Assembly: GCF_030145185.1 (NCBI RefSeq) | Contig: NZ_JAQYWB010000014.1 | Location: forward strand, 1-64,000 | From: Desulfoluna sp. | GTDB lineage: Bacteria > Desulfobacterota > Desulfobacteria > Desulfobacterales > Desulfolunaceae | Length of the DNA: 64,000 nt | Direction: 5' to 3' | Shown here: positions 1 through 64,000 of the stretch, in pieces | How the letters are laid out: each line of letters starts with the position of its first letter | Position numbering within the stretch: the stretch's first letter is position 1 | Notes under the pieces: model-generated | Seen by the model: the letters and a program-made list of their open reading frames with translations, nothing else | What the model was told of the DNA's origin: nothing | Databases searched by the model: none | Made by a program: the position numbers and the translations under genes

Positions 1-3000
1 GGTCCCGTGGATGTTCAGATCACGGACCTGGGCCTCACCGTCTCACCGGACTCCCTCTCCACCACCATCTCCGGCGGGGTGGCCGTGGGGCCCCTTGCCG
101 AGGGGAAGGTCACCGTCACGGCCTCCCCCACCTCCTTTTCCATCAGCGAGATCGCCATCAAATACAGCGAGGCAGGAGTCACCATCGGCGGGGCCATGTG
201 CTGGGATGGTGAAACGAATCAATTCGCAGCGGAGGCAGAACTCGCCGTGGCCGGTGTCATCAAGGGGGACGCCGCCATTGAATTGGGGCGGGAGACCTCC
301 TCTTCGCCCTCCTTTACCTGGTGGCGCGTGGGGCTGTCGGCCTCCCTCGGGGCCCCCATCAACCTCTCCCCCATCCCCTTGAACATTTATGCATTTAAAG
401 GGGGGCTCGCCTACCACATGGCCGCCTCTGCGAACGGCAGTGGGGTCACCTTCACCGCCAATCGTTCCCAGGAGTTTGCGTTTCAAGCCGGGGTCACCCT
501 GGGCACATCGGTGGACGCAGGGTTCGTCTGGCACGGGGACCTCATGCTCACTGTCCAGCCCGGCGCCCCCGTTCTCTTGACCGGTGACACCTACTTTCTG
601 AAGGACAACTTAGGGGCGGCTCCCGAGCGCTACATGGGCGCCAGCATCACCATCGGCGTCTCCGAGCCCTATTTTAACTTGAAAGGAAGCGTGAACTTCC
701 TCATCAATGAGGCCAACTTCGACATCTTTGAAGCCACGGTCAGTGAGGACAACTGCAGCATCCAGTTCGGCCCCTCGGCCCGGGACTGGCATATCTATCT
801 GGGAACCAAAGAAGGCCCCATGAAGGTCTCGGCCATCGGAGGTTTTTTCACCGGCACCGGCTACCTCATGATGGATCGCGATGGCCTGAAGTTCGGGTTC
901 AGCGAGGAGTTCGACCTTTCGGCCAAGGCCGGCTGTTTCTACGGCCGTCTCTACGGCGGTGTGGCCCTGGATTTTGAAGCCAGCATCCGCCCCTTCTACG
1001 TGGACGCCGAAGGCCGGGTCTGGATCGGTATCGAGGCAGGCGTCAAAGCCTTTGGGGAAAAGTACGCCATCATCAATGCCTACGCCTCCCTGGGGATGAA
1101 GTTCCACACACCCAACCCCACCTACCTGCGCATCAAAGCCAAATTCAGGTACTCTTTCTGCTGCGGGCTGGTCTCAGGCACCTACCGCACCACCTTCTGG
1201 ATCCCCGAAAAACCCAAAGGAGACCATGTCGACGACCCCACCCGCATGCCCCTGGTGGGCTATCTTCTCCCCGGAGACGGGGGCACAAATATCCCCCGGA
1301 CCCTGCCCTTTGAGATGAGCACCACCTTGCCCGCTGACGAGATCTTTACCCTTGATAACGGCAAAAAATACATGATCCGTATCCTCGATGTAAAAAACCA
1401 CCCGGAGTACCGCTCCGGCGCGGTCACCGGCTTTGCCGATTACATCGACATGCAGAGCGGGGACGATGGCGTCAACGGCATCGCCGTGCGGAACCTGCGC
1501 ATGAACCGGGACCTTGCCCGCCAGATCGGCGGTATCTTCGACCGGGATACCATCAAAGTGCGAAGCTTTGACGAGCTGGACCGGGCCGTCCCCTACACCC
1601 TCTATGCCAGGGCCCATTTGCTGGAGGTGAAAAGATGGGTGCGATCCCCATCGGATTGGCAGGGCCAGTCCCCCGACTCCGTTTTCACGGGCGTGGCCTA
1701 CGACGAAGGAATCCAAAAGGCCGACTTCACCACCGCTGATACGGAGAACCTCACCGGGGCCCGTGAGATCATCGAAAAGGTCTTTCCCTCCCGCGCCGAT
1801 GAGGTGGTCTTCCCCGATACCGAGGTTCGCATCTACTACCGGGTCCCGGCCCTGGGCCAGGGATTTTCCACCAGCAACCGTCACTATGTATACGACGCCG
1901 CAGGCAATGCGGTGGTGGATGCCAACGAGTGGCAGCAGGGGTTGGTCACCGAAAACAGCGTCTCAGCCACCCAGCAGTGGGTCAAATTTGCCAAGCCCAG
2001 CCATCCCCTCACCGTCAACATCTTATATAAAGATGAGCTGACCGGAGAGGTCCGGGCCGCCATCTACGACCGAGATGATGAAATTCACCCCTTTACCCTG
2101 GGACTGTGCCGGACCCGAGACTGCTCGGACCAGAACGACTACGGCACCCCCCCACAAAGTTCCCGATACACGCGCTTCACAGGCAACACCTTCACCATCG
2201 AAATTTATAATGCCGATGACAAACGGATCTACCGGAGCCCCTTCGAAGTCACCAGCTCGGCCCTCTCCAATCAGGAGGTGATCCTGAATTCCAAGGCATC
2301 CCAGGACATCACGGAGGATGATGTCTATAACTGGAGCCCGGAGACAGGAGATATCAACCCCTTGCATGTCTCCATGCATCTCTCCGGGAATCGGTTTTCA
2401 CAGGGAGAGACCCAGGTCATCCATTGGGAAGAGGCCCACGACGCCATTCAAAACACCATTGAATGGCGACAAATCGACTCCGAATATGCGTCCTGCACCG
2501 GGTTTCAAGGCGGGGGTTTCGAACCGCTCATTGAGGCGTGCCCGGAGGCCCGCAGGGAGTATGAGAGGTGGCTGATGGAGCACCCTCGCCCCAAGCCCAT
2601 TGCCTCCTATGGAGCCACGGGGGACCTGGTCTTCACCTTTGAGACCGACACCCCCCTCAACTGGGATGGCATCGGCCTCTTCTTTGATTTTACGAAAAAA
2701 AACGGGGATGAACCCGACTCCGATACCGTCGCCATGACCCTCGGCAGAACAGATTACGAGGTGATCAGCGCCCCCACGGCCACCCAGCACCTGATCATCC
2801 TCCCGTCAAATAAACTCACGTCCAACCTCTACTACTCATTCCGGGACTGGTACATCGACGATCAGGTGAAGGTCAAACTGCAGGCCGTTCAAACCCAGAC
2901 AGGGGCAAACAGCACCTTCAACACCGGCACGGTGGGCGCATCCATTTTTAACTGGACCTTAAGATACAAATCCGATGTGATCGATTACATACCCAAAAAG

Positions 3001-3117
3001 TGCAACGCAAACTTCCATACAGGGGACTATCATTGCGACGACCCGGTCAACATCTATTCAGACCCCTACTTTGCCATCTACCACTACGACCACGTCAACG
3101 GAGACATTGCCCATTGA
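1..3117 (+). CDS. Large beta-rich hypothetical protein, N-terminus cut by window edge
   Basis: The frame is open from the first base and ends at TGA 3115-3117, so at least 1038 residues are visible and the true start lies upstream. I do not recognise a family. The first ~400 residues are rich in Gly, Ser, Thr and Val in short alternating stretches, as expected of a long beta-sheet or solenoid exported protein. A Cys-Cys pair near residue 385 (SFCCGLV) is followed by a region of mixed composition with Trp/Tyr-rich strands (for example YSFRDWYIDD). No membrane helix or catalytic motif is evident. The next gene, an exported FN3 protein, starts 8 bases after the stop, so the two are probably co-transcribed. 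A cell-surface or secreted role is inference. No signal peptide can be judged because the N-terminus is missing. Confidence 0.75.
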   Translation, partial: GPVDVQITDLGLTVSPDSLSTTISGGVAVGPLAEGKVTVTASPTSFSISEIAIKYSEAGVTIGGAMCWDGETNQFAAEAELAVAGVIKGDAAIELGRETSSSPSFTWWRVGLSASLGAPINLSPIPLNIYAFKGGLAYHMAASANGSGVTFTANRSQEFAFQAGVTLGTSVDAGFVWHGDLMLTVQPGAPVLLTGDTYFLKDNLGAAPERYMGASITIGVSEPYFNLKGSVNFLINEANFDIFEATVSEDNCSIQFGPSARDWHIYLGTKEGPMKVSAIGGFFTGTGYLMMDRDGLKFGFSEEFDLSAKAGCFYGRLYGGVALDFEASIRPFYVDAEGRVWIGIEAGVKAFGEKYAIINAYASLGMKFHTPNPTYLRIKAKFRYSFCCGLVSGTYRTTFWIPEKPKGDHVDDPTRMPLVGYLLPGDGGTNIPRTLPFEMSTTLPADEIFTLDNGKKYMIRILDVKNHPEYRSGAVTGFADYIDMQSGDDGVNGIAVRNLRMNRDLARQIGGIFDRDTIKVRSFDELDRAVPYTLYARAHLLEVKRWVRSPSDWQGQSPDSVFTGVAYDEGIQKADFTTADTENLTGAREIIEKVFPSRADEVVFPDTEVRIYYRVPALGQGFSTSNRHYVYDAAGNAVVDANEWQQGLVTENSVSATQQWVKFAKPSHPLTVNILYKDELTGEVRAAIYDRDDEIHPFTLGLCRTRDCSDQNDYGTPPQSSRYTRFTGNTFTIEIYNADDKRIYRSPFEVTSSALSNQEVILNSKASQDITEDDVYNWSPETGDINPLHVSMHLSGNRFSQGETQVIHWEEAHDAIQNTIEWRQIDSEYASCTGFQGGGFEPLIEACPEARREYERWLMEHPRPKPIASYGATGDLVFTFETDTPLNWDGIGLFFDFTKKNGDEPDSDTVAMTLGRTDYEVISAPTATQHLIILPSNKLTSNLYYSFRDWYIDDQVKVKLQAVQTQTGANSTFNTGTVGASIFNWTLRYKSDVIDYIPKKCNANFHTGDYHCDDPVNIYSDPYFAIYHYDHVNGDIAH

Positions 3118-3125
3118 GACACGGG

Positions 3126-5156
3126 ATGCACAAGCCAACAAAACGAGCCGCCATGACACGTCTGTTTTTGAGTTTTCTCCTTCTGTGCGCGCCCTCAGCC
3201 ATGGCCGCAGACGCCTTTGAGGCCCCTTCCCTGGTCCTCCTGACCAAGGTGACCCGTGAGGGGGTGCGCTTAAAGTGGGTCCCCACGGACAAACGGACCG
3301 ACTGCACCTACACCCTCACCCGCACGGAGCCGGGAGCTCTCGATGCCAACGGGCAGCAGGTCCCTGCCACGCCCTTGGGGACATTCCGCATGAAAACCCA
3401 GGCGGAGCTTCAAGCAACGCTACCCGAAGAGACCATGAACGAACTGATCCCCCTTCTCTTTCCCCAGTCCCTCTACAAAACAGATTTCGAGAAACTTCGG
3501 ATTCTGGCCGAAGAGGAGAACCGCAAAGGGATGCTCTTTTTCCTGGCCGAGACCCGGAAAGATCTCATGGAGATCCTGGGGATCACCCACACGGACCCTG
3601 ACGTCGTCTCACCCAAAAATTACCTCTATACCGTAACGGCCAGCCACAACGGGACCGTCATCGCCTCGGCAAGCAAGCTGGTAAAAACAAACCGATTCAC
3701 CCCCATGAACACCCCCCAGGCTACGGCGGTTCGCTACGGCTGGGGCGCAGCCCTCAAGTGGACGAACTTTCGGACCTACGCGGCCTTTCACATCTACCGT
3801 GCCTCAACAGAGAAGGGTCCCTTTACCCGGATCACGAAGACACCCGTCGGGGTCAACTACCAGGTGAACGAAGCCAGACAGATGATCACTCCCCCCTGGT
3901 TTCACACCGACCCGGACCTTGACCCGGCCAGGATCTACTACTACCGGGTCACCGGCATCGACTCCTTCGGGGACGAATCTCCCCAGTCCCCTTCGGCCTT
4001 TGCCATCACCGATGCCGCAAGGCGCCCCGCTCCCTTAGGCGCTGTGTCCACCACCCCCGGTGACCGCGAGGTGACCCTTGGCTGGACGCCCAAAGAGAAG
4101 GGGCTCACCTACAACCTCTACCGGGGCTACCGGTCCAACGGCACCTTCCGAAAACTGAACAACGCTCCCTTGACGGAGCCCACCTACACCGACACCGGCC
4201 TTGTCTACGGTCAAGACTACTTCTACTCGGTAACCGGTGTACGCAACGAGGGCACCGAGAGCCTCATGTCGCCACCGGCGCATGTTCCCTGCAGGGACCT
4301 TGTACCCCCGCCCGTCCCCACCGGCATCCGGGCCGTCTCCAAGGCGGGCGAGGTGATCCTGGAGTGGAATGCCGTTTCAGACGAGGCCCTTTCCGGCTAC
4401 AGCGTCTACCGGGCGTACGCCGCTGACGCGCCGGACTGGACGCGCCTGACAAGCGCTCCCCAGGCCCCGCTGATCTTTGTGGATTCCCTTTCAAAGGCCT
4501 TTGACAAGCAATCGTTTTTCTACAAGGTGTGCGCAGCGGACATCCACGGCAACATCAGCGAATGGTCCGATACCCTTAAGATCAAGCTCCCTGACGTCAC
4601 AGCGCCGCTGGCCCCTGTCTGGTCTGACTGGAGTCAGAATAAAGACTCAGTGACCCTCACCTGGCGTCCCTCCAAAGCCCCCGATGTCGAGGGCTACCTT
4701 CTCTACAGGGGAAAGGGGAACCGAAAAAAACGGGTCACTCCCAAAGCACTCGCAACAACCCAATTCACCGATTCAAACGTCACAGAAGGAGCCACCCTCA
4801 CCTACCACCTGGTGGCCGTGGACACCGCGGGAAACCACTCCCCCGACTCCAGCCCCTTGACGGTCCACCTGATAGACACCACGCCGCCGGTTATTGAGTC
4901 CCTCACCCTCACCCTTGAAAAGGGGCGCGTCGTCATCCATGCGGCCCTCTCCGGGAACGATTTCAAAGGCATGAGCGTTCAACGGAAACGAACCGACCAA
5001 AAAGAGTTCAAAACCATTCGCTCCATGGCACGAGGCACCACGTGGACGGACAAGCGAATCAACCCCGGACGCCACTACACCTACCGAGTCATTGCCTACG
5101 ACCGCGCAGGCAATGCATCGACAGGTAAATTCCAAAGCGTGACCATTCCAGACTAA
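3126..5156 (+). CDS. Exported multi-domain fibronectin type III protein
   Basis: Predicted 676 residues. From ATG 3126 the N-terminus has a basic stretch (HKPTKR) and a hydrophobic core (LFLSFLLLCAPSAMA), a signal peptide likely cleaved before ADAF. ATG 3153 is an alternative start that keeps the same peptide; neither has a strong ribosome-binding site. About six FN3-like modules follow, beginning near residues 35, 197, 300, 395, 490 and 585. They repeat the pattern of a W on strand C (LKW, LGW, LEW, LTW) and a later Y-x-x-Y-R (FHIYRA, YNLYRG, YSVYRA, YLLYRG). No enzymatic domain is visible. FN3 arrays usually act as spacers or adhesive modules in secreted proteins. With the upstream beta-rich gene it looks like a two-gene surface-protein unit; binding target unknown. 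Confidence 0.8.
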   Translation: MHKPTKRAAMTRLFLSFLLLCAPSAMAADAFEAPSLVLLTKVTREGVRLKWVPTDKRTDCTYTLTRTEPGALDANGQQVPATPLGTFRMKTQAELQATLPEETMNELIPLLFPQSLYKTDFEKLRILAEEENRKGMLFFLAETRKDLMEILGITHTDPDVVSPKNYLYTVTASHNGTVIASASKLVKTNRFTPMNTPQATAVRYGWGAALKWTNFRTYAAFHIYRASTEKGPFTRITKTPVGVNYQVNEARQMITPPWFHTDPDLDPARIYYYRVTGIDSFGDESPQSPSAFAITDAARRPAPLGAVSTTPGDREVTLGWTPKEKGLTYNLYRGYRSNGTFRKLNNAPLTEPTYTDTGLVYGQDYFYSVTGVRNEGTESLMSPPAHVPCRDLVPPPVPTGIRAVSKAGEVILEWNAVSDEALSGYSVYRAYAADAPDWTRLTSAPQAPLIFVDSLSKAFDKQSFFYKVCAADIHGNISEWSDTLKIKLPDVTAPLAPVWSDWSQNKDSVTLTWRPSKAPDVEGYLLYRGKGNRKKRVTPKALATTQFTDSNVTEGATLTYHLVAVDTAGNHSPDSSPLTVHLIDTTPPVIESLTLTLEKGRVVIHAALSGNDFKGMSVQRKRTDQKEFKTIRSMARGTTWTDKRINPGRHYTYRVIAYDRAGNASTGKFQSVTIPD

Positions 5157-5289
5157 GCGCTGAAAAAAAGCGACCGTGCCCACAGAAAAAAACAATAGAA
5201 TAAAAAGGCATTGAACAATGTCCCTCCCTGTGACTATGTATTTAGACCAATAGAGATCATGTTTTTTGTGTCATTCACCGGGGGGGACC

Positions 5290-8200
5290 GTGACATACGA
5301 GCAAAGGGAATACGTGAACGGCTATCTGCCACCGGCGGTTGGGGGCAATACCCATCTCAGGCGGGACAGGCTAATAGGCATCCTCGTTCGAGCAAAGATT
5401 GCGGGGCATCGTCTTTTTCTCATTGAGGGGCAAGCGGGCCAGGGGAAATCAACCCTGGCGGCTCAGTACATAGGCCAAGAATCGTCACGAGCCCTCTGGT
5501 ACGCCATGGAGACAGGAGACACGGACCCGGCACGGCTGCTGCACTGCCTTCTCGGAAGGTTAAAAGAGAGCCTGCCTATTTTTTCTTCACCCTTTCTCGA
5601 AGCCATGGTGGTCAAGGGAGAAATTGTCTCGGTGGACTGCCATGCCTATGGGGTGCGGCTTGCCGAGTCCCTGGCATCTCAACCGCCCTTCATCCTGGTC
5701 TTTGACGACCTCCATCTCCTGGATACCGGGAGCCCATCGGCAGCTTTTTTGAAAGGCTTCATCGAAACCAGGGTGCCACAACGCACCCTGTTTCTCCTCT
5801 CCAGGTATTCCGTCTCTGACCTTCTGTTCGGCGGCCGCCAGCCTCTTTCGTCCACACGGATTACAGGGAAATCTCTTGCCATGAACCGTGGGGAGATAGC
5901 CGATTGCCTCACCCACCTGTTTCACCTCTCCCCCACCCGGGAGATGGTAAACCACGTGCACGCCGCCACGGAAGGCTGGGTCATGGGGGTCCTGGCCCGC
6001 GCCCACACCCTCCAGGCGTCAGGGGAAACCGCCCCTTTGCCGAAACGCCCTGAAGCCGAGGTCAAAGCCTACCTGGACCAGGAACTTGTGGAAAGTTTCC
6101 CCCGCGAAATGCTTCCCCTTCTCACGGACCTCTCCTGGGCCGACACGGTCCCCATGGACCTGGCCCGCACCCTCTCAGGCCGGGACGACATCCTCGGCCT
6201 CTTCTTGCATCTGGTAAGCCACAATTTCTTTACCCGCTTTGCCACCGAGAAAAAAACCGAAGCGGTGTTTCACCACCACCTTCAACACTGTCTGCGTGAA
6301 CAAAGCAAAAAATACCGCAGCGAAGAAGAGCTGAAAAAACTTTTTGTCACCCTGGCAGGGTGGTACGAAACCCATGGAAAGCCGGAAGATGCGGCGCGCT
6401 TCTTTTTCGATGCAAAAAATTATGATGAAGTGGAACGCATCATCCGGGACCGCGGCCTGGCCCTGTGCAGCGCCGGTCGCCTGGAGACCTTAAGGCAGAG
6501 CATCGGACGCATGCCCGAAGAAGTCATCACCCAACGGGGGTGGCTGGCCTGCAACTACGGCATCTCCCTGATGGAAGTCGAACCCCCCAGGGCCTTTGCC
6601 TTCCTGAAGGCCGCCGAGGCCTGTTTCCTTCAAAAAAAGGATGCCCTGGGCCTGCTCATCGCCCAGGTCCAACAGATCTACTACCACAGCTGGGTGGATG
6701 ACCTCTTCGACGCGGGCAGGCCCCTGCTGGAGCCGGTGCACCGGGCCTTGAGAAAACTGGAGAACGAGCTGGAGGAACAGGTACGTCTCAAGACACTCTA
6801 CTGCCTGGCCTGCGGCTACGCTTTTTTTGAATGCAACCTCACGAAGGCATTGCTCTGCGCAGACCAGGCGCTGGAACTGGCCTTGAAAAAAGGGTATATC
6901 AATGCCGTCTGTGAAATTCGAACGATCCGAATCTACATCCACGGTTTCAAGGGGAACTGGAACCGATTCAACCATGAAATTGAGCCCCTGGTCCCCCTGA
7001 TCTCATCCCCCCGGGTCAGCTCCTACAACCGCTTCCTTGGATGGATGACCCTGTTAAAAACCCTGCTCATCGAAGGGGATACAGAGACCTACCACCACTA
7101 CCGGGAACTCACCCCGGATATCATTCAAAATGACACTATTTTCAAAGAGGTGGTGACCCCCTTTTTCGCTATCTGGGATATAGACGCGGCCCTGTCAGGT
7201 GGCAAGGCAGGCCTGGCCGAACGCATCGCCATTAAAGCCCTGCCCCGGTTCCATGCCATGGGCAATGCCCACATGCTGAATCAGATGCTTCATTATCAGG
7301 CCTTTGCCCTGGCCATGCAAAACGAGCACCGCAAGGTCCCGGCCATCTGCCGGGAGGCCATCAACCAGCGCTCAAAATCAGGGTCCCCCTTCTTTATAGC
7401 CCTCACCAATCTGATCACCGGGGCGGCCCTGACCCACTCCGGGGAATTCGAAAAGGCCGAACCGCTTCTTCTTGACGCCCTCGGCACCTTCGAATCCATG
7501 GAAGAAACCTATGAACGGACCGGAACCCTGGCGCACCTGAGCCATCTCTATGCCGCCACCGGACGCCAAGACCTGGCAGACACCCACACGGCCAGGTGGC
7601 TCCACCTGATAAAACACAATCACTGCAGCCATCACTTCTCCTGGCCCCTATCCATGATCACCTCCCTGGTCGACAGGGCCGTGGCCGAAGGCATTGAGGT
7701 AGAAACCGCCACAAGCCTTGCCAAAACGAAACTCCAGCGCGGGTACACACCCAACGGCCATCCTATTCCCCTGCTATGCATCAAAACGTTCGGCGGCTTT
7801 ACCCTGGCCCTTGACGACCGGATTGTCCTCACCCTCCAGGACCTCACAACCAGCCAGCAGCAATTACTCGCCTTGCTTCTCTCCCGCAGCGGCACCCTCT
7901 CCGTGGATGAGATCCAGACCCTTTTCTGGCCCGACGCCTCTCCGCAAAAAGGTCGTGCCAGCTTGGACACCATGGTCTCCCGTCTCAAGAAGACCCTGAA
8001 AAAAGCCATCGCCCCCCACAACCCGAGTGATTTCCTCTCCGTCAAAAAGGAGAAATTGATCCTGTCAAACGTCAACGTCGATGCCTGGCAGTTCTCCGAC
8101 CTTGCAGAAGAGGGCCTCCAGCTGTTTCGAACCCAATCCTTCTGGCAGGCCACCAACCGCTTTCGCACCGCCTTCGCCCTGGTCAGGGGCTCCTACCTCA

Positions 8201-8520
8201 CCGGATTCTCGGATGACGGCACCAGCCACGAATACCGGGAATACGTGCTGCGGCCCCTCATCCAGCGTGCCGCCCTCACCTGGTTCAACAGTCTCACCCA
8301 ACTCAAGGTCCCCATGGCCAAAGACCTCGCCACCCTGGAAACCCAAATCACCGGTGACCCCGAAAGCCTGGAACTGGTCAAGGCAATCCACCGCCACCAC
8401 ACAACCGCAAATGCCTCCCACAGGGCCACCTCGCTCCTGAAAAAATACCGGGACAAACTCACCCGGGAAGGCCTGCCCGATGACGAGATCGAAACACTCC
8501 TGGAAGGGTTGTGGGGTTAA
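5290..8520 (+). CDS. MalT/STAND-like ATPase with TPR region and C-terminal SARP/BTAD-like regulator domain
   Basis: Predicted 1076 residues from GTG 5290, preceded at short distance by a G-rich run; TTG 5266 is an in-frame alternative. A P-loop (GQAGQGKST, about residues 48-56) and a Walker B-like stretch (FILVFDDLHLL) mark a STAND NTPase of the MalT/LuxR-associated type. Residues ~370-800 are alpha-helical and Ala/Leu-rich, consistent with TPR repeats that sense a ligand or protein. From ~830 (IKTFGGFTLALDD) a winged-helix of the OmpR/SARP type begins, with a typical stretch (TLFWPDASPQKGRASLDT). A bacterial transcriptional activation-like domain follows. The architecture implies an ATP-dependent transcription activator. 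It sits directly downstream of two large exported proteins, its likely targets by position only. DNA site and inducer are unknown. Confidence 0.85.
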   Translation: MTYEQREYVNGYLPPAVGGNTHLRRDRLIGILVRAKIAGHRLFLIEGQAGQGKSTLAAQYIGQESSRALWYAMETGDTDPARLLHCLLGRLKESLPIFSSPFLEAMVVKGEIVSVDCHAYGVRLAESLASQPPFILVFDDLHLLDTGSPSAAFLKGFIETRVPQRTLFLLSRYSVSDLLFGGRQPLSSTRITGKSLAMNRGEIADCLTHLFHLSPTREMVNHVHAATEGWVMGVLARAHTLQASGETAPLPKRPEAEVKAYLDQELVESFPREMLPLLTDLSWADTVPMDLARTLSGRDDILGLFLHLVSHNFFTRFATEKKTEAVFHHHLQHCLREQSKKYRSEEELKKLFVTLAGWYETHGKPEDAARFFFDAKNYDEVERIIRDRGLALCSAGRLETLRQSIGRMPEEVITQRGWLACNYGISLMEVEPPRAFAFLKAAEACFLQKKDALGLLIAQVQQIYYHSWVDDLFDAGRPLLEPVHRALRKLENELEEQVRLKTLYCLACGYAFFECNLTKALLCADQALELALKKGYINAVCEIRTIRIYIHGFKGNWNRFNHEIEPLVPLISSPRVSSYNRFLGWMTLLKTLLIEGDTETYHHYRELTPDIIQNDTIFKEVVTPFFAIWDIDAALSGGKAGLAERIAIKALPRFHAMGNAHMLNQMLHYQAFALAMQNEHRKVPAICREAINQRSKSGSPFFIALTNLITGAALTHSGEFEKAEPLLLDALGTFESMEETYERTGTLAHLSHLYAATGRQDLADTHTARWLHLIKHNHCSHHFSWPLSMITSLVDRAVAEGIEVETATSLAKTKLQRGYTPNGHPIPLLCIKTFGGFTLALDDRIVLTLQDLTTSQQQLLALLLSRSGTLSVDEIQTLFWPDASPQKGRASLDTMVSRLKKTLKKAIAPHNPSDFLSVKKEKLILSNVNVDAWQFSDLAEEGLQLFRTQSFWQATNRFRTAFALVRGSYLTGFSDDGTSHEYREYVLRPLIQRAALTWFNSLTQLKVPMAKDLATLETQITGDPESLELVKAIHRHHTTANASHRATSLLKKYRDKLTREGLPDDEIETLLEGLWG

Positions 8521-8958
8521 GAAGAATGCACACCCTCTCAGTCCCTGACGTCCTCTCTTTGGATGCCTTTAGGGTGCAGAAAAAAATAAAAGCACAAAAA
8601 GCAATGCAGGCGGCAAGGCGGCGCCACCTTGAAAGCGGGTTGTGTTGTGTATCACACATTACCAGCACCATGGGTGGCTGGTTTGTTTTCAAAGGTTAAC
8701 TTTAACCGGACTGGCTCCAGCGGTCCTTGTCAGAGTTATGTCAGGCCTGATTGATACAATCCGTAACACAGCTGCGATCCATGACGGGCAGCAGTCCGGC
8801 AAAACATAACTTGATTAAACCAGGCAAGCATTCAGGCACAAATTATTAAATTCGTATAGCCAGCCGTATCAACAAGATACACGGCATGCGCCGGTATAGA
8901 TTTCTTCTGATAATGTATGCGCGCATGCTTAAACCACATCTTCACCACAGGGGGATCC
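8521..8958. other. Intergenic region, 438 bp, with one repeat fragment
   Basis: No convincing gene. The short open frame at 8511-8699 runs through a dispersed repeat fragment and lacks any recognisable domain. The rest is A/T-richer and probably holds the promoter of the exported protein that starts at 8959; a GATAAT near 8909-8914 is a possible -10 element, but I see no good -35. Confidence 0.5.
8608..8642 (+). repeat. Dispersed hairpin repeat, partial copy
   Basis: This is the left part of the repeat family described at 12225. The core CAAGGCGGCGCCACCTTG can fold as a nine-pair stem with one mismatch, followed by the conserved GAAAGCGGGTT. The second hairpin of the full element is missing. 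Confidence 0.65.
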
Positions 8959-9837
8959 ATGAAACGAATCTTTTACGGCATCGGCCTTGCCACCGTTCTT
9001 GTACTGCTGACTGCAGCCTCAGGACTCAGCGAAAACGGACAGGCTGTCTATAATCAGTACAAAAAAGTAGAAAAAAAGATGGAAAAGGCCCTGGGAAACG
9101 TCGTCATGACCCTTACCATCGAGTCCGAAGGAAACCTCACCGAGACCACCGTGTACCTGAAAGGAAAAAAGAGTCGCATGGAGTCGGTGGTGATCAAAAG
9201 CACCCACCCCATGATGGGGAAATCGGGCGATAAAACCATCGTGATTGACGATGGGGTCACCCGCACCCTCTTCTCCCCTCAATTTGGTAAAAACAGCCAC
9301 CCCTCCGATACAGACGATAGCGAAGAGGAAGCCCCCCAGTCCGTGACCTACCTTGGCAAAGAAAAGATAGAAGGCATGACCTGCGATAAAATCAACGTGA
9401 CACGTCCCTACGGAGAGACGGAAACCCTCTGGATCAGCGTAAAGGGCAACACCCTTGTGAAAGAGAAAAGCACAAACGACGGAGACACCACCCTCACCCT
9501 CAACAGCGACTTCAAAAAGGTTAAAGGATTTCTTCTCCCCCATGTCACCCAAACCTTTGAAGATGGCGTTCTCTCGGGAGCCACCACCCTCTCAAGAATC
9601 GAGACAGGCGCCAGGTTAAAAGAGAGCCTCTTTGACACCTCAAAGGTCAAGGGTTACGCCAAAAATTCAGCCCCTGTCAACGCATCCCAGGCCATAAACC
9701 CGGCATTGATGATGGGCCGAATGATGGAAATGGGCATGGAGATTGAACGTCTCAACCGCGAAGGCAAAACGGCAGAGGCAAAGGCCCTTGAAAAGCAGCT
9801 GAAGGCCATGGCCGCCGGACTGGACGTCCCGCAATAA
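8959..9837 (+). CDS. Exported LolA/DUF4412-like protein
   Basis: Predicted 292 residues from ATG 8959, chosen because AGGGGGA lies 5 bases upstream and the N-terminus is a clear signal peptide (MKRIFYGIGLATVLVLLTA, cleaved near SGLSENG). The body has alternating strands such as TETTVYLKGKKSRMES and IVIDDGVTRTLFSP. These resemble the half-barrel of outer-membrane-lipoprotein sorting proteins and the DUF4412 group; assignment is at fold level only. A short acidic loop (DTDDSEEE, near residue 120) interrupts it. The last ~50 residues change character to a Met- and charge-rich helix (MMEMGMEIERLNREGKTAE), likely a coiled coil. It appears monocistronic, with a terminator just downstream. Periplasmic location is inferred; ligand or partner unknown. 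Confidence 0.75.
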   Translation: MKRIFYGIGLATVLVLLTAASGLSENGQAVYNQYKKVEKKMEKALGNVVMTLTIESEGNLTETTVYLKGKKSRMESVVIKSTHPMMGKSGDKTIVIDDGVTRTLFSPQFGKNSHPSDTDDSEEEAPQSVTYLGKEKIEGMTCDKINVTRPYGETETLWISVKGNTLVKEKSTNDGDTTLTLNSDFKKVKGFLLPHVTQTFEDGVLSGATTLSRIETGARLKESLFDTSKVKGYAKNSAPVNASQAINPALMMGRMMEMGMEIERLNREGKTAEAKALEKQLKAMAAGLDVPQ

Positions 9838-9853
9838 AAGACACGCTTTTTTA

Positions 9854-9890
9854 AAGGGAACCCACTGCCGTTGGGTTCCCGACCCTTTTT
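9854..9890 (+). terminator. Rho-independent terminator
   Basis: A nine-pair stem (GGGAACCCA / TGGGTTCCC) with a 7-base loop is followed by a T5 run. It lies 16 bases after the stop of the exported protein. Confidence 0.8.
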
Positions 9891-10129
9891 CGGAAAAGAG
9901 CCTGAACCACTGAGGGGCGTCCTCCGCTCCCTCAGCACCCTCATCAATCCGGTTCACTGACCTGTTTTAGTGGCCGATATCAGCGAGCTAAAGAGAGACC
10001 GAAGCAATATCCGCACCACCCAGCATGATTTTATTAGATATTTTATATAATCCACCTAAACTCCCATCCCCCTCCACCCGATATATAGAGTTGTTTTCCT
10101 TTTTCAAACACCAAATGGGAGCTCTGCGG

Positions 10130-12196
10130 ATGATCAAAAACCTCAAACTTCGCGGCAAGCTGATTCTTGCCATCTCAACCATTGCGTTTCTTTCCTACGT
10201 GATCACCATCACCGCTGTCACCTTTAAAGTACGCAGCTCTGCCCACCATGCCGCCATCATGCAGGGTCAGGAGATCGCCGCACGCCACAGCACGGAGATT
10301 TCGGGTAAAATCGAGGCCTACTTCAGCACGGTCCGTTCCCTTGGGGAGACCATGGAGGCCTTCAAAAAGTCAGGCAGCTTTAACCCCCGAGAGTCCCTCA
10401 ACCAGATTATGAAAGAGGTTTTGGAGAACAACCCGGAGCTCATCGCCGTCTGGACCGGCTGGGAGCCAGACGCCCTGGATCAACTCGACGGTGCCTTCGA
10501 AAACAAGAAAGGCCATGACGCCACCGGCCGATTCGTGCCCTACTGGTTCCGCAACGGGGACACCGTCGATGTCACCCCCCTGGTTGATTACGCCACGGAA
10601 GGAACTGGTGATTACTACCTCATTCCCTTGCGCAGCGGCCACGAAACCATGACCACTCCCTATTTTTATGAGGTGGAGGGAACAAAGGAACAGATCATCA
10701 GCCTGTGTGTTCCCATTGAAGTCGACGGAGACGTCATGGGGGTCTGCGGCGTAGACCTGAAACTTGCCTCCTTCTCAGACATGATTAAAGACCTTACCCC
10801 CTTCGGCACCGGGTACACGGCGGTCATTGCCAACGACGGCAACTATGTGGCCCATCAGATTAACAAAGCCAAACACGGAAAAGAGATCGGTTCCTCTGAA
10901 AACTGGTCCGCCGCCAAGAAAGCGATCAAAGAAGGAAAGCCCTTCGAATTTGAATCCAATTCAAGGGATCTGGGAATCGACATCGTGCGCATCTTTGCCC
11001 CTGTCACCTTTACCGGTCAGGACAGGCCCTGGTCTTTTCTGGTCAACATTCCCATGGCTCAGGTCATGGCAGAGGCCAACACCATCGCCTGGCTTATCGT
11101 GGGCATCGGTGTGGCCGCCTTTCTCCTGCTCACCGCCGTGGTCATCTGGGTGGCCGGGACCATTGCCAAACCTCTGCGAAAAAGTGCCTCCCTCTTAGAA
11201 GAGATCGCCAAAGGCGACGGAGACCTCACCCAGCGTCTGGAGGTGCACTCCGGGGATGAAATCGGCGAACTGTCCGGATGGTTCAACACCTTCATGGCGG
11301 ATCTCCAGGTAATCATCGGAGATGTCAAAGAGAACGCCCTCTCCGTGGACAGCTCCTCCGGGGGGCTTCTCACCGTCTCCGCCACCCTCTCCGCCTCCGC
11401 CGATGAGACCCAGAGCCTGGCCTCCCAGGTGGGCGAAGAGGCGAGTCAAATGGCCATGAACCTTACCACCATTGCCTCTGCCATGGAGCAGTCCACCGCC
11501 AACATCAACACCGTGGCCGCTTCCGCCGAAGAGATGAGCGCCACCATCGGGGAGATCGCCGCCAACTCAGAAAACGCCCGGTCCGTCTCCGACGGCGCCC
11601 TGGCCGACGCCATGGAGACCGCCGACCTCATGAACAGTCTGGGAAACGCTGTGGATGAAATCGGACAGGTCACCAACACCATCACCGAGATCTCTGAACA
11701 GACCAACCTCCTGGCCTTAAACGCCACCATCGAAGCGGCCCGCGCCGGTGAAGCCGGCAAAGGCTTTGCGGTGGTGGCAAGCGAGATCAAAGACCTGGCC
11801 GGCCAAACCGCCAAAGCCACGCTTGAAATCCGCGGGAATATCGAAAGCGTCCAGGAAAAAACCAACGCCTCGGTGGAGAAGATCAACGCCATTCTAGGGG
11901 TCATCAAAAATGTCAATGACATCGTCTCGGGTATCGCTGCTGCCGTAGAACAACAGTCCGCCGCCACCAGCGAGATCTCCACCAACATCGGCCAGGCTTC
12001 CGCCGGTATCGGTGAGGTCAATGACAACGTCGGCCAGTGCGCAACCGCAGCGGACGCCATCAACCAAAACATGGTCAACGTGAACCACGCCTCAGGCGAC
12101 ATCTCCGGCGGAAGCCACAAGGTCGAAGAGAGTGCCCGGGAACTCAAGGCCATGGCCGAAGCCTTGAACGGCCTGGTGGGTCGCTTTAAGATTTAA
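10130..12196 (+). CDS. Methyl-accepting chemotaxis protein with dCache-like sensor
   Basis: Predicted 688 residues. ATG 10130 is preferred because GGAG lies 8 bases upstream; ATG 10115 is in frame but has no ribosome-binding site. Layout: membrane helix ~11-32, a large periplasmic sensor ~35-318 with the WxGWEPD-type stretch typical of dCache domains ([12 protein letters not shown]), membrane helix ~320-345, HAMP ~346-400 and a cytoplasmic signalling domain to the end. The hairpin tip is intact ([19 protein letters not shown], about 520-540), so it should couple to CheA/CheW. Gln/Glu-rich flanks suit methylation. No che genes adjoin, although a CheD-like fusion lies at 46.7 kb. The ligand cannot be read from the sequence. 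A TATAAT at 10046-10051 may be the -10 of its promoter. Confidence 0.92.
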
Positions 12197-12224
12197 AAGA
12201 GGTAACTATTCAGCGCCAAAAAAA

Positions 12225-12330
12225 GCCTCCGGCGGCAAGGTGTGCCACCTTGAGAGCGGGTTTGCGAATGCGCTCCGGCTGATAGGCCTCTCAGCACCTC
12301 GCGTCCGCATTCGCGCGAAGGGTGAGGGCC
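12225..12330 (+). repeat. Dispersed two-hairpin intergenic repeat, full copy (reference copy)
   Basis: The left part starts GCCTCCGGCGG and folds into a seven-pair hairpin (CAAGGTG-tgc-CACCTTG). A GAGAGCGGGTTT linker follows, then a nine-pair outer stem (GCGAATGCG 12264-12272 with CGCATTCGC 12306-12314), and it ends GAAGGGTGAGGGC. Further copies lie at 53289, 56308 and 58843 on the opposite strand, with partial or degenerate copies at 8608, 53112, 55535 and 60692. It sits between the convergent chemoreceptor and histidine kinase genes. Confidence 0.85.
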
Positions 12331-12421
12331 CATGCCCTGCATTACAAGCGCATGAACTGTCGGAACGCCGGGTTCCATACTCCGCACGGATACGTTCGGG
12401 GGTCTCCCAGTCAAAAAACAC

Positions 12422-12454
12422 AAAAACCCGCAGGGTCACTCCCTGCGGGCTTTT
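12422..12454. terminator. Bidirectional rho-independent terminator
   Basis: A perfect nine-pair stem (CCCGCAGGG / CCCTGCGGG) has a 5-base loop. It is followed by TTTT on the plus strand and by a longer T-rich run on the minus strand. It lies 22 bases beyond the stop of the histidine kinase gene, which it most probably terminates. Confidence 0.8.
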
Positions 12455-12476
12455 GCATTCAGAAAATCTCTTTCGG

Positions 12477-15113
12477 CTACCCCTGGAGGACCCGATGAAT
12501 TTCTGTGGAGAGGACCTCCAGGGTAAAGGGTTTCTGAATAAACCCGCGGCATCCTGCATCAATCATTTTTTCAGCGCGGCCTTCCCGGCTGTAGCCACTG
12601 CAGAGAATCACTCGAACATCGGGATCGATCTTTTTCATGGCCTGATAGGCGATGTCCCCCCCGGCGTCCGGCATCACGACATCGAGAAGCACCAGGTCAA
12701 TGGTCTCTGCCTGTTCCCTGAAAATGGAAAGGCACTGGCTGCTGTTTTCCGCTTCCAGGCACCGGTATCCCAGCCCTTTCAGCATGGTCTTCACCACTTC
12801 CCGAATTTCCAGTTCATCATCCACCACCAGCACCGTCCCTTCCCCGCCGCGAATGGAAACCGTTGAGGCATCATCCTTCCATCGGTGCTTGTCCGTGGCA
12901 GGCAGATGAATCGTAAAACAGGTTCCCCTACCTTCCTCGCTGGTCACGGTGATGGCGCCTTTGTGGTTTTTGACGATCCCATAGGCCGAAGCCAACCCCA
13001 ACCCGGTGCCTCGCCCCATCTCCCGGGTGGTAAAGAAGGGATCAAAAATCTTGCTCTGGGTGCTCTTATCCATCCCGACCCCGGTATCGGACACGGCCAC
13101 CGTCACGTAAGCCCCGGGCTTGAGCCGAAAGGCACCGGAGAGCTCCGAGTCCAACTCTGTCAGGCCCGTCTCAATACGAATCCGACCGCCATCCGGCATG
13201 GCATGGGAGGCATTAAGGTAAAGATTCAAAAGCACCTGCTCCATCTGGGTCCGATCGAGCTCCACGTTGGGGAGATCGGGGGCCAGGTGTTCGGAGATCA
13301 TGATGCCCTTTCGGGTGCGGCCGAACAGAGACAGGCTGCTTTTCACCACCGTGCTCACGCTTTCGGGACGCACATGGTACCGGCCACCCCGGGCAAAACC
13401 CAGAAGTTGACTGGTCAGCTTCGCCCCGCTGGCCACCAGCTCCTCGATTTTTCCTCCCCGCTTACAAATAGTATCCCCCGGCTTGGCAAGGCTGACAATC
13501 AGAGACGCATTGCCCTGGACCGCCATGAGAAGATTGTTGATATCATGAGCAACCCCTCCAGCCAGCGTCCCAATAGCCTCCAGCTTCTGGGCTTGGAGAA
13601 GGTGTTGAAACAACCGATCCTTTTCGGCCTCCACCCGGCGTCTCTCATCGAGTTCCCCCTGCAGCTTGCTGTGCATCATGGCATTGTTCAAAGCGATGGA
13701 CGCCAGCTCACCAAAACGGATCAAAACCCCCATGGCGGCTTCATCCACTTCAAAGTCGTCACCAAAATAGGCCAGCCCCAACACCCCCCCCACGTTATCA
13801 TCCAGACGAATGGGCACAGCCACCGACGCCCCAAGCCCTCCCAGCCCGGGTTGTCCTTTCATACGACCTTCCCATGTTTTATAATCCGAAACGTAAAGGG
13901 GCCGATCGCTTTGCCACACCTTGCCCACCAAGCCTTCACCGACCCGAGTGGGCAAGGCCGAGATATCCGCAAAGGGTCCTGAACTCACCAGAGAGTGAAG
14001 CTGATTCGTGGACTCCCGGTAGTCAAAATAGAACCCGCTCTCCATCCCCATGAGCCCTCCGGCCCGTTTAAGGAGAAGCTCGAGAAGTTCGTTAAACTCC
14101 AGGTGACGCATCAAGTCCAGGGTGGTGTCATGAAGGGCCACCATCAGGGAATTTTTCACCCGGAGCTTCTCTTCAGCCTCTTTCTTTTCGGCAATTTCCC
14201 TGAGCAACGCGCGGTTGGCTTTCCGCAGAGCCCCGGTACGACGCGCCACATTTTGTTCCAAATTGACCTGATGGGCCTGCAGCTGATGCCAGCTTTCGAC
14301 CAGCAGCTCACTCAAGGCATTAAAGGAGAGGGAGAGTTCACGGATCTCCGTGGTGGTGGAGTTCTCAGAAATCTGCAGGATATCGGCGTTCCCCAACACC
14401 TCACCGAGGGATTCGGTCATCGCCCGCTGTCTCAAGGACAAAAGCTTCCGGTTGAGTCTCCCCAGCGGGGCAATGCTGATGCGAATCAAGACGAGCAGGC
14501 CCAGCATTACCGTCAGAAGAATCGCCCCTCCACCGGCCAGGACATCCAACGCGCTTTTTTGAATGTGTGCTGACAACTCACGTTTCGAATACCCGATCCT
14601 CAGGCAGCCGATGGGGTGGCCAATGTAATGAACCTCCATGCAGGTATCAAATACCTCTTCCCCTTCAGTTCCCCGAATATCTGCCTTGTATGCGGCGGGT
14701 CCGGAAAGAGGCCGCTCTCGAACCGTAAACCCCTGGGACCGATACGGGATAACCTCTCCAGACAAAGGAGAGGTCTCGATGCAATAGGGTTGCATGGTGC
14801 CCCTGTTGTTCAGATCGGAAGAAAACAAAACCCGGCCAGCCTGATCGTGGATGGCATAATACAACATCCCTTCATTGGCCTGCAGGGCGATGTCCATCGT
14901 GATTTGAATCGTTCGCCAGTTCGAATTGTAAATATTGTGGCTGATACGCCGGGAAAGGTATCTTGCATCCCGCGCCATCATCCGATAGGTAGACTCGGTT
15001 AATCGCTTCTTCTGAGAAAGCGTGACCACCCCTGAGGAGATAAGAACCACCATCACGACGAGCACGCTCACCACAACCAGAAGCTTGGTCTGCAACCGCA
15101 TATGAAACGCCAT
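12477..15113 (-). CDS. Hybrid sensor histidine kinase: periplasmic sensor, HAMP, GAF, HisKA/HATPase, receiver
   Basis: Predicted 878 residues from ATG 15113, with GGAG 6 bases upstream. Membrane helices at ~9-30 and ~186-208 flank a periplasmic domain of ~155 residues. HAMP (~209-265), a short coiled coil and a GAF-like domain (~330-480) follow. The phospho-acceptor His is about H523 in GGVAHDINNLL. The ATPase boxes are intact (DTGVGMD, FDPFFTT, GRGTGLGLA). A C-terminal receiver has its acceptor near D811 (LVLLDVVMPD). No separate output domain or response regulator adjoins, so phosphotransfer to a remote partner is likely. It starts 9 bases after the stop of a lipoprotein gene and was probably co-translated with it as a sensor pair. 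Confidence 0.92.
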   Translation of the reverse strand: MAFHMRLQTKLLVVVSVLVVMVVLISSGVVTLSQKKRLTESTYRMMARDARYLSRRISHNIYNSNWRTIQITMDIALQANEGMLYYAIHDQAGRVLFSSDLNNRGTMQPYCIETSPLSGEVIPYRSQGFTVRERPLSGPAAYKADIRGTEGEEVFDTCMEVHYIGHPIGCLRIGYSKRELSAHIQKSALDVLAGGGAILLTVMLGLLVLIRISIAPLGRLNRKLLSLRQRAMTESLGEVLGNADILQISENSTTTEIRELSLSFNALSELLVESWHQLQAHQVNLEQNVARRTGALRKANRALLREIAEKKEAEEKLRVKNSLMVALHDTTLDLMRHLEFNELLELLLKRAGGLMGMESGFYFDYRESTNQLHSLVSSGPFADISALPTRVGEGLVGKVWQSDRPLYVSDYKTWEGRMKGQPGLGGLGASVAVPIRLDDNVGGVLGLAYFGDDFEVDEAAMGVLIRFGELASIALNNAMMHSKLQGELDERRRVEAEKDRLFQHLLQAQKLEAIGTLAGGVAHDINNLLMAVQGNASLIVSLAKPGDTICKRGGKIEELVASGAKLTSQLLGFARGGRYHVRPESVSTVVKSSLSLFGRTRKGIMISEHLAPDLPNVELDRTQMEQVLLNLYLNASHAMPDGGRIRIETGLTELDSELSGAFRLKPGAYVTVAVSDTGVGMDKSTQSKIFDPFFTTREMGRGTGLGLASAYGIVKNHKGAITVTSEEGRGTCFTIHLPATDKHRWKDDASTVSIRGGEGTVLVVDDELEIREVVKTMLKGLGYRCLEAENSSQCLSIFREQAETIDLVLLDVVMPDAGGDIAYQAMKKIDPDVRVILCSGYSREGRAEKMIDAGCRGFIQKPFTLEVLSTEIHRVLQG

Positions 15114-15122
15114 AGAACGCTC

Positions 15123-16037
15123 CTAATCGACGGAAATTTCATGTAAAAAGAAAAGAGAGGCTGTCTCCGGGGCGATACCCTTCAGATCCCCACAGGCCAT
15201 CACAGGAAAATAGATAGAAAAAGGACCGCCCAGCGCAGGATGAATCGACTCATCGTTTATCCGATAAACCAGCATCACCTCACAGGCGAGCAGAGGCTCC
15301 ACGGGCAGGATCATGGGTCGGCCCGAAAAGGGCGTCAGGGTCACCTGTTTCCCTGCCAGGTTTTCACCGGCAAAAAGCGTTTCCAATGAGACCGCTGTCA
15401 CCCGGGAAGGCTGATTCAGCTGGGGAAAATCCCATCGATATCCCAGCGGAATCGAGAGAAAAAGCGACCTCTTTTCCGGCCCCAAAGCATCCAGGTCGGG
15501 TAAGGTATACTGTTTTGTCTTCCCGCCCAGACGAACCGTCACCCTCGGACTGTCATCATAATCTGGAATCACGGTATCCACGTACCAGCAATAGGCACTG
15601 AGATGCATCTGCAGCTCAGGGGGAAACATGAGCTTTAAGGGACCCCCGCGATACGGAGTCAGTGGTTTCCCAGCTCTTTCCGAGGCGATGATCACCTGCG
15701 GATTGGCCACAAGTTCCGCCGGAAGATAGACCACATACTGATCACGCCCGATGAGTGTGACCCCTTTAATGGGACCCACCCCGGCCCGGTCCAGAATGCG
15801 CTGCAGGGGCACGCCTGAGTACAGGGAAAGACGGGTGGAATCAAAGTTAGGGTCTGCGGCCAAAAGAGTTACCCGATCATCTGAGAAAGCGCTGAACGGA
15901 ACCGCTTTGGGATGAGCCCCGTGATGAGCGCCCATCACGGTGATGCTCCCGGAACGTTCCGCCGTCGCGGGAAGGGATGAGGCATCGCAGGCAATCACCG
16001 ATAAAAGAAACAAAAGAAGAACATATAAATATCGCAC
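15123..16037 (-). CDS. Inner-membrane lipoprotein with two tandem molybdopterin-oxidoreductase-fold-like domains
   Basis: Predicted 304 residues from GTG 16037. The N-terminus is a lipoprotein signal (LLFLLSVIAC, lipidated Cys17) with Asp at +2, which in enterobacteria keeps lipoproteins in the inner membrane. The body appears duplicated: residues ~30-165 and ~170-295 each carry the sequence of GVPL/SLETL, a VTL...G stretch, and a GGP-L-K/F-MFP or GGPFSIYFP ending (PYRGGPLKLMFP; ALGGPFSIYFP). This ending resembles the sulfite-oxidase-type molybdopterin-binding fold. I see no convincing cofactor-ligating Cys, so a sensory rather than catalytic role is more likely. It lies directly upstream of the hybrid kinase and probably presents a periplasmic signal to it. 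Family assignment is at fold level. Confidence 0.7.
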   Translation of the reverse strand: MRYLYVLLLFLLSVIACDASSLPATAERSGSITVMGAHHGAHPKAVPFSAFSDDRVTLLAADPNFDSTRLSLYSGVPLQRILDRAGVGPIKGVTLIGRDQYVVYLPAELVANPQVIIASERAGKPLTPYRGGPLKLMFPPELQMHLSAYCWYVDTVIPDYDDSPRVTVRLGGKTKQYTLPDLDALGPEKRSLFLSIPLGYRWDFPQLNQPSRVTAVSLETLFAGENLAGKQVTLTPFSGRPMILPVEPLLACEVMLVYRINDESIHPALGGPFSIYFPVMACGDLKGIAPETASLFFLHEISVD

Positions 16038-16178
16038 AGCCAGTCACCCGATTTTATTTACTTGGAAAATAAAAATATCGTAAAATTTCATAGAAAATCG
16101 ACATCTAAAGAAAGGTATCGGACATCCGAGGTAAATAGTTAAACCCTAATTCCTGAAATCATGGGCAGAAATGATGAA

Positions 16179-16215
16179 TGACCTCGCACCGATGACCCGT
16201 AAGGACACGAGGTCA
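16179..16215. promoter_or_regulatory. Inverted repeat in divergent promoter region
   Basis: Eight-base arms (TGACCTCG 16179-16186 and CGAGGTCA 16208-16215) flank 21 bases, between the divergent lipoprotein/kinase and AEC transporter genes. It could be an operator for either side or an RNA hairpin in the transporter leader. I found no second copy. Confidence 0.35.
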
Positions 16216-16315
16216 CCTCATTGACCCCGTGACGGAAGCAAGATAGGATGCCCCTCATCCAACGCGGACACATCGGGTCTTATACGAAAACGTCATCACG
16301 ACCAAGGACACCAGG

Positions 16316-17266
16316 ATGCCCCCTCTTTTTGCCACCGGATTCCAGACGGTCTTTCTTTCCATGCTTCGCATCGTGCTCGTGGCCCTGTTTGCCGCGTTCC
16401 TGACACGACGACGCATCATTCAGCCCAAAGATATCGACACCCTGTCCCGCATCACCATCCATGTCCTGCTTCCCTGCCTGATCCTCACCTCACTCATCAC
16501 GCGACTCAACACCACATCCAGTTCCCTGTGGTGGATTCTCCCTTTAGCCTCCATGGCCATGAATCTCGGGGGGCTTTTCCTCGGGTGGGTTCTCTTTGGC
16601 CGCACCTTCCATAAGCATCCAGAGCTCATCGCCATGTGCGGCATTCAAAACTCTGCCTATCTGGTCCTTCCTGTCGGCCAGGCTCTCTTTCCAGCTTCCT
16701 TTGACACCTTTGCGGCCTATTGCTTTCTCTTTGTCATCGGCAACACCCCCATCCACTGGACTCTCGGGGTAAGGCTTGTGGGAGGCAAAGATAAAATCAA
16801 TCTCAAGGGGATGCTCAACCCGCCTCTGATCGCCAGCCTGCTCGGTGTTGTTCTTGTGCTTCTGGGGCTGACCTCTTATGTGCCCCCCCTGGTCATGGAC
16901 TCCACACGCCTTCTGGGAAGCGCCACCATTCCCCTGGCCACCTTCATCCTCGGCGCCACCCTGGGAGAAGTCCGTTTTAAAAGCCTGCCCCCCTGGCATG
17001 GCCTTTTACGCCTCTCCTTCGTAAAATTCGGTTTCATCCCCCTGGCAACCTGGGCATGCATCTCCGCCTTCCACCTGGCAGACCGAAATCCCCTGGTCGC
17101 CTCCCTGTTCATGATTCAGGCCGCCGCCGCGCCAGCCACCAACCTCATCCTCCAGGCCCGAGCCTACAATGGCCGCACAGAAATTTTAGGGGGCGCCATG
17201 CTCATCTGCTACGCTGTCTGCCTTTTCGCCATCCCCTTCTGGCTCACCCTGGCGGCCCCCGTTTAA
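16316..17266 (+). CDS. AEC-family (auxin efflux carrier-like) membrane transporter
   Basis: Predicted 316 residues, starting at ATG 16316 with AAGGA about 7 bases upstream. About ten hydrophobic segments are visible, in two halves separated by a polar stretch near residue 155 (VGGKDKINLKG). The Asn/Pro-containing segments typical of this family are present (ITIHVLLPCLILTSL; GIQNSAYLVLPVGQ; GSATIPLATFILGATLG). AEC proteins in bacteria export or exchange small organic acids such as malate or malonate, but substrate cannot be inferred here. It is divergent from the lipoprotein/kinase operon and appears monocistronic. Confidence 0.85.
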   Translation: MPPLFATGFQTVFLSMLRIVLVALFAAFLTRRRIIQPKDIDTLSRITIHVLLPCLILTSLITRLNTTSSSLWWILPLASMAMNLGGLFLGWVLFGRTFHKHPELIAMCGIQNSAYLVLPVGQALFPASFDTFAAYCFLFVIGNTPIHWTLGVRLVGGKDKINLKGMLNPPLIASLLGVVLVLLGLTSYVPPLVMDSTRLLGSATIPLATFILGATLGEVRFKSLPPWHGLLRLSFVKFGFIPLATWACISAFHLADRNPLVASLFMIQAAAAPATNLILQARAYNGRTEILGGAMLICYAVCLFAIPFWLTLAAPV

Positions 17267-17505
17267 CCATCGCCCCGATTTCTCACGGGCCCGAACTTGC
17301 CAGCAGGTGTGGTTTGCGCTAAAAGAGACAGGTTAACCCGGCTCGCCCGAAGGGTGAGAAAAGCGAACAGATAACCGTGAATTACATTTTGTATTTTTGA
17401 AATAACTGAATTTTCCGCAATAACTCATTGCAATAAATGTTTATTTCTTCGAATCGATCATTTTCTCATGAAATATCCGGGTTAACTTGATTCAAGGAGG
17501 GGTGT

Positions 17506-18042
17506 ATGGGGAGCGCAAAGGAAAACCTGAGACGGTATCTGGAGATCGAAACCCTGTTAAACCGTTTTTTCGGGCTCTATGATTTCTGCCTGAAAAAATG
17601 CGTGCTGCCGGAGCTTGCCCGAAACGGCAACCAGCCCTTTGCCGCCTGCTGCAAGGACAAATATTACAAGGTCTACGACCTGGAGCATCCCAGCTTTGAT
17701 CTGCTGCGGGACGAACGTGTGGCGCTGTACGGCCCCCCCGAAGAGGTGAAAGATTCCAGCCTGGTCAGCCCCTGTGAATACCACACGAGCACCGGGTGCG
17801 TGCTGCCCACCCATAAAAGTCCGATCTGTCTGGCCTTCATGTGCCGAAAAAGCATCGACGGCCTGCGAAACGACTACGGAATCTACACCTACGACTACCT
17901 GGGGTTCAACTATGCCCTGGAGTGGATCCTCACCGGCGACCTCTCCCTGACCGATTATGAAGAATTCCGCCAGAGCTGCCTTGACATGATCGACACCCTG
18001 GAAAAGAAATCCTCCCCGAAGAGGGTGGCCTCCGCCCGGTAG
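17506..18042 (+). CDS. Cysteine-rich hypothetical protein
   Basis: Predicted 178 residues. The start is firm: AGGAGG lies just upstream of ATG 17506. I do not recognise a named family. The protein is soluble, with no signal peptide. It has regularly placed cysteines: a C-x3-C (CLKKC), a CC pair (AACCKDKYY), then C-E-Y-H with a further Cys (PCEYHTSTGCVLP), and a C-x4-C (CLAFMC). The His and Cys clusters suggest a metal or iron-sulfur site, loosely like YkgJ-type chelators; this is inference. The C-terminal third is helical and acidic. It stands alone between the AEC transporter and a lipoprotein gene. Confidence 0.75.
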   Translation: MGSAKENLRRYLEIETLLNRFFGLYDFCLKKCVLPELARNGNQPFAACCKDKYYKVYDLEHPSFDLLRDERVALYGPPEEVKDSSLVSPCEYHTSTGCVLPTHKSPICLAFMCRKSIDGLRNDYGIYTYDYLGFNYALEWILTGDLSLTDYEEFRQSCLDMIDTLEKKSSPKRVASAR

Positions 18043-18172
18043 CCTGCCTGCCCAGCCCTTGGATTTCATTGATCATCCCCTCGATTTCTGTTAATTTCAT
18101 ACCATCACAGACACGCCTCTCACCACACACAACAGACGCATCATCGGCGACACCCAAGGGGGATTGTATTCC

Positions 18173-18931
18173 ATGAAAACGAGACACCTCGCATGTTCCG
18201 TACTGGCCCTTTTTCTCTTCGCTTCCTGCACCACCCTCATGAACCTCCTGCCCGAGGTCTCCATGGAAAAACGGCAGGTGATTTACGACATGGCCGAAAA
18301 AATGGCCTTTCCCGAGGTCAGAACCCTGGGCCGGTCCAAAACGCGCCGTATGGACCTGAAATCCGGGCAATGGATCACCGTTTTACAGGAGACCCTGAAC
18401 GGCGATAAAAACGTCTCTCTGACCACCACCAAGGTGATCTCAGTCAACAGCACCACCGTCACCCTTGAGATGGAAGCATACTCCGCCGCCGCGGACGCCC
18501 TCCCCACCTACAGCCAGATCACCTTCGAGGGGTATCCGATCCAGGGGAACCTCTCTTATGCCAAAGAAGAGTTTGATGGCATGATGAACTCTCTGCGCAT
18601 CACCCGATCCCGCACCCGTCAAGGTAACGGCCCCGTCAACGAAATGCCCCCGGAACTGCTGGCAATGGCCCAGGGCATGACCCGAAGCGCCCTGGCCGGG
18701 TCCATGGTCCGCCTCGGCGAGGCAAAACGCGAAGCCTACGAAAGCCCCTACATTCAAACAGCCAGCGGCTTTTCTCATCACTACACCGTCTCTCTCATGG
18801 GGATCACAACCCAGGGACGCAGCGTCACCCACAGCTCGATTCCCGTCAGCGGCGTCATCGCCAGCGAAGACAACCACACGAAAGCCACCACCGTAGCCTA
18901 CGGGTACAAAGGTGCCACCTCCGTGTTCTAA
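18173..18931 (+). CDS. Outer-membrane lipoprotein of unknown function
   Basis: Predicted 252 residues from ATG 18173, with AGGGGG about 11 bases upstream; TTG 18164 is a weaker option. The lipobox LFASC places the lipidated Cys at residue 19, and Thr at +2 favours transfer to the outer membrane. After a helical stretch of ~30 residues the chain is rich in beta-type sequence (KVISVNSTTVTLEMEAYS). It includes a Met-rich helix near residue 165 (PPELLAMAQGMTRSALAG). No enzymatic motif is visible. It is probably monocistronic. Confidence 0.75.
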   Translation: MKTRHLACSVLALFLFASCTTLMNLLPEVSMEKRQVIYDMAEKMAFPEVRTLGRSKTRRMDLKSGQWITVLQETLNGDKNVSLTTTKVISVNSTTVTLEMEAYSAAADALPTYSQITFEGYPIQGNLSYAKEEFDGMMNSLRITRSRTRQGNGPVNEMPPELLAMAQGMTRSALAGSMVRLGEAKREAYESPYIQTASGFSHHYTVSLMGITTQGRSVTHSSIPVSGVIASEDNHTKATTVAYGYKGATSVF

Positions 18932-18954
18932 AGAGAGCCTTCGCCTTCTTAGGA

Positions 18955-18993
18955 ACCAGGGGCTCAATCCCGGCCCCCGGAGGCGTCTTTTTA
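18955..18993 (+). terminator. Probable rho-independent terminator
   Basis: CCAGGGGC pairs with GCCCCCGG with one mismatch across an 8-base loop, followed by GGCGTCTTTTT. It lies between the convergent lipoprotein and tatD genes. A similar CCTCCGGGG...CCCCGG hairpin occurs at 38822-38852. Confidence 0.5.
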
Positions 18994-19001
18994 AGCTGTC
19001 T

Positions 19002-19778
19002 TTACAGATTAAACAGAGCTGTGGTGTTGTTCCAAACGGACTCGGCCAGGAGCTCCGGGTCATCGCCTCGGACAGCGGCAAGCTTAAGAAGGACCTCTCG
19101 GACAAAGGCGGGCTCGTTTCTGCGAATTTTATTTTTGTGGGGAGCGGGGGTGAGATAAGGGGCGTCGGTTTCGACAAGAAGGCGTTCCCTTGGAACAGAA
19201 AGCACCTGTTCCCGAAGGTGTTCGCCGCGTTTCTGAATAGTGACGATACCGGTAACGCCAATATGAAGACCCATCTTCAGGTAGGCCTCCATCTCCGTTG
19301 TGGAGCCGCTGAAACAGTGGACCACGCCGCGCAGGCCGTCGAAACGGTGGGCCGAGAGCATCTCGAGAAACCGCCCATCGGTATCGCGTTCGTGAAAAAT
19401 CAGGGGAAGGTTCAAGGCTTCGGCCAGTTCAAGCTGCCGGACAAACCAGGTCTCCTGCACATCCTGGGGGGAATACATGCGGTTAAAATCGAGGCCGCAC
19501 TCGCCCCAGGCTTTCACTTTTTCGCTTTTTGCCAGCTCGGCCAGCCTCAGCAGTGTGGCCTCCTCGGTGTCGGAGGCGTCATGGGGATGGATCCCCACGG
19601 AGGCATAAAAAAAATCCCGGCCTTCGGCCAGGGCCACGCACTTTTCAGAGCTTGCCCTGGAAACACCCACCACCATGGCTTTCATCACATCGGCGGCCTC
19701 TGCCCGGGCCACCACCTCATTCAAATCTTCGGCATAACTCTTGTCATCAAGGTGACAATGGCTGTCTATAATTCTCAT
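19002..19778 (-). CDS. tatD: TatD-family metal-dependent deoxyribonuclease/hydrolase
   Basis: Predicted 258 residues, full length for the family. The TIM-barrel metal ligands are all present: SHCHLD at the N-terminus, the Glu of WGECGLD, FHERD, VHCFSG and ETDAPYL. TatD proteins act as 3'-5' DNA exonucleases or related phosphodiesterases in the cytosol. The gene follows thiL with a 16-base gap on the same strand and ends the prfB-HD-thiL-tatD run. The start has only a weak ribosome-binding site, so translation may be coupled to thiL. Confidence 0.92.
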   Translation of the reverse strand: MRIIDSHCHLDDKSYAEDLNEVVARAEAADVMKAMVVGVSRASSEKCVALAEGRDFFYASVGIHPHDASDTEEATLLRLAELAKSEKVKAWGECGLDFNRMYSPQDVQETWFVRQLELAEALNLPLIFHERDTDGRFLEMLSAHRFDGLRGVVHCFSGSTTEMEAYLKMGLHIGVTGIVTIQKRGEHLREQVLSVPRERLLVETDAPYLTPAPHKNKIRRNEPAFVREVLLKLAAVRGDDPELLAESVWNNTTALFNL

Positions 19779-19794
19779 ATCGCTTTTATTTCAC

Positions 19795-20754
19795 TCATCG
19801 GTGTTCAAAAGAGACGGCCTCTTGCGGCAGCCCCTGAAGGGACGCGCCGGAAAAGGCGGACACTCGGCCGACACAGATCACGTCGGGACATTTTATTTCA
19901 ATGGCGGCAAGGGTATCCGGGTCGCAGGTAAAAAGCAACTCGTACTCCTCCCCCCCGGAGGCCATAAAGGAGAGAAGATCTTCCCCGCAGGAGTCGCACC
20001 AGGCCCTCAACGCCCGAGACGCCATGGCAGATGTCACGTTCAAAGCCAGGGTCACACCGGAGGCCTTGGCCATGTGCAGGGCGTCTCCTGCGAGGCCGTC
20101 ACTGATATCCATCACGCACCGAACCCCAGCCTGCCTCAGCACCTCCGCCGCGTCAAAGCGAGAACGAGGCGCCTTAAAGGCATGAATCAGTTCGGGGAAG
20201 CGGGTCTCTCCAGATTCCAGGCACCTCAACCCACCACGGGCCATCCCCAGCGTCCCCGTCACACAGAGCAATTCCCCGGCCCTGGCGTCAGAACGCCTTG
20301 GCATCGGACCCTGGCCCTCCCCCACGGCAAAAAGATCCAGAGAGAGCTCTGCCGATCTGGAGGTATTTCCCCCACCAAGATCGCAGCCATATTTCTCAAG
20401 GGCCGCCCCCAGCCCGTCGTAAAGACCTTCTGCCACGGAATCGGACAGTCCGACGGGCATGCCCAAATTCACAAAAAGGGCCACGGGCCGGGCAAAAGAA
20501 GCCGCCAGATCACTTAAAGTCACGGCCACGGCTTTCTCGCCGACCTCCCAGGGGGTCTGCCAGTCGAGCCGGAAGTGCACCCCTTCCCGCTGGGTATCGG
20601 TGGTGATCACAGGTCGGTCAAGGGTGGCAAGAAGCGCCGCGTCATCGCCTGCCGCCACACAGCAAGGCCGAAACAGGGTCTCCCGCTTCGGCCGACGTGC
20701 TACCAGGGTTTCGATGAGCGAAAACTCTCCGCCCTCTTTTTTTTCTCCAGTCAA
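19795..20754 (-). CDS. thiL: Thiamine-monophosphate kinase
   Basis: Phosphorylates thiamine monophosphate to the diphosphate cofactor. Family marks include GEFSLIE near the N-terminus, AAGDDAALL, the VTLSDLAA motif, GGNTSRS, DISDGLAGD and SGGEEYELLF. I chose TTG 20754 (319 aa) because GGAGG lies 8 bases upstream and known ThiL proteins start within about ten residues of GEFSLI. ATG 20796 gives 14 extra residues but no good ribosome-binding site. The Shine-Dalgarno falls in a short stretch (20762-20776) resembling the start of the dispersed repeat family. It lies downstream of the HD protein gene in a minus-strand run. No other thiamine gene is in the window. Confidence 0.92.
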   Translation of the reverse strand: MTGEKKEGGEFSLIETLVARRPKRETLFRPCCVAAGDDAALLATLDRPVITTDTQREGVHFRLDWQTPWEVGEKAVAVTLSDLAASFARPVALFVNLGMPVGLSDSVAEGLYDGLGAALEKYGCDLGGGNTSRSAELSLDLFAVGEGQGPMPRRSDARAGELLCVTGTLGMARGGLRCLESGETRFPELIHAFKAPRSRFDAAEVLRQAGVRCVMDISDGLAGDALHMAKASGVTLALNVTSAMASRALRAWCDSCGEDLLSFMASGGEEYELLFTCDPDTLAAIEIKCPDVICVGRVSAFSGASLQGLPQEAVSFEHR

Positions 20755-20822
20755 TAGATAAGCCTCCGACGGCAAGGGACTCCGCCCCAAGCCCATGGAT
20801 CTGGATGTGAAACCTCAGGCGA

Positions 20823-21371
20823 TCATTCGAAAAGAGCAGCCATGGCCTCAAAACGCACGAGCTGGGTGTCGCCGTATTGAGCCATCAGGCTTCGAACCTT
20901 GGCAATGGATTTTTCATGGGTCAGGGTGGTAGGATTTTTGGAAAAAAACTTATCGGCAAAACAGATAATTTTTTCCTCCAGGGTGTCGGGGAGGAGATTC
21001 CGATGGGGCAAAGGGAGGTCAGCCTCTACAATCTCCATGACGGAAAGACCGGCACCGGTGTGACGTTCGCACACACGAGCGTGACGGCGGAGCCCTTCCT
21101 TTTGAAGCATCTCGGCCCCGATCACCCCATGCAGAATATAGGGGTATTCACCCCGGCACCCGATGCCGGGCGCCCAGGTGTGAATCATCCCGATATCATG
21201 AAGCATGGAGGCTTCTTTAATAAAGAGTCGATCCGGTTCCAGATGGGCCACTCGGTCCGCCACAGTCAGGGCCTTCTCCGCCACACATCGGCTGTGGGTC
21301 AAAAGCACCTCAAGGGCTTCCGACCCCGGGCCGTAATGCTTCATTAAAAGGGCTTCCACGTTGACGTTCAC
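20823..21371 (-). CDS. HD-domain phosphohydrolase-like protein
   Basis: Predicted 182 residues from GTG 21371, whose GTGA overlaps the prfB stop by 4 bases, implying translational coupling. The HD signature is present: an N-terminal His (LTHSRCVAEKA), the central HDIG-type motif (ASMLHDIGMIHT), and later metal-binding His and Asp residues (CERHTGAGLS; CFADKFFSK). Such proteins hydrolyse nucleotides or other phosphate monoesters. Similar stand-alone proteins are often annotated simply as HD-domain proteins, so the substrate is open. Full length for this group, with no membrane segment. Confidence 0.85.
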   Translation of the reverse strand: MNVNVEALLMKHYGPGSEALEVLLTHSRCVAEKALTVADRVAHLEPDRLFIKEASMLHDIGMIHTWAPGIGCRGEYPYILHGVIGAEMLQKEGLRRHARVCERHTGAGLSVMEIVEADLPLPHRNLLPDTLEEKIICFADKFFSKNPTTLTHEKSIAKVRSLMAQYGDTQLVRFEAMAALFE

Positions 21372-22469
21372 CGCTGACGCCTCGCCATCAGTTCTGCTTC
21401 AATAAAGGGGTCCAGCGCACCATCCATAATGGCTTTGACGTTGCCGGACTCTTCATCCGTTCGATGATCTTTCACCATCTGGTAAGGATGCATCACATAG
21501 GACCGTATCTGGCTACCCCAGGCGATCTCGTCTTTGCTGGCGTGCATCTCCTGCATTTCCGTTTCCACTTTCTGCATCTCCAGCTGGTAAAGCCGGGAAC
21601 GTAAAACGCTCATGGCAATCTCCCGGTTGCGATGCTGGGAAGACTCCTGCTGGCACTGCACCACGATCCCGGTAGGGATATGGGTCATACGCACCGCGCT
21701 GCTCGTCTTGTTCACATGCTGGCCACCGGCCCCGCTGGCACGGAAGACATCCACCCGCAGATCTTTGTCCTGCACATCAATGACGATCTCGCTGTCCACT
21801 TCAGGGCAGACAAACACAGAGGAAAAGGAGGTCTGACGCTTTCCGTTGGCGTTAAAAGGGGAAATCCTCACCAGCCGATGCACACCGCTCTCCACCTTCA
21901 AATAACCGAAGGCATTGGTGCCTGCCACCGTAAACGTGGCCCCCTTAATGCCCGCTTCATCCCCGGGCTGATAATCCACCATGGTGACTTTAAACCCTTT
22001 GTGCTCACACCAGCGGGTGTACATGCGCAGCAGCATCTCGGCCCAGTCCTGGGAGTCGGTCCCCCCGGCACCCGGGTTAATGGAAACGATGGCGTTTCGA
22101 TCGTCATCTTTCCCATCGAGCATCATCTCAACAGAGAGATTTTTCAATCGCCTGTCGATCTCATCCGCCTGGTGAGACACCTCCTCAAGAATCTCTGTGT
22201 CCCCTTCTTCCATGGCAAGTTCAAGCAAGAGGTCACCCTCTTCGATATCCTTTGTCAATTCGTTCCAGTTGGACAACAGGGTGGTGAGGCAGGACCGTTC
22301 TTTCAAAACGATGGTGGTGGCGTCGGGGTTGTTCCAGAAATCCTTGTGGGAAACCTGGGCTTCTATTTCTTTCAGTCGAAACTCTTTGCCAGGCAGGTCA
22401 AAGACAACCTCCCAGCTGTCCCAGGCGAGTACTGAACTCTCGAAATGCCTGCTTCAACTCAATTGACAT
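21368..22469 (-). CDS. prfB: Peptide chain release factor 2 (programmed +1 frameshift)
   Basis: Two frames must be joined. ATG 22469, with AAGGAG upstream, reads 23 codons to an in-frame TGA at 22400-22398. The sequence there is GGAGGTTGTCTTTGAC, the RF2 autoregulatory slippery site, and a +1 shift on CTT continues as DLPGKEFRLKE to the stop at 21368. This gives 366 residues, the usual RF2 length. The stop-codon-reading SPF tripeptide (RISPFNANG) and the catalytic GGQ (ASGAGGQHVNKTSS) are intact, so it is RF2 and not RF1. RF2 releases peptides at UGA and UAA; low RF2 favours the shift. Translation of the downstream HD gene is probably coupled. Confidence 0.96.
22398..22412 (-). promoter_or_regulatory. 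prfB programmed +1 frameshift site
   Basis: On the minus strand GGAGG (22412-22408) acts as an internal Shine-Dalgarno placed before CTT TGA C. The layout and spacing match the established RF2 frameshift element of Escherichia coli. Confidence 0.95.
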
Positions 22470-22555
22470 GATTATTCTCCTTGGCTTCTAACGATGACAA
22501 AATACCCTTAAAAATCGGAAAAACGCCTCGCCTGCTGCACGGGAATCGTGCATGA

Positions 22556-22592
22556 AAAAGCGGGGTTCCCCGGCCGGAAGACCTCCGGCAGT
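22556..22592 (-). terminator. Possible terminator after lnt
   Basis: On the minus strand two short GC stems (GCCGG...CCGGC, then CGGGGAACCCCG) precede CTTTTTC. This is about 100 bases past the lnt stop and before the prfB start. Confidence 0.35.
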
Positions 22593-22695
22593 CCCTCTCT
22601 ATCTACCACTGATCCAGATCCAGTGAAACCGTTTTTTCACGGCACTGCCCAAGGGGACAGAGCCCACAGCGCCCGCCTGAAAATCGACTGTGTTC

Positions 22696-24306
22696 TCAGT
22701 CTGTTCGACCACGAACCCCGCCCATCACAGGCCCCATCAGAAGGGTCAGCCCGACACAAATCCAGGAAAAAAGGTCCCCAAAGCGGACATAAAGACTCCT
22801 CAGGGTCATCACCGGCAACCTCTCCACCCGCCAGGCCTCTTCATACAGCGGGGTGGTCCCCCGCACCCGGCCTATCGGGTCTACAAACCCGCTGATCCCG
22901 GTGTTGGCGCTCCGGGCCAGGGCTCGACGGGTTTCCACAGCCCGAAAACGAGCCATCTGAAAATGCTGATAGGGTGCCCCGGAACGTCCGAACCAGGCGT
23001 CATTGGTCAGGTTGACAAGAAGACCGGCCCCCGATCGCACGGACGCCACCGAGAGCTCAGGAAAAATCGACTCAAAGCAGATCTGTACCCCCACCTGCCA
23101 GTCCCACCCTTTGATGGTGTCGCCTTTGGTACCGGCCGAAAAATTTCCGGCGGCGACGACCAGTTTTTTCACAAAGAAAAGGAGCTCCTGAAAGGGAATA
23201 TACTCTCCAAAAGGAACCAGGTGCACCTTATCGTAACTTCCGATCAACGCTCCTTTTGAGGTCACGGCATAGGCCCGGTTGAAGAAGCGCCAGCCGTCAC
23301 CTGCACGCTCTGCGGCCGGAGCGCCCAGAATCCAGTCCGCCTCCCCGCCGGCCAGCCCACGGTTGACCGCATGGGTCAAAGGACGATCCACGGGATTCAG
23401 GTAATAAAAAGGGGTGGCCGTCTCAGGCCACACCACCAGATCCGGCTTCACCTTCAGGGCCTCCCCCGACAGCCGTAAATACGCCTCGATGGTGGCCGCC
23501 TGAAAATCCGCATCCCACTTGACCGCCTGATCGATGTTCCCCTGGATCACGCCCACCGACAAAGAAGGGGCTCTTTTCTGCACCGCCTCCAGCTCTTCAA
23601 TCCGAAAGGTACCGTAAACAAAGGCCCCGAAGATCATGGCCCCGGCAATCCCCAGCGAAACCAGGGGCCGCCCCCACCCTGCAAAGCGATGCCAGGTCCG
23701 CCGATCGAGGATTCGAAGCACCAGAAGGGCCAGGGCGGTGTTCATCAGGACCACGAGAAAGGAAACCCCATACACACCGGTGATATCAACCCCCTGAATC
23801 AGGGCCAGGGAGTTCTGCTGCGTGTACCCGAGAAGTCCCCAGGGGAACCCGGTAAAAGCCAGGGTACGAAGGTACTCCAGCGCAACCCAGACAACGGGGG
23901 CGAACAAAAGCACAAACAGCCCATCCCTTCGCCACCGGGAGAGTCCCCAGGCAAACAGACCCACATACAACCCAAGATAAAGAGAAAGCAGGACAAGGGC
24001 TGCGACACCGGCCACCCAGGGAATACCCCCGTACTGATGAATGGTCCCCACCACCCACCGCAACAGGGCAAGAAAATGGAGAATTCCCGTAAGCCACCCC
24101 ATCCGAAAGGCCTGTTTAGGTGTCGCCTTCAACGAAAAAACAATCAAGGGAACCAAGGCCACCCAGGCCAGCTGTCCCAACGCAGGGCGGGGAAACGAGA
24201 AGGTCAGCAGCAACGCCCCCACAGCGGCCCAGAAAAATTCCTGCCACCTCTGGAAGGAACGCCCCCCCTGCCACTCAACTGACGCATTCACGGTTGTCAC
24301 ACGCAT
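22696..24306 (-). CDS. lnt: Apolipoprotein N-acyltransferase
   Basis: Adds the third acyl chain to lipoproteins at the periplasmic face of the inner membrane. Predicted 536 residues from ATG 24306, just after a GAGGGGG run; GTG 24300 and ATG 24336 are alternatives. The N-terminal half has about six membrane helices (~30-215). The C-terminal nitrilase-type domain carries the full triad: Glu in VVWPETATPF, Lys in SYDKVHLVPFGEYIP and Cys in QICFESIFPEL, followed by LVNLTNDAWFG. A final membrane helix lies near the C-terminus. It is the upstream member of a minus-strand run with prfB. Its role fits the lipoproteins encoded in this window. Confidence 0.94.
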   Translation of the reverse strand: MRVTTVNASVEWQGGRSFQRWQEFFWAAVGALLLTFSFPRPALGQLAWVALVPLIVFSLKATPKQAFRMGWLTGILHFLALLRWVVGTIHQYGGIPWVAGVAALVLLSLYLGLYVGLFAWGLSRWRRDGLFVLLFAPVVWVALEYLRTLAFTGFPWGLLGYTQQNSLALIQGVDITGVYGVSFLVVLMNTALALLVLRILDRRTWHRFAGWGRPLVSLGIAGAMIFGAFVYGTFRIEELEAVQKRAPSLSVGVIQGNIDQAVKWDADFQAATIEAYLRLSGEALKVKPDLVVWPETATPFYYLNPVDRPLTHAVNRGLAGGEADWILGAPAAERAGDGWRFFNRAYAVTSKGALIGSYDKVHLVPFGEYIPFQELLFFVKKLVVAAGNFSAGTKGDTIKGWDWQVGVQICFESIFPELSVASVRSGAGLLVNLTNDAWFGRSGAPYQHFQMARFRAVETRRALARSANTGISGFVDPIGRVRGTTPLYEEAWRVERLPVMTLRSLYVRFGDLFSWICVGLTLLMGPVMGGVRGRTD

Positions 24307-24856
24307 TCCCCCTCGATCAAAAAAAAGGCGTGCCACCTCGACCCCGGCGATCGCGTTCTCGTTCGGTTCTCATACCGAGGCACCCGTCACCCTGACCGCG
24401 AGGAATGCACAACCCCAACGATAAATTAAGATTACTCTGGAGCCAACTATTGACCAGAGCCCAAGGCCTGTCAATGACATTTCCATCGCGCCCCGTGAAG
24501 CCCCAGCCCTTGAATTCCTCATAAGGGCAAGAGGTTGAGTCTATATTTTATTTGAGATTTCACTGATGGTATGGTAAAAATTAATCTATACGTTTTAATT
24601 AAGATTCAATCTCAATTCAATAAGGCTACGGTCTTTCTCTGGAGAAAAACACGCACCGAGCCTGCATTGGCCCAACCCCCAGGGCCGACGCATTCCCATT
24701 TCCCGAGGCCATCCCAAATTAATTGGGTGTCACGGCTCATTGGGTGTCACGGCATAGTCGCCGACGTCCGACTCTCTCAACCCGGCCCATCCCCGGACGG
24801 AAACCTGAAACAATGGCCGCCAACCCCCCATCCCTGACAGACGAAATAGGTGGATC
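24307..24856. other. Intergenic region, 550 bp
   Basis: No gene is supported. It lies between divergent lnt and the STAS gene and is A/T-rich in the middle (24540-24620), as expected of promoters. ATTGAC...GTCAAT arms occur at about 24448-24476. ATTGGGTGTCACGGC is repeated directly at about 24722 and 24739. Confidence 0.45.
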
Positions 24857-25174
24857 ATGAGCGAAATTATTCGAAATGAACGTCGTGTGACCATCCGCCC
24901 GGGACGTGATATCGTCGCCTCCATGGCGGGAGAATTTCGATCGGAACTCAATAAAGAAATTGCGGAAGAACTCGAAGAGCTGACCATTGACCTGAACGGC
25001 GTGGAAATGGTGGATTCGGTGGGAATAGGCGTCATCATCGCCACCCACAACACCCTGGATCAGCAGGGATCCCAGCTGAAGGTCATCAACATCGCAGAAG
25101 ACATATACGGGCTCTTTACGACCATGCGTCTTGACCGCCATTTTACCATTGAAAAGACGGGGGAACCGTCTTAA
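24857..25174 (+). CDS. STAS-domain anti-sigma factor antagonist
   Basis: Predicted 105 residues, a single STAS domain of usual length, starting at ATG 24857. The phosphorylation loop is recognisable (MVDSVGIGVII), with the Ser (about residue 54) that partner kinases phosphorylate in SpoIIAA/RsbV-type proteins. Unphosphorylated forms bind an anti-sigma kinase and free a sigma factor or another output. No kinase or phosphatase partner gene adjoins. Function in this organism is inferred from family. Confidence 0.9.
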   Translation: MSEIIRNERRVTIRPGRDIVASMAGEFRSELNKEIAEELEELTIDLNGVEMVDSVGIGVIIATHNTLDQQGSQLKVINIAEDIYGLFTTMRLDRHFTIEKTGEPS

Positions 25175-25280
25175 GGCAGGACCGGAAAGGGAGCCCCGAA
25201 GCGTCCCGGGCCAAAACCATCACCGGTGGCATATTGGAAAGCCACGGCCTGCCCCTCTAAGGACATCCCCTGCAGAAACA

Positions 25281-25313
25281 AAAAAACCACCTCCCGGTGA
25301 AGGAGATGGTTTT
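25281..25313. terminator. Rho-independent terminator between STAS gene and tRNA-Pro
   Basis: A twelve-pair stem with one mismatch (AAAACCACCTCC / GGAGATGGTTTT) has T- and A-rich flanks on both sides. On the minus strand it lies just after the tRNA and ends in T7. It may also stop plus-strand transcription from the STAS gene. Confidence 0.75.
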
Positions 25314-25318
25314 AAAAA

Positions 25319-25395
25319 TGGTCGGGGCGGCAGGATTCGAACCTGCGACATCCTGCTCCCAAAGCAGGCGCGCTACCAGGCTGCGCTACGCCCCG
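25319..25395 (-). tRNA. tRNA-Pro (TGG anticodon)
   Basis: A complete cloverleaf on the minus strand: acceptor CGGGGCG / CGCCCCG, anticodon stem CCTGC / GCAGG enclosing loop TTTGGGA, and T-loop GGTTCGAATCC. Discriminator A and an encoded CCA follow (77 nt in all). The anticodon is TGG, so it reads proline CCN codons. Confidence 0.97.
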
Positions 25396-25446
25396 TATAA
25401 TCGAAGGGAAACTAACACAGGCATCGGGCGCATGCAAGGGATAAAA

Positions 25447-25463
25447 TAACCCCCCTTGGGTTA
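25447..25463 (-). terminator. Possible terminator of the amidase gene
   Basis: On the minus strand TAACCC pairs with GGGTTA across a 5-base loop and is followed by TTTTAT. The stem includes the amidase stop codon. Confidence 0.35.
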
Positions 25464-26147
25464 CGGGGTCAAAAACCCTTCAATCCCCTCGGCCACGGCC
25501 GCAGCCACCCGCCTGAGGTGCTCAGGGCTTTCCAGACGGCCCTCCTCACGAGGGTTGGTCAGGTTTCCCACTTCGACAAGCACCACCGGCATTCCCGCAC
25601 CCCTGGCCATTCCCAGAGGGACACCTGAGTATCCCACCCCTTCATATCCATCCAGGAGGGAAAGGGACCTTTTTAACACCGCCGCCAGAGCCTGACTCTC
25701 AGGGATATAAGGACGATGCCCCTCATCCCAGCCATCCCCCCCTTGAGCCATGGGTCTCCCTTTTTTTTCCCGTTGAACAAAAAGGGCAATGCGATTGGTC
25801 TCCCGGGAAATCCCGCCCCCGGTATGAAGAGAAATCATCAGGTCGCCATGAAAACTATTGGCCCGTTCCGTCCGACGCACCCCTTTCAGGCCACGGTCCG
25901 ATTCCCGGGTCAGGCGAATATCATAGCGTTCCCCAAGCTGGCGTCTCACCGCCAGGGCCAGAGCCAGGGTCACATCTTTTTCACGTGTCCCGTAGGAGCC
26001 CGTCAGGCCGACGTCTGCACCCCCGTGTCCGGGGTCCAGAACCACGACCTGCCGTTCTTCTCCATCACTTACCGAGGCAAGGGCCAGAACCATCACACAG
26101 ACGGCAACCCGAGACCAGGCGCGCCACCTTCTTCCATTTTCTAACAT
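25461..26147 (-). CDS. N-acetylmuramoyl-L-alanine amidase (Amidase_3), exported
   Basis: Predicted 228 residues. An N-terminal basic stretch and hydrophobic core (RVAVCVMVLALASVSDG) form a signal peptide, so the enzyme acts in the periplasm on peptidoglycan. The zinc and catalytic set of the AmiA/CwlV family is present: DPGHGG, the Glu of GTREKD, SLHTGGG and the Glu of VLVEVGNLTN. It cleaves the amide bond between MurNAc and L-alanine. There is no AMIN or SPOR targeting domain, so it is a minimal enzyme. It is divergent from the tig-clpP-clpX-lon region. Confidence 0.92.
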   Translation of the reverse strand: MLENGRRWRAWSRVAVCVMVLALASVSDGEERQVVVLDPGHGGADVGLTGSYGTREKDVTLALALAVRRQLGERYDIRLTRESDRGLKGVRRTERANSFHGDLMISLHTGGGISRETNRIALFVQREKKGRPMAQGGDGWDEGHRPYIPESQALAAVLKRSLSLLDGYEGVGYSGVPLGMARGAGMPVVLVEVGNLTNPREEGRLESPEHLRRVAAAVAEGIEGFLTP

Positions 26148-26226
26148 TCCGTCACCCCTTTGGCGGCGCTGCAGGAGAAGGATGAAACCTGAACCCCCTC
26201 CTCTTTCTGCCCTTCACCAATAGTAT

Positions 26227-26256
26227 TTGACATTGCCCGAAAAATTTGGCTTTAAT
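26227..26256 (+). promoter_or_regulatory. Sigma-70-type promoter upstream of tig
   Basis: A perfect -35 box TTGACA (26227-26232) and TTTAAT (26251-26256) are separated by 18 bases. It would give a long leader of about 320 bases before tig. The region 26148-26585 holds no credible gene. Confidence 0.55.
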
Positions 26257-26585
26257 ACACAGATTTAACCCAGGGCCACTCATCCGAATCGCTCAAAATC
26301 ACGATTCCAAAGCCCTTTCAGGCGTTCAACGCCGCTGAAAACTATAAAAGATAAAGTGGTATTTGAACAGGAAAAAACATCTCCGAAGCCCTCGAAAACA
26401 CGTCGACTTCACAGGGATGAATAAATTATTAAAAATTATTAAACAGGGCTGCCCCCTCGCGCGGTCCATACACGTATTCACCTTTTGCCGACCCAAGGGT
26501 GGGGTAACGTCAGCAGCAATCACGGCGCATGCCGCCTACCCGTAACCGGGCAGGCCAAAAGGGTGCCGAAGTGAAAAGGATCACA

Positions 26586-27923
26586 ATGAATATTACTGTC
26601 GAAGACGTCAACAGCGTCAAGAAAACCCTGCATATCGAAATGCCGAATGAAACCATCATCAGCGAACTGGATGCAGCATACAATCAGCTCAAAAAGACCG
26701 CCAAGGTAAAAGGCTTTCGTCCCGGAAAAGCCCCCCGTTCTGTCTTGGAGCGTATGTATAAAAATGATGTCCACGGTGACGTGGTCTCCAAGCTTATCCA
26801 GACCGCCCTCGTTGAAGCGATCCGGGAAAATGAATACAACATCGTGGGACAGCCTGAGATAGTGGACATGCCAGAGCTTGACCCCACAAGCGCCTTCAAA
26901 TTTACCGCATCCGTTGAACTTCGTCCGGAAATCGGCGAGATCAACTTCAAAGAGATGACGCTTACCAAGACCCTGTACAAAGCCACCGACGAAGAGATCG
27001 AAGCACAGCTTCAGATGCTTCGCCGAAACGGCGCCAAACGTGAGCCCCTCGCAGAAGCGCGCCCCGTAGAAAATGGCGATTATGCTGTGTTGACGTATGA
27101 AGGGTTCAATGGCGGCGAGCCTTTTGAAAACACTCCCCTCATTGAAAACCAGCAGATGAAAATCGGCTCAGCCGCCATGTCCAATCAGTTCGATGAGCAG
27201 ATCGTTGGCATGAACATCGGTGACGAGAAAGAGTTCGAGATCACCTACGCCGACTCCTACGTCAATTCCAACCTGGCCGGCAACACCCTCACCTTCAAGG
27301 TGAAGCTCAATCAGGTTCTTTCAGAAGTACTCCCAGAGCTCACCGATGAGTTCGCCAAGACCATGGGTCCCTTCGATACCATGGACGTCCTGAAAGAGGA
27401 GATCGTCAAGAACCTCAGCGCAAACTATGAGAAAAGGACGGAGCAGGAGCTCAATGAGCAGGTCTTCTCCACTCTCATCGAGCGCCATGAATTTGACGTC
27501 CCCGGCATCATGGTTGAGTATGAACTCGACGCCATCCTCGCCGAAGCCGAGCGCGCATTCCAGATGAACGGCATGAACATCGAGCAGCTGGGCAAAAGCC
27601 GTGAAGAACTCCGCGAGCAGTACCGTGAACTGGCCGAGAAACAGGTGCGACGTCACCTCCTTCTCGCCAGCATCGTGCAGCAGGAAGCCATGGAGCTCTC
27701 CGATGAGGAGCTCAACGCCGGATACGCCGACATGGCGGCCATGGTCAGCCAGCCTATCGAGGCCATCCACGCGTTCTACCAGGCCAACCCCGATAAAATC
27801 GAAATTTTGAAGCTCACCCTGCTTGAAAAAAAGGCAGCGCGTCTTATTATTGAAACAAGCGACGTTGATGAAGTGGAACCAACGCTCGAAAACGCCGATG
27901 CCGCGGAAGCGGACGAAGCGTAA
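26586..27923 (+). CDS. tig: Trigger factor (ribosome-associated chaperone, peptidyl-prolyl isomerase)
   Basis: Predicted 445 residues. ATG 26586 has AAGGA 6 bases upstream and gives the usual start (MNITVEDVNSVKKTLHIEMP). The ribosome-binding signature is present as KGFRPGKAPRSVLE (about residues 39-52), with an FKBP-type domain ~165-245 (NGDYAVLTYEGFNGG) and a helical C-terminal chaperone domain. The C-terminus is acidic (DVDEVEPTLENADAAEADEA). It binds nascent chains at the ribosome exit. It heads the classic tig-clpP-clpX-lon order, with a hairpin before clpP that may limit read-through. Confidence 0.95.
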   Translation: MNITVEDVNSVKKTLHIEMPNETIISELDAAYNQLKKTAKVKGFRPGKAPRSVLERMYKNDVHGDVVSKLIQTALVEAIRENEYNIVGQPEIVDMPELDPTSAFKFTASVELRPEIGEINFKEMTLTKTLYKATDEEIEAQLQMLRRNGAKREPLAEARPVENGDYAVLTYEGFNGGEPFENTPLIENQQMKIGSAAMSNQFDEQIVGMNIGDEKEFEITYADSYVNSNLAGNTLTFKVKLNQVLSEVLPELTDEFAKTMGPFDTMDVLKEEIVKNLSANYEKRTEQELNEQVFSTLIERHEFDVPGIMVEYELDAILAEAERAFQMNGMNIEQLGKSREELREQYRELAEKQVRRHLLLASIVQQEAMELSDEELNAGYADMAAMVSQPIEAIHAFYQANPDKIEILKLTLLEKKAARLIIETSDVDEVEPTLENADAAEADEA

Positions 27924-27942
27924 CGCAATAATTAGAAACCAC

Positions 27943-27964
27943 AGGCTGCCCCCACGGGCAGCCT
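27943..27964 (+). terminator. Hairpin between tig and clpP
   Basis: AGGCTGCC pairs with GGGCAGCCT across a short loop and only three T residues follow, so it is probably a partial terminator or RNA-processing hairpin within the operon. Confidence 0.5.
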
Positions 27965-27985
27965 TTCACCAAGGAGGAGACTCTC

Positions 27986-28600
27986 GTGCCACTTATCCCC
28001 ATGGTAGTTGAGCAGACAAGCAGAGGTGAACGGTCGTACGACATCTATTCACGACTTCTCAAAGACCGGATCGTTATTCTCGGCACCGCCATCAACGATG
28101 AAGTCGCAAACCTGCTGGTGGCGCAGCTACTCTTCCTGGAATCGGAAGATCCTGACAAGGACATCAACCTGTACATCAACTCCCCGGGGGGCTCCGTAAC
28201 AGCCGGTATGGCTATTTACGACACCATGCAATACGTCAAACCGGAGATTGCCACTGTCTGTATCGGTCAGGCCGCCAGTATGGGAGCCCTGCTCCTTTGT
28301 GCCGGGGCTGCTGGAAAGCGCTACAGCCTTCCCAGCTCCCGTATCATGATTCACCAGCCAATGGGTGGAGCCCAAGGCCAGGCATCGGATATTGAAATCC
28401 ACGCCCGGGAGATTCTTCGTATGCGCGAAGAACTCAACAACATCCTGGTCAGCCACTCAGGGCAGCCCTACGACAAAGTTCAGGTTGACACCGACAGAGA
28501 TTTCTTCATGTCTGGCCTGGAAGCCAAGGAGTACGGCCTCATCGATCATGTCGTCAAGAACAGAGAAGATTTGGCGAACCTCGTAAAATCGGAGGAGTAA
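27986..28600 (+). CDS. clpP: ATP-dependent Clp protease proteolytic subunit
   Basis: Predicted 204 residues. The start is GTG 27986, with AAGGAGGA 7 bases upstream. The Ser-His-Asp site is present: Ser98 in [11 protein letters not shown], His123 in [10 protein letters not shown] and an Asp in the late DRDFFMSG region. The N-terminal [20 protein letters not shown] stretch, after a few residues, matches the propeptide boundary of proteobacterial ClpP. It forms tetradecamers that degrade substrates fed by ClpX, encoded immediately downstream with a 3-base gap. Confidence 0.97.
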
Positions 28601-28603
28601 TCC

Positions 28604-29848
28604 ATGACAAAACAGTCGGACGGAAATGATAAGCTTTTCTGCTCGTTCTGCGGCAAAAATCAGAAAGAAGTCAAGAAGCTCATTGCCGGTCCCGCAGTGT
28701 ATATCTGCGACGAATGCATTCAGCTCTGCAGTGAGATCATTGAGGACGAAGGCATCAAGGAGCCCCAGAGCCCCGAAGTGCTTCTCACTCCCAAAGAGAT
28801 CAAAGAGCGCCTCGATGAGTACGTCATCGAACAGGATCGGGCCAAAAAGGTCCTCTCCGTAGCCGTCCGGAACCATTACAAACGGCTGGACTCGAGCATG
28901 GTCTCATCGGACGTGGAGCTCCAGAAGAGCAACATCCTTCTGATCGGCCCCACCGGTTCAGGAAAAACTCTCCTGGCCCAGACCCTGGCGCGCTTTCTGG
29001 ATGTCCCCTTCACCATCGCCGACGCAACCAGCCTCACCGAGGCCGGCTATGTAGGCGAGGACGTGGAGAACATCATCCTCTCTCTGCTTCAGAACGCAGA
29101 TTACGATGTGGAGCGAGCCGAACGAGGCATTGTCTACATCGATGAAATTGACAAGATCGCCCAGCGCTCCGACAACCCTTCCATCACCCGGGATGTCTCT
29201 GGTGAAGGGGTGCAGCAGGCCCTCCTCAAGATTATTGAGGGGACCACGGCCAGTGTACCGCCCAAAGGGGGGCGAAAGCATCCGCAGCAGGATTTTGTGA
29301 AGATCAACACCAACAACATCCTGTTTATCTGCGGAGGCACCTTTACCGGCCTGGAAAAGCTGGTCAAGAACCGCACCGGTGAAAAAGCATTGGGGTTCAG
29401 CGCCACCGTCACCAGCCGCGAAGACAAGAGCCTTGGCGAGCTTTTGAAGATGGTTCGCCCGGAAGACCTCATCAAATTTGGGCTTATACCCGAATTTCTC
29501 GGGCGCCTTCCTGTGGTCGCCACCTTGAACGAGCTGGGTGAAGAGTCACTGATCAAGATCCTCACACAACCCAAAAACGCACTGATCAAGCAGTTTCAGA
29601 AACTCTTCGAATTTGAGGACGTCAAGCTTCGGTTCACCGATGATGCCATAAAAGCCATCGCCCATGAGGCCGTGGAGCGCAAATCCGGTGCCCGAGGGCT
29701 TCGCGCCATCCTTGAGCGTTCCATGCTTGATATCATGTACGAGATTCCCTCCATGGAACACATCAGTGAATGCGTGATCAATGAGGATGTGATCCTTCAG
29801 AAAGAGGACCCCATCATTCTCTACGAAACACCTCAGCAGCAGGCTTAG
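28604..29848 (+). CDS. clpX: ATP-dependent Clp protease ATP-binding subunit ClpX
   Basis: Predicted 414 residues, full length. An N-terminal zinc-binding domain has four Cys (FCSFCGK and [10 protein letters not shown]). Walker A is GPTGSGKT (about 114-121) and Walker B is [11 protein letters not shown]. The substrate-channel GYVGEDVE and the RKHPQQDF-containing loop are present, and the IGF-type ClpP-docking loop appears as ALGFSATV. Unfolds tagged proteins and feeds ClpP. GGAGGAG ahead of the start overlaps the end of clpP, so the two are translated together. Confidence 0.97.
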
Positions 29849-30005
29849 CCCACAGCTATCCGGTTGAATGCCTCCCGCGCTCCAAGGGCGCGGGGGGCTC
29901 CGGTTTGATCGGCGATCCACCTGTCGGACCCTCCCAGAATACCCCTCAGGCGCTGACCCTTCCTCCTCGACCCATACCCTATAAGACGATGGTGAAGAAG
30001 CTCCG

Positions 30006-32396
30006 ATGATCAATATACCTAAGATATTCAAAAACGATGATTCCAGTTCAAGCCGTGTGACGCTTCCGATTCTTCCCCTGCGGGATATCGTGGTTTTTCC
30101 TGGTATGGTGGTCCCCCTTTTTGTGGGACGGACCAAATCAGTCAACGCACTGGCTGAAGCCATGGGCAAAAACAAAACCATCTTTCTGTCCACCCAACGT
30201 ATGGCAGGGGTAGACAATCCTGAAGAGCAGGACATCAGCAACGTCGGCACCGTAGGGACCATTCTTCAACTGCTCAAATTGCCCGATGGCACGGTCAAAG
30301 CCCTGGTGGAAGGGAAAGCCCGCGGTCGCATCGTCTCCTTTATTCCCGGTGAGGAATTTCTCTCGGTGGATGCGGAGCCCATGCCCGAAAATACGGTGAC
30401 GGAAGCCGAAGGCGAGGCCCTCTCGCGAGCCATCATTGACGCCTTTGAGGAGTACACCAAACTCAATAAAAGCATCTCGAAAGAACTCATCGGTAAAGTC
30501 GCCGCCATCGAAGACTCCGGCAAACTCGCCGACACCGTGGCGTCCCACCTCCCCTTCAAAGTCGCCGACAAGCAGACCCTGCTGGAAGCCATCGACATCA
30601 GCAAGCGCATGGACATTCTCCTGGGCCTCATCAAGCGAGAAGGTGAGATCTTCGAAATGGGCCAGAAAATCCGCGGCCGGGTCAAAAACCAGATTGAGCA
30701 GACACAGAAGAACTACTACCTCACCGAACAGATGCGAGCCATCAAGAAGGAAATGGGCGCCGACGACAGCGCCGATGACGAACTTCAAGAGCTTGAAAAG
30801 CGGATCAAGAGCAAACGCCTTTCCAAGGAAGCGGCCTTCAAGATAAAGCAGGAGTTCAAAAAGCTCAAAATGATGTCGCCCATGAGCGCTGAAGCGAGCG
30901 TGGTGAGAAACTACATCGACTGGATGCTGGACCTTCCCTGGTACAACCGCAGCAAGACCAAAAATGACCTGGAGGCGGCCGAAGCCACCCTTAACCAGGA
31001 CCACTTCGGCCTGGAAAAGCCCAAAGAGCGTATCCTTGAATACCTGGCCGTCCAGACCCTGGTGAACAAAGTCCGTGGCCCCATCCTCTGCCTGGTGGGC
31101 CCTCCAGGGGTAGGAAAGACCTCCCTGGCTCGTTCCGTTGCCCGCGCCACAGGCCGGCGTTTTGTCCGTATCTCCTTAGGCGGTGTCCGGGACGAAGCGG
31201 AGATTCGCGGACACCGGCGTACATACGTCGGTGCCATGCCCGGAAAAATCATTCAGAACCTCAAGAAAGCCGGCGTCAACAACCCTGTTTTCTGCTTCGA
31301 TGAAGTCGACAAAATGAGCACTGACTTCCGGGGCGACCCCTCGTCAGCGCTGCTGGAGGTTTTGGATCCCGAGCAGAACAATACCTTTAACGACCATTTT
31401 CTGGATGTGGACTATGACCTGTCAGACATCCTCTTCATCACCACAGCCAACACCCTCTCTGACATCCCCCTGCCCCTGCAGGACAGGATGGAGGTGATCC
31501 GTATCCCCGGCTACACCGAGCATGAGAAATACATGATCGCCAAAGATCACCTCATCCCCAAGCAGATCAAGATGAACGGTCTTAAGGTTGAAGAAATCGA
31601 ATTTTCCCGACAGGCCGTGTTTGATATCATCCGAAGCTACACCCGGGAAGCGGGGGTCCGAAACCTGGAGCGGGAAATTTCCAGTATCTGCCGCAAAACG
31701 GCCTTGGAAGTGGTCAAGAAAAAAGCCAAGAAACCGGTAAAAATTCTTCCTAAAAAGGTGGAAAAATTTCTCGGTCCCATCCGTTTCCGATACGGACAGG
31801 TGGAAGAGAAGGACCAGATCGGGATGGTCACAGGCCTGGCCTGGACCCAGGTAGGGGGTGAACTCCTCTGCATCGAAACGGCCCTCATGCCCGGAAAAGG
31901 ACAGCTGACCGTCACAGGCCAACTGGGCGATGTGATGAAAGAGTCGGCACGAGCCGCCGTCAGCTACGTCCGCTCAAAGTCTGCGGCCTTGAAATTAGAC
32001 GATGACTTTTACAGCAAGGTAGACATCCACATCCACGTCCCCGAGGGAGCCATCCCCAAAGACGGACCCTCAGCCGGCATCACCATGTGTACGGCCCTTG
32101 TCTCCGCCTTCACAAAGCTCCCCGTGAACAAAGACGTGGCCATGACAGGTGAGATCACCCTCAGAGGCAGGGTTCTGCCCATCGGCGGGCTGAAAGAAAA
32201 AATTCTCGCCGCACACCGAGGGGGCCTGAAAAAGGTCATCATCCCCAAAGAGAATGAAAAGGACCTGGAAGAGATTCCAGCCTCCATCCTGAAACAAATG
32301 ATCGTGGTGCCAGCTGGCCATTTGGATGAAGTGTTAAAAGAGGCGCTTATCCTCCCAGAAGGCTCCGATCTCTTCACCACGTTGGAGCCGATTTAA
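30006..32396 (+). CDS. lon: ATP-dependent protease La
   Basis: Predicted 796 residues. Order: N-terminal substrate-binding domain ([20 protein letters not shown] at ~20-40), helical linker, AAA+ module (Walker [10 protein letters not shown]; Walker [11 protein letters not shown]) and C-terminal protease with catalytic Ser689 (KDGPSAGI) and Lys732 (GGLKEK). Degrades misfolded and regulatory proteins in the cytosol. The start ATG 30006 has a modest GAAGAAG upstream. It is 157 bases after clpX, where a GC hairpin (29872-29898) could partly separate transcripts. Confidence 0.97.
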
Positions 32397-32411
32397 ACCC
32401 TTCAAGGAAAA

Positions 32412-32457
32412 AATATCATCGGGTCGGTTTATTCCCTTGACGCGACCCGGTGATATT
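32412..32457 (+). terminator. Hairpin downstream of lon
   Basis: A fifteen-pair stem with one mismatch (AATATCATCGGGTCG / CGACCCGGTGATATT) lies just after lon. No T-run follows, so it may act as an mRNA-stabilising or Rho-assisted end. Its right arm overlaps the putative tRNA-Val promoter. Confidence 0.55.
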
Positions 32458-32465
32458 GCTAAAAA
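32437..32465 (+). promoter_or_regulatory. Probable promoter of the tRNA-Val/tRNA-Asp pair
   Basis: TTGACG (32437-32442) and TAAAAA (32460-32465) are separated by exactly 17 bases, about 38 bases upstream of the tRNA. Confidence 0.5.
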
Positions 32466-32502
32466 GATTTCGTTCCTGAGGGGCGAAAGTCACCACAGAA
32501 AT

Positions 32503-32578
32503 GGGCGATTAACTCAGTTGGTAGAGTGCGACCCTTACAAGGTTGAAGTCGCAGGTTCGAATCCTGCATCGCCCACCA
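32503..32578 (+). tRNA. tRNA-Val (TAC anticodon)
   Basis: A complete cloverleaf: acceptor GGGCGAT / ATCGCCC, anticodon stem CGACC / GGTTG around CTTACAA, T-loop GGTTCGAATCC, and discriminator A with encoded CCA (76 nt). Confidence 0.97.
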
Positions 32579-32585
32579 CCATTGC

Positions 32586-32662
32586 GGGGGTGTAGTTCAG
32601 TTGGTTAGAACGCCAGCCTGTCACGCTGGAGGTCGCGAGTTCGAGTCTCGTCACTCCCGCCA
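32586..32662 (+). tRNA. tRNA-Asp (GTC anticodon)
   Basis: A complete cloverleaf: acceptor GGGGGTG / CACTCCC with one G-T pair, anticodon stem CCAGC / GCTGG around CTGTCAC, discriminator G (normal for Asp) and encoded CCA (77 nt). It is 7 bases after tRNA-Val, so the two share a transcript. Confidence 0.97.
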
Positions 32663-32678
32663 TTAAAAAGCTAAAACG

Positions 32679-32708
32679 AGGGTGTCTTTCAAAGGCGACC
32701 CTTTTTTT
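32679..32708 (+). terminator. Terminator of the tRNA-Val/tRNA-Asp transcript
   Basis: AGGGT pairs with ACCCT in a short stem followed by a T7 run, 17 bases after the tRNA CCA end. Confidence 0.65.
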
Positions 32709-32755
32709 ACGTCCAAAATTCCCATTCGGGACGTCAACGACCCACCCAATTCCCC

Positions 32756-32790
32756 AAAAAAAGGCCCCGGGTTCTCACCCGAAGCCTTGG
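32756..32790 (-). terminator. Terminator of rsmA
   Basis: On the minus strand an interrupted GC stem (GGC..CGGGT / ACCCG..GCC) is followed by T7, about 20 bases past the rsmA stop. Confidence 0.7.
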
Positions 32791-32808
32791 AAGCCCAAAA
32801 GCCAGAGA

Positions 32809-33678
32809 TTACTCCCCAGATCCACCTGAACCCGCCAGATACCCGGACAGGGCATTGGCCAGCCTGACAAACTCTTCCACCGTCAAAGACTCCGCTCGTC
32901 GATTCACGGCAATATCCGCCTTCCCCAGCACCACTTCGGCCTCTTGGGGAGCCAGAGGCAGCTCGCTGTTAGACAGAGCGTTGCGAAGATTCTTTCGGCG
33001 TTTTCCAAAGGCGGCCTTGATCACGGCAAAAAGAAGAGCCTCATCCTCCGCCAGGTGAGGCGGGTCACTGTGGAAGACCACCTCAATAACCTCAGAGTCC
33101 ACCTTTGGCCGGGGAAAAAACTTGGAGGAATCCACCCGAACAAGGGTTCGGATCTCAGCACAATACCCCAGCATGGCCGCCATACGACCGAAATTTCGCG
33201 TGCCTTCCGGCGCGGTAATTCGCTCGGCCAATTCCTTCTGAAACATAAAGAGTGCTTTTTTGATCCAGCGTCTCTCCCGAATCATCTGGACCAGAATCTG
33301 AGAGGAAATATTGTAGGGCAGGTTTCCCACAACGATAATCGGCCCCCCATGCGCCTCGGCAATTTCGGTCAAGCTAACCGTTAGGATATCCTCGTTGAGG
33401 ATCTCCACATTGTCGGTACCCGAGGCGAGAAGCTCAGAACGCAGCACCGGAAGAATCTGGCTGTCCTTTTCAATGGCACAGACCCGGGCAGCCCGTTTAG
33501 CCAGCGGCACCGTCAGCGCTCCGAGCCCTGGGCCGATCTCCACCACCAGGTCTTCCGGGTCGATCTTCGCCCGCTCCGCGATCAACTCGGGAACCGACGG
33601 ATCGTTGAGAAAATTCTGTCCAAACTTTTTCTTTGCATGCATATCCCACGCAGCCAGAGTAATTTTAGGCGATGTCAT
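32809..33678 (-). CDS. rsmA: 16S rRNA (adenine(1518)-N6/adenine(1519)-N6)-dimethyltransferase
   Basis: Predicted 289 residues (ksgA in older usage). Three start codons lie in tandem (GTG 33684, ATG 33681, ATG 33678); ATG 33678 has the best spacing from AGGAG. Motifs: KKFGQNFLND at the N-terminus, SAM-binding VEIGPGLGALT, the acidic end of strand 2 (CAIEKD) and catalytic NLPYNIS. It dimethylates two adenosines near the 3' end of 16S rRNA. Its start overlaps the end of the DUF2062 gene by 14 bases, so translation is probably coupled. Confidence 0.95.
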   Translation of the reverse strand: MTSPKITLAAWDMHAKKKFGQNFLNDPSVPELIAERAKIDPEDLVVEIGPGLGALTVPLAKRAARVCAIEKDSQILPVLRSELLASGTDNVEILNEDILTVSLTEIAEAHGGPIIVVGNLPYNISSQILVQMIRERRWIKKALFMFQKELAERITAPEGTRNFGRMAAMLGYCAEIRTLVRVDSSKFFPRPKVDSEVIEVVFHSDPPHLAEDEALLFAVIKAAFGKRRKNLRNALSNSELPLAPQEAEVVLGKADIAVNRRAESLTVEEFVRLANALSGYLAGSGGSGE

Positions 33679-34285
33679 CATCACTCTCCTCGCCTGTTTG
33701 GCGATTTATATCTTTCTTTGTGTGTCTTGATTTACTGATTACTTTTACACCTGTAAAAGTACGTGCAACCAGCCGTCGTGTAAGGAAATAAGATGCAATT
33801 GTAGGAATAATCGCAAGCAGCATGCTACCGGCCAGCATCATACATGCCAGCTCAAAATGGTGAGAAAGGAAATCCTTAATCAAATCCACTTTATCCGAAA
33901 GAGGAAGCCCACTTTCCAACACATGAATCATCTTCCCAATATCCGGTCCGCCGCCCTGTTCGCCTCCAAAGAGCCCCACCCCGACCCGAAAGCTTCCGTA
34001 ATAAAACAAAGGAATGGTCAACGGGTTGGCAATCCAAACCCCAATTGCTGCTGCGGGCTTACTGCCGCGAAGGACAAACGCGAGGAGGATTGCTAAAGCG
34101 GTATGAAAAGGAATGGTAGGAGTTACCCCGACAAACACGCCGATAGCCATTCCCATGGCGATGTAATGAGGATTTCCCTGCAACCTCTTAATTTTTTCCA
34201 AAAGAGAACAAAAGTGTTTTTTTATTTTGTTCCAATATGTTATATTCTCTTTAGACATTAAGGTTTTCTGTCCGATTTGTTTCAT
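33665..34285 (-). CDS. DUF2062 membrane protein
   Basis: Predicted 206 residues from ATG 34285; TTG 34294 is an upstream option, and AGGGA lies about 10 bases ahead of the ATG. The family signature is clear: GNPHYIAMGMAIGVFVGVTP, then PFHTALAILLAFVLRGSKPAA and WIANPLTIPLFYYGSFRVG. A third hydrophobic segment lies at ~140-165, and a basic tail ends in DDD. DUF2062 proteins are small inner-membrane proteins of unknown biochemical role. Composition is more A/T-rich than neighbouring genes. It is transcribed with rsmA. Confidence 0.85.
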   Translation of the reverse strand: MKQIGQKTLMSKENITYWNKIKKHFCSLLEKIKRLQGNPHYIAMGMAIGVFVGVTPTIPFHTALAILLAFVLRGSKPAAAIGVWIANPLTIPLFYYGSFRVGVGLFGGEQGGGPDIGKMIHVLESGLPLSDKVDLIKDFLSHHFELACMMLAGSMLLAIIPTIASYFLTRRLVARTFTGVKVISKSRHTKKDINRQTGEESDDDIA

Positions 34286-34846
34286 ACATCTCAAATCCCT
34301 AAAAAAGCAAAGCCTTAGAAAACAGCGATACGTAAATAAAAAGACCTCAACAGCCGCCTATTTTTTTTCCAAAGAGGTTGCCTTCGCCACAGTGCCTGCC
34401 GCAGGGTCCCGAAAGGACTGGAAAGTCCTTACCACTTCCATGATAAGGACCATCAATCCATTTTATTTTCGGCGATTTGAAGGTATCATGAAACGACCGC
34501 CCTTTCAACACGATTTGTGCTTTTTCAGCAGCTCTCCCCCTCCGTTTCCATGCTTTTTACTAAAAGATTCATTTTTTCCTTTGAAGACTGCTTGACTCTC
34601 ATAAACAATTAAGTTATCTAACAGGTAATCCTTATCTAGAGGATGTCTCTTAATCGATTTCTGTAATGCCTATATGTAATAATATGATGTACACGATAAT
34701 TCGTGCCTATCATGTTACTCCTACGCGTGTGTACTGACGAGAGGGGGGAAATACGCGTTCAGGGGTGTGGCTATCGATTGATATAGATATCCTTCTGGTC
34801 AACCATAAACTTAATTTAAAGAAATACAACTGTACAAGGAGGACAT
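34286..34846. other. A/T-rich intergenic region, 561 bp
   Basis: No gene is supported; the open frame at 34227-34595 is antisense to the DUF2062 start and low in complexity. The region separates divergent genes and carries the promoter candidate at 34592-34620. The rest is unusually A/T-rich for this window. Confidence 0.5.
34592..34620 (+). promoter_or_regulatory. Possible promoter for the winged-helix protein gene
   Basis: TTGACT and TATCTA are separated by 17 bases, about 225 bases upstream of the start codon at 34847. Confidence 0.4.
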
Positions 34847-35278
34847 ATGTCTACAGAAACCCCCAATTCCATGCAGGAAGATCAAATTCACGAGTCTGCC
34901 GCCAACCGTCGTCGCGTGCGCACCAAGCCCGTTAGCATTGACTCTCTTTTCAAGACCATTATCAAAAATTACGATATCCCTTCTCGCCAGGACGTTGAAA
35001 AACTTTCTGCCCAGATTGATCGTCTTGAAAAACTTATTCGCCAGACCTCTGGCCGTGGATACGTCCCAAGCGCCACGAAAGACAAAGGAGATCGCTCCGA
35101 AATGACCGCTTCAGGAACCGTACTGAAGGTCATCAAGAGCTCTCGCAATGGTGCTGATTTCGCAAAGATTCAGGCCAAAACCGGTTTTGAGGACAAAAAA
35201 CTTCGCAACATCATTTTCCGTCTAAATAAAATCGGTCGCATCAAGCGTAAAACCCGTGGGGTTTATATCGCTGCATAA
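34847..35278 (+). CDS. Small DNA-binding-like protein with C-terminal winged helix
   Basis: Predicted 143 residues. The start is firm, with AAGGAGG 5-6 bases before ATG 34847. I do not recognise a named family. The N-terminal 30 residues are polar and basic (NRRRVRTKPVS), then comes a helical coiled-coil-like stretch (DVEKLSAQIDRLEKLIRQT), a flexible link, and a C-terminal domain from ~90. That domain reads as a winged helix (VLKVIKSSRNGADFAKIQ ... LRNIIFRLNKIGRIKRKTRG). Basic charge suggests DNA binding; the coiled coil suggests a dimer. Codons lean to CGT, AAA and CTT more than neighbours do, which with the strong ribosome-binding site hints at high expression. No operon partner. Confidence 0.8.
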   Translation: MSTETPNSMQEDQIHESAANRRRVRTKPVSIDSLFKTIIKNYDIPSRQDVEKLSAQIDRLEKLIRQTSGRGYVPSATKDKGDRSEMTASGTVLKVIKSSRNGADFAKIQAKTGFEDKKLRNIIFRLNKIGRIKRKTRGVYIAA

Positions 35279-35763
35279 AGAACCGCAAGCAGATACCGGG
35301 CACTCACCTGCGATGTTCCTTCTACTTCTCGCCCGGTAAGCGCTTCAACCATTTCTTTTGCTCTTGCCCGATTCAGGATAGTTCTCCCCTACAGGTTGTG
35401 GATATTTACGCCTTCGTTCATAAGGCGGCACTTTTTTTGTGCCCCACATCGTGCATTGCTTTTATCCGCAGCCTGTCAGGAGGACAACCCCTTTCCTTCC
35501 CGAGTATTTCATCCGACAAAAAAGAACCTCTTCCCCACAGCCCTCGACAAACGGACCAGGGATGCACATGTTTATGGATCAGGCTGCTGTCCATCAGCGT
35601 GCAGAAACGTGCGGCGTCGCCTGCCCAGGGGTCTTCCCGTTTAAAGAAGCGCCCCCTTGCGGAACGATTACCTCGCACCCTTAAGCGCCCGACCGGTTTA
35701 CAACAGGCCCTTCGCAGGCATCCCGGTATGCGCAGAACCATAGATTTTGGGATAAACCAGACC
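35279..35763. other. Intergenic region, 485 bp
   Basis: The protease reading frame stays open back to 35398, but the extra ~120 residues are low-complexity and unlike any M16 protein, so I treat it as non-coding. ACCGGGC/GCCCGGT arms (35297-35338) may form a weak terminator for the winged-helix gene. Confidence 0.5.
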
Positions 35764-38748
35764 ATGACTCACGACGACCCCTGCAACGCCGCTCTCAAAC
35801 CCGGCCAGACCCTCCACGGATTCACGGTGATCAAAGCGTGTCCCATTGCCGATATCAAGGCCTTCTACTACGAGCTGAAACACGAAGCCAGCGGCGCTTC
35901 CCACATACACATCAGCGCCAAGGACCGTGAAAACACCTTTTCCGTCGCCTTTAAGACCGTCCCCTCAGACTCCACTGGCGTGGCTCATATCCTGGAACAT
36001 ACCGCCCTGTGCGGGTCTGCCCGCTACCCTGTCCGAGACCCCTTCTTCTCCATGATCAAACGAAGCCTCAACACCTTCATGAACGCCTTCACGGCCTCGG
36101 ACTGGACCATGTACCCCTTTGCCACCCAGAACCGCAAAGATTTCTACAACCTCATGGATGTTTACCTTGATGCCGCCTTTTTCCCACGCATCGACGAACT
36201 CAGCTTCAAACAGGAAGGGCACCGGCTCGAATTTGAACAGGCAAAGGAAGGCGAGAAGGAAGAGCTGACCTTCAAGGGCGTGGTTTATAATGAAATGAAA
36301 GGAGCCATGAGTTCTCCCAGTCAGATCCTCGGGCGAGCTCTCAACAAGGCTCTCATGCCTGAGACGACCTACGCCAACAACTCCGGCGGGGACCCCGAAG
36401 CGATCCCTGATCTCACCTGGGAAGAGCTGAAAGCCTTCCACGCAAGGCATTATCACCCCAGCAACGCCTACTTCTTTACCTATGGTGACATTCCTCTGGC
36501 CGATCACCTGGAGGTCATCAATACCAAGGTGTTGTCGCATTTCGAAAGAATAGATCCAAAGACCACAGTGGCCCCCCAACCCCGATGGACAGAACCCAGA
36601 CAAGTCGTTGAATACTACCCCGCTGACAAAGAGGAAGGTCGAGACAATCGCGCCCAGGTGAGCCTGGTCTGGCTGGTCACCGATATCCTGAATACAAGGG
36701 AAACCCTCGCCTTCAGCCTTCTCTCCCAAGTCCTCCTCGGCAATGCGGCAGCCCCCTTGCGAAAAGCCCTTATTGATTCCCACCTCGGTTCTTCCCTCTG
36801 CGACGCCACAGGGTTTGACTCCGATGCCCGAGACGCCTCCTTTGGGTGCGGACTCAAAGAGACCCGCCCGGAAAATGCCGACGCCATTGAATCGCTTATT
36901 TTCAGCTCCCTTGCCCACATCGCCGAGGAAGGCATCGCCCCGGAGCTGATCGATTCTGCCATCCACCAGATGGAGATCAGGCGGCGTGAAATATCCAACA
37001 CGCCTTACCCCTACGGAATCAAACTGCTCCTGGGGCTCGCTGGATGCTGGTTCCACGGCGGAGCCCCGGAACGACTCCTTCTCCTCGACGAAGACCTTGA
37101 AGCCATAAAACATGGCGTAAAAGAGGAGGGATACTTTGAGACCCTCATCCGCGAACGGCTGCTGAAAAACCCCCACCGGGTCCGCTTTACCCTGGCACCC
37201 GACAGCTCCCTTGCAGAACAACAGGCCCGGCAGGAGCAGGAGCAGCTCGACGCCATCTCCCAAACGATGACGGAAGCCCAGAAGGCCAAAATTCGATCGG
37301 ACACGGAAAAGCTGAAGAGCCTTCAAGAAGCCGAGGAGGACATCTCCTCCCTGCCCACGCTGGAACTGGAAGACATCCCGACCACCATCGACTCGGTGAA
37401 ACCTGAAAGCCGCGGAAAGGGTCGCCTCTTTCGCTACCCCTGCGCCACCAACAGCCTCTTGTATTATAACGGTGTGCTGGAAGCAGGCAGCCTGGACAGC
37501 ACCCTGATCCCCCTGGTCCCCTTCTTCTGCTCCGCCATCATGAAGGTAGGCACCCGGGAGAAAAACTACGAAGAGTTAACACGGGCCATTGCCGCCCATA
37601 CTGGCGGCATGGGGCTTTCCCCCTCCTCAAGACGACGATACGATGAAAACCGTTCGGCGTTGCCTCTCATTGCCATCAACAGCAAATGCCTGGTCAGAAA
37701 TCGAGGGGCCATGTTTGATCTCCTCACCGAAACCCTGACCCAGTACCGGTTCACCGATCTTCAAAGACTCCGCAACCTGCTGCTGGAATACCGTGCGGCC
37801 TTAGAGTCCGCCGTGGTGCAAAATGGCCACAGCCTGGCGATCTCCCTTGCCAATCGAAACTTCACCGACTCCCTGGCCCTCTCCGAACTGTGGAGCGGGG
37901 TCGGGCAGATTCAATACATAAAAGCCCTCACAGACAAGCTCGTCCGTGGCGACGCCTCCGAAGAGGCCCTGGCCCATATCGGCGATCAGTTGGCACAAAT
38001 CGGCCAGGCCTTCCTCAACCAGGGCAACCTGCGCTGCGCCCTCGCCGGCGATGACGCCACCCTGACCCTGGCAGAAGCCGACCAGCGAGCGCTCTCTCAG
38101 GCCCTCCCCGAAGGATCCTCACCCCTGACCTTCGCCTCGGTCCCGGCAAACGGCCTGCCTGTTTACGAAGGGTGGACCACCAACAGCGCCGTCTCCTTCG
38201 TGGCATCCGCCTTTCCTGTGGTCTCCATGGGCCACGAAGACGCCCCGGCCCTCTCCATCATTGGCCGGCTCCTGCGCGCCCTCTACCTCCACCGCGAAAT
38301 TCGCGAGAAAGGTGGGGCCTACGGTGCCTTCGCTGCCTACAGCGCCGAAGAAGGCACCTTCAGCATGGGGTCCTACCGGGATCCCCACGTCGTCCGCACC
38401 CTCTCCGCCTACGACGAGGCCGCCCGCTTCATCACCGGGACCGACTACACCAACGAAGACGTCAAAGAGGCCATCCTCCAAGCCTGCTCCGTCATCGATC
38501 GCCCCGAAACCCCGGCGGCAGCCGCCCGAAAAGGCTTCTTCCGCGAGCTCGTGGGCTTCTCTGATGAGACACGACGCGCATACAAAGAGGGCCTCCTCGC
38601 CTTAAACGCCGAAAAGATTCGGAAAGCAGCCCTGCGGTACTTCCCCCCCGAGGCTGATCTCAAAAGCGTGGTGGTGATCTCAGGGGCAGATCGCCTGAAA
38701 GGACTCACCGGACGCCTGGACAGGGAGCTTGATATCCACACTATATAA
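35764..38748 (+). CDS. M16C metalloprotease, PreP/Cym1-like
   Basis: Predicted 994 residues from ATG 35764, the start nearest the conserved KPGQTLHGFTV opening; ATG 35728 is an in-frame alternative. The inverted zinc motif HxxEH is intact (AHILEHTALCGS, about residues 77-88), and a downstream Glu is available in KGVVYNEMKGAM. The four-domain M16C layout fits the length, and the middle helical linker (AEQQARQEQEQLDAI...) is present. A late R/Y pair typical of the C-terminal half appears in EKGGAYGAFAAY. The family degrades free peptides up to ~60 residues. There is no signal peptide, so it is probably cytosolic. It appears monocistronic. Confidence 0.92.
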   Translation: MTHDDPCNAALKPGQTLHGFTVIKACPIADIKAFYYELKHEASGASHIHISAKDRENTFSVAFKTVPSDSTGVAHILEHTALCGSARYPVRDPFFSMIKRSLNTFMNAFTASDWTMYPFATQNRKDFYNLMDVYLDAAFFPRIDELSFKQEGHRLEFEQAKEGEKEELTFKGVVYNEMKGAMSSPSQILGRALNKALMPETTYANNSGGDPEAIPDLTWEELKAFHARHYHPSNAYFFTYGDIPLADHLEVINTKVLSHFERIDPKTTVAPQPRWTEPRQVVEYYPADKEEGRDNRAQVSLVWLVTDILNTRETLAFSLLSQVLLGNAAAPLRKALIDSHLGSSLCDATGFDSDARDASFGCGLKETRPENADAIESLIFSSLAHIAEEGIAPELIDSAIHQMEIRRREISNTPYPYGIKLLLGLAGCWFHGGAPERLLLLDEDLEAIKHGVKEEGYFETLIRERLLKNPHRVRFTLAPDSSLAEQQARQEQEQLDAISQTMTEAQKAKIRSDTEKLKSLQEAEEDISSLPTLELEDIPTTIDSVKPESRGKGRLFRYPCATNSLLYYNGVLEAGSLDSTLIPLVPFFCSAIMKVGTREKNYEELTRAIAAHTGGMGLSPSSRRRYDENRSALPLIAINSKCLVRNRGAMFDLLTETLTQYRFTDLQRLRNLLLEYRAALESAVVQNGHSLAISLANRNFTDSLALSELWSGVGQIQYIKALTDKLVRGDASEEALAHIGDQLAQIGQAFLNQGNLRCALAGDDATLTLAEADQRALSQALPEGSSPLTFASVPANGLPVYEGWTTNSAVSFVASAFPVVSMGHEDAPALSIIGRLLRALYLHREIREKGGAYGAFAAYSAEEGTFSMGSYRDPHVVRTLSAYDEAARFITGTDYTNEDVKEAILQACSVIDRPETPAAAARKGFFRELVGFSDETRRAYKEGLLALNAEKIRKAALRYFPPEADLKSVVVISGADRLKGLTGRLDRELDIHTI

Positions 38749-38821
38749 AAAACGTGCTTCGTGCCTGGTTCTTCGTGCTTCGTTCGAGGAGTCGCTGCGC
38801 TCCATCAATGAGAAAAAAAGC

Positions 38822-38852
38822 CTCCGGGGTGCAGGGGTTAATCCCCGGCACC
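38822..38852 (+). repeat. GC-rich hairpin element
   Basis: GGTGC-a-GGGG pairs with CCCC-g-GCACC across TTAAT, right after GCCTCC. It resembles the hairpin at 18955 and the start of the dispersed repeat family, but without its second half. Confidence 0.45.
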
Positions 38853-38878
38853 CTATAAGGGAGCCCTTCCAAAACAGA

Positions 38879-38917
38879 ACATCCCGTGACTCGTCCGAGT
38901 CACGGGATGTTTTTTTT
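38879..38917 (+). terminator. Strong rho-independent terminator
   Basis: A thirteen-pair perfect stem (ACATCCCGTGACT / AGTCACGGGATGT) with a six-base loop is followed by T7. It ends the M16 protease transcript. Confidence 0.9.
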
Positions 38918-39057
38918 AAAATGCCTTCATTTTTTATGATGGGTGCCCAGGTACGCCCTGCATGTCACATCGGCAACAGACCGACACGCGCCAGGCTTGC
39001 GAGGTCTCAGGGTACGGTTAACGAACCGTCTAACGGCCCAAAGCCCTCCTCTGGCCC

Positions 39058-39927
39058 TCACCCCAGACGTTTCATCAGCGCCTCTTCGGCGTCTGAGGCA
39101 AGAGTCCCTTTGCGCCGGGCCACATCCACGGTATGGCGGCAAAGCGCCTTATATAAAGAGGTCAGGTCGGGCTGCATCTCAGCGATCTTATCCAGGTGAG
39201 CGTCAATCGTGGCGACGTCCCCTCTGGCGATGGGACCCGTGAGGGCCTCCACCGGACCGACCTTTTTAATATTGTCCAGGGTTCCTTCGATGAGAGGCCC
39301 GAGGACACTCCAGGCATCTTGTTCTGAAACCCCCGCGTCACGGATAAATGTCCAGGCCATGTCCTGAACAGTGACAAAACAGTTGGAGGCCACCACGGCG
39401 GCTGCATGGTACATCGTCTTGGCGTGGGTCGCGATGGTGAGGCCCTTAGCGCCTAAGTCAGCGGCCATGGAAAGGGCCATCTCAACCGATTTATCGTCCC
39501 CTTCCACGGACATGATGATGCCGTCAAAGGGATTCACGACGAGATCGGTCCCGGCAAAGCTCTGAAGGGGGTGCATGGAGCCGATCAACGCCCCGGCCTC
39601 CTTCACCGCCGCCATAAGGGTCGAAGGCAGGGAACCGCTGCAGTGAAAAACGGACGCCCCTTCCTTGAAGCCTCCCCTTTCTGCAAGGGCCACCGCAACC
39701 TCGGCAATAGAGTCGTCCGGCGTGGTGATAAACACCACATCGGCCCCTGGCGTCACATCGACCGGATCGGTCGAAAAAGGGGTCCCGGGAACGAGCCCCG
39801 CCGCCTTTTCGGCAGACCCAAGGCTTCGGCTTGCCACCCCGCAGATGGGATACCCCACACGATTCAGGTGAACCACAAGGCTGGTTCCCACCCGGCCACA
39901 CCCCACCACAGCACACGTTGCTTTCAC
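39058..39927 (-). CDS. Rossmann-like DUF2520 dehydrogenase-like protein
   Basis: Predicted 289 residues from GTG 39927, with GGGGGAG 6 bases upstream. The N-terminal Rossmann fold has VVGCGRVGTSL, so it binds a dinucleotide. The next marks are VFITTPDDSIAEVA and VFHCSGSLPS, then GSMHPLQSFAG, which together identify the Rossmann-like/DUF2520 pair. The C-terminal half is helical (THAKTMYHAAAVVASNCFV). It resembles F420- or NADP-dependent and 6-phosphogluconate-type dehydrogenases, but the substrate of this family is not established. Monocistronic on the minus strand. Confidence 0.85.
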   Translation of the reverse strand: MKATCAVVGCGRVGTSLVVHLNRVGYPICGVASRSLGSAEKAAGLVPGTPFSTDPVDVTPGADVVFITTPDDSIAEVAVALAERGGFKEGASVFHCSGSLPSTLMAAVKEAGALIGSMHPLQSFAGTDLVVNPFDGIIMSVEGDDKSVEMALSMAADLGAKGLTIATHAKTMYHAAAVVASNCFVTVQDMAWTFIRDAGVSEQDAWSVLGPLIEGTLDNIKKVGPVEALTGPIARGDVATIDAHLDKIAEMQPDLTSLYKALCRHTVDVARRKGTLASDAEEALMKRLG

Positions 39928-40395
39928 GTCAACTCCCCCTTCGTTTCCTTAGTGTTCAGGAACTTTTTCACCCGTTACGCCCGTGGCCACATCATTCCAA
40001 CAAGCGCCAACCCTGTCCAACCACAGACCTTACTGCCCAACCAACAGCCTCAATCCTTACTGCAGCTCCGTGAAAAACTCAATTCATTTCCAGGCGGGTG
40101 CATCTATTGAGAAACATTAAGTATTGACCGACAATTGCCTGTTGCGCTACAAGTAGGGGTTGATTTGCACCCCTCCGTAGACACGGGTTGGCGCAACTAT
40201 TTGAAAATTATAGGGAATCACTCGAGTGCCATCCCGAGAAATTTAAACAGCCCAAAACATCGGGCCACCGGCCCCGAGACCCCCATAATCTGAAATAGCG
40301 GCATCCCATGCACCGGCGGGAGCACCGGCCCCACACAGGGCCCGGCCTTTTCTTTTGAACCCAGATGCAGGCACAAGGCGGTTTAGGCACAGCAC
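39928..40395. other. Intergenic region, 468 bp
   Basis: No gene is supported. It lies between divergent genes and probably holds the hisS promoter; TTGACC at 40123-40128 is the best -35 candidate, but the matching -10 is poor. No structured leader was recognised. Confidence 0.45.
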
Positions 40396-41649
40396 ATGAT
40401 ACAGCTTATCAAAGGATTCAAAGATGTTCTGCCCGGAGAAATTGAGGTCTGGCAGACCGTCGAACGCGCAGCCAAAGAGACATTTGAAAACTTCGGATTT
40501 CAGGAGATTCGCCTCCCAATAGTTGAAAAATCGGAGCTCTTCTCCCGAAGCATCGGCGACACCACCGATATTGTAGAAAAAGAGATGTATACCTTCGAGG
40601 ACGGCAAGCGTGGCCACGTGACCCTGCGTCCAGAAGCTACGGCTTCCGTGGTCCGCTCTTACATCCAGCATAAGATGTACGCCCAGGACCCCATCCGGAA
40701 ATTCTACACCATCGGCCCCATGTTCCGCCGTGAACGCCCCCAGAAGGGACGCTACCGCCAGTTCTACCAGATCGATGCAGAGGTCTTCGGGGTCGATTCT
40801 CCGTATCTCGACGCCCAGCTTATTTTCATGCTGGCCACCCTTCTGGAGAGACTGAAGGCCAAGGATGTCAAAGCCCATATCAACTCCCTGGGCTGCCCCT
40901 GCTGCCGGCCAAATTTCCAGAAGGCGCTGAAGGAACTGCTCGACTCAAAAAAAGAGCACCTCTGCGAGAACTGCCTCAGGCGAAGCGAAAAGAACCCCTT
41001 ACGGGTCCTGGACTGCAAAGTCCCCTCATGCCGTGAAGCCGTGAAGGAGGCACCCTCCATCCTCGATCACCTCTGTGACGAATGCCGTGATCACTTTGAG
41101 ACCGTCAAACGCGTGCTCACAGAAAACGGTGTGGACTATGAAGTCGACAAGAACCTCGTACGCGGCCTGGATTATTACACCCGCACGGCCTTTGAGGTGC
41201 TCACCACCTCTCTGGGAGCCCAGAATGCCGTGGCAGGTGGCGGTCGCTATGACGGCCTGGTCAAGGCCCTGGGAGGACCGGAGATCCCGGCCATCGGCTT
41301 TGCCATCGGCTTTGACCGCCTGGCAGAGATCGTGGCCATGCAACAGACCATTGAGGCCACTGGCCCCACCCTCTACATCGCGCCCCTGGGCGAAAAAGCC
41401 ACGGAGGCCGCTGCCCACTGGACCATGCAGCTTGCCGCCAGAGGCATCTCCTGTGAGACCGATTTTGGCGGGCGCAGCCTGAAAAACCATATGAAACGAG
41501 CCGACAAGCTCAAAGCCACCCATGTCCTCATGATTGGTGACGATGAGCTGGAAAAGGGGCAGGCCACCCTGCGCAACATGACCACCCGGGAGCAGGAAGA
41601 CCTCTCCCTGGACGGGCTGGTAGAGACACTGGCCGAACGATTAAAATAA
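40396..41649 (+). CDS. hisS: Histidine-tRNA ligase
   Basis: Predicted 417 residues. Class II motifs: KGFKDVLPGE at the N-terminus, motif 2 around FYTIGPMFRRERPQKGRYR, the histidine-specific LVRGLDYYTRTAFEV, and motif 3 in PAIGFAIGFDRL. LRPEATAS is also present. A Cys-rich insertion (residues ~175-235: GCPCCRP, CENCLRR, VPSCREA, CDECRDHF) looks like a zinc-binding knuckle known in a subset of bacterial HisRS. The C-terminal anticodon-binding domain is complete. aspS follows 141 bases downstream, a common pairing. Confidence 0.96.
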   Translation: MIQLIKGFKDVLPGEIEVWQTVERAAKETFENFGFQEIRLPIVEKSELFSRSIGDTTDIVEKEMYTFEDGKRGHVTLRPEATASVVRSYIQHKMYAQDPIRKFYTIGPMFRRERPQKGRYRQFYQIDAEVFGVDSPYLDAQLIFMLATLLERLKAKDVKAHINSLGCPCCRPNFQKALKELLDSKKEHLCENCLRRSEKNPLRVLDCKVPSCREAVKEAPSILDHLCDECRDHFETVKRVLTENGVDYEVDKNLVRGLDYYTRTAFEVLTTSLGAQNAVAGGGRYDGLVKALGGPEIPAIGFAIGFDRLAEIVAMQQTIEATGPTLYIAPLGEKATEAAAHWTMQLAARGISCETDFGGRSLKNHMKRADKLKATHVLMIGDDELEKGQATLRNMTTREQEDLSLDGLVETLAERLK

Positions 41650-41790
41650 ACCCATCAACGATCAAGCAGGCTCAAAATAAGCCATCCGCGCAGACCGCCT
41701 TTCCCCACCCCAGGGCAGCCACCGGACCGGCGTTTTAAGACACTGCCAAAGATACGATCAGGAACCAGAAAGAACAAAGGAGTCAGGGCA

Positions 41791-43578
41791 TTGACAGATC
41801 TACTTGGTGATATGAGACGAACCCACAACTGCACCGACCTGGGCACAGCCCTTGTCGGGCAGGAAGTGACCCTTATGGGCTGGGTACAAACCCGCAGAGA
41901 CCACGGCGGCGTTATCTTCGTGGATTTAAGAGACCGAACCGGCATTGCCCAGGTGGTCTTCAGCCCTGAAGAGAACACCGAGGTCCATGACAAAGCGCAT
42001 GCGGTGCGAAGCGAATTCGTCCTCGGCATTCGAGGCACCATTGCCGCGCGTCCTGATGACATGATCAACGACAAAATGATCACCGGGGCCATCGAGGTGA
42101 ACGTCAGCGAGCTGCGGATCCTGAACCGCGCCGTCACCCCCCCCTTTGCCATTGAAGACGAGATTGAGGTGGGTGAAAACATCCGCCTCAAAAACCGTCA
42201 CATCGACCTGAGACGCCCGAAATATCAGAAAAACATCGTCAACCGGCACAAAGCCGCCCAGGCCATTCGCGGCTTCCTGAACGGCGAAGGCTTTCTCGAC
42301 ATCGAGACCCCCTTCCTCACCAAGAGCACCCCGGAAGGCGCCCGCGATTATCTGGTCCCCAGCCGTGTTAACCAGGGCCAGTTTTACGCCCTGCCCCAGT
42401 CACCCCAGCTCTTCAAGCAGCTGCTGATGATCAGCGGGTTCGATCGCTACTATCAGATCGTCAAGTGCTTCCGAGACGAGGACCTGCGCGCCGACCGCCA
42501 GCCTGAATTCACCCAGATCGATATGGAGCTGAGCTTCGTGGGTGAAGAGGAGATCATGAGCATCGCCGAAGGCATGGTCGCAGGCGTGTTCAAAGAAGTT
42601 CTCGGGCTGGACGTCAAGCCCCCCTTCGAGCATCTTCTCTACAAAGACGCCATGGACCGTTACGGGTTGGACAAACCCGACCTCCGCTTCGACATGGAGC
42701 TTAAAGATGTCTCCAACATTGTTGAGACCTCCGGCTTCAAAGTTTTTGCAGATGTCGTGAAAAAAGGCGGGATGGTAAAAGCCCTCAACGCCAAGGGCTG
42801 CATCAACTTCTCCCGTAAAGACATTGACGACCTCACCAAATTCGTCTCCATTTACCGCGCCAAGGGTCTGGCCTGGATCAAGGTCAAGGAAGGCGAGTGG
42901 CAGTCCCCCATCGCCAAATTCTTCACCGACGACGAGAAAAAAGCGTTGGCCGAGCGCATCGACATGGAAGTGGGCGACCTGATCTTCTTTGTGGCCGATC
43001 AACCCAAAGTGGTCAACGAATCCCTGGGCAACCTGCGGAACCACCTCGCCGAGAAACTGGGCCTTATCAGCAAAGACGAATTCCGCTTTGTCTGGGTCAC
43101 CCACTTCCCCCTCTTCGAGTATGACGAGACGGCGAAGCGTTACCAGTCCCTCCACCACCCCTTTACCGCGCCCCTCGAAGAGGACTACCAGCACATCGAG
43201 ATCGACCCCTTAAAGCTGCGTTCCAGGGCCTATGACCTGGTCTTAAACGGCTGCGAGATCGGTGGCGGCAGCATCCGTATCCACGATCGTGCCATCCAGG
43301 AGCGCATGTTCACCGCCCTGGGTATGGATAAGGAAGAGTACGAAGAGAAGTTTGGCTTCCTCCTAGACGCCCTGGAATCCGGTGCGCCCCCCCACGGCGG
43401 CATCGCCTTCGGTCTCGACCGTCTGGTGATGATCCTGTGCGGCATGCCCTCCATCCGGGACGTCATCGCCTTCCCCAAAACACAAAAGGCCTCCTGCATG
43501 CTCACCGATGCCCCTTCTGTAGCGGCACCGGCGCAATTGGATGAATTGGCCCTCCGGATCAAAAAAATCGAATCGTAG
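41791..43578 (+). CDS. aspS: Aspartate-tRNA ligase
   Basis: Predicted 595 residues. TTG 41791 is chosen because AAAGGAG lies about 8 bases upstream; ATG 41812 would remove seven residues. OB-fold anticodon domain ([20 protein letters not shown]), then the class II core with [22 protein letters not shown]-type motif 2 and [15 protein letters not shown] motif 3, and the bacterial-type GAD insertion (~290-420). The C-terminus is full length. Whether it is discriminating or also charges tRNA-Asn cannot be read directly. Two tRNA-Asn genes lie just downstream. Confidence 0.96.
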
Positions 43579-43599
43579 TGCAATTCAAGGTAGCTACCC

Positions 43600-43658
43600 C
43601 TGTCGCCATCAAGCCGATGGCGACAGAGGCAAAAAAATGCGGCGGCTGTCCTTTTTTT
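43600..43658 (+). terminator. Terminator region after aspS
   Basis: An eleven-pair stem (CTGTCGCCATC / GATGGCGACAG, 43600-43626) lies 21 bases after aspS. Its last five bases can instead pair with CTGTC at 43646-43650, directly before T8. The overlapping T-run also forms the start of the tRNA-Asn promoter region. Confidence 0.6.
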
Positions 43659-43661
43659 TAA

Positions 43662-43690
43662 TTGACACCGCCGAGAAATAGAGCTAAATA
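43662..43690 (+). promoter_or_regulatory. Promoter of tRNA-Asn copy 1
   Basis: TTGACA and TAAATA are separated by 17 bases, 19 bases upstream of the tRNA. The same boxes recur at copy 2 with a different spacer. Confidence 0.85.
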
Positions 43691-43709
43691 GTTTGAGTCT
43701 TTTGACTGA

Positions 43710-43785
43710 TCCCCAGTAGCTCAGTCGGCAGAGCAAGTGGCTGTTAACCACTTTGTCCGCGGTTCAAATCCGTGCTGGGGAGCCA
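43710..43785 (+). tRNA. tRNA-Asn (GTT anticodon), copy 1
   Basis: A complete cloverleaf: acceptor TCCCCAG / CTGGGGA, anticodon stem AGTGG / CCACT around CTGTTAA, T-loop GGTTCAAATCC, discriminator G and encoded CCA (76 nt). Identical to copy 2. Confidence 0.97.
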
Positions 43786-43821
43786 AAAAGTAACTGTTCT
43801 TTTGAACAGTGCATATATTCA

Positions 43822-43857
43822 AAAATCCTGAAGGGTTTTCCCCTTCAGGATTTTTTT
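43822..43857 (+). terminator. Terminator of tRNA-Asn copy 1
   Basis: A perfect stem (AATCCTGAAGGG / CCCTTCAGGATT) with a 5-base loop is followed by T7. Confidence 0.9.
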
Positions 43858-43861
43858 GTTT

Positions 43862-44125
43862 AAAACGCCAGGCCCTCACCCCCGCCCTTATCGGCGCCCC
43901 GACGTTCTCGGACACGGAACCCCTTTCACCCAAGAGCCCTTCGCCTCAAATTCCCTTACCGAAACGGCCCGAGAGGTGCCGGACAGCGCCCAGGCCTGAA
44001 TTCGACGTCATCAGCTCCGCAGGCCAACCCCGCATCCTTTTTCAAATGTTTCAGAAGCTTGCCCCCAAGACTGGCAGCCAAAGGCATTTTTTATTCTGAT
44101 TTGTTCACAAAAAAACCTTTTTTTA
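43862..44125. other. Spacer between the two tRNA-Asn cassettes
   Basis: About 260 bases with no supported gene. It consists of C/G-rich sequence followed by an A/T-rich tract that leads into the second promoter. Confidence 0.5.
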
Positions 44126-44126
44126 A

Positions 44127-44155
44127 TTGACACAATCCGCAAATCGAACTAAATA
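44127..44155 (+). promoter_or_regulatory. Promoter of tRNA-Asn copy 2
   Basis: TTGACA and TAAATA are separated by 17 bases, with the same boxes as copy 1 and a mostly different spacer. Confidence 0.85.
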
Positions 44156-44175
44156 GTCCGAGTCCTTGTGACTAA

Positions 44176-44251
44176 TCCCCAGTAGCTCAGTCGGCAGAGC
44201 AAGTGGCTGTTAACCACTTTGTCCGCGGTTCAAATCCGTGCTGGGGAGCCA
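44176..44251 (+). tRNA. tRNA-Asn (GTT anticodon), copy 2
   Basis: Identical in all 76 positions to copy 1, including the encoded CCA. It has its own promoter and terminator. Confidence 0.97.
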
Positions 44252-44285
44252 AAAAATAACTGCTGTTTTTGCAGTCTCTATATTT

Positions 44286-44322
44286 AAAAACCCTGAAGGT
44301 TTGATCCTTCAGGGTTTTTTTG
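44286..44322 (+). terminator. Terminator of tRNA-Asn copy 2
   Basis: A stem (AACCCTGAAGG / CCTTCAGGGTT) with a six-base loop is followed by T-rich sequence. It is similar to, but not the same as, the terminator of copy 1. Confidence 0.9.
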
Positions 44323-44552
44323 TTTCAAGCCCCAAAGAGACCCGCCCATCTATCCACCCTTGACAGCCCTTGCGCCTGCGATTTATAGGTTAGGTTTCAT
44401 ACGATCCGCCCAGCGACCGATTCACTGGAAATAATCTGTTTTTTAAGGACAGGACGCCAATCACTGCAGGCCCCCTGGAAAGCTCTCCTCCCCCTGCATC
44501 CCCAGCTGGTTTCCTGGCCACGTAATGTCATCCTCAACCCGAGATTTTGATC

Positions 44553-45434
44553 ATGAAACATGTTGCCATCATTGCACTGACCCTCATCCTCTCCTCCATG
44601 GCCCCTGCCTGGGCCAAAACCCCGATTTCTCGCCAGCCGTCCCTTCAGGCTGTCGAGGCAAAGGACAGGGGAAACCGACATTTCGAAAACGGACATTACA
44701 AGGAGGCCATCGCCTGCTACACCAACGCCATCCATGCCGACCCCGCATTTCTGGAGGCCTATTACAATCGCGGGCTCTCCTGGCACAAGATGAAGCTCTT
44801 TTACAAAGCCATCGTAGACTTTGACCGAGCACTGGAGATTCGCCCCAATGCCCCCGACATTCTCTACTTCAGAGGACTGACCTACGAGGCAACCGAACAA
44901 TTCAGAGAAGCCCTGGCCGACATCCAGACCGCCGCCCACAAAGGGAGCAAGAGGGCGAAGCAATACCTCAAAACCGGGGAACTCAAACGCAAAGTCGATC
45001 AACTCGGGCAAAAGGAAAAAACCCTCCGGGCCATTACCCGCAACGCCTCGGCCGAAACCCTCTCCCGAACCACCCGGACCACCCGGACCAACAATGCATT
45101 CGGCGGGGTCACGACCACCACCATCTTTTCCAAGGGCGACCCCCTCTACGACGGCCCCGAAGGAATCTTCAAGCAGGTGAACCATTACACCGGAAATGGC
45201 GTCCTCAGACAAAGCGACACCTTTCACCATGCCCTGTTCAGCACCAAAAACAATCGAAGCAAAACCATCTCCCATATCAACTCGTCCGGTACACCCACCC
45301 TGGTGGAACACCACCTCACGGGCCACAACCTCGGCAAGATTGAGCTCTTCCACTACAAAGACGACGGCACCCCCACCGGAAGTGAAAAGGTCACCTTAAG
45401 CCAATTCCAAGCGCTAACGCCCGATCAGGGGTGA
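44553..45434 (+). CDS. Exported TPR-repeat protein
   Basis: Predicted 293 residues from ATG 44553. A signal peptide (MKHVAIIALTLILSSMAPAWA) directs it to the periplasm. Residues ~35-140 hold three TPR motifs (NRHFENGHYKEAIACYTNAI; AYYNRGLSWHKMKLFYKAI; ILYFRGLTYEATEQFREAL), a protein-interaction scaffold. The C-terminal half is basic and then Thr-rich (RTTRTTRTNN), ending in strand-type repeats such as GNGVLRQSDTF and KDDGTPTGSEK. No enzyme motif is visible. Preceded by tRNA-Asn and followed by its own terminator, so monocistronic. Partner unknown. Confidence 0.82.
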   Translation: MKHVAIIALTLILSSMAPAWAKTPISRQPSLQAVEAKDRGNRHFENGHYKEAIACYTNAIHADPAFLEAYYNRGLSWHKMKLFYKAIVDFDRALEIRPNAPDILYFRGLTYEATEQFREALADIQTAAHKGSKRAKQYLKTGELKRKVDQLGQKEKTLRAITRNASAETLSRTTRTTRTNNAFGGVTTTTIFSKGDPLYDGPEGIFKQVNHYTGNGVLRQSDTFHHALFSTKNNRSKTISHINSSGTPTLVEHHLTGHNLGKIELFHYKDDGTPTGSEKVTLSQFQALTPDQG

Positions 45435-45471
45435 CCCATCCCCTCCCGAGCCCCTCCAAAAAAACAAAAAG

Positions 45472-45505
45472 AGCCCGACTCACCTGAGTGAGCCGGGCTT
45501 CTTTA
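45472..45505. terminator. Terminator between the TPR protein and pyrF
   Basis: AGCCCG-a-CTCAC pairs with GTGAG-c-CGGGCT across CTGA and is followed by TCTTTATT. The genes converge, so it may serve both. Confidence 0.8.
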
Positions 45506-45569
45506 TTCGTCACGGCCCACCGCAGAAAGACCGTTTCAAAACGCCAGCATTTCACAGAACCGTTCCGGC

Positions 45570-46298
45570 CTAAGCCCTGGCGGCAAGACCCTCCCGAATC
45601 TCTTCGGCCACCTGCGCGGCAGCAGCCACCGGGTCTTTGGCATCACGGATGGGACGGCCGATGACCAGGTAATCCGAACCGCCCGCGATGGCTTCCGCAG
45701 GGGTCATCACACGCTTCTGGTCGTCACATTTCATCCCATCCCAGGCGGGACGAATCCCCGGCGTTACCGTAAAAAACCCCTCCCCGGCGGCTTCCCGAAT
45801 GACGGAGGCTTCATGACCGGAGCAGACCACCCCGGCACATCCGCAGGTGTTTGCCATCACCGCGCGTTTAATCACCAGCTGCTTCAGATCCTCTGCGTAC
45901 TGAGGAAGAAATCCGGCCTTGCGGATATCGTCTCCCCCAACGCTGGTGAGCACCGTCACCCCGAGAATCCCGACTTTCCCCTCGCTTCCAGCAACCGCGG
46001 CTTTGAGCATGGCCTCAGACTCACCGCAGTGAACCGTCAAAAAGCGCACACCCAGATCGGCAACACGAGACACGGCCCGCTCCACCGTGACTGGGATATC
46101 ATGGAGCTTCAAATCAAGAAAAATATCCGCGGCTCCGGCCCGGCGAACCTTCTCGACAATGGACGGCCCACACTCAAGAAAAAGTTCCAGCCCGATTTTA
46201 AACAGCCCCACGTTTCCGGAAAGCAGGGCAGCATAATCCAACGCCTCCTTCTCTGTGGGAAGATCCAGAGGAAATATAATACGATCTTGGGGATTCAA
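45570..46298 (-). CDS. pyrF: Orotidine-5'-phosphate decarboxylase
   Basis: Predicted 242 residues from TTG 46298, set by AAGGAGG 6 bases upstream. The signature DLKLHDIPVTVERAV contains the catalytic Asp-Lys-Asp set of the PyrF/OMPdecase family, with PLDLP at the N-terminus and YLVIGRPIRDAKDP at the phosphate-binding end. It makes UMP, the last step of de novo pyrimidine synthesis. Full length. No other pyr gene adjoins. Confidence 0.95.
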   Translation of the reverse strand: MNPQDRIIFPLDLPTEKEALDYAALLSGNVGLFKIGLELFLECGPSIVEKVRRAGAADIFLDLKLHDIPVTVERAVSRVADLGVRFLTVHCGESEAMLKAAVAGSEGKVGILGVTVLTSVGGDDIRKAGFLPQYAEDLKQLVIKRAVMANTCGCAGVVCSGHEASVIREAAGEGFFTVTPGIRPAWDGMKCDDQKRVMTPAEAIAGGSDYLVIGRPIRDAKDPVAAAAQVAEEIREGLAARA

Positions 46299-46756
46299 AG
46301 GCGCCTCCTTCTTTTTGGTTGCGATATATTAGATCGAACACACGAACGGTATTTCATTGTGCACAGGCGGTATACCCCATTTCAGGGAAGGGATAAAGCT
46401 TCAAAATAATTCCGCATCACGCGCCCGTCGTTCCCTCCCCGGCCGCATCGCATGCACAGCGGCCACATCAACGGCAAAAACAATGCAAAAACAGTTAGTT
46501 TAAAGCCTTTTTCATTGCAATACCCCACACAAAATGCTACCTCTTTTTACTTGACAGCTCTTATAATTCAGGGAACGATGCGCCACACATCACACACCGA
46601 GCCATGGCTCAACCGTACTGCAACGTATGATGGAAAGGCCCTTTGGACCCGTGACTTTTTGTGATCGCATTCCGGTTGAGCAGGCACCCGCAAGGTTTCA
46701 GGGCCTCTTGTTCACAAATCATGGGAACCATTCCCCTTGCAAGAAAGCCTTTCTGT
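46299..46756. other. Intergenic region, 458 bp, between divergent pyrF and CheD-HDOD genes
   Basis: No gene is supported. It contains a TTGACA (46551-46556) only five bases from a TATAAT (46562-46567), too close to work together; either could belong to a separate promoter. Confidence 0.45.
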
Positions 46757-48094
46757 ATGACCTATTACCAGAAGCACCACGTCCCCGCAGGAACCTTCCA
46801 GGTAAACGCCAGAAAACCCATGGTGCTTCAGGCCTACCTGAACTCCTGTGTCGGTGTCGCCCTTTTTGACCCTGAAGCCGGCATCGGCGGCCTCTACCAT
46901 ATTCTCCTGCCCGAACCGGTCTCCGGCAAAACCGAATACAACCGGGAAAAATACGCGGCCACCGGCCTGCCCCTTTTTATGGGAAGCCTTGTGCGGGAAG
47001 GCGCTGAAATTTCCAGGCTTCAGGCCGTCATCGCTGGCGGCGCCCTGTCGGGGAAGGTCAGCAATCAGGACATCCGCCTCGATATCGGTGGCCGTACCGC
47101 CGAGGTGGTCAAAGAGATGCTGGGCAAACATGGCATCCATGTGGTTCTCTCGGAGACTGGCGGTTTTTTCACCTGCTGCCTCAACTTCAACCTGGAGACC
47201 TTCGAGTACGAAGTGATCCCCGCCCTCCTGTCCAGCGAGGAGCCCGCAGACGAGAACACCAGCGGGCGCATCTCCAGCCTGGATGACCTCCAGCCCATTC
47301 CCCAGGTCGCCCTGAAAATCCTGCGCATGATCGGGGAGGATACCTACGATATCCGCTACCTCTCCCAGGAGGTGAGAAAAGACCAGGTCATCAGCGCCCA
47401 GGTTCTCAAGCACTGCAATGCCGCTATCTTCGCTGGCCAGGGCGGGATTGATTCCATTGACGACGCCCTGCTTATCATCGGTCAAACCACCCTGGCCAAG
47501 ATTATCACGGCCATGGCCATAAAAAAATTGCTTAATAACAGCTACACCGGGTACTCCCTCGCCAAGGGTGGCCTCTACCACCATGCCATCGGCGTGGCCC
47601 TGGTGGCCGAAAAGGTCGCAGGCTTAAGCGGAAAGGCCTCCCCCTTTGCCGCTTACTCAGCCGGACTGACCCACGACCTGGGCAAAGTGGTCCTGGATCA
47701 GTTTGTTTCGGGTGCCCGGCCCTTCTTCTATCGGGAGATCATGGGCGAAAGCGACCTGGTAGAAACGGAGAACCGCCTGCTGAAGACAGACCACACCAAG
47801 GCCGGCTACAAACTGGCTCAAAAGTGGGACCTGCCCCCCTCGATAAGCAACACCATTCGTTACCATCATCAACCGGAAGCATCCAAAGCCCATCTTGAGC
47901 TGGTGACCATCGTCTCTGTGGCCGACACTCTCTTTCACATGTTCAGCGCCGGCCCCTCCCTGCACAAAGTCGATATGAACTCCCTGTCACGGCGGCTGGA
48001 AATTCTCGGCATGTCCATCTCCGATTTCCCCGCCATTGTGGATGCCATCCCCCATCAAGTGCTCACAGGAAGCCCGGAGCTGGCCATCAACTGA
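46757..48094 (+). CDS. CheD-like domain fused to HDOD domain
   Basis: Predicted 445 residues from ATG 46757; ATG 46721 is an in-frame option. Residues ~8-160 read as CheD, the chemoreceptor glutamine deamidase: catalytic Cys31 (LNSCVGVALFD) and His48 (GLYHILLP) are spaced 17 apart as in Thermotoga CheD, with later GGA/IGGRTA and SETGGFFTC motifs. The Thr six residues before the Cys in CheD is Gln25 here. Residues ~180-390 are an HDOD domain (LQPIPQVALKILRMI; GLTHDLGKVVLD), which commonly acts in signalling without catalysis. The fusion suggests a link between receptor modification and another signal path. A terminator follows. Single-gene transcript. Confidence 0.85.
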   Translation: MTYYQKHHVPAGTFQVNARKPMVLQAYLNSCVGVALFDPEAGIGGLYHILLPEPVSGKTEYNREKYAATGLPLFMGSLVREGAEISRLQAVIAGGALSGKVSNQDIRLDIGGRTAEVVKEMLGKHGIHVVLSETGGFFTCCLNFNLETFEYEVIPALLSSEEPADENTSGRISSLDDLQPIPQVALKILRMIGEDTYDIRYLSQEVRKDQVISAQVLKHCNAAIFAGQGGIDSIDDALLIIGQTTLAKIITAMAIKKLLNNSYTGYSLAKGGLYHHAIGVALVAEKVAGLSGKASPFAAYSAGLTHDLGKVVLDQFVSGARPFFYREIMGESDLVETENRLLKTDHTKAGYKLAQKWDLPPSISNTIRYHHQPEASKAHLELVTIVSVADTLFHMFSAGPSLHKVDMNSLSRRLEILGMSISDFPAIVDAIPHQVLTGSPELAIN

Positions 48095-48152
48095 CCCTTC
48101 CCCCCACCGGGGAAAAGCATTTGCCGCCACAGGCCTTTTAAGATACAAAGAG

Positions 48153-48187
48153 GGTGATTCCACCAGAGGTGGAACCACCTTTTATTA
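48153..48187 (+). terminator. Terminator after the CheD-HDOD gene
   Basis: GGTG-a-TTCCACC pairs with GGTGGAA-c-CACC across a three-base loop and is followed by a T-rich run. Confidence 0.85.
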
Positions 48188-48263
48188 TTGAGAGCACCTG
48201 AAAAAAAAAGCCCTCATGAAACACCACCGCCGAAAGTACCTCGCAACGATATAAGGGACTGGA

Positions 48264-49667
48264 ATGGAATTACGGGACACCCAGAAACAGCTGCTTCGCA
48301 CCCTGCCCGGTGTGGATACCCTCCTTGACGCCCTGACGGCAGAAATTCCTGCCGAAAAGGTCCCCCGAAGCGTCCTGACAGCATCGGCTCGGGAGGCCCT
48401 GGAGGCCATGCGTCGATCCATCTTTAACGGGCAAGAGCCCACGGTGGATCTCGCCTCGGTTCTAACCCTGGCCCACCAGCGAATTGACACAAAAATGCAC
48501 CCAAACCTCACCCGGGTGGTCAACGGCACCGGCGTCGTGGTTCATACAAACCTCGGCCGCTCCCTGCTGGCTGACGAGGCTCTGGAACGCATCAAGGCCG
48601 TGGGGAATCGCTACTCCAACCTTGAATTCAACCTGGCCACAGGAAAAAGGGGTCTGCGCTACACAGCCGTGGAAGATCTGATCTGCGAAATCAGCGGGGC
48701 AGAGTCCGCCATGGTCGTCAACAACAACGCAGGCGCCGTGCTTCTCTGCCTCGACACCCTGGTACGCGGCAAAGAGGCCATTGTCTCCCGGGGCGAGCTC
48801 GTAGAGATCGGTGGGGCGTTTCGCATCCCCGACGTCATGGCCAAAAGCGGCGGAATTTTAAAAGAGGTGGGCACCACCAACCGAACCCACCTGAGGGATT
48901 ATGAAAACGCCACCACCGACGAGACCGGCCTCTTCCTCAAGGTACACACCAGCAACTACGCCATTGTAGGCTTTACCTCGGCCGTCTCTGTGGCTGAGCT
49001 CGTGGCGCTCGGCAAAGAGCGCGGCGTCCCCGTCATGGACGACCTGGGCAGCGGCACCTTCGTCAACTTTTCCCACTACGGACTCCCCGCCGAACCCACG
49101 GTGCAACAATCGGTTGCCGCCGGGGCCGACATCGTCACCTTCAGCGGCGACAAACTTTTGGGCGGTCCACAGTCTGGCATCATCGTCGGAAGCAAAAAGC
49201 ACATTGAAGCCATCCGAAAAAATCCCCTGACACGTGCCCTCCGCATTGACAAACTCACCCTGGCCGCCCTGGAGGGGACCTTGCGTCTCTACCGGGACGA
49301 AGCGCAGGCCGTGAAAAAGATTCCCACCCTGCGCATGATCACCATGAAACGGGAAGAGACGGAAGCACAGGCCAGCGACCTCATGGAGGCCCTCAAAGGG
49401 CTCCCCATCACCACGGAAGCGCTGGCCCTGGCCTCTCGCCCCGGCGGAGGTTCCCTGCCTATGCTGGAGCTCCCCTCCTGCTGCGTGGGCATCACCCTCC
49501 CCGGAATGGAAGCAGGAGCCCTTGAAAAAGTCATGAGAAAAAACGATCCACCCGTCATCGGACGCATCGAAAATGAAACCTACATCCTTGATCCCCGAAC
49601 CCTTCAGGTGGGGGATATTGCCCTTATTGCCGACGCCCTTGCGCATATTGTGGAGGCCCGATCATGA
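48264..49667 (+). CDS. selA: L-seryl-tRNA(Sec) selenium transferase
   Basis: Predicted 467 residues. Converts Ser-tRNA(Sec) to Sec-tRNA(Sec) using selenophosphate and PLP. The PLP Lys is about K297 in SGDKLLGGPQSG, near K295 of E. coli. Other family motifs include NGTGVVVHTNLGRS, NNNAGAVLLCLDT and DLGSGTFVNF. The start is set by AAGGGA shortly upstream. It overlaps the next gene by ATGA. selB and selD are not in the window. Its presence shows that this organism uses selenocysteine, but I found no in-frame Sec codon in the genes here. Confidence 0.95.
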   Translation: MELRDTQKQLLRTLPGVDTLLDALTAEIPAEKVPRSVLTASAREALEAMRRSIFNGQEPTVDLASVLTLAHQRIDTKMHPNLTRVVNGTGVVVHTNLGRSLLADEALERIKAVGNRYSNLEFNLATGKRGLRYTAVEDLICEISGAESAMVVNNNAGAVLLCLDTLVRGKEAIVSRGELVEIGGAFRIPDVMAKSGGILKEVGTTNRTHLRDYENATTDETGLFLKVHTSNYAIVGFTSAVSVAELVALGKERGVPVMDDLGSGTFVNFSHYGLPAEPTVQQSVAAGADIVTFSGDKLLGGPQSGIIVGSKKHIEAIRKNPLTRALRIDKLTLAALEGTLRLYRDEAQAVKKIPTLRMITMKREETEAQASDLMEALKGLPITTEALALASRPGGGSLPMLELPSCCVGITLPGMEAGALEKVMRKNDPPVIGRIENETYILDPRTLQVGDIALIADALAHIVEARS

Positions 49668-50239
49668 TCAACATCATCGAAAAAACCCTTGAAGAAAGCG
49701 TGACGGCCAAAAAAGCGGCCATCAAAGAGAACAACCAGCGGCTAATCGAGACAGCCCGCCTCATGGCCCAAAGCCTGACGGCCGGTGGAAAGATCCTAAT
49801 CTTTGGCAACGGCGGCAGTGCCGCCGACGCCCAGCACATCGCCGCGGAGTTCGTCAACCGATTCCAGACCGAACGCGTCCCCCTGGCATCCATCGCCCTG
49901 ACCACGGACAGCTCCATCATCACCAGTATCGGCAACGACTACAGCTTTGAGGAGATCTTCTCCAAGCAGGTGACAGCCCTGGGCCGAAAAAATGATGTGG
50001 CCATCGGGATCAGCACCAGTGGCAACTCCCCCAACGTGGTCAAGGCCCTTAAGGCCGCTGAAAAGAAAGGTGTACACACCGTTGCCTTTACCGGCAAGGG
50101 AGGCCGGGCAGCCGACATGGCGGAGATCGCCCTGACCGTCCCCATCGGAAACACCGCGCGCATCCAGGAGAGCCACATCCTCATGGGCCACATCCTCTGT
50201 GATCTGGTGGACCGAATCCTCTTCCCCGAGAATTTTTAA
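49664..50239 (+). CDS. gmhA: Sedoheptulose-7-phosphate isomerase
   Basis: Predicted 191 residues. The SIS fold has the sugar-phosphate-binding stretch FGNGGSAADAQH and SSIITSIGNDYSF, then GISTSGNSPNVVKAL and a C-terminal QESHILMGHILCDLVD, which match GmhA rather than other SIS proteins. It makes the heptose precursor of LPS inner core from sedoheptulose-7-P. Its ATG overlaps the selA stop by 4 bases, so the two are co-translated, an unusual pairing by function. No other heptose gene is in view. Confidence 0.92.
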   Translation: MINIIEKTLEESVTAKKAAIKENNQRLIETARLMAQSLTAGGKILIFGNGGSAADAQHIAAEFVNRFQTERVPLASIALTTDSSIITSIGNDYSFEEIFSKQVTALGRKNDVAIGISTSGNSPNVVKALKAAEKKGVHTVAFTGKGGRAADMAEIALTVPIGNTARIQESHILMGHILCDLVDRILFPENF

Positions 50240-50289
50240 CCCGGCGCCCAGCGGCCGGAAGCGATGCCCCGTTTTTTTTAAGACACCAT

Positions 50290-50318
50290 TTGCCATCTTA
50301 CCCCAGGGTGCTTATTGT
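50290..50318 (+). promoter_or_regulatory. Possible promoter of the zinc-ribbon/hemC/cobA-hemD operon
   Basis: TTGCCA and TATTGT are separated by 17 bases, about 100 bases before the zinc-ribbon gene. Confidence 0.35.
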
Positions 50319-50419
50319 GTTAAATATTTGAAAAAGACTCAAACAAATGACAGGCCCGTCCGATGCGTCGGAACGCCCGGCCTGATGGGAAATAACCTGA
50401 AAAACCATGAGGTGATATC

Positions 50420-50653
50420 ATGCCCATTTATGAATACAAATGCGGAGCGTGCGGTCACGAGTTCGAGTACCTCGTACTGGGAGGGAAAGATCCGGAAAGC
50501 TGCCCCAAATGCGAAGACAAAAATGTCTCCAAACAGATGTCCCGCTGCGGATTCGTCAGCAAGGGAGCCGGAGGTGAAATTTCGTCCTCATCGGCTTCAA
50601 GCTCCTCATGTACCGGCTGCACAGCCGCAAGTTGCGCGGGGTGCGGTTCTTGA
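50420..50653 (+). CDS. FmdB-type zinc-ribbon protein with Cys-rich tail
   Basis: Predicted 77 residues. The N-terminal zinc ribbon is typical of the FmdB/CxxC-type family (YEYKCGACGHEFEYL, then SCPKCED). The tail after a Ser-rich linker ends SSCTGCTAASCAGCGS, adding four Cys. FmdB proteins are small putative regulators of unsettled function. The stop overlaps the hemC start by one base (TGATG), so translation is coupled to porphyrin synthesis. No DNA-binding motif beyond the ribbon is seen. Confidence 0.88.
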   Translation: MPIYEYKCGACGHEFEYLVLGGKDPESCPKCEDKNVSKQMSRCGFVSKGAGGEISSSSASSSSCTGCTAASCAGCGS

Positions 50654-51585
50654 TGGAAAATAAAATAGTCATCGGTACCCGCGGGAGCCAGCTGGCCCTC
50701 TGGCAGGCCAACTGGGTAAAATCCGAATTAGAAAAATGCAATAAAGGGGTCACCTGTGAACTCCTGGTCATCAAAACCCAAGGGGACAAAATCCTCGACG
50801 TCCCTCTGGCCGAGATAGGCGGGAAAGGCCTTTTTGTCAAAGAGGTTGAAGAGGCTCTTTTAGACGGTCGCATCGACCTGGCCGTCCACAGCATGAAAGA
50901 CATGCCCGCAGACCTCCCTGAAGGCCTGGAGATCGGTGCTATCCCCGAGAGGGAAGACCCCAGAGATGCCCTGATTTCCAAAAACGGACTCTCCTTTGAG
51001 GCGCTCCCCCAAGGCGCCCGCGTGGGCACCGGCAGCCTGCGACGTTCCTCCCAACTCCTGGCCAAGCGTCCCGATCTTCAGATCGAGGCCTTAAGGGGTA
51101 ACATCGACACCCGCCTGAAAAAGGTGACTGAAGGGGACTTAGACGCCATCATCCTGGCCGCGGCCGGGCTGAAACGCTTAGGACTCGGCGAGCATATCAC
51201 CGAATGCCTGGACCCTGCGATCATGCTCCCCGCCGTGGGACAGGGTGCTCTGTGCATCGAAGCCCGAAAAAACGACGCCCGTATGAAAGCAGCCCTTGTG
51301 CCCTTAAACCACCTGTCCACACGGGTCACGGTCCTTGCCGAGCGCGCTTTTCTCAACACGCTTGAAGGAAGCTGCCATATTCCGGTGGGCGCCTTTGCCG
51401 AAACTGACGGTGTGATGCTCACCATCCGCGGCATGGTCGCCGAAGTGGACGGCTCCCGCATCCTCATGGAAACTCAGACCGCTGAAAACGCCCAGGGTGA
51501 AGCCCTCGGCATCACCGTGGCCAATCGCCTCAAAGAGGCCGGCGCAACCGAGATCCTTTCGAGACTTCAGGAGAACCAAGCATGA
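50653..51585 (+). CDS. hemC: Porphobilinogen deaminase (hydroxymethylbilane synthase)
   Basis: Predicted 310 residues from ATG 50653. Polymerises four porphobilinogens to hydroxymethylbilane. Opening IGTRGSQLALWQANWV, the AVHSMKDMP catalytic region (Asp of HSMKD), GTGSLRRSSQL and the dipyrromethane-cofactor Cys241 (EGSCHIPVG) are all present. It overlaps both neighbours (TGATG with the zinc ribbon, ATGA with cobA-hemD), making one tightly coupled tetrapyrrole unit. Confidence 0.96.
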   Translation: MENKIVIGTRGSQLALWQANWVKSELEKCNKGVTCELLVIKTQGDKILDVPLAEIGGKGLFVKEVEEALLDGRIDLAVHSMKDMPADLPEGLEIGAIPEREDPRDALISKNGLSFEALPQGARVGTGSLRRSSQLLAKRPDLQIEALRGNIDTRLKKVTEGDLDAIILAAAGLKRLGLGEHITECLDPAIMLPAVGQGALCIEARKNDARMKAALVPLNHLSTRVTVLAERAFLNTLEGSCHIPVGAFAETDGVMLTIRGMVAEVDGSRILMETQTAENAQGEALGITVANRLKEAGATEILSRLQENQA

Positions 51586-53105
51586 ACAAAGCATACGGAA
51601 CCGTCTATCTCGTAGGTGCCGGCCCCGGAGATCCCGGCCTGATTACGGTCAAGGGACGAGAATGCATCGAGAGAGCCGACGTGGTTGTCTACGACTACCT
51701 GGCGGCCCCCTCCCACCTGGCCCATGCCAAAAAGGGCGCCGAGATCATCTATGTCGGCAAAAAAGGCGGAGACCACACCCTCAGCCAGGACGGCATCAAC
51801 GCCCTGCTGGTGGAAAAAGCAAAAACAGGGGCCACGGTCACCCGTCTTAAGGGGGGAGATCCCTTTATCTTCGGACGCGGCGGCGAAGAGGCGGAAGTTC
51901 TCATCGCAGAGGGCATCAACTGGGAAGTAATCCCTGGCGTCACCTCGGCCATCGCCGCCCCGGCCTACGCGGGAATCCCCCTGACCCACCGAAAGTTCAC
52001 CGCCACCCTCTCGTTGGTCACCGGCCACGAAGACCCGGACAAGGAGAATTCCAACATCAATTGGGACGCCATCTCCAAATCGGGGACCCTCGTCTTTTTC
52101 ATGGGCGTACGAAACCTGCCCAACATTGTGGAGAAACTCTGCGCCTGCGGAAAACCCGCCGAGACTCCCGTGGCCCTGGTAAGGTGGGGCACCACCACCC
52201 GCCAGGAGACCGTTTCCGGCACCCTTGCCACCATCGTGGAAGAGGTGAAAAAGGCAAACCTGAAATCCCCCAGCATCATCGTGGTGGGCGAGGTTGTCTC
52301 CTTAAGAGACACCATGAAATGGTTCGAAAATCGGCCCCTCTTCGGCAAGCGCGTGGTCATCACCCGGGCACGCAAGCAGGCCAGCGGCCTGACATCCAAG
52401 CTCATGGGGCTGGGTGCCGAGTGCCTGGAAGCCCCAACCATCGAGATCGAACCCATTGAAGGCTCCGAAGCCGTGAACACCGCCCTTGCGAACTTGAAAG
52501 AGTACGACTGGGTCGTCTTCACCAGCGTCAACGGGGTCATCACCTTTTTTGATGATCTCTTTGCAAAAGGCCTCGACGCACGGGCCCTGGGTGGTCTGAA
52601 GACCGCCTGCATCGGCCCCTCCACCGCCGCCGAGCTGAAAAAATACGGCATCGGCACCGACGTCCTCCCCGACAGCTACGTGGCCGAATCCGTGGTGGAC
52701 GCTTTTAAAGGCCAGGCAATCAAAGGAGCGAACATCCTGCTCCCCAGAGCCGAAGAGGCCCGCCCCGTAATCCCCGTGGAGCTCACCAAGATGGGTGCCA
52801 CGGTCAACGAGGTGGCCGTCTATCGCACCGCCATCGATGCCACCTCCACCGAGAAAGTGGCCGAAGCCCTCACGAACCACGAGGTAGATATGGTGACCTT
52901 CACCAGCTCCTCCACCGTGAAAAACTTCGTCTCCATGATCCCGAACGGCGACCTCTCCCTCATGGAGAACGTCACCGTGGCCTGCATCGGCCCCATCACC
53001 GCAGAGACCGCCAAAGAGTTGGGGCTCACCCCCCACATCGTGGCCGACACCTTCACCATCGACGGCCTCGTGGACGCCATCGTAGGTACGGTGGAAGAAA
53101 AATAA
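51582..53105 (+). CDS. cobA-hemD: Fused uroporphyrinogen-III C-methyltransferase / uroporphyrinogen-III synthase
   Basis: Predicted 507 residues. The N-terminal half (~1-245) is SUMT: GAGPGDPGLIT, YDYLAAP, RLKGGDPFIFGRGGEE, EVIPGVTSA and GIPLTHR. After a linker ending near MKWFENRPLFG, the C-terminal half (~250-500) is uroporphyrinogen-III synthase (RVVITRARKQASGL; VFTSVNGV; TFTSSSTV). Together they close the ring and add two methyls, giving precorrin-2 for siroheme, cobalamin or the alternative heme route common in sulfate reducers. The fused form is typical of several anaerobe groups. It is the last gene of the operon and is followed by an 18-pair terminator. Confidence 0.95.
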   Translation: MNKAYGTVYLVGAGPGDPGLITVKGRECIERADVVVYDYLAAPSHLAHAKKGAEIIYVGKKGGDHTLSQDGINALLVEKAKTGATVTRLKGGDPFIFGRGGEEAEVLIAEGINWEVIPGVTSAIAAPAYAGIPLTHRKFTATLSLVTGHEDPDKENSNINWDAISKSGTLVFFMGVRNLPNIVEKLCACGKPAETPVALVRWGTTTRQETVSGTLATIVEEVKKANLKSPSIIVVGEVVSLRDTMKWFENRPLFGKRVVITRARKQASGLTSKLMGLGAECLEAPTIEIEPIEGSEAVNTALANLKEYDWVVFTSVNGVITFFDDLFAKGLDARALGGLKTACIGPSTAAELKKYGIGTDVLPDSYVAESVVDAFKGQAIKGANILLPRAEEARPVIPVELTKMGATVNEVAVYRTAIDATSTEKVAEALTNHEVDMVTFTSSSTVKNFVSMIPNGDLSLMENVTVACIGPITAETAKELGLTPHIVADTFTIDGLVDAIVGTVEEK

Positions 53106-53111
53106 AAAACG

Positions 53112-53145
53112 GCCTCCGGCGGCGAGGTGAGCCACCTCGAAAGCT
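53112..53145 (+). repeat. Dispersed hairpin repeat, left half only
   Basis: CGAGGTG-agc-CACCTCG keeps the seven-pair stem of the reference copy with a paired A-T to G-C change, then GAAAGC. The second hairpin is absent; a strong terminator follows instead. Confidence 0.7.
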
Positions 53146-53149
53146 GATT

Positions 53150-53206
53150 GCAGCGGCGCTGTGCCCCTCGTTCCTCGGGGCACAGCGCCGCTGCCTTCGT
53201 TTTTTG
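53150..53206 (+). terminator. Very strong terminator after the hem operon
   Basis: An eighteen-pair perfect GC-rich stem (53150-53167 / 53177-53194) has a nine-base loop; T6 follows about 8 bases later. Confidence 0.85.
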
Positions 53207-53288
53207 CCTTGGGTTTTTCTTCCTCGCTTTGGTATGATTCTGGAGCCTGAAACCCCAACAATCGATAACCCATGTGCTCGTTTTGCAC

Positions 53289-53388
53289 ATGCCCTCACCC
53301 TTCACGCGAATGCGAGGTGTTGAGAGCTCCGACAGCCGTAGAGCATTCGCAAACCCGCTTTCAAAGTGGCGCCACCTTGCCGCCGGAG
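53289..53388 (-). repeat. Dispersed two-hairpin repeat, full copy
   Basis: Reverse-orientation copy of the element at 12225. It keeps GCGAATGC / GCATTCGC outer arms, the CCCGCTTT linker and GCCGCCGGAGGC at its end. The left hairpin has one mismatch in this copy. It lies directly upstream of moaA. Confidence 0.8.
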
Positions 53389-53414
53389 GCACTTCCCTTT
53401 ACAGAGCCGTGAAC

Positions 53415-54395
53415 ATGAAACAGACACTCACCGACCGTTATGACCGAACCATCGACTACCTGCGTATCTCCGTCACGGACCGATGCAACTTGAGATGCAG
53501 CTACTGCGTGCCTCCGACGCCCTTTGCCCACATGAAGCACACGGACATCCTCTCTTATGAAGAGCTGATCCGGCTTGTGCGGGTGGGGGTCTCTTTAGGT
53601 ATTCGAAAGGTGCGGCTGACGGGTGGGGAACCCTTTGCCAGAAAAGGGCTCATCGACTTTATCCGGGAACTGGCGGACCTCGAAGGGCTTGAAGACCTGG
53701 CGGTCACCACCAATGGGACACTCATTGCAGATGAGATTCAGACCCTGAAAGACGCGGGGCTCACCCGCATCAACATCAGCCTGGACAGCCTGAAGCCGGA
53801 GCGGTTTGCCAAAATCACCGGGAAGGATCTCTTTACCGAGGTCAAACGAACCATCAGGGGTGCCCTGGACGCCGGGCTGGCCCCCGTGAAGATCAACACC
53901 GTGCTCTTAGACGGCGTAAACGGCGACGAGGTGGAAGATTTCGCCCGCCTTACCTTTGACCACCCCGTTCAAATCCGATTTATTGAATACATGCCCATCG
54001 GCAAAGGCTCCGGCCCCGAGCACAGCGATCTCCAGGCCCCCGCCATCACTCGGCGCCTTGAGGCCTTAGGCCCCCTGACCCGCGTCCTCCGGAGTGCCTA
54101 TGACGGCCCGGCGGTACGATTCAAAATTGAGGGTGCCCAAGGCGAAATCGGCCTGATCAGCCCCATGACCAACCATTTCTGCGCCACCTGCAACCGCTTA
54201 CGCCTCACCGCCGACGGCCACCTTCGCCCCTGCCTTCTCTCCGACACGAAAGTCGACCTCATGGAGGCCTTGAGAAGCGGTGCCGACAATGAAGCCCTCG
54301 CCTCCCTCTTCCGCCACGCCGTCGCCATCAAAGGCAAACAGCACGACCTCTCCGGTCATACCGTTAACGACATGATGTCGTCGATCGGGGGGTAA
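53415..54395 (+). CDS. moaA: GTP 3',8-cyclase (molybdopterin biosynthesis)
   Basis: Predicted 326 residues from ATG 53415; GTG 53409 is possible. The radical-SAM site is C24-x3-C28-x2-C31 (CNLRCSYC). The second cluster site is HFCATCNRLRL with a later PCL, and the essential C-terminal Gly-Gly is present (MMSSIGG). It converts GTP to the first pterin intermediate of molybdenum or tungsten cofactor. No good ribosome-binding site precedes the start; the nearest GGAGG is inside the dispersed repeat, 27 bases away. Other moa/moe genes are not in the window. Confidence 0.95.
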   Translation: MKQTLTDRYDRTIDYLRISVTDRCNLRCSYCVPPTPFAHMKHTDILSYEELIRLVRVGVSLGIRKVRLTGGEPFARKGLIDFIRELADLEGLEDLAVTTNGTLIADEIQTLKDAGLTRINISLDSLKPERFAKITGKDLFTEVKRTIRGALDAGLAPVKINTVLLDGVNGDEVEDFARLTFDHPVQIRFIEYMPIGKGSGPEHSDLQAPAITRRLEALGPLTRVLRSAYDGPAVRFKIEGAQGEIGLISPMTNHFCATCNRLRLTADGHLRPCLLSDTKVDLMEALRSGADNEALASLFRHAVAIKGKQHDLSGHTVNDMMSSIGG

Positions 54396-54700
54396 TGACC
54401 CGACCCAGGGTGTGCCTCCGGCGGCCCTGCCGGGGGCGAAACGTTTGCCTGATTTCATAAAAACGGGTTTAATAAGCAGGGCTTAAATACATTATTCAGA
54501 GTGACGTCGACCCAAATGAGAATGTGATTTGACCCCAGGAATCTGCCTGCAGCCCCCCACCCCATAAAGCGCCACGCCCCCTCCGTCTTTTCCAAAACAT
54601 GGCAATCCCCATGACATCCTGACCGGAAAATGATACACCCAGAAAACATCGAAAACAGTGCCATATGCACACCCCCTGTTCTGAACCATGGAGATATCCG
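54396..54700. other. Intergenic region, 305 bp, with a second-type repeat
   Basis: No gene. It holds the second-family repeat at 54414-54449; the rest shows no strong promoter or terminator. Confidence 0.45.
54414..54449 (+). repeat. Second dispersed repeat family, copy
   Basis: GCCTCCGGCGGCCCTGCCGGGGGCG is followed by AAACGTTTG. CCGGC and GCCGG can pair. It shares its first twelve bases with the two-hairpin family but diverges after. A reverse copy is at 61011-61054. Confidence 0.6.
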
Positions 54701-55501
54701 ATGAATATTGAAACCGCACATCTGATCTGTTACTCGCCCACCCGCACCACCTTCACCACCATTCAACACATCGCCAACGGAATGGATGTCCCCACAACAC
54801 AAAGCCTCGATCTCACCCTTCCCCCCGGAGCCTCCGACGCGGAGATCTCCATCAAGGGCGGGATTGCAATCATCGGTGTCCCCGTCTATGCCGGCCGCGT
54901 GGCCCCGATGGCCGCAGAGCGTTTGAAGGCCCTGCGCGGCAACAACACACCCGCCATCATCGTTGTGGTTTATGGCAATCGGCACTACGACCAGGCTCTT
55001 TATGAACTGAAAACCCTGGTGGAGGCCTCAGGTTTCGTGGTGGTTGCCGGTGCAGCCCTGCTGGGCGAGCACTCCTTCTCCACCCCGGAAATGCCGATCG
55101 CAGAAGGCCGCCCGGACGAAAGCGATAAAATGGCGGCCCGCGATTTCGGTGCCTCTGTCACAGAAAAACTCAAACATTTAAGTGACCTTTCTGCCCTTGT
55201 GCCCTTAAAGGTTCCCGGTGCCTTTCCCGAGGGGGCGTATGCCGGCCCACGAAAAATTGTTCCAGACTGGAAGGCCTCCCTCTGCATTCTCTGTGGTCTC
55301 TGCGCCGAACACTGCCCCACGGGAGCCATCACCGTAGGCAAAACCGTCACCTTCGATGCCTCACGCTGCACCGTCTGCTGTGCCTGCGTCAAAGGCTGCC
55401 CCAAAGGGGCCGTGGCGTTCAATCAGCCCAAAATCCATAACATTGCCGGCGTCCTCCACACGAACTGCAAAACCCGAAGAGAGCCCGAACTCTTTTTATA
55501 A
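54701..55501 (+). CDS. Flavodoxin-like protein with two 4Fe-4S clusters
   Basis: Predicted 266 residues from ATG 54701, with GGAG upstream. N-terminal flavodoxin fold: FMN-phosphate loop YSPTRTTFTT, then IIGVPVYAGRVAP and VVVYGNRHYD. The C-terminal ferredoxin part has CILCGLCAEHCP and CTVCCACVKGCP, two complete four-Cys sites. This resembles EFR1-type ferrodoxin-flavodoxin proteins. It moves electrons, with partner unknown. Monocistronic or followed by the GATase across a hairpin. Confidence 0.88.
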   Translation: MNIETAHLICYSPTRTTFTTIQHIANGMDVPTTQSLDLTLPPGASDAEISIKGGIAIIGVPVYAGRVAPMAAERLKALRGNNTPAIIVVVYGNRHYDQALYELKTLVEASGFVVVAGAALLGEHSFSTPEMPIAEGRPDESDKMAARDFGASVTEKLKHLSDLSALVPLKVPGAFPEGAYAGPRKIVPDWKASLCILCGLCAEHCPTGAITVGKTVTFDASRCTVCCACVKGCPKGAVAFNQPKIHNIAGVLHTNCKTRREPELFL

Positions 55502-55534
55502 ATAAACGTGGAGAACTATTCAGCTCTAAAGAAA

Positions 55535-55571
55535 GCCTCCGGCTGCAAAGTCTGCCACCTTGCAGCCGGAG
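55535..55571 (+). repeat. Degenerate dispersed repeat forming a twelve-pair hairpin
   Basis: The left part of the repeat family, changed so that CTCCGGCTGCAA pairs perfectly with TTGCAGCCGGAG (55537-55548 / 55560-55571). The upstream AACTATTCAGC matches the flank of the copy at 12225. It may stop or stabilise the upstream transcript. Confidence 0.65.
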
Positions 55572-55596
55572 ATCTTCTGGACCCAAAGGAGCCTTC

Positions 55597-56286
55597 ATGA
55601 GAGTGCATCACCTGCAACACGTCCCCTTTGAAGGCCTCGGCAGCATGGAAGCCGTGTTAAATAGAAAGGGCCATCGCCTCTCGGCCACCCACCTTTACAG
55701 GGGAGAGCCCCTGCCGCCCCTCTCGGCCTTTGATTTGCTCATCGTCATGGGCGGCCCCATGGGCGTCTTTGATGAAGGCAACCACCCCTGGCTTGCTCCA
55801 GAAAAACACCTGATCAAAACCGCCATCAATGCCGGAAAAAAAGTCCTCGGCATCTGTCTCGGCGCCCAGCTTCTGGCCGATGTCCTCGGGGCAAAGGTCA
55901 CGCGTAACCCCCACCGGGAGATCGGCTGGTTTCCCATCACCCGAGCCCCCCGCCTCACCACCACGCGCTTTCACGGAGTCTTTCCGTCCCACGCAGACGT
56001 CTTCCACTGGCACGGCGACACCTTTGAACTCCCCGACGGGGCCATCCCCCTGGCATCCAGCGCCGCCTGCACGAACCAGGGGTTTCTCTATGATGACCGC
56101 ATCCTGGCCCTGCAGTTCCACCTGGAGACGACCCCTGACTCTGCCGCCCTTCTTATCGAGAACGGACGCCACGAGCTGGACGACTCTCCCTTCGTCCAGG
56201 CCGAACAAGAGATGCTGGAACGCCCCGACCGCTTTGCCGCCATCAACCGCATCATGACCTCCGTCATCGACGCCCTGGAAAAATAA
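55597..56286 (+). CDS. Class I glutamine amidotransferase-like protein
   Basis: Predicted 229 residues. The Cys-His-Glu triad is present: nucleophile in GICLGAQLLAD and the His/Glu pair in LQFHLETTP. IVMGGPMGVFDE near the N-terminus is typical of the GMP-synthase-like family of stand-alone amidotransferases. It may hydrolyse glutamine or a gamma-glutamyl compound; the acceptor is not defined. A repeat element separates it from the gene before and another from the gene after. Confidence 0.9.
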   Translation: MRVHHLQHVPFEGLGSMEAVLNRKGHRLSATHLYRGEPLPPLSAFDLLIVMGGPMGVFDEGNHPWLAPEKHLIKTAINAGKKVLGICLGAQLLADVLGAKVTRNPHREIGWFPITRAPRLTTTRFHGVFPSHADVFHWHGDTFELPDGAIPLASSAACTNQGFLYDDRILALQFHLETTPDSAALLIENGRHELDDSPFVQAEQEMLERPDRFAAINRIMTSVIDALEK

Positions 56287-56307
56287 ACGGATGAGGTGCG
56301 ATACTCC

Positions 56308-56412
56308 GCCCCACCCGTAACGCGAATGCGGACGCCATTGAATCCGACAGGATGAGACCCTTATCGCATTTGCAAACCCGCTTTCAAGGTGGGCCCCCCT
56401 TGCGCCGGAGGA
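56308..56412 (-). repeat. Dispersed two-hairpin repeat, diverged full copy
   Basis: A reverse copy: GCGAATGCG with a weakened partner arm (CGCATTTGC), then CCCGCTTTCAAGGTG and the GCCGGAGG end. Both hairpins remain possible with one mismatch each. Confidence 0.65.
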
Positions 56413-56508
56413 AGGGCTTTATGCGTTTATTCCCATAGATTGTACTTCGTGGTACACTTTGAGAAAAATCCTTCCCTTTCTTGTCTCTCCCCCCAAGGAG
56501 GCATCACC

Positions 56509-57789
56509 ATGGCCCATCGAACCTTGAAAACCGCATACAGCACTCTGGCAGACCGATTGAACCGCTTTCCCCAGGGAGCGCCGACCTCCGAACGGCTGTT
56601 CCAGATCCTTGCCATGCTCTTCAGTGAAGAGGAAGCAAAGCTGGTCGCCCTGATCCCCATCAAACCTTTTACAACAAAAAAAGCAGCCGCGATCTGGAAG
56701 ATGAAGGTCTCCGAAGCCCAGAAGATTCTGGACTCACTGGCTGAGCGGGCCATCCTCGTGGACATGGAGCAACATGGCCGCCAGCACTACGTACTTCCTC
56801 CGCCCATGGCGGGTTTTTTTGAATTTTCTCTCATGCGCGTTCAAGGAAACCTGGATCAAAAGGTACTCAGCGAGCTCTTTTACGACTACCTCAATGTGGA
56901 AGAGGATTTTATCCGGGAGCTCTTTACCCGGGGGGAGACTCAATTGGGAAGAGTCTTTGTTCAAGAGCCGGCGCTGTCAGCCGACAATGCCCTCCACGTC
57001 CTGGACTACGAACGGGCCACAGAGGTCATTCAAACGGCCACCCATATCGGGGTGGGGGTCTGCTACTGCCGCCATAAAATGCAGCACATGGGCCGGGACT
57101 GCGACGCCCCCAAAAACATCTGCATGACCTTCAACACCACCGCCGCCTCTCTGATCAAACACGACCACGCCCGCGCCGTAGACACCCGGGAGTGCCTGGA
57201 CCTACTCGACACCGCCTACGGCCACAACCTCGTCCAATTCGGTGAAAACGTGCGGGAACGCGTCAATTTCATCTGCAACTGCTGCGGATGCTGCTGTGAA
57301 GCGATGATCGCCGCACGGCGTTTTGCCCTGCTCAATCCCGTGCATACCACCGGATTCATCCCGGTAATCGATACCTCGACCTGCACCGGCTGTGGCCAAT
57401 GCGTCACCGCCTGTCCGGTGGCGGCCATGGCCCTGGTCCCAGCCGATGACCCCGCCCATCCCAAGGCAAAAAAGGCTCAGCTCTCTCCTGAACTCTGCCT
57501 GGGATGCGGGATCTGTGTCAGGACCTGCCCCCACGAGAGTCTCCACCTCGAATCACGCCCCGATAAAATCCTCACCCCGCTCAATGCCTTGCACCGAACC
57601 GTTGTCATGGCCATCGAACGAGACAAACTCCAGCACCTCATCTTCGACAACCGCGTGCTCTTCAGCCACCGGGCCCTGGCCGCTGTCCTGGGCGTCATTC
57701 TCAAGCTCTCCCCTGTCAAAAAGCTCCTCGCCAACCGCCAGGTGAAATCCCGTTACCTCGAAACCCTCCTCACCAGACACCCCCTTTGA
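56509..57789 (+). CDS. Winged-helix-like multi-cluster iron-sulfur protein
   Basis: Predicted 426 residues; ATG 56509 has AAGGAGG 7 bases upstream. Residues ~30-105 look like a winged helix (TTKKAAAIWKMKVSEAQKI ... YVLPPP). A middle Cys/His region follows (VCYCRHKMQHMGRDCDAP near 185-202) and a dense CNCCGCCCEAM near residue 262. Two regular ferredoxin sites come next: CTGCGQCVTACPV and CLGCGICVRTCPH. A helical tail ends the chain. Such proteins occur widely in anaerobes, but the function is not assigned. The winged helix may bind DNA or only serve as a structural unit. An electron-carrier or redox-sensor role is inference. Confidence 0.82.
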   Translation: MAHRTLKTAYSTLADRLNRFPQGAPTSERLFQILAMLFSEEEAKLVALIPIKPFTTKKAAAIWKMKVSEAQKILDSLAERAILVDMEQHGRQHYVLPPPMAGFFEFSLMRVQGNLDQKVLSELFYDYLNVEEDFIRELFTRGETQLGRVFVQEPALSADNALHVLDYERATEVIQTATHIGVGVCYCRHKMQHMGRDCDAPKNICMTFNTTAASLIKHDHARAVDTRECLDLLDTAYGHNLVQFGENVRERVNFICNCCGCCCEAMIAARRFALLNPVHTTGFIPVIDTSTCTGCGQCVTACPVAAMALVPADDPAHPKAKKAQLSPELCLGCGICVRTCPHESLHLESRPDKILTPLNALHRTVVMAIERDKLQHLIFDNRVLFSHRALAAVLGVILKLSPVKKLLANRQVKSRYLETLLTRHPL

Positions 57790-57862
57790 GGCCATCGCCC
57801 GACGGCTTCTGCCCTATGTCCAAGACACCCCGGTCGCCGTTTCGGGTGAGCTGCAAGGGGTC

Positions 57863-57891
57863 TTGACACGCTGAAAGCCCTGTCCTATGAT
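57863..57891 (+). promoter_or_regulatory. Strong sigma-70 promoter of the CGGC protein gene
   Basis: TTGACA and TATGAT are separated by exactly 17 bases, about 38 bases upstream of the start codon. Confidence 0.8.
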
Positions 57892-57929
57892 TCGCATCAA
57901 TAACTACTAAAATTCCAAAGGAGTAAAAA

Positions 57930-58274
57930 ATGAAAAAGGCCATTGTCGTAGGATGCGGCTCGTATATGGATTCAGGTTATGGATGCCCGGGTGAGTGGAG
58001 ATGTCTCAAGGCGGGAGCCATGGGGGACGGCAAATTTGAGGAGCCCACCCAGGTGGTCGGATTTGTCAAATGTGAATGCCCCGGACGCTCGGCCGCTCCC
58101 AACGTCGGCATGACCATCAAGCTCTCCGAAATCAAACCCGACGCCATTTATTTAAGCAGCTGCATGGTGGGCGCCAAACCGGACTGCCCCTACTCGACCC
58201 CCGAAGAAAAAGCAAAATACATCGAGGAAAAAACCGGGATCCCCGTGATCCTCGGGACCCACGACTACAAATAG
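57930..58274 (+). CDS. CGGC-domain putative metal-binding protein
   Basis: Predicted 114 residues; AAAGGAG lies 6-7 bases before ATG 57930. The opening VVGCGSYMDSGYGCPG-E-WRC, then KCECPGR and a late SSCMVGAKPDCPY, match the CGGC family, thought to bind a metal or Fe-S cluster from its conserved Cys. There is no transmembrane or exported signal. A near-consensus promoter suggests strong monocistronic expression. Function of the family is unknown. Confidence 0.85.
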   Translation: MKKAIVVGCGSYMDSGYGCPGEWRCLKAGAMGDGKFEEPTQVVGFVKCECPGRSAAPNVGMTIKLSEIKPDAIYLSSCMVGAKPDCPYSTPEEKAKYIEEKTGIPVILGTHDYK

Positions 58275-58282
58275 CCCGCCTT

Positions 58283-58300
58283 CACTGGACGCGTCCAGTG
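58283..58300. promoter_or_regulatory. Perfect 18-bp palindrome
   Basis: CACTGGACGCGTCCAGTG lies 9 bases after the CGGC gene. A GC stem (CCCTGC 58314-58319 / GCAGGG 58336-58341) follows. Either an operator or the hairpin of a weak terminator; no T-run follows. Confidence 0.5.
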
Positions 58301-58400
58301 CGCTGATGCCGCACCCTGCAGGGACACAACACCCCGCAGGGCGCGATGACGCACCGTCAGAGACCCCAGGCCTGACATGATTGCCCCTGACATGTATCTT

Positions 58401-58430
58401 TTTACAGAAACATCCCGCCTGTGATATAAC
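58401..58430 (+). promoter_or_regulatory. Probable promoter of the TrpR-like gene
   Basis: TTTACA and TATAAC are separated by 18 bases, about 40 bases before the GTG start. Confidence 0.6.
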
Positions 58431-58469
58431 TTAAGTTTTAAACGTGAATTCTACCCATGGAGTTGCATT

Positions 58470-58748
58470 GTGAACAAGGCCTACGACGAATTCTTAAGCG
58501 TGCTTGCAGAGACCACCGACCTGGAAAAAGTGCGCGCTTTTTTCGATGATATTCTGACCCCCAAAGAACGTTCCGACCTGGCCATGCGCTGGCAACTGAT
58601 GGTCGAACTTCACCAGGGCGAGACCCAGAGAAGCATTGCAAAACGCCACAAAATCAGCCTCTGCAAAATCACCCGGGGCTCTAAAATCCTCAAAACCGAA
58701 GCGTCCTTCACCGCCCACGCCCTCAAAAAACGCCACCCGAAAAAATAA
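58470..58748 (+). CDS. TrpR/YerC/YecD-family transcriptional regulator
   Basis: Predicted 92 residues from GTG 58470, with GGAG 8 bases upstream. An all-helical protein with the family helix-turn-helix (GETQRSIAKRHKISLCKITRG); the ITRGSKIL stretch matches the TrpR recognition end. E. coli TrpR binds L-Trp as co-repressor, but YerC-type members lack known ligands, so I leave the effector open. It has its own promoter. No trp gene is in the window, so targets are unknown. Confidence 0.85.
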   Translation: MNKAYDEFLSVLAETTDLEKVRAFFDDILTPKERSDLAMRWQLMVELHQGETQRSIAKRHKISLCKITRGSKILKTEASFTAHALKKRHPKK

Positions 58749-58842
58749 TCATTAAAATACGATTTCAGAGAGTTGTGACCAGGACAAGACCAGACAGACA
58801 CGGGCCTGTCACAGCTCATGCGCTTGGGACGTACGAGGCATC

Positions 58843-58946
58843 CCCTCACCCTTCACGCGAATGCGAACGCGAGGTGCCCGGAATACCGACAGTCGTAGAG
58901 CATTCGCAAACCCGCTTTCGAGGTGGCACACCTCGCCGCCGGAGGC
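58843..58946 (-). repeat. Dispersed two-hairpin repeat, full copy
   Basis: Reverse copy with perfect inner stem CGAGGTG-gca-CACCTCG (paired changes from the 12225 copy), outer arms GCGAATGC / GCATTCGC and end GCCGCCGGAGGC. It lies between convergent TrpR-like and tupC genes. Confidence 0.82.
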
Positions 58947-58953
58947 AGATTTT

Positions 58954-59955
58954 TTATAGCCATTGAACGGCGGAAAGGGGATAGGAGACCCGAACGATCT
59001 CGCCCGGTTCCGGGGCGTGGGCGACGGGACAGGAGAGGGTCATGGGGAAACCGGCACCGATGAGGGTCACCTGGGCGTCAGGCTGGGCTTTCCGTCGGGC
59101 TGTTTCGCGCACTTCTGCATTAAAACCGACCTCCCGGTCACTGGCCTCATGGCCCATCCGAAGGCTGCGTTGGGGCACGGCAGCCACGGCATCCGGGTCG
59201 GGGGGAGCGGGCACCGGAATCACCCCCTCTTCGCTGCATTTCAGCCAGGCCCCGGAGAGAGGGTCCTGCTCAAAAGGACCGAACAGCATCACCCCCATCT
59301 TCTCTTTGACGCGCCGTCCCCGAAAAAAGAAAAGCATCTCATCGCTCACCCCTTCAAGCCATGCGGCATCGTGACTGGTCAGAATCACGGTTTTTCCAGG
59401 CCTGGCGGCAAAGGCAAGGATGGCCTGATGAATGAGAAAAGAGCTTGCGGCATCTACACTGGCGGTGGGTTCATCTAAAATCAGCACCTCAGGATCCAGG
59501 ATCAGGCGGGCGGCCAGGGCGACCCTTTGGGCTTCCCCACCGGAGAGCTCGTGGCGATAACGTCCGGCAAATCGTTTCGCATCGAGTCCCACCCGAGACA
59601 AAGCCTGGGCCACACGTCCAGCCACATCGACTCGATCTTTTTTGACCTCCAGGCCGTAGCAGACATTTTGAAAGACACTGCGATTCATCAAAAAAGGGGT
59701 CTGGGGCATCAGGGTCACCCGATGACGGACGGTGGGAGAGAAAGGGACTTCTTCCTTTCCTTCAAAAAGAACCCGTCCTTCGTCCGGTCGTTCAATGAAT
59801 GCGAGAAGTTTTAACAGGGTGCTCTTGCCGCTGCCGTTGGGGCCGGCAATGCCCATGACCCCGCCTTTGGGGATGACAAGGGTGCAGCGGTCCAGGGCAC
59901 GGGAGGCCCCATAACATCGGGACACACCCTCAAGATGATAAAGAGCGCTGTCCAT
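58954..59955 (-). CDS. tupC: Tungstate ABC transporter ATP-binding protein with C-terminal extension
   Basis: Predicted 333 residues from ATG 59955, with AGGAGG 5 bases upstream. Walker A GPNGSGKST, Q-loop LMPQTPF, signature LSGGEAQRV, Walker B LILDEPTASVD and switch TSHDAAW are intact. After the core (~230 residues) there is a ~100-residue extension ending in a TOBE-like strand pattern (VTLIGAGFPMTLSCPVAH) that in related molybdate importers binds the oxyanion. It powers uptake through TupB. Two bases separate it from tupB, so they are co-translated. Confidence 0.9.
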   Translation of the reverse strand: MDSALYHLEGVSRCYGASRALDRCTLVIPKGGVMGIAGPNGSGKSTLLKLLAFIERPDEGRVLFEGKEEVPFSPTVRHRVTLMPQTPFLMNRSVFQNVCYGLEVKKDRVDVAGRVAQALSRVGLDAKRFAGRYRHELSGGEAQRVALAARLILDPEVLILDEPTASVDAASSFLIHQAILAFAARPGKTVILTSHDAAWLEGVSDEMLFFFRGRRVKEKMGVMLFGPFEQDPLSGAWLKCSEEGVIPVPAPPDPDAVAAVPQRSLRMGHEASDREVGFNAEVRETARRKAQPDAQVTLIGAGFPMTLSCPVAHAPEPGEIVRVSYPLSAVQWL

Positions 59956-59957
59956 GC

Positions 59958-60641
59958 CTACCTCCTGAAAACCGACACACTGATGTTGACCACCAGCGCA
60001 ATAGATAAAAGCACCAGCCCCAAGGCAATGCCTTCGGCAAACATGCCTTTGCCCGTCTCCAGGGCGATGGCTGTTGTGATGGTGCGAGTGTGCCACTTGA
60101 TGTTGCCCCCCACCATCATGGAGATCCCCACCTCGGTCATCACCCGTCCCATGGCCGTCATAGCGGCGGCCACGATCCCATAGCGGACTTCCCAAAGGGT
60201 GGTCATAAAGAGCTGACCTTTGTCGGCCCCCAGGGAGATCAGGGTAAGCCTTAACCCTTTGTCCAGGGAGTCCAGACAGGCGGCGGTGAGAGCGGTGATG
60301 ACGGGAAGGGCCAGAATGGTCTGGCCCACAGAAATGGCGGGAATCGTGAAAAGAAGGCCCAACCCGCCCAAGGGTCCCCGATTGGAGAGGAACGCATAAA
60401 CCAGCAGACCGATAAAGACTGTCGGAAGGGCCAACATTGTATCCACGATGGTACGTGCCGTTTTTTTGCCCCGGAATTCATAGTAACCGAGGCAAAATCC
60501 GGCAGGGACCCCCAGTAGCAGGGAGGCCCCCATGGAAAGAAATGCCGCTTTAAGGGTGGTGGCCACAGCGGAAAAAGTCTGGGGATCCCCATGGCTCAAG
60601 AGAACCAGAGCCCTGAAAAAACCGTCCACAATGAAATCCAC
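59958..60641 (-). CDS. tupB: Tungstate ABC transporter permease
   Basis: Predicted 227 residues with six membrane helices. The EAA-type loop is visible (LISLGADKGQLFMTTLWEVRYG), and the last segment matches the usual permease end. The N-terminus resembles TupB (GFFRALVLLSHGDPQTFSAV). It forms the membrane channel for tungstate with TupC. An intergenic repeat array of ~460 bases separates it from tupA upstream. Confidence 0.92.
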   Translation of the reverse strand: MDFIVDGFFRALVLLSHGDPQTFSAVATTLKAAFLSMGASLLLGVPAGFCLGYYEFRGKKTARTIVDTMLALPTVFIGLLVYAFLSNRGPLGGLGLLFTIPAISVGQTILALPVITALTAACLDSLDKGLRLTLISLGADKGQLFMTTLWEVRYGIVAAAMTAMGRVMTEVGISMMVGGNIKWHTRTITTAIALETGKGMFAEGIALGLVLLSIALVVNISVSVFRR

Positions 60642-60691
60642 TGCATCTCCTTAAAAGCGAAGCCTTCTATGGTTAAAGTGGCCAAAAAAAT

Positions 60692-60740
60692 GCCTCCGGC
60701 GGCAAGGTGTGCCACCTTGAAAGCAGGTTGCAAATGCGCT
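60692..60740 (+). repeat. Dispersed hairpin repeat, partial copy
   Basis: It keeps the left hairpin CAAGGTG-tgc-CACCTTG and GAAAGCAGGTTG, then AATGCGCT; the right half is lost or changed. Confidence 0.7.
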
Positions 60741-60835
60741 TTGTCCCCATGTCACGGCGTAGCCGCAGGCGAAGACGGATCGCTTGTCGCGCCGAAGCCT
60801 ATTGGCGTTGTTCGAATGGTGACGCATTGACATGG

Positions 60836-60944
60836 GCGTAGGCGGACTTGTCACGCCGGAGGCTTTTGCGTAGGCGGACTTGTCACGCCGGAGGCTTTTG
60901 CGTAGGCGGACTTGTCACGCCGGAGGCTTTTGCGTAGGCGGATT
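60836..60944. repeat. 32-bp tandem repeat, three full units plus a partial one
   Basis: Units begin at 60836, 60868 and 60900 (GCGTAGGCGGACTTGTCACG then CCGGAGGCTTTT) and are identical; a fourth starts at 60932 and changes after about 11 bases. A more diverged unit may lie just upstream (60774-60801). There is no spacer, so this is not a CRISPR array. Confidence 0.9.
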
Positions 60945-61010
60945 CCTCAGGCCAAATCACATTTGCCTTAGGTTTTAGATTGACCCGAGATTTTTTTAAA
61001 GACCTGTTTG

Positions 61011-61054
61011 GCAACCTTTTCAAAAGGTTGGCCCCCGGCAGGGCCGCCGGAGGC
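61011..61054 (-). repeat. Second dispersed repeat family, reverse copy
   Basis: CAACCTTTT and AAAAGGTTG form a perfect nine-pair arm pair next to GCCCCCGGCAGGGCCGCCGG-AGGC, which matches the element at 54414. It lies ~50 bases past the tupA stop, so it may end that transcript. Confidence 0.6.
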
Positions 61055-61105
61055 GCAAGCTGAACAGTTATTTCAAATCATAGCCTTTATTCATTCCTGA
61101 CCGCC

Positions 61106-61945
61106 TTATTTTTGATCGGCGTTGGGCGTAAAAAGGGCCATCCCCAGAAGGCGGAAATCAGCGATGAGCTTCTGGGCTTTATCGCCGGCCATCCACGCTG
61201 AAAAAGCCTGGGCCAGATCTTTTTGAGCATCAGGGCAGTGGGTGCTGTTTAAAATCAGCACGCTGTACTGGTTCTTCAAGATCACCCCGCCTTCAACAAG
61301 AACTTTCAAGGGAGGATTGCCACCGTTCTTGTGGCTGTACTTGATGTAGGTGCCGCGGTCGGTCATGGTGTAGCCACTGCGCTCGGCGGTGATGTTCAAG
61401 GTGGAGAGCATCCCCTGACCGGCCTGCACGTACCAGGCCTCTTTTTCAGGAAGAGGGCCGCCGGCAGCCTTCCAGAGAAGTTTTTCCTTCTTATTCGTGC
61501 CGGAGTTGTCACCACGGCTCACAAAGGTCTTGCCGGTTTTTCGAATCACGGAAAGCGCCTCTTCAACCGCCATGCCCTTCACGCCCGCCGGGTCTGCCTG
61601 GGGGCCAACGATGACAAAATCGTTGAACATGATCTCTTTACGAGACTCTGCGTAGCCGTCTTTGATGTATTTCATCTCGGCGGGGGGCGCATGCACGAGG
61701 AGCACATCCACGTCGCAGTTCATCCCCAGCTTCAGGGCCTTGCCCGTTCCAACCGAGGTCCACTTCAGCTCGATGCCGGTGTCTTTGGTGAATTCAGGGG
61801 CCAGGTAATCCAAAAGCCCGGTGTTGTCTGTGCTGGTGGTGGTGGCCATCATAAGGGCCTTGGCGTGAACACTTCCTGCCACGGCAATGGCGGCCACCAG
61901 GACAAGAAAGCCCGTCATAAATCGTTTTTTCATCATGCGAATCAT
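61106..61945 (-). CDS. tupA: Tungstate-binding protein TupA
   Basis: Predicted 279 residues from ATG 61945; ATG 61978 and ATG 61936 are in-frame options. A signal peptide (FMTGFLVLVAAIAVAGSVHA) leads to the mature start ALMMATTTSTDNTG, which carries the TTTST oxyanion-binding signature of TupA. Further contacts typical of the family are WTSVGTGKAL and the SRGDNSGT loop. It binds tungstate in the periplasm and hands it to TupB/C. It is separated from tupB by a repeat array and from its putative regulator by a terminator. Confidence 0.93.
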   Translation of the reverse strand: MIRMMKKRFMTGFLVLVAAIAVAGSVHAKALMMATTTSTDNTGLLDYLAPEFTKDTGIELKWTSVGTGKALKLGMNCDVDVLLVHAPPAEMKYIKDGYAESRKEIMFNDFVIVGPQADPAGVKGMAVEEALSVIRKTGKTFVSRGDNSGTNKKEKLLWKAAGGPLPEKEAWYVQAGQGMLSTLNITAERSGYTMTDRGTYIKYSHKNGGNPPLKVLVEGGVILKNQYSVLILNSTHCPDAQKDLAQAFSAWMAGDKAQKLIADFRLLGMALFTPNADQK

Positions 61946-61989
61946 TTTCCTTTGCTGTGGTTGTTCCTCATAACGCATTATCTAATCTC

Positions 61990-62015
61990 GACAAAAAAAC
62001 ATGCCTGCGCAGGCA
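61990..62015 (-). terminator. Probable terminator of the regulator gene
   Basis: On the minus strand the palindrome TGCCTGCGCAGGCA (62002-62015) is followed by TG and T7. It lies between the regulator stop and tupA. The palindrome could also be an operator. Confidence 0.55.
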
Positions 62016-62061
62016 AGGACCGCAGCGGATGCCGCCTCCGGCTGTTCATTTTTTCATCGTT

Positions 62062-62988
62062 TCATCCATGTTCTGGAAACAGCATCTGGCCGCTTCCTTC
62101 GATCACATAACCGGAGAGCCCCTTGGCGAGACGCTTCAGAGTGCTCTCCTGGATCAACCCGAGGAACCCCTGAATGCGACGGTCAAAATACGACTCCCGA
62201 AGCACAAGAAGATCAAACCGCTCCTGACGCAGGGGCAAAAAACCGAGCCCCAGAAGATCTGCCACGGTTCGGATCCCCGGCCCGGCGTTGGCTCGCCCCG
62301 AAAGAACAGCCAGCCCCACGTCCATATGCCGCGAGACCTCCTCCTCATATCCGGCCAGGGTACTCCCCTCGATGCCGCACTGGGCGAGCTCTCTGTCAAA
62401 AAGGAGCCGGGTCCCTGTGGCCAGGGGACGATTCACAATGCGAAGCCCCGGTTTCGCCAGGTCCGCCACACCGGTAAACCCCTTCAGGTCAGGATGGTAT
62501 AAAATGCCCTGCTCCCGGTGACAAAAGTTGACCACCACCGGCTGCCTCTCCAGCTCCCGACCGGCAAACTCAAAATTGTATTCCTGATCATCCTCGGAGA
62601 CAAGATGGCTGGCCGCAATATGGCATCGCCCGCTTTTCAGGGCCTGGATGCCTCCCATGCTGCCCACATTGCCGAAAACCGCCAGTTCCCCACGGTGAGT
62701 CCGATTAAACTGAGACAGAACCCGTTCCAGAAGCAGGTCGTTGCTTCCCGCGACCACCAGGGGCCCCTCGCTGCCACCGTTCACATGGACGGCATCCGGG
62801 TAATTGAGGGTGCTGTTTTCCACCCACTGTTCCACCAGATAACGTGGAAAAATCCACTTGCCCGTCACCTTGGAGGCAGGCAGGCCTTTATCTGAAATCA
62901 ACTGGTACACCATCTTCTCGTTTACACCGAGAAATTCGGCCACCTCTCGAGTCGAGAGAAGGTCCCTTCTATTTCCTCGATTTTCCAT
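62062..62988 (-). CDS. Excisionase-type HTH regulator with PBP-like sensor domain
   Basis: Predicted 308 residues; AAGGGGG lies 4-6 bases upstream of ATG 62988. An N-terminal MerR/excisionase-like helix-turn-helix (STREVAEFLGVNEKMVYQLI ...) is followed from ~75 by a periplasmic-binding-protein-like domain (VVAGSNDLLLERVLSQF; GSMGGIQALKSGRCHIAASH; VNRPLATGTRLLFDREL). It has no signal peptide, so it is cytosolic. The PBP-like half resembles molybdate/tungstate-type receptors used as sensors. Next to tupABC it is the likely tungstate- or molybdate-responsive regulator of uptake, an inference from position and architecture. Confidence 0.85.
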   Translation of the reverse strand: MENRGNRRDLLSTREVAEFLGVNEKMVYQLISDKGLPASKVTGKWIFPRYLVEQWVENSTLNYPDAVHVNGGSEGPLVVAGSNDLLLERVLSQFNRTHRGELAVFGNVGSMGGIQALKSGRCHIAASHLVSEDDQEYNFEFAGRELERQPVVVNFCHREQGILYHPDLKGFTGVADLAKPGLRIVNRPLATGTRLLFDRELAQCGIEGSTLAGYEEEVSRHMDVGLAVLSGRANAGPGIRTVADLLGLGFLPLRQERFDLLVLRESYFDRRIQGFLGLIQESTLKRLAKGLSGYVIEGSGQMLFPEHG

Positions 62989-63271
62989 CTGTCCCCCTTG
63001 ATATCATGCATCTCAGAGTTACCCCTCCCGTTCATTTATTGTCAACCCATTTTGAGAGTACAAACCAAGAATAACCAAAACAGACCATAAAAGACAACAC
63101 ATCCCAATAAAACCGCCTCCGTACCACGCCACCCGACAAATCACCCCGATGGCAAAAGCCGTCAGCCCCCCCTTGCCAAAGAAAAATTTATCTTTATCTT
63201 TGGATAAGTATGAAATCAGGGCCCCCTTTTCATAAGGTGCGTCCCCACCCACCCACATCAAGGAGTGCTGC

Positions 63272-64000
63272 ATGGGCAACCAGATCAAAACCACGATGCT
63301 CTTAACGGTTCTAACCCTTCTTATTGTCATGGCCGGTCGCGTCATCGGCGGCCAGGGCGGCATGATCATCGCCCTGGTCCTGGCCGGAGGGATGAACTTC
63401 TTCTCCTACTTCTATTCCGATAAAATGGTTTTAAAGATGTACAAAGCCAGAGAGGTGGGCAAAAACGAAGCGCCCCAGCTCTGGGCCATGGTCCAGGAAC
63501 TCTCCAGCCGGGCCGGGCTTCCCATGCCGAAAGTCTGTATTATCCCCCAGCAGGCCCCCAACGCCTTTGCCACCGGGCGGAACCCGGAACACGGTGTCGT
63601 GGCCGTCACCCAGGGCCTCATGGACCTGATGGCTCCCGAAGAGATCAAAGGGGTCCTGGCCCATGAGCTGGGCCACATCAAAAACCGGGATATCCTCGTG
63701 GGCACCGTCGCCGCCACCCTGGCCGGTGCCATCATGACCCTGGCCTCCATGGCCCGCTGGGCCGCCATCTTTGGCGGTGGACGCAACGATGACGAAGGCG
63801 GATCCGGCATCTTCGGCCTCATCGCCATGAGCATCATCGCCCCCATGGCCGCCATGCTTGTCCAGATGGCCATCTCACGGTCCCGGGAGTATCTCGCCGA
63901 CGCCACGGCCGCCCAGCTTACCGGCAACCCGGAAGGCCTGGCTGGCGCACTGGAAAAACTCGGCGCCGCCTCCAGCCGTATTCCCATGGACGCGGAACCG
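63272..64000 (+). CDS. htpX: Membrane zinc metalloprotease HtpX, C-terminus cut by window end
   Basis: The frame runs open from ATG 63272, with AAGGAG 6-7 bases upstream, through the window end (243 codons visible; family length ~280-300). Two N-terminal membrane helices (~8-24 and ~29-47) precede the zinc site HELGH at about residue 131 (VLAHELGHIKNRD). Two more hydrophobic stretches follow at ~145-160 and ~175-197, then the third-ligand region SREYLADATAAQLTG. HtpX is an M48 protease in the inner membrane that degrades misfolded membrane proteins. The stop lies outside the window. Confidence 0.94.
   Translation, partial: MGNQIKTTMLLTVLTLLIVMAGRVIGGQGGMIIALVLAGGMNFFSYFYSDKMVLKMYKAREVGKNEAPQLWAMVQELSSRAGLPMPKVCIIPQQAPNAFATGRNPEHGVVAVTQGLMDLMAPEEIKGVLAHELGHIKNRDILVGTVAATLAGAIMTLASMARWAAIFGGGRNDDEGGSGIFGLIAMSIIAPMAAMLVQMAISRSREYLADATAAQLTGNPEGLAGALEKLGAASSRIPMDAEP

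Follow-up and report, generated by a model that had tools for sequence, protein, structure and literature searches.

The open frame at 46757..48094 (+) of the window (the whole stretch of 64,000 nucleotides analyzed) encodes a putative signalling protein in which a CheD-type cysteine deamidase is coupled to an HDOD domain. As judged by comparison with its relatives, the protein belongs to an old and widely kept family that probably arose from a single fusion event, and its targets may extend beyond chemoreceptors; this reading as a whole was given a probability of about 0.48. The CheD half would be an active deamidase or esterase operating through Cys31 and His48, with the part of the missing threonine taken over by a different residue or a group of the backbone; its targets would be glutamine or glutamate residues in helical signalling proteins. 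The HDOD half would bind a metal, a ligand or a partner and set when and where the CheD half acts, in a regulatory or docking role.

The mechanistic role of HDOD domains is described as not established in the available part of PMC6543031. The fixed and repeated coupling with CheD gives the HDOD domain a defined candidate partner enzyme and, therefore, a testable function. If targets other than chemoreceptors are confirmed, signalling proteins of other kinds would also undergo covalent adaptation of the chemotaxis type, and carriers of the fusion without matches to chemoreceptors (MCPs) and CheW are the natural places to seek such targets.

The window gene and its two halves

The gene is a single open frame from ATG to TGA with a length of 445 amino acids. 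An in-frame GTG at 46661 is an alternative upstream start, but in several relatives no start codon of the frame precedes the one at the position of the window ATG (e.g., L036, L037, L041, L042 and L043; L and G numbers denote loci and genomes, the genome of the window being G000). The sequence-only reading had placed a CheD-like and an HDOD domain in this one frame, which was borne out by Pfam and phmmer matches to both halves. The CheD-like half (residues 8-153; 46778..47215, +) was aligned by phmmer over residues 8-150 with the T. maritima CheD 2f9z_C (E 4.5e-17), and its residues 50-152 matched Pfam CheD (PF03975) with 69 bits, above the gathering cut-off of 25; the conservation of its cysteine and histidine also supports the assignment. 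A variable linker of about residues 154-171 (47216..47269, +), poorly conserved in orthologs, separates it from the HDOD half (residues 172-445; 47270..48091, +). The latter is conserved, aligns over residues 172-404 with the HDOD structure 3hc1_A (E 1.4e-25), and matches Pfam HDOD (PF08668) at residues 179-373 with 137.8 bits (cut-off 22.9), covering profile positions 2-196 of 196. A Pfam HD match spans residues 274-392. An AlphaFold model of the fusion with three input sequences reached a pLDDT of 34.5.

With the CheD proteins of T. maritima (2F9Z) and B. subtilis, the window family shares the Pfam family, the spacing of cysteine and histidine and the alignable residues 8-150. It differs from them in the fusion to HDOD, in the equivalent of Thr21, which is Gln, Glu or another residue, in forming its own clade and in being present in some genomes without MCP matches. 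It also falls below the NCBI equivalog cut-offs for CheD: the NCBIfam CheD equivalogs matched the window protein far below threshold, the best with 89.2 bits against a cut-off of 240 bits (NF041119).

Metal-dependent phosphohydrolases of the HD type carry the ligand pattern H...HD...H...HH...D, and HD-GYP phosphodiesterases are marked by a GYP motif after the HH pair. The ligand pattern is complete in the window protein (His276, His306-Asp307, His346, His370-His371 and Asp390), and the GYP motif is absent after the HH pair, where HHQPEASKAH is found. Among the fusions of the order, the five histidines were kept in 57/57 and Asp307 in 56/57, while position 390 was Asp in 42, Asn in 11 and Glu in 4. 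The HD core up to the HH pair was kept in 21/23 fusions from outside the order and in 20/20 other high-scoring HDOD proteins; 6 of the 16 HDOD proteins encoded next to cheD lacked one or two of its residues. Since all 20 other high-scoring HDOD proteins keep the core, the HD-type residues were ruled out as a special mark of the fusion. Like the HDOD proteins 3HC1, GsmR and DVU0330, the fusion scores well above the Pfam HDOD cut-off and has no GYP motif; unlike them, it has an N-terminal CheD partner. According to the available part of PMC4114195, DVU0330 also keeps the HD residues, while GsmR was reported without the conserved histidine. PADLOC matches of the protein to Cas3/Cas10 were weak, concerned the HD domain only and were disregarded.

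Distribution, origin and neighbourhood of the fusion

The distribution of the fusion was determined in an order sample of 146 genomes, i.e., G000 and 145 genomes of the same genus, family or order. Uninterrupted CheD-HDOD fusion genes were found 56 times, in 54 of these genomes. The 54 carriers do not include G097, whose gene is split, G102, whose gene is disrupted close to the end of a contig, or G072, in which only the CheD part is present; G145 was counted although a contig end cuts its gene. Identity to the window protein was 39-89% for 52 fusions of the order and 29-33% for those of G047, G029 and G090. Of 395 genomes searched in the phylum, which include at least 17 of the order, 43 or more from outside the order carry an uninterrupted, nearly full-length fusion; this number is a lower bound, because no more than 4 candidates were scored in each genome. 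A contig search for the window gene returned two close relatives, from Desulfobacteraceae and Desulfobacterales MAGs. The check for two genes or a frameshift, also raised by the sequence-only reading, found the fusion to be real: a frameshift, a two-gene arrangement and a chance reading were ruled out by the single frame and the 56 uninterrupted relatives.

In a FastTree tree of 105 CheD sequences, including few standalone CheDs, one clade (support 0.989) united all 79 fusions sampled with L091, a truncated relative, and excluded 24 standalone CheDs and 2f9z. Likewise, in a FastTree tree of 118 HDOD sequences, the HDOD domains of 80 fusions formed one group (support 1.0), separate from 16 cheD-adjacent and 22 other HDOD domains. 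The divergent fusions L140 and L141 were included neither in the trees nor in the residue counts. Because the fusions form one clade in both trees, a single fusion event is the simplest reading, and CheD-HDOD is probably an old and widely kept family derived from it. A tandem duplicate of the fusion gene was observed in G054 (L084:260-1591 and 1670-3010), in the second copy of which His48 is replaced by Asn.

CheD and HDOD were also found side by side as separate genes. An HDOD gene adjoins or overlaps 11 of 19 sampled standalone cheD genes, and in two Leptospira interrogans records genes annotated as CheD and HDOD lie under one joined match. These pairs, from the same order and from Leptospira, resemble the fusion in having the same two domains next to each other, often overlapping. 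Unlike the fusion, they are separate genes, their CheD belongs to another clade with the TxxLGSC motif, and their HDOD domains belong to other lineages. Judging by the two trees, CheD and HDOD were likely coupled more than once, with the fused and the separate pairs probably independent in origin.

The CheD-HDOD pairing was not found in the open-access full-text literature; with subscription papers and domain databases outside this scope, an earlier listing is possible. The available part of a Geobacter survey refers to proteins with HD domains encoded within che clusters but to no CheD-HDOD fusion. Literature on CheD, CheR and hybrid histidine kinase architectures, as far as its text was available, does not mention HDOD.

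The gene after the fusion is selA (48264..49667, +), encoding L-seryl-tRNA(Sec) selenium transferase (Pfam SelA, 511 bits), and the divergent upstream neighbour is a pyrF-like gene (45570..46298, -; Pfam OMPdecase, 174 bits), which occupies the same place in many relatives. selA adjoins the fusion in 42 of the 54 order carriers, on the same strand wherever this was read, and a TPR gene often follows. Of 39 measured gaps between fusion and selA, 30 were shorter than 70 nt or overlaps, as counted from longest-frame starts. These observations would fit a protein that is co-transcribed with selA and regulates selenocysteine synthesis. However, none of 23 fusions from outside the order had selA within the flanks available, which extended to at most 1.5 kb and in some cases ended earlier with the contig; in L139, also from outside the order, it lies some kilobases from the fusion. 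Moreover, the pyrF-selA-TPR block persists in order genomes without the fusion (L142, L149 and L158), the selA block is kept at L157 in a genome whose fusion sits elsewhere, and selA is present in 140 of the 146 genomes. In the window, the two genes are separated by a terminator-like hairpin at 48165..48182 (+), a consensus match only, with 3 such sites against 2.1 expected in shuffles; a longer terminator-like hairpin, likewise a consensus match, lies in the same gap on the other strand (48153-48179, -). A selenium link was thus regarded as very improbable, and the adjacency of fusion and selA is probably stable synteny.

Catalytic residues of the CheD half

The alignment with 2f9z_C placed Cys31 (codon 46847-46849, +) and His48 (codon 46898-46900, +) 17 residues apart, as in CheD, and aligned Gln25 (codon 46829-46831, +) with Thr21 of T. 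maritima CheD, six residues before the catalytic cysteine. The spacing and the replacement of the usual threonine by glutamine, both of which had been read from the window DNA, were thus confirmed. The order alignment comprised 57 rows, including both tandem copies of L084, the incomplete L082 at a contig end, and a gap row for L085, whose N-terminal half is missing. In the 56 readable order fusions, Cys31 was kept in all and His48 in 55, the sole exception being the Asn in one of the two tandem copies of G054.

The threonine position was far more variable. It was Gln in 28 of the 56 order fusions, Glu in 16, Lys in 4, Tyr, Ser and Thr in 2 each, and Asn and Asp in 1 each; the residue after it was Ala in 48, Ser in 6 and Thr in 2. 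Among 23 fusions outside the order, Glu was found in 9, Lys in 5, Val and Arg in 2 each, and Tyr, Asp, Asn and Gly in one each, with one unreadable, i.e., Thr in 0 of 22 readable sequences. For comparison, 19 standalone CheDs, mainly best-scoring matches, were aligned, one of which (L180) has no readable threonine place. Thr was present at this place in 12 of the 18 readable sequences; of the other six, five had Thr one residue later and one had Ser, so that 17 of 18 carried Thr either at the place itself or directly after it. Because standalone CheDs mostly have Thr there or one residue later, its absence sets the fusion family apart, and across the sequences aligned the lack of Thr characterizes the whole family and not the window gene alone.

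The human N-terminal Asn amidohydrolase NTAN1 offers a comparison for this loss. Like the fusion, it has a CheD-like fold with Cys and His, and its target is a non-receptor, as given in the available part of PMC7022378; unlike the fusion, it is eukaryotic, has no HDOD domain and uses Ser as the third triad residue. The same part of PMC7022378 reports that the activity of NTAN1 fell about 5-fold on exchange of the matching residue (S69A) and was abolished by mutation of Cys or His, and describes the third triad residue as diverse in CNF1/YfiH-like hydrolases. Since NTAN1 S69A stays active and the residue is diverse in these hydrolases, the loss of Thr need not mean inactivity of the fusion. The earlier suggestion that the replacement may alter catalysis is a possibility, but the replacement is not peculiar to this gene and the third residue is non-essential in NTAN1.

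CheD binds CheC, and the CheD half might similarly have given up deamidation to serve as a binding module. The absence of Thr throughout the family, mostly without a neighbouring Thr or Ser, would agree with such a pseudoenzyme. In addition, decay of CheD does happen: neither Cys nor His is preserved in the standalone CheD that G081 encodes next to an HDOD gene. The fusion of that same genome (L042), however, keeps both residues, as do the order fusions in general, and the third residue is dispensable in NTAN1 (PMC7022378, available part). As a binding partner, CheC (PF04509) gave no match in G000 with a weak profile of only 38 positions. Loss of catalysis was therefore considered improbable. 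The decayed gene of G081 (L180:3153-4525) carries Cys -> Gly and His -> Asn and overlaps an HDOD frame; its genome gave neither MCP nor CheW matches.

Chemosensory genes and candidate targets

The fusion is the only CheD in G000, which has at least 22 MCPsignal matches (scoring covered 22 of 78 candidates), 8 CheW stretches and 2 CheR. The chemoreceptor noted at 10130 as encoded away from the fusion is real: Pfam places an MCP at 10025-12196 of the window, not adjacent to the fusion. Because G000 has many MCPs and no other CheD, chemoreceptors would be the likely target in the organism of the window. Away from the fusion, on contig C87 of G000 (L221:2562-8269), a large kinase-like gene was observed, after which come a cheR assigned by Pfam and a cheB-like frame; the kinase-like and cheB-like assignments were made by eye.

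In the order, an MCPsignal match was found in 47 of 54 carriers and 66 of 92 non-carriers (Fisher p 0.04). The remaining seven carriers (G009, G034, G081, G093, G121, G129 and G145), draft genomes that are 83-97% complete, gave no MCPsignal match and no CheW match either, and no CheW match was obtained in G072 with its CheD remnant. These seven span four families (G009; G034, G093 and G129; G081 and G121; G145), and Cys and His are kept in all of their fusions. A clear CheR-type methyltransferase of 265-280 amino acids was observed once each in G009, G129, G034, G093, G121 and G145 (L215-L220), and weaker CheR matches besides in four of these six; the CheR genes of the carriers without MCP and CheW matches lie on contigs other than that of the fusion.

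Selective constraint on the fusion was estimated by dN/dS, a rough measure here, as dS was near 1 or above in most pairs. Whole-gene dN/dS was 0.12-0.15 in five MCP-less carriers of two genera, as compared to 0.06-0.10 in control pairs with MCPs. By halves, the five carriers showed 0.10-0.19 for CheD and 0.11-0.14 for HDOD, and the control halves 0.04-0.12. By these sequence-based ratios, the fusion is constrained in the MCP-less genera, a little less than in the controls.

Ordinary receptor adaptation would require nothing beyond CheD deamidating MCP glutamines and HDOD acting as an accessory regulator, with the MCP-less carriers explained by recent loss or incomplete genomes. It is consistent with G000, where the sole CheD is accompanied by MCPs and CheW, with the enrichment of MCPs among the order carriers and with the presence of CheW in 43/43 carriers outside the order. 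The slightly higher dN/dS without MCPs also points in this direction, as does L091, which comes from a genome without MCP/CheW matches and retains the CheD part alone. However, three MCP/CheW-less genomes of one genus, separated by a dS of about 1, gave a dN/dS of 0.12-0.13, too constrained for an unused relic, and the spread of the seven carriers over four families also argues against this explanation. On balance, it was judged somewhat unlikely as a full account. The sequence-only proposal that the fusion ties receptor adaptation to an HDOD output is thus plausible for G000; if the seven carriers truly lack MCPs and CheW, receptor adaptation cannot be the whole story. Under the preferred reading of a coupled deamidase with targets perhaps beyond chemoreceptors, the target in such relatives must then be a different one, possibly another helical protein such as a sensor histidine kinase.

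Candidates for such targets are suggested by the neighbourhood of divergent fusions. In L086-L088, which form a small clade in both trees, and in L140 and L141 from outside the order, cheR is the next gene after the fusion (called by Pfam for L140 and by clustering for the others), and the two genes overlap in L087, L140 and L141. In L140 and L141, cheR is followed by a GAF hybrid histidine kinase with two receiver domains, and in L086 a HAMP-GAF hybrid kinase lies downstream of cheR with one gene between. We conjecture that these hybrid kinases would be the best target candidates. Both runs (L140:2102-8357 and L141:7019-13166) have an operon-like arrangement of cheD-HDOD, cheR, hybrid histidine kinase and a second kinase-type gene; no MCP gene was recognized in them by Pfam on four genes and clustering on the rest.

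More generally, the protein might be a signalling deamidase working outside the chemoreceptor array, with or without CheR, which converts Gln to Glu on sensor histidine kinases or other helical signalling proteins and uses HDOD as a switch. The fusion-cheR-hybrid kinase runs of L140 and L141 would then be the visible form of receptor-style adaptation of kinases. CheW is present in the genomes with such runs (G461 and G174), and a general departure from chemotaxis is disfavoured by the finding of CheW in every one of the 43 carriers from outside the order; this extension was considered unlikely.

Further features were observed elsewhere in the window. Neither of two very long open frames, at 7-3117 (1036 aa) and 5266-8520 (1084 aa), matched Pfam at 1e-5. 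A pair of tRNA-Asn(GTT) genes, which Rfam scored equally, is located at 43710-43785 and 44176-44251, about 400 bases apart.
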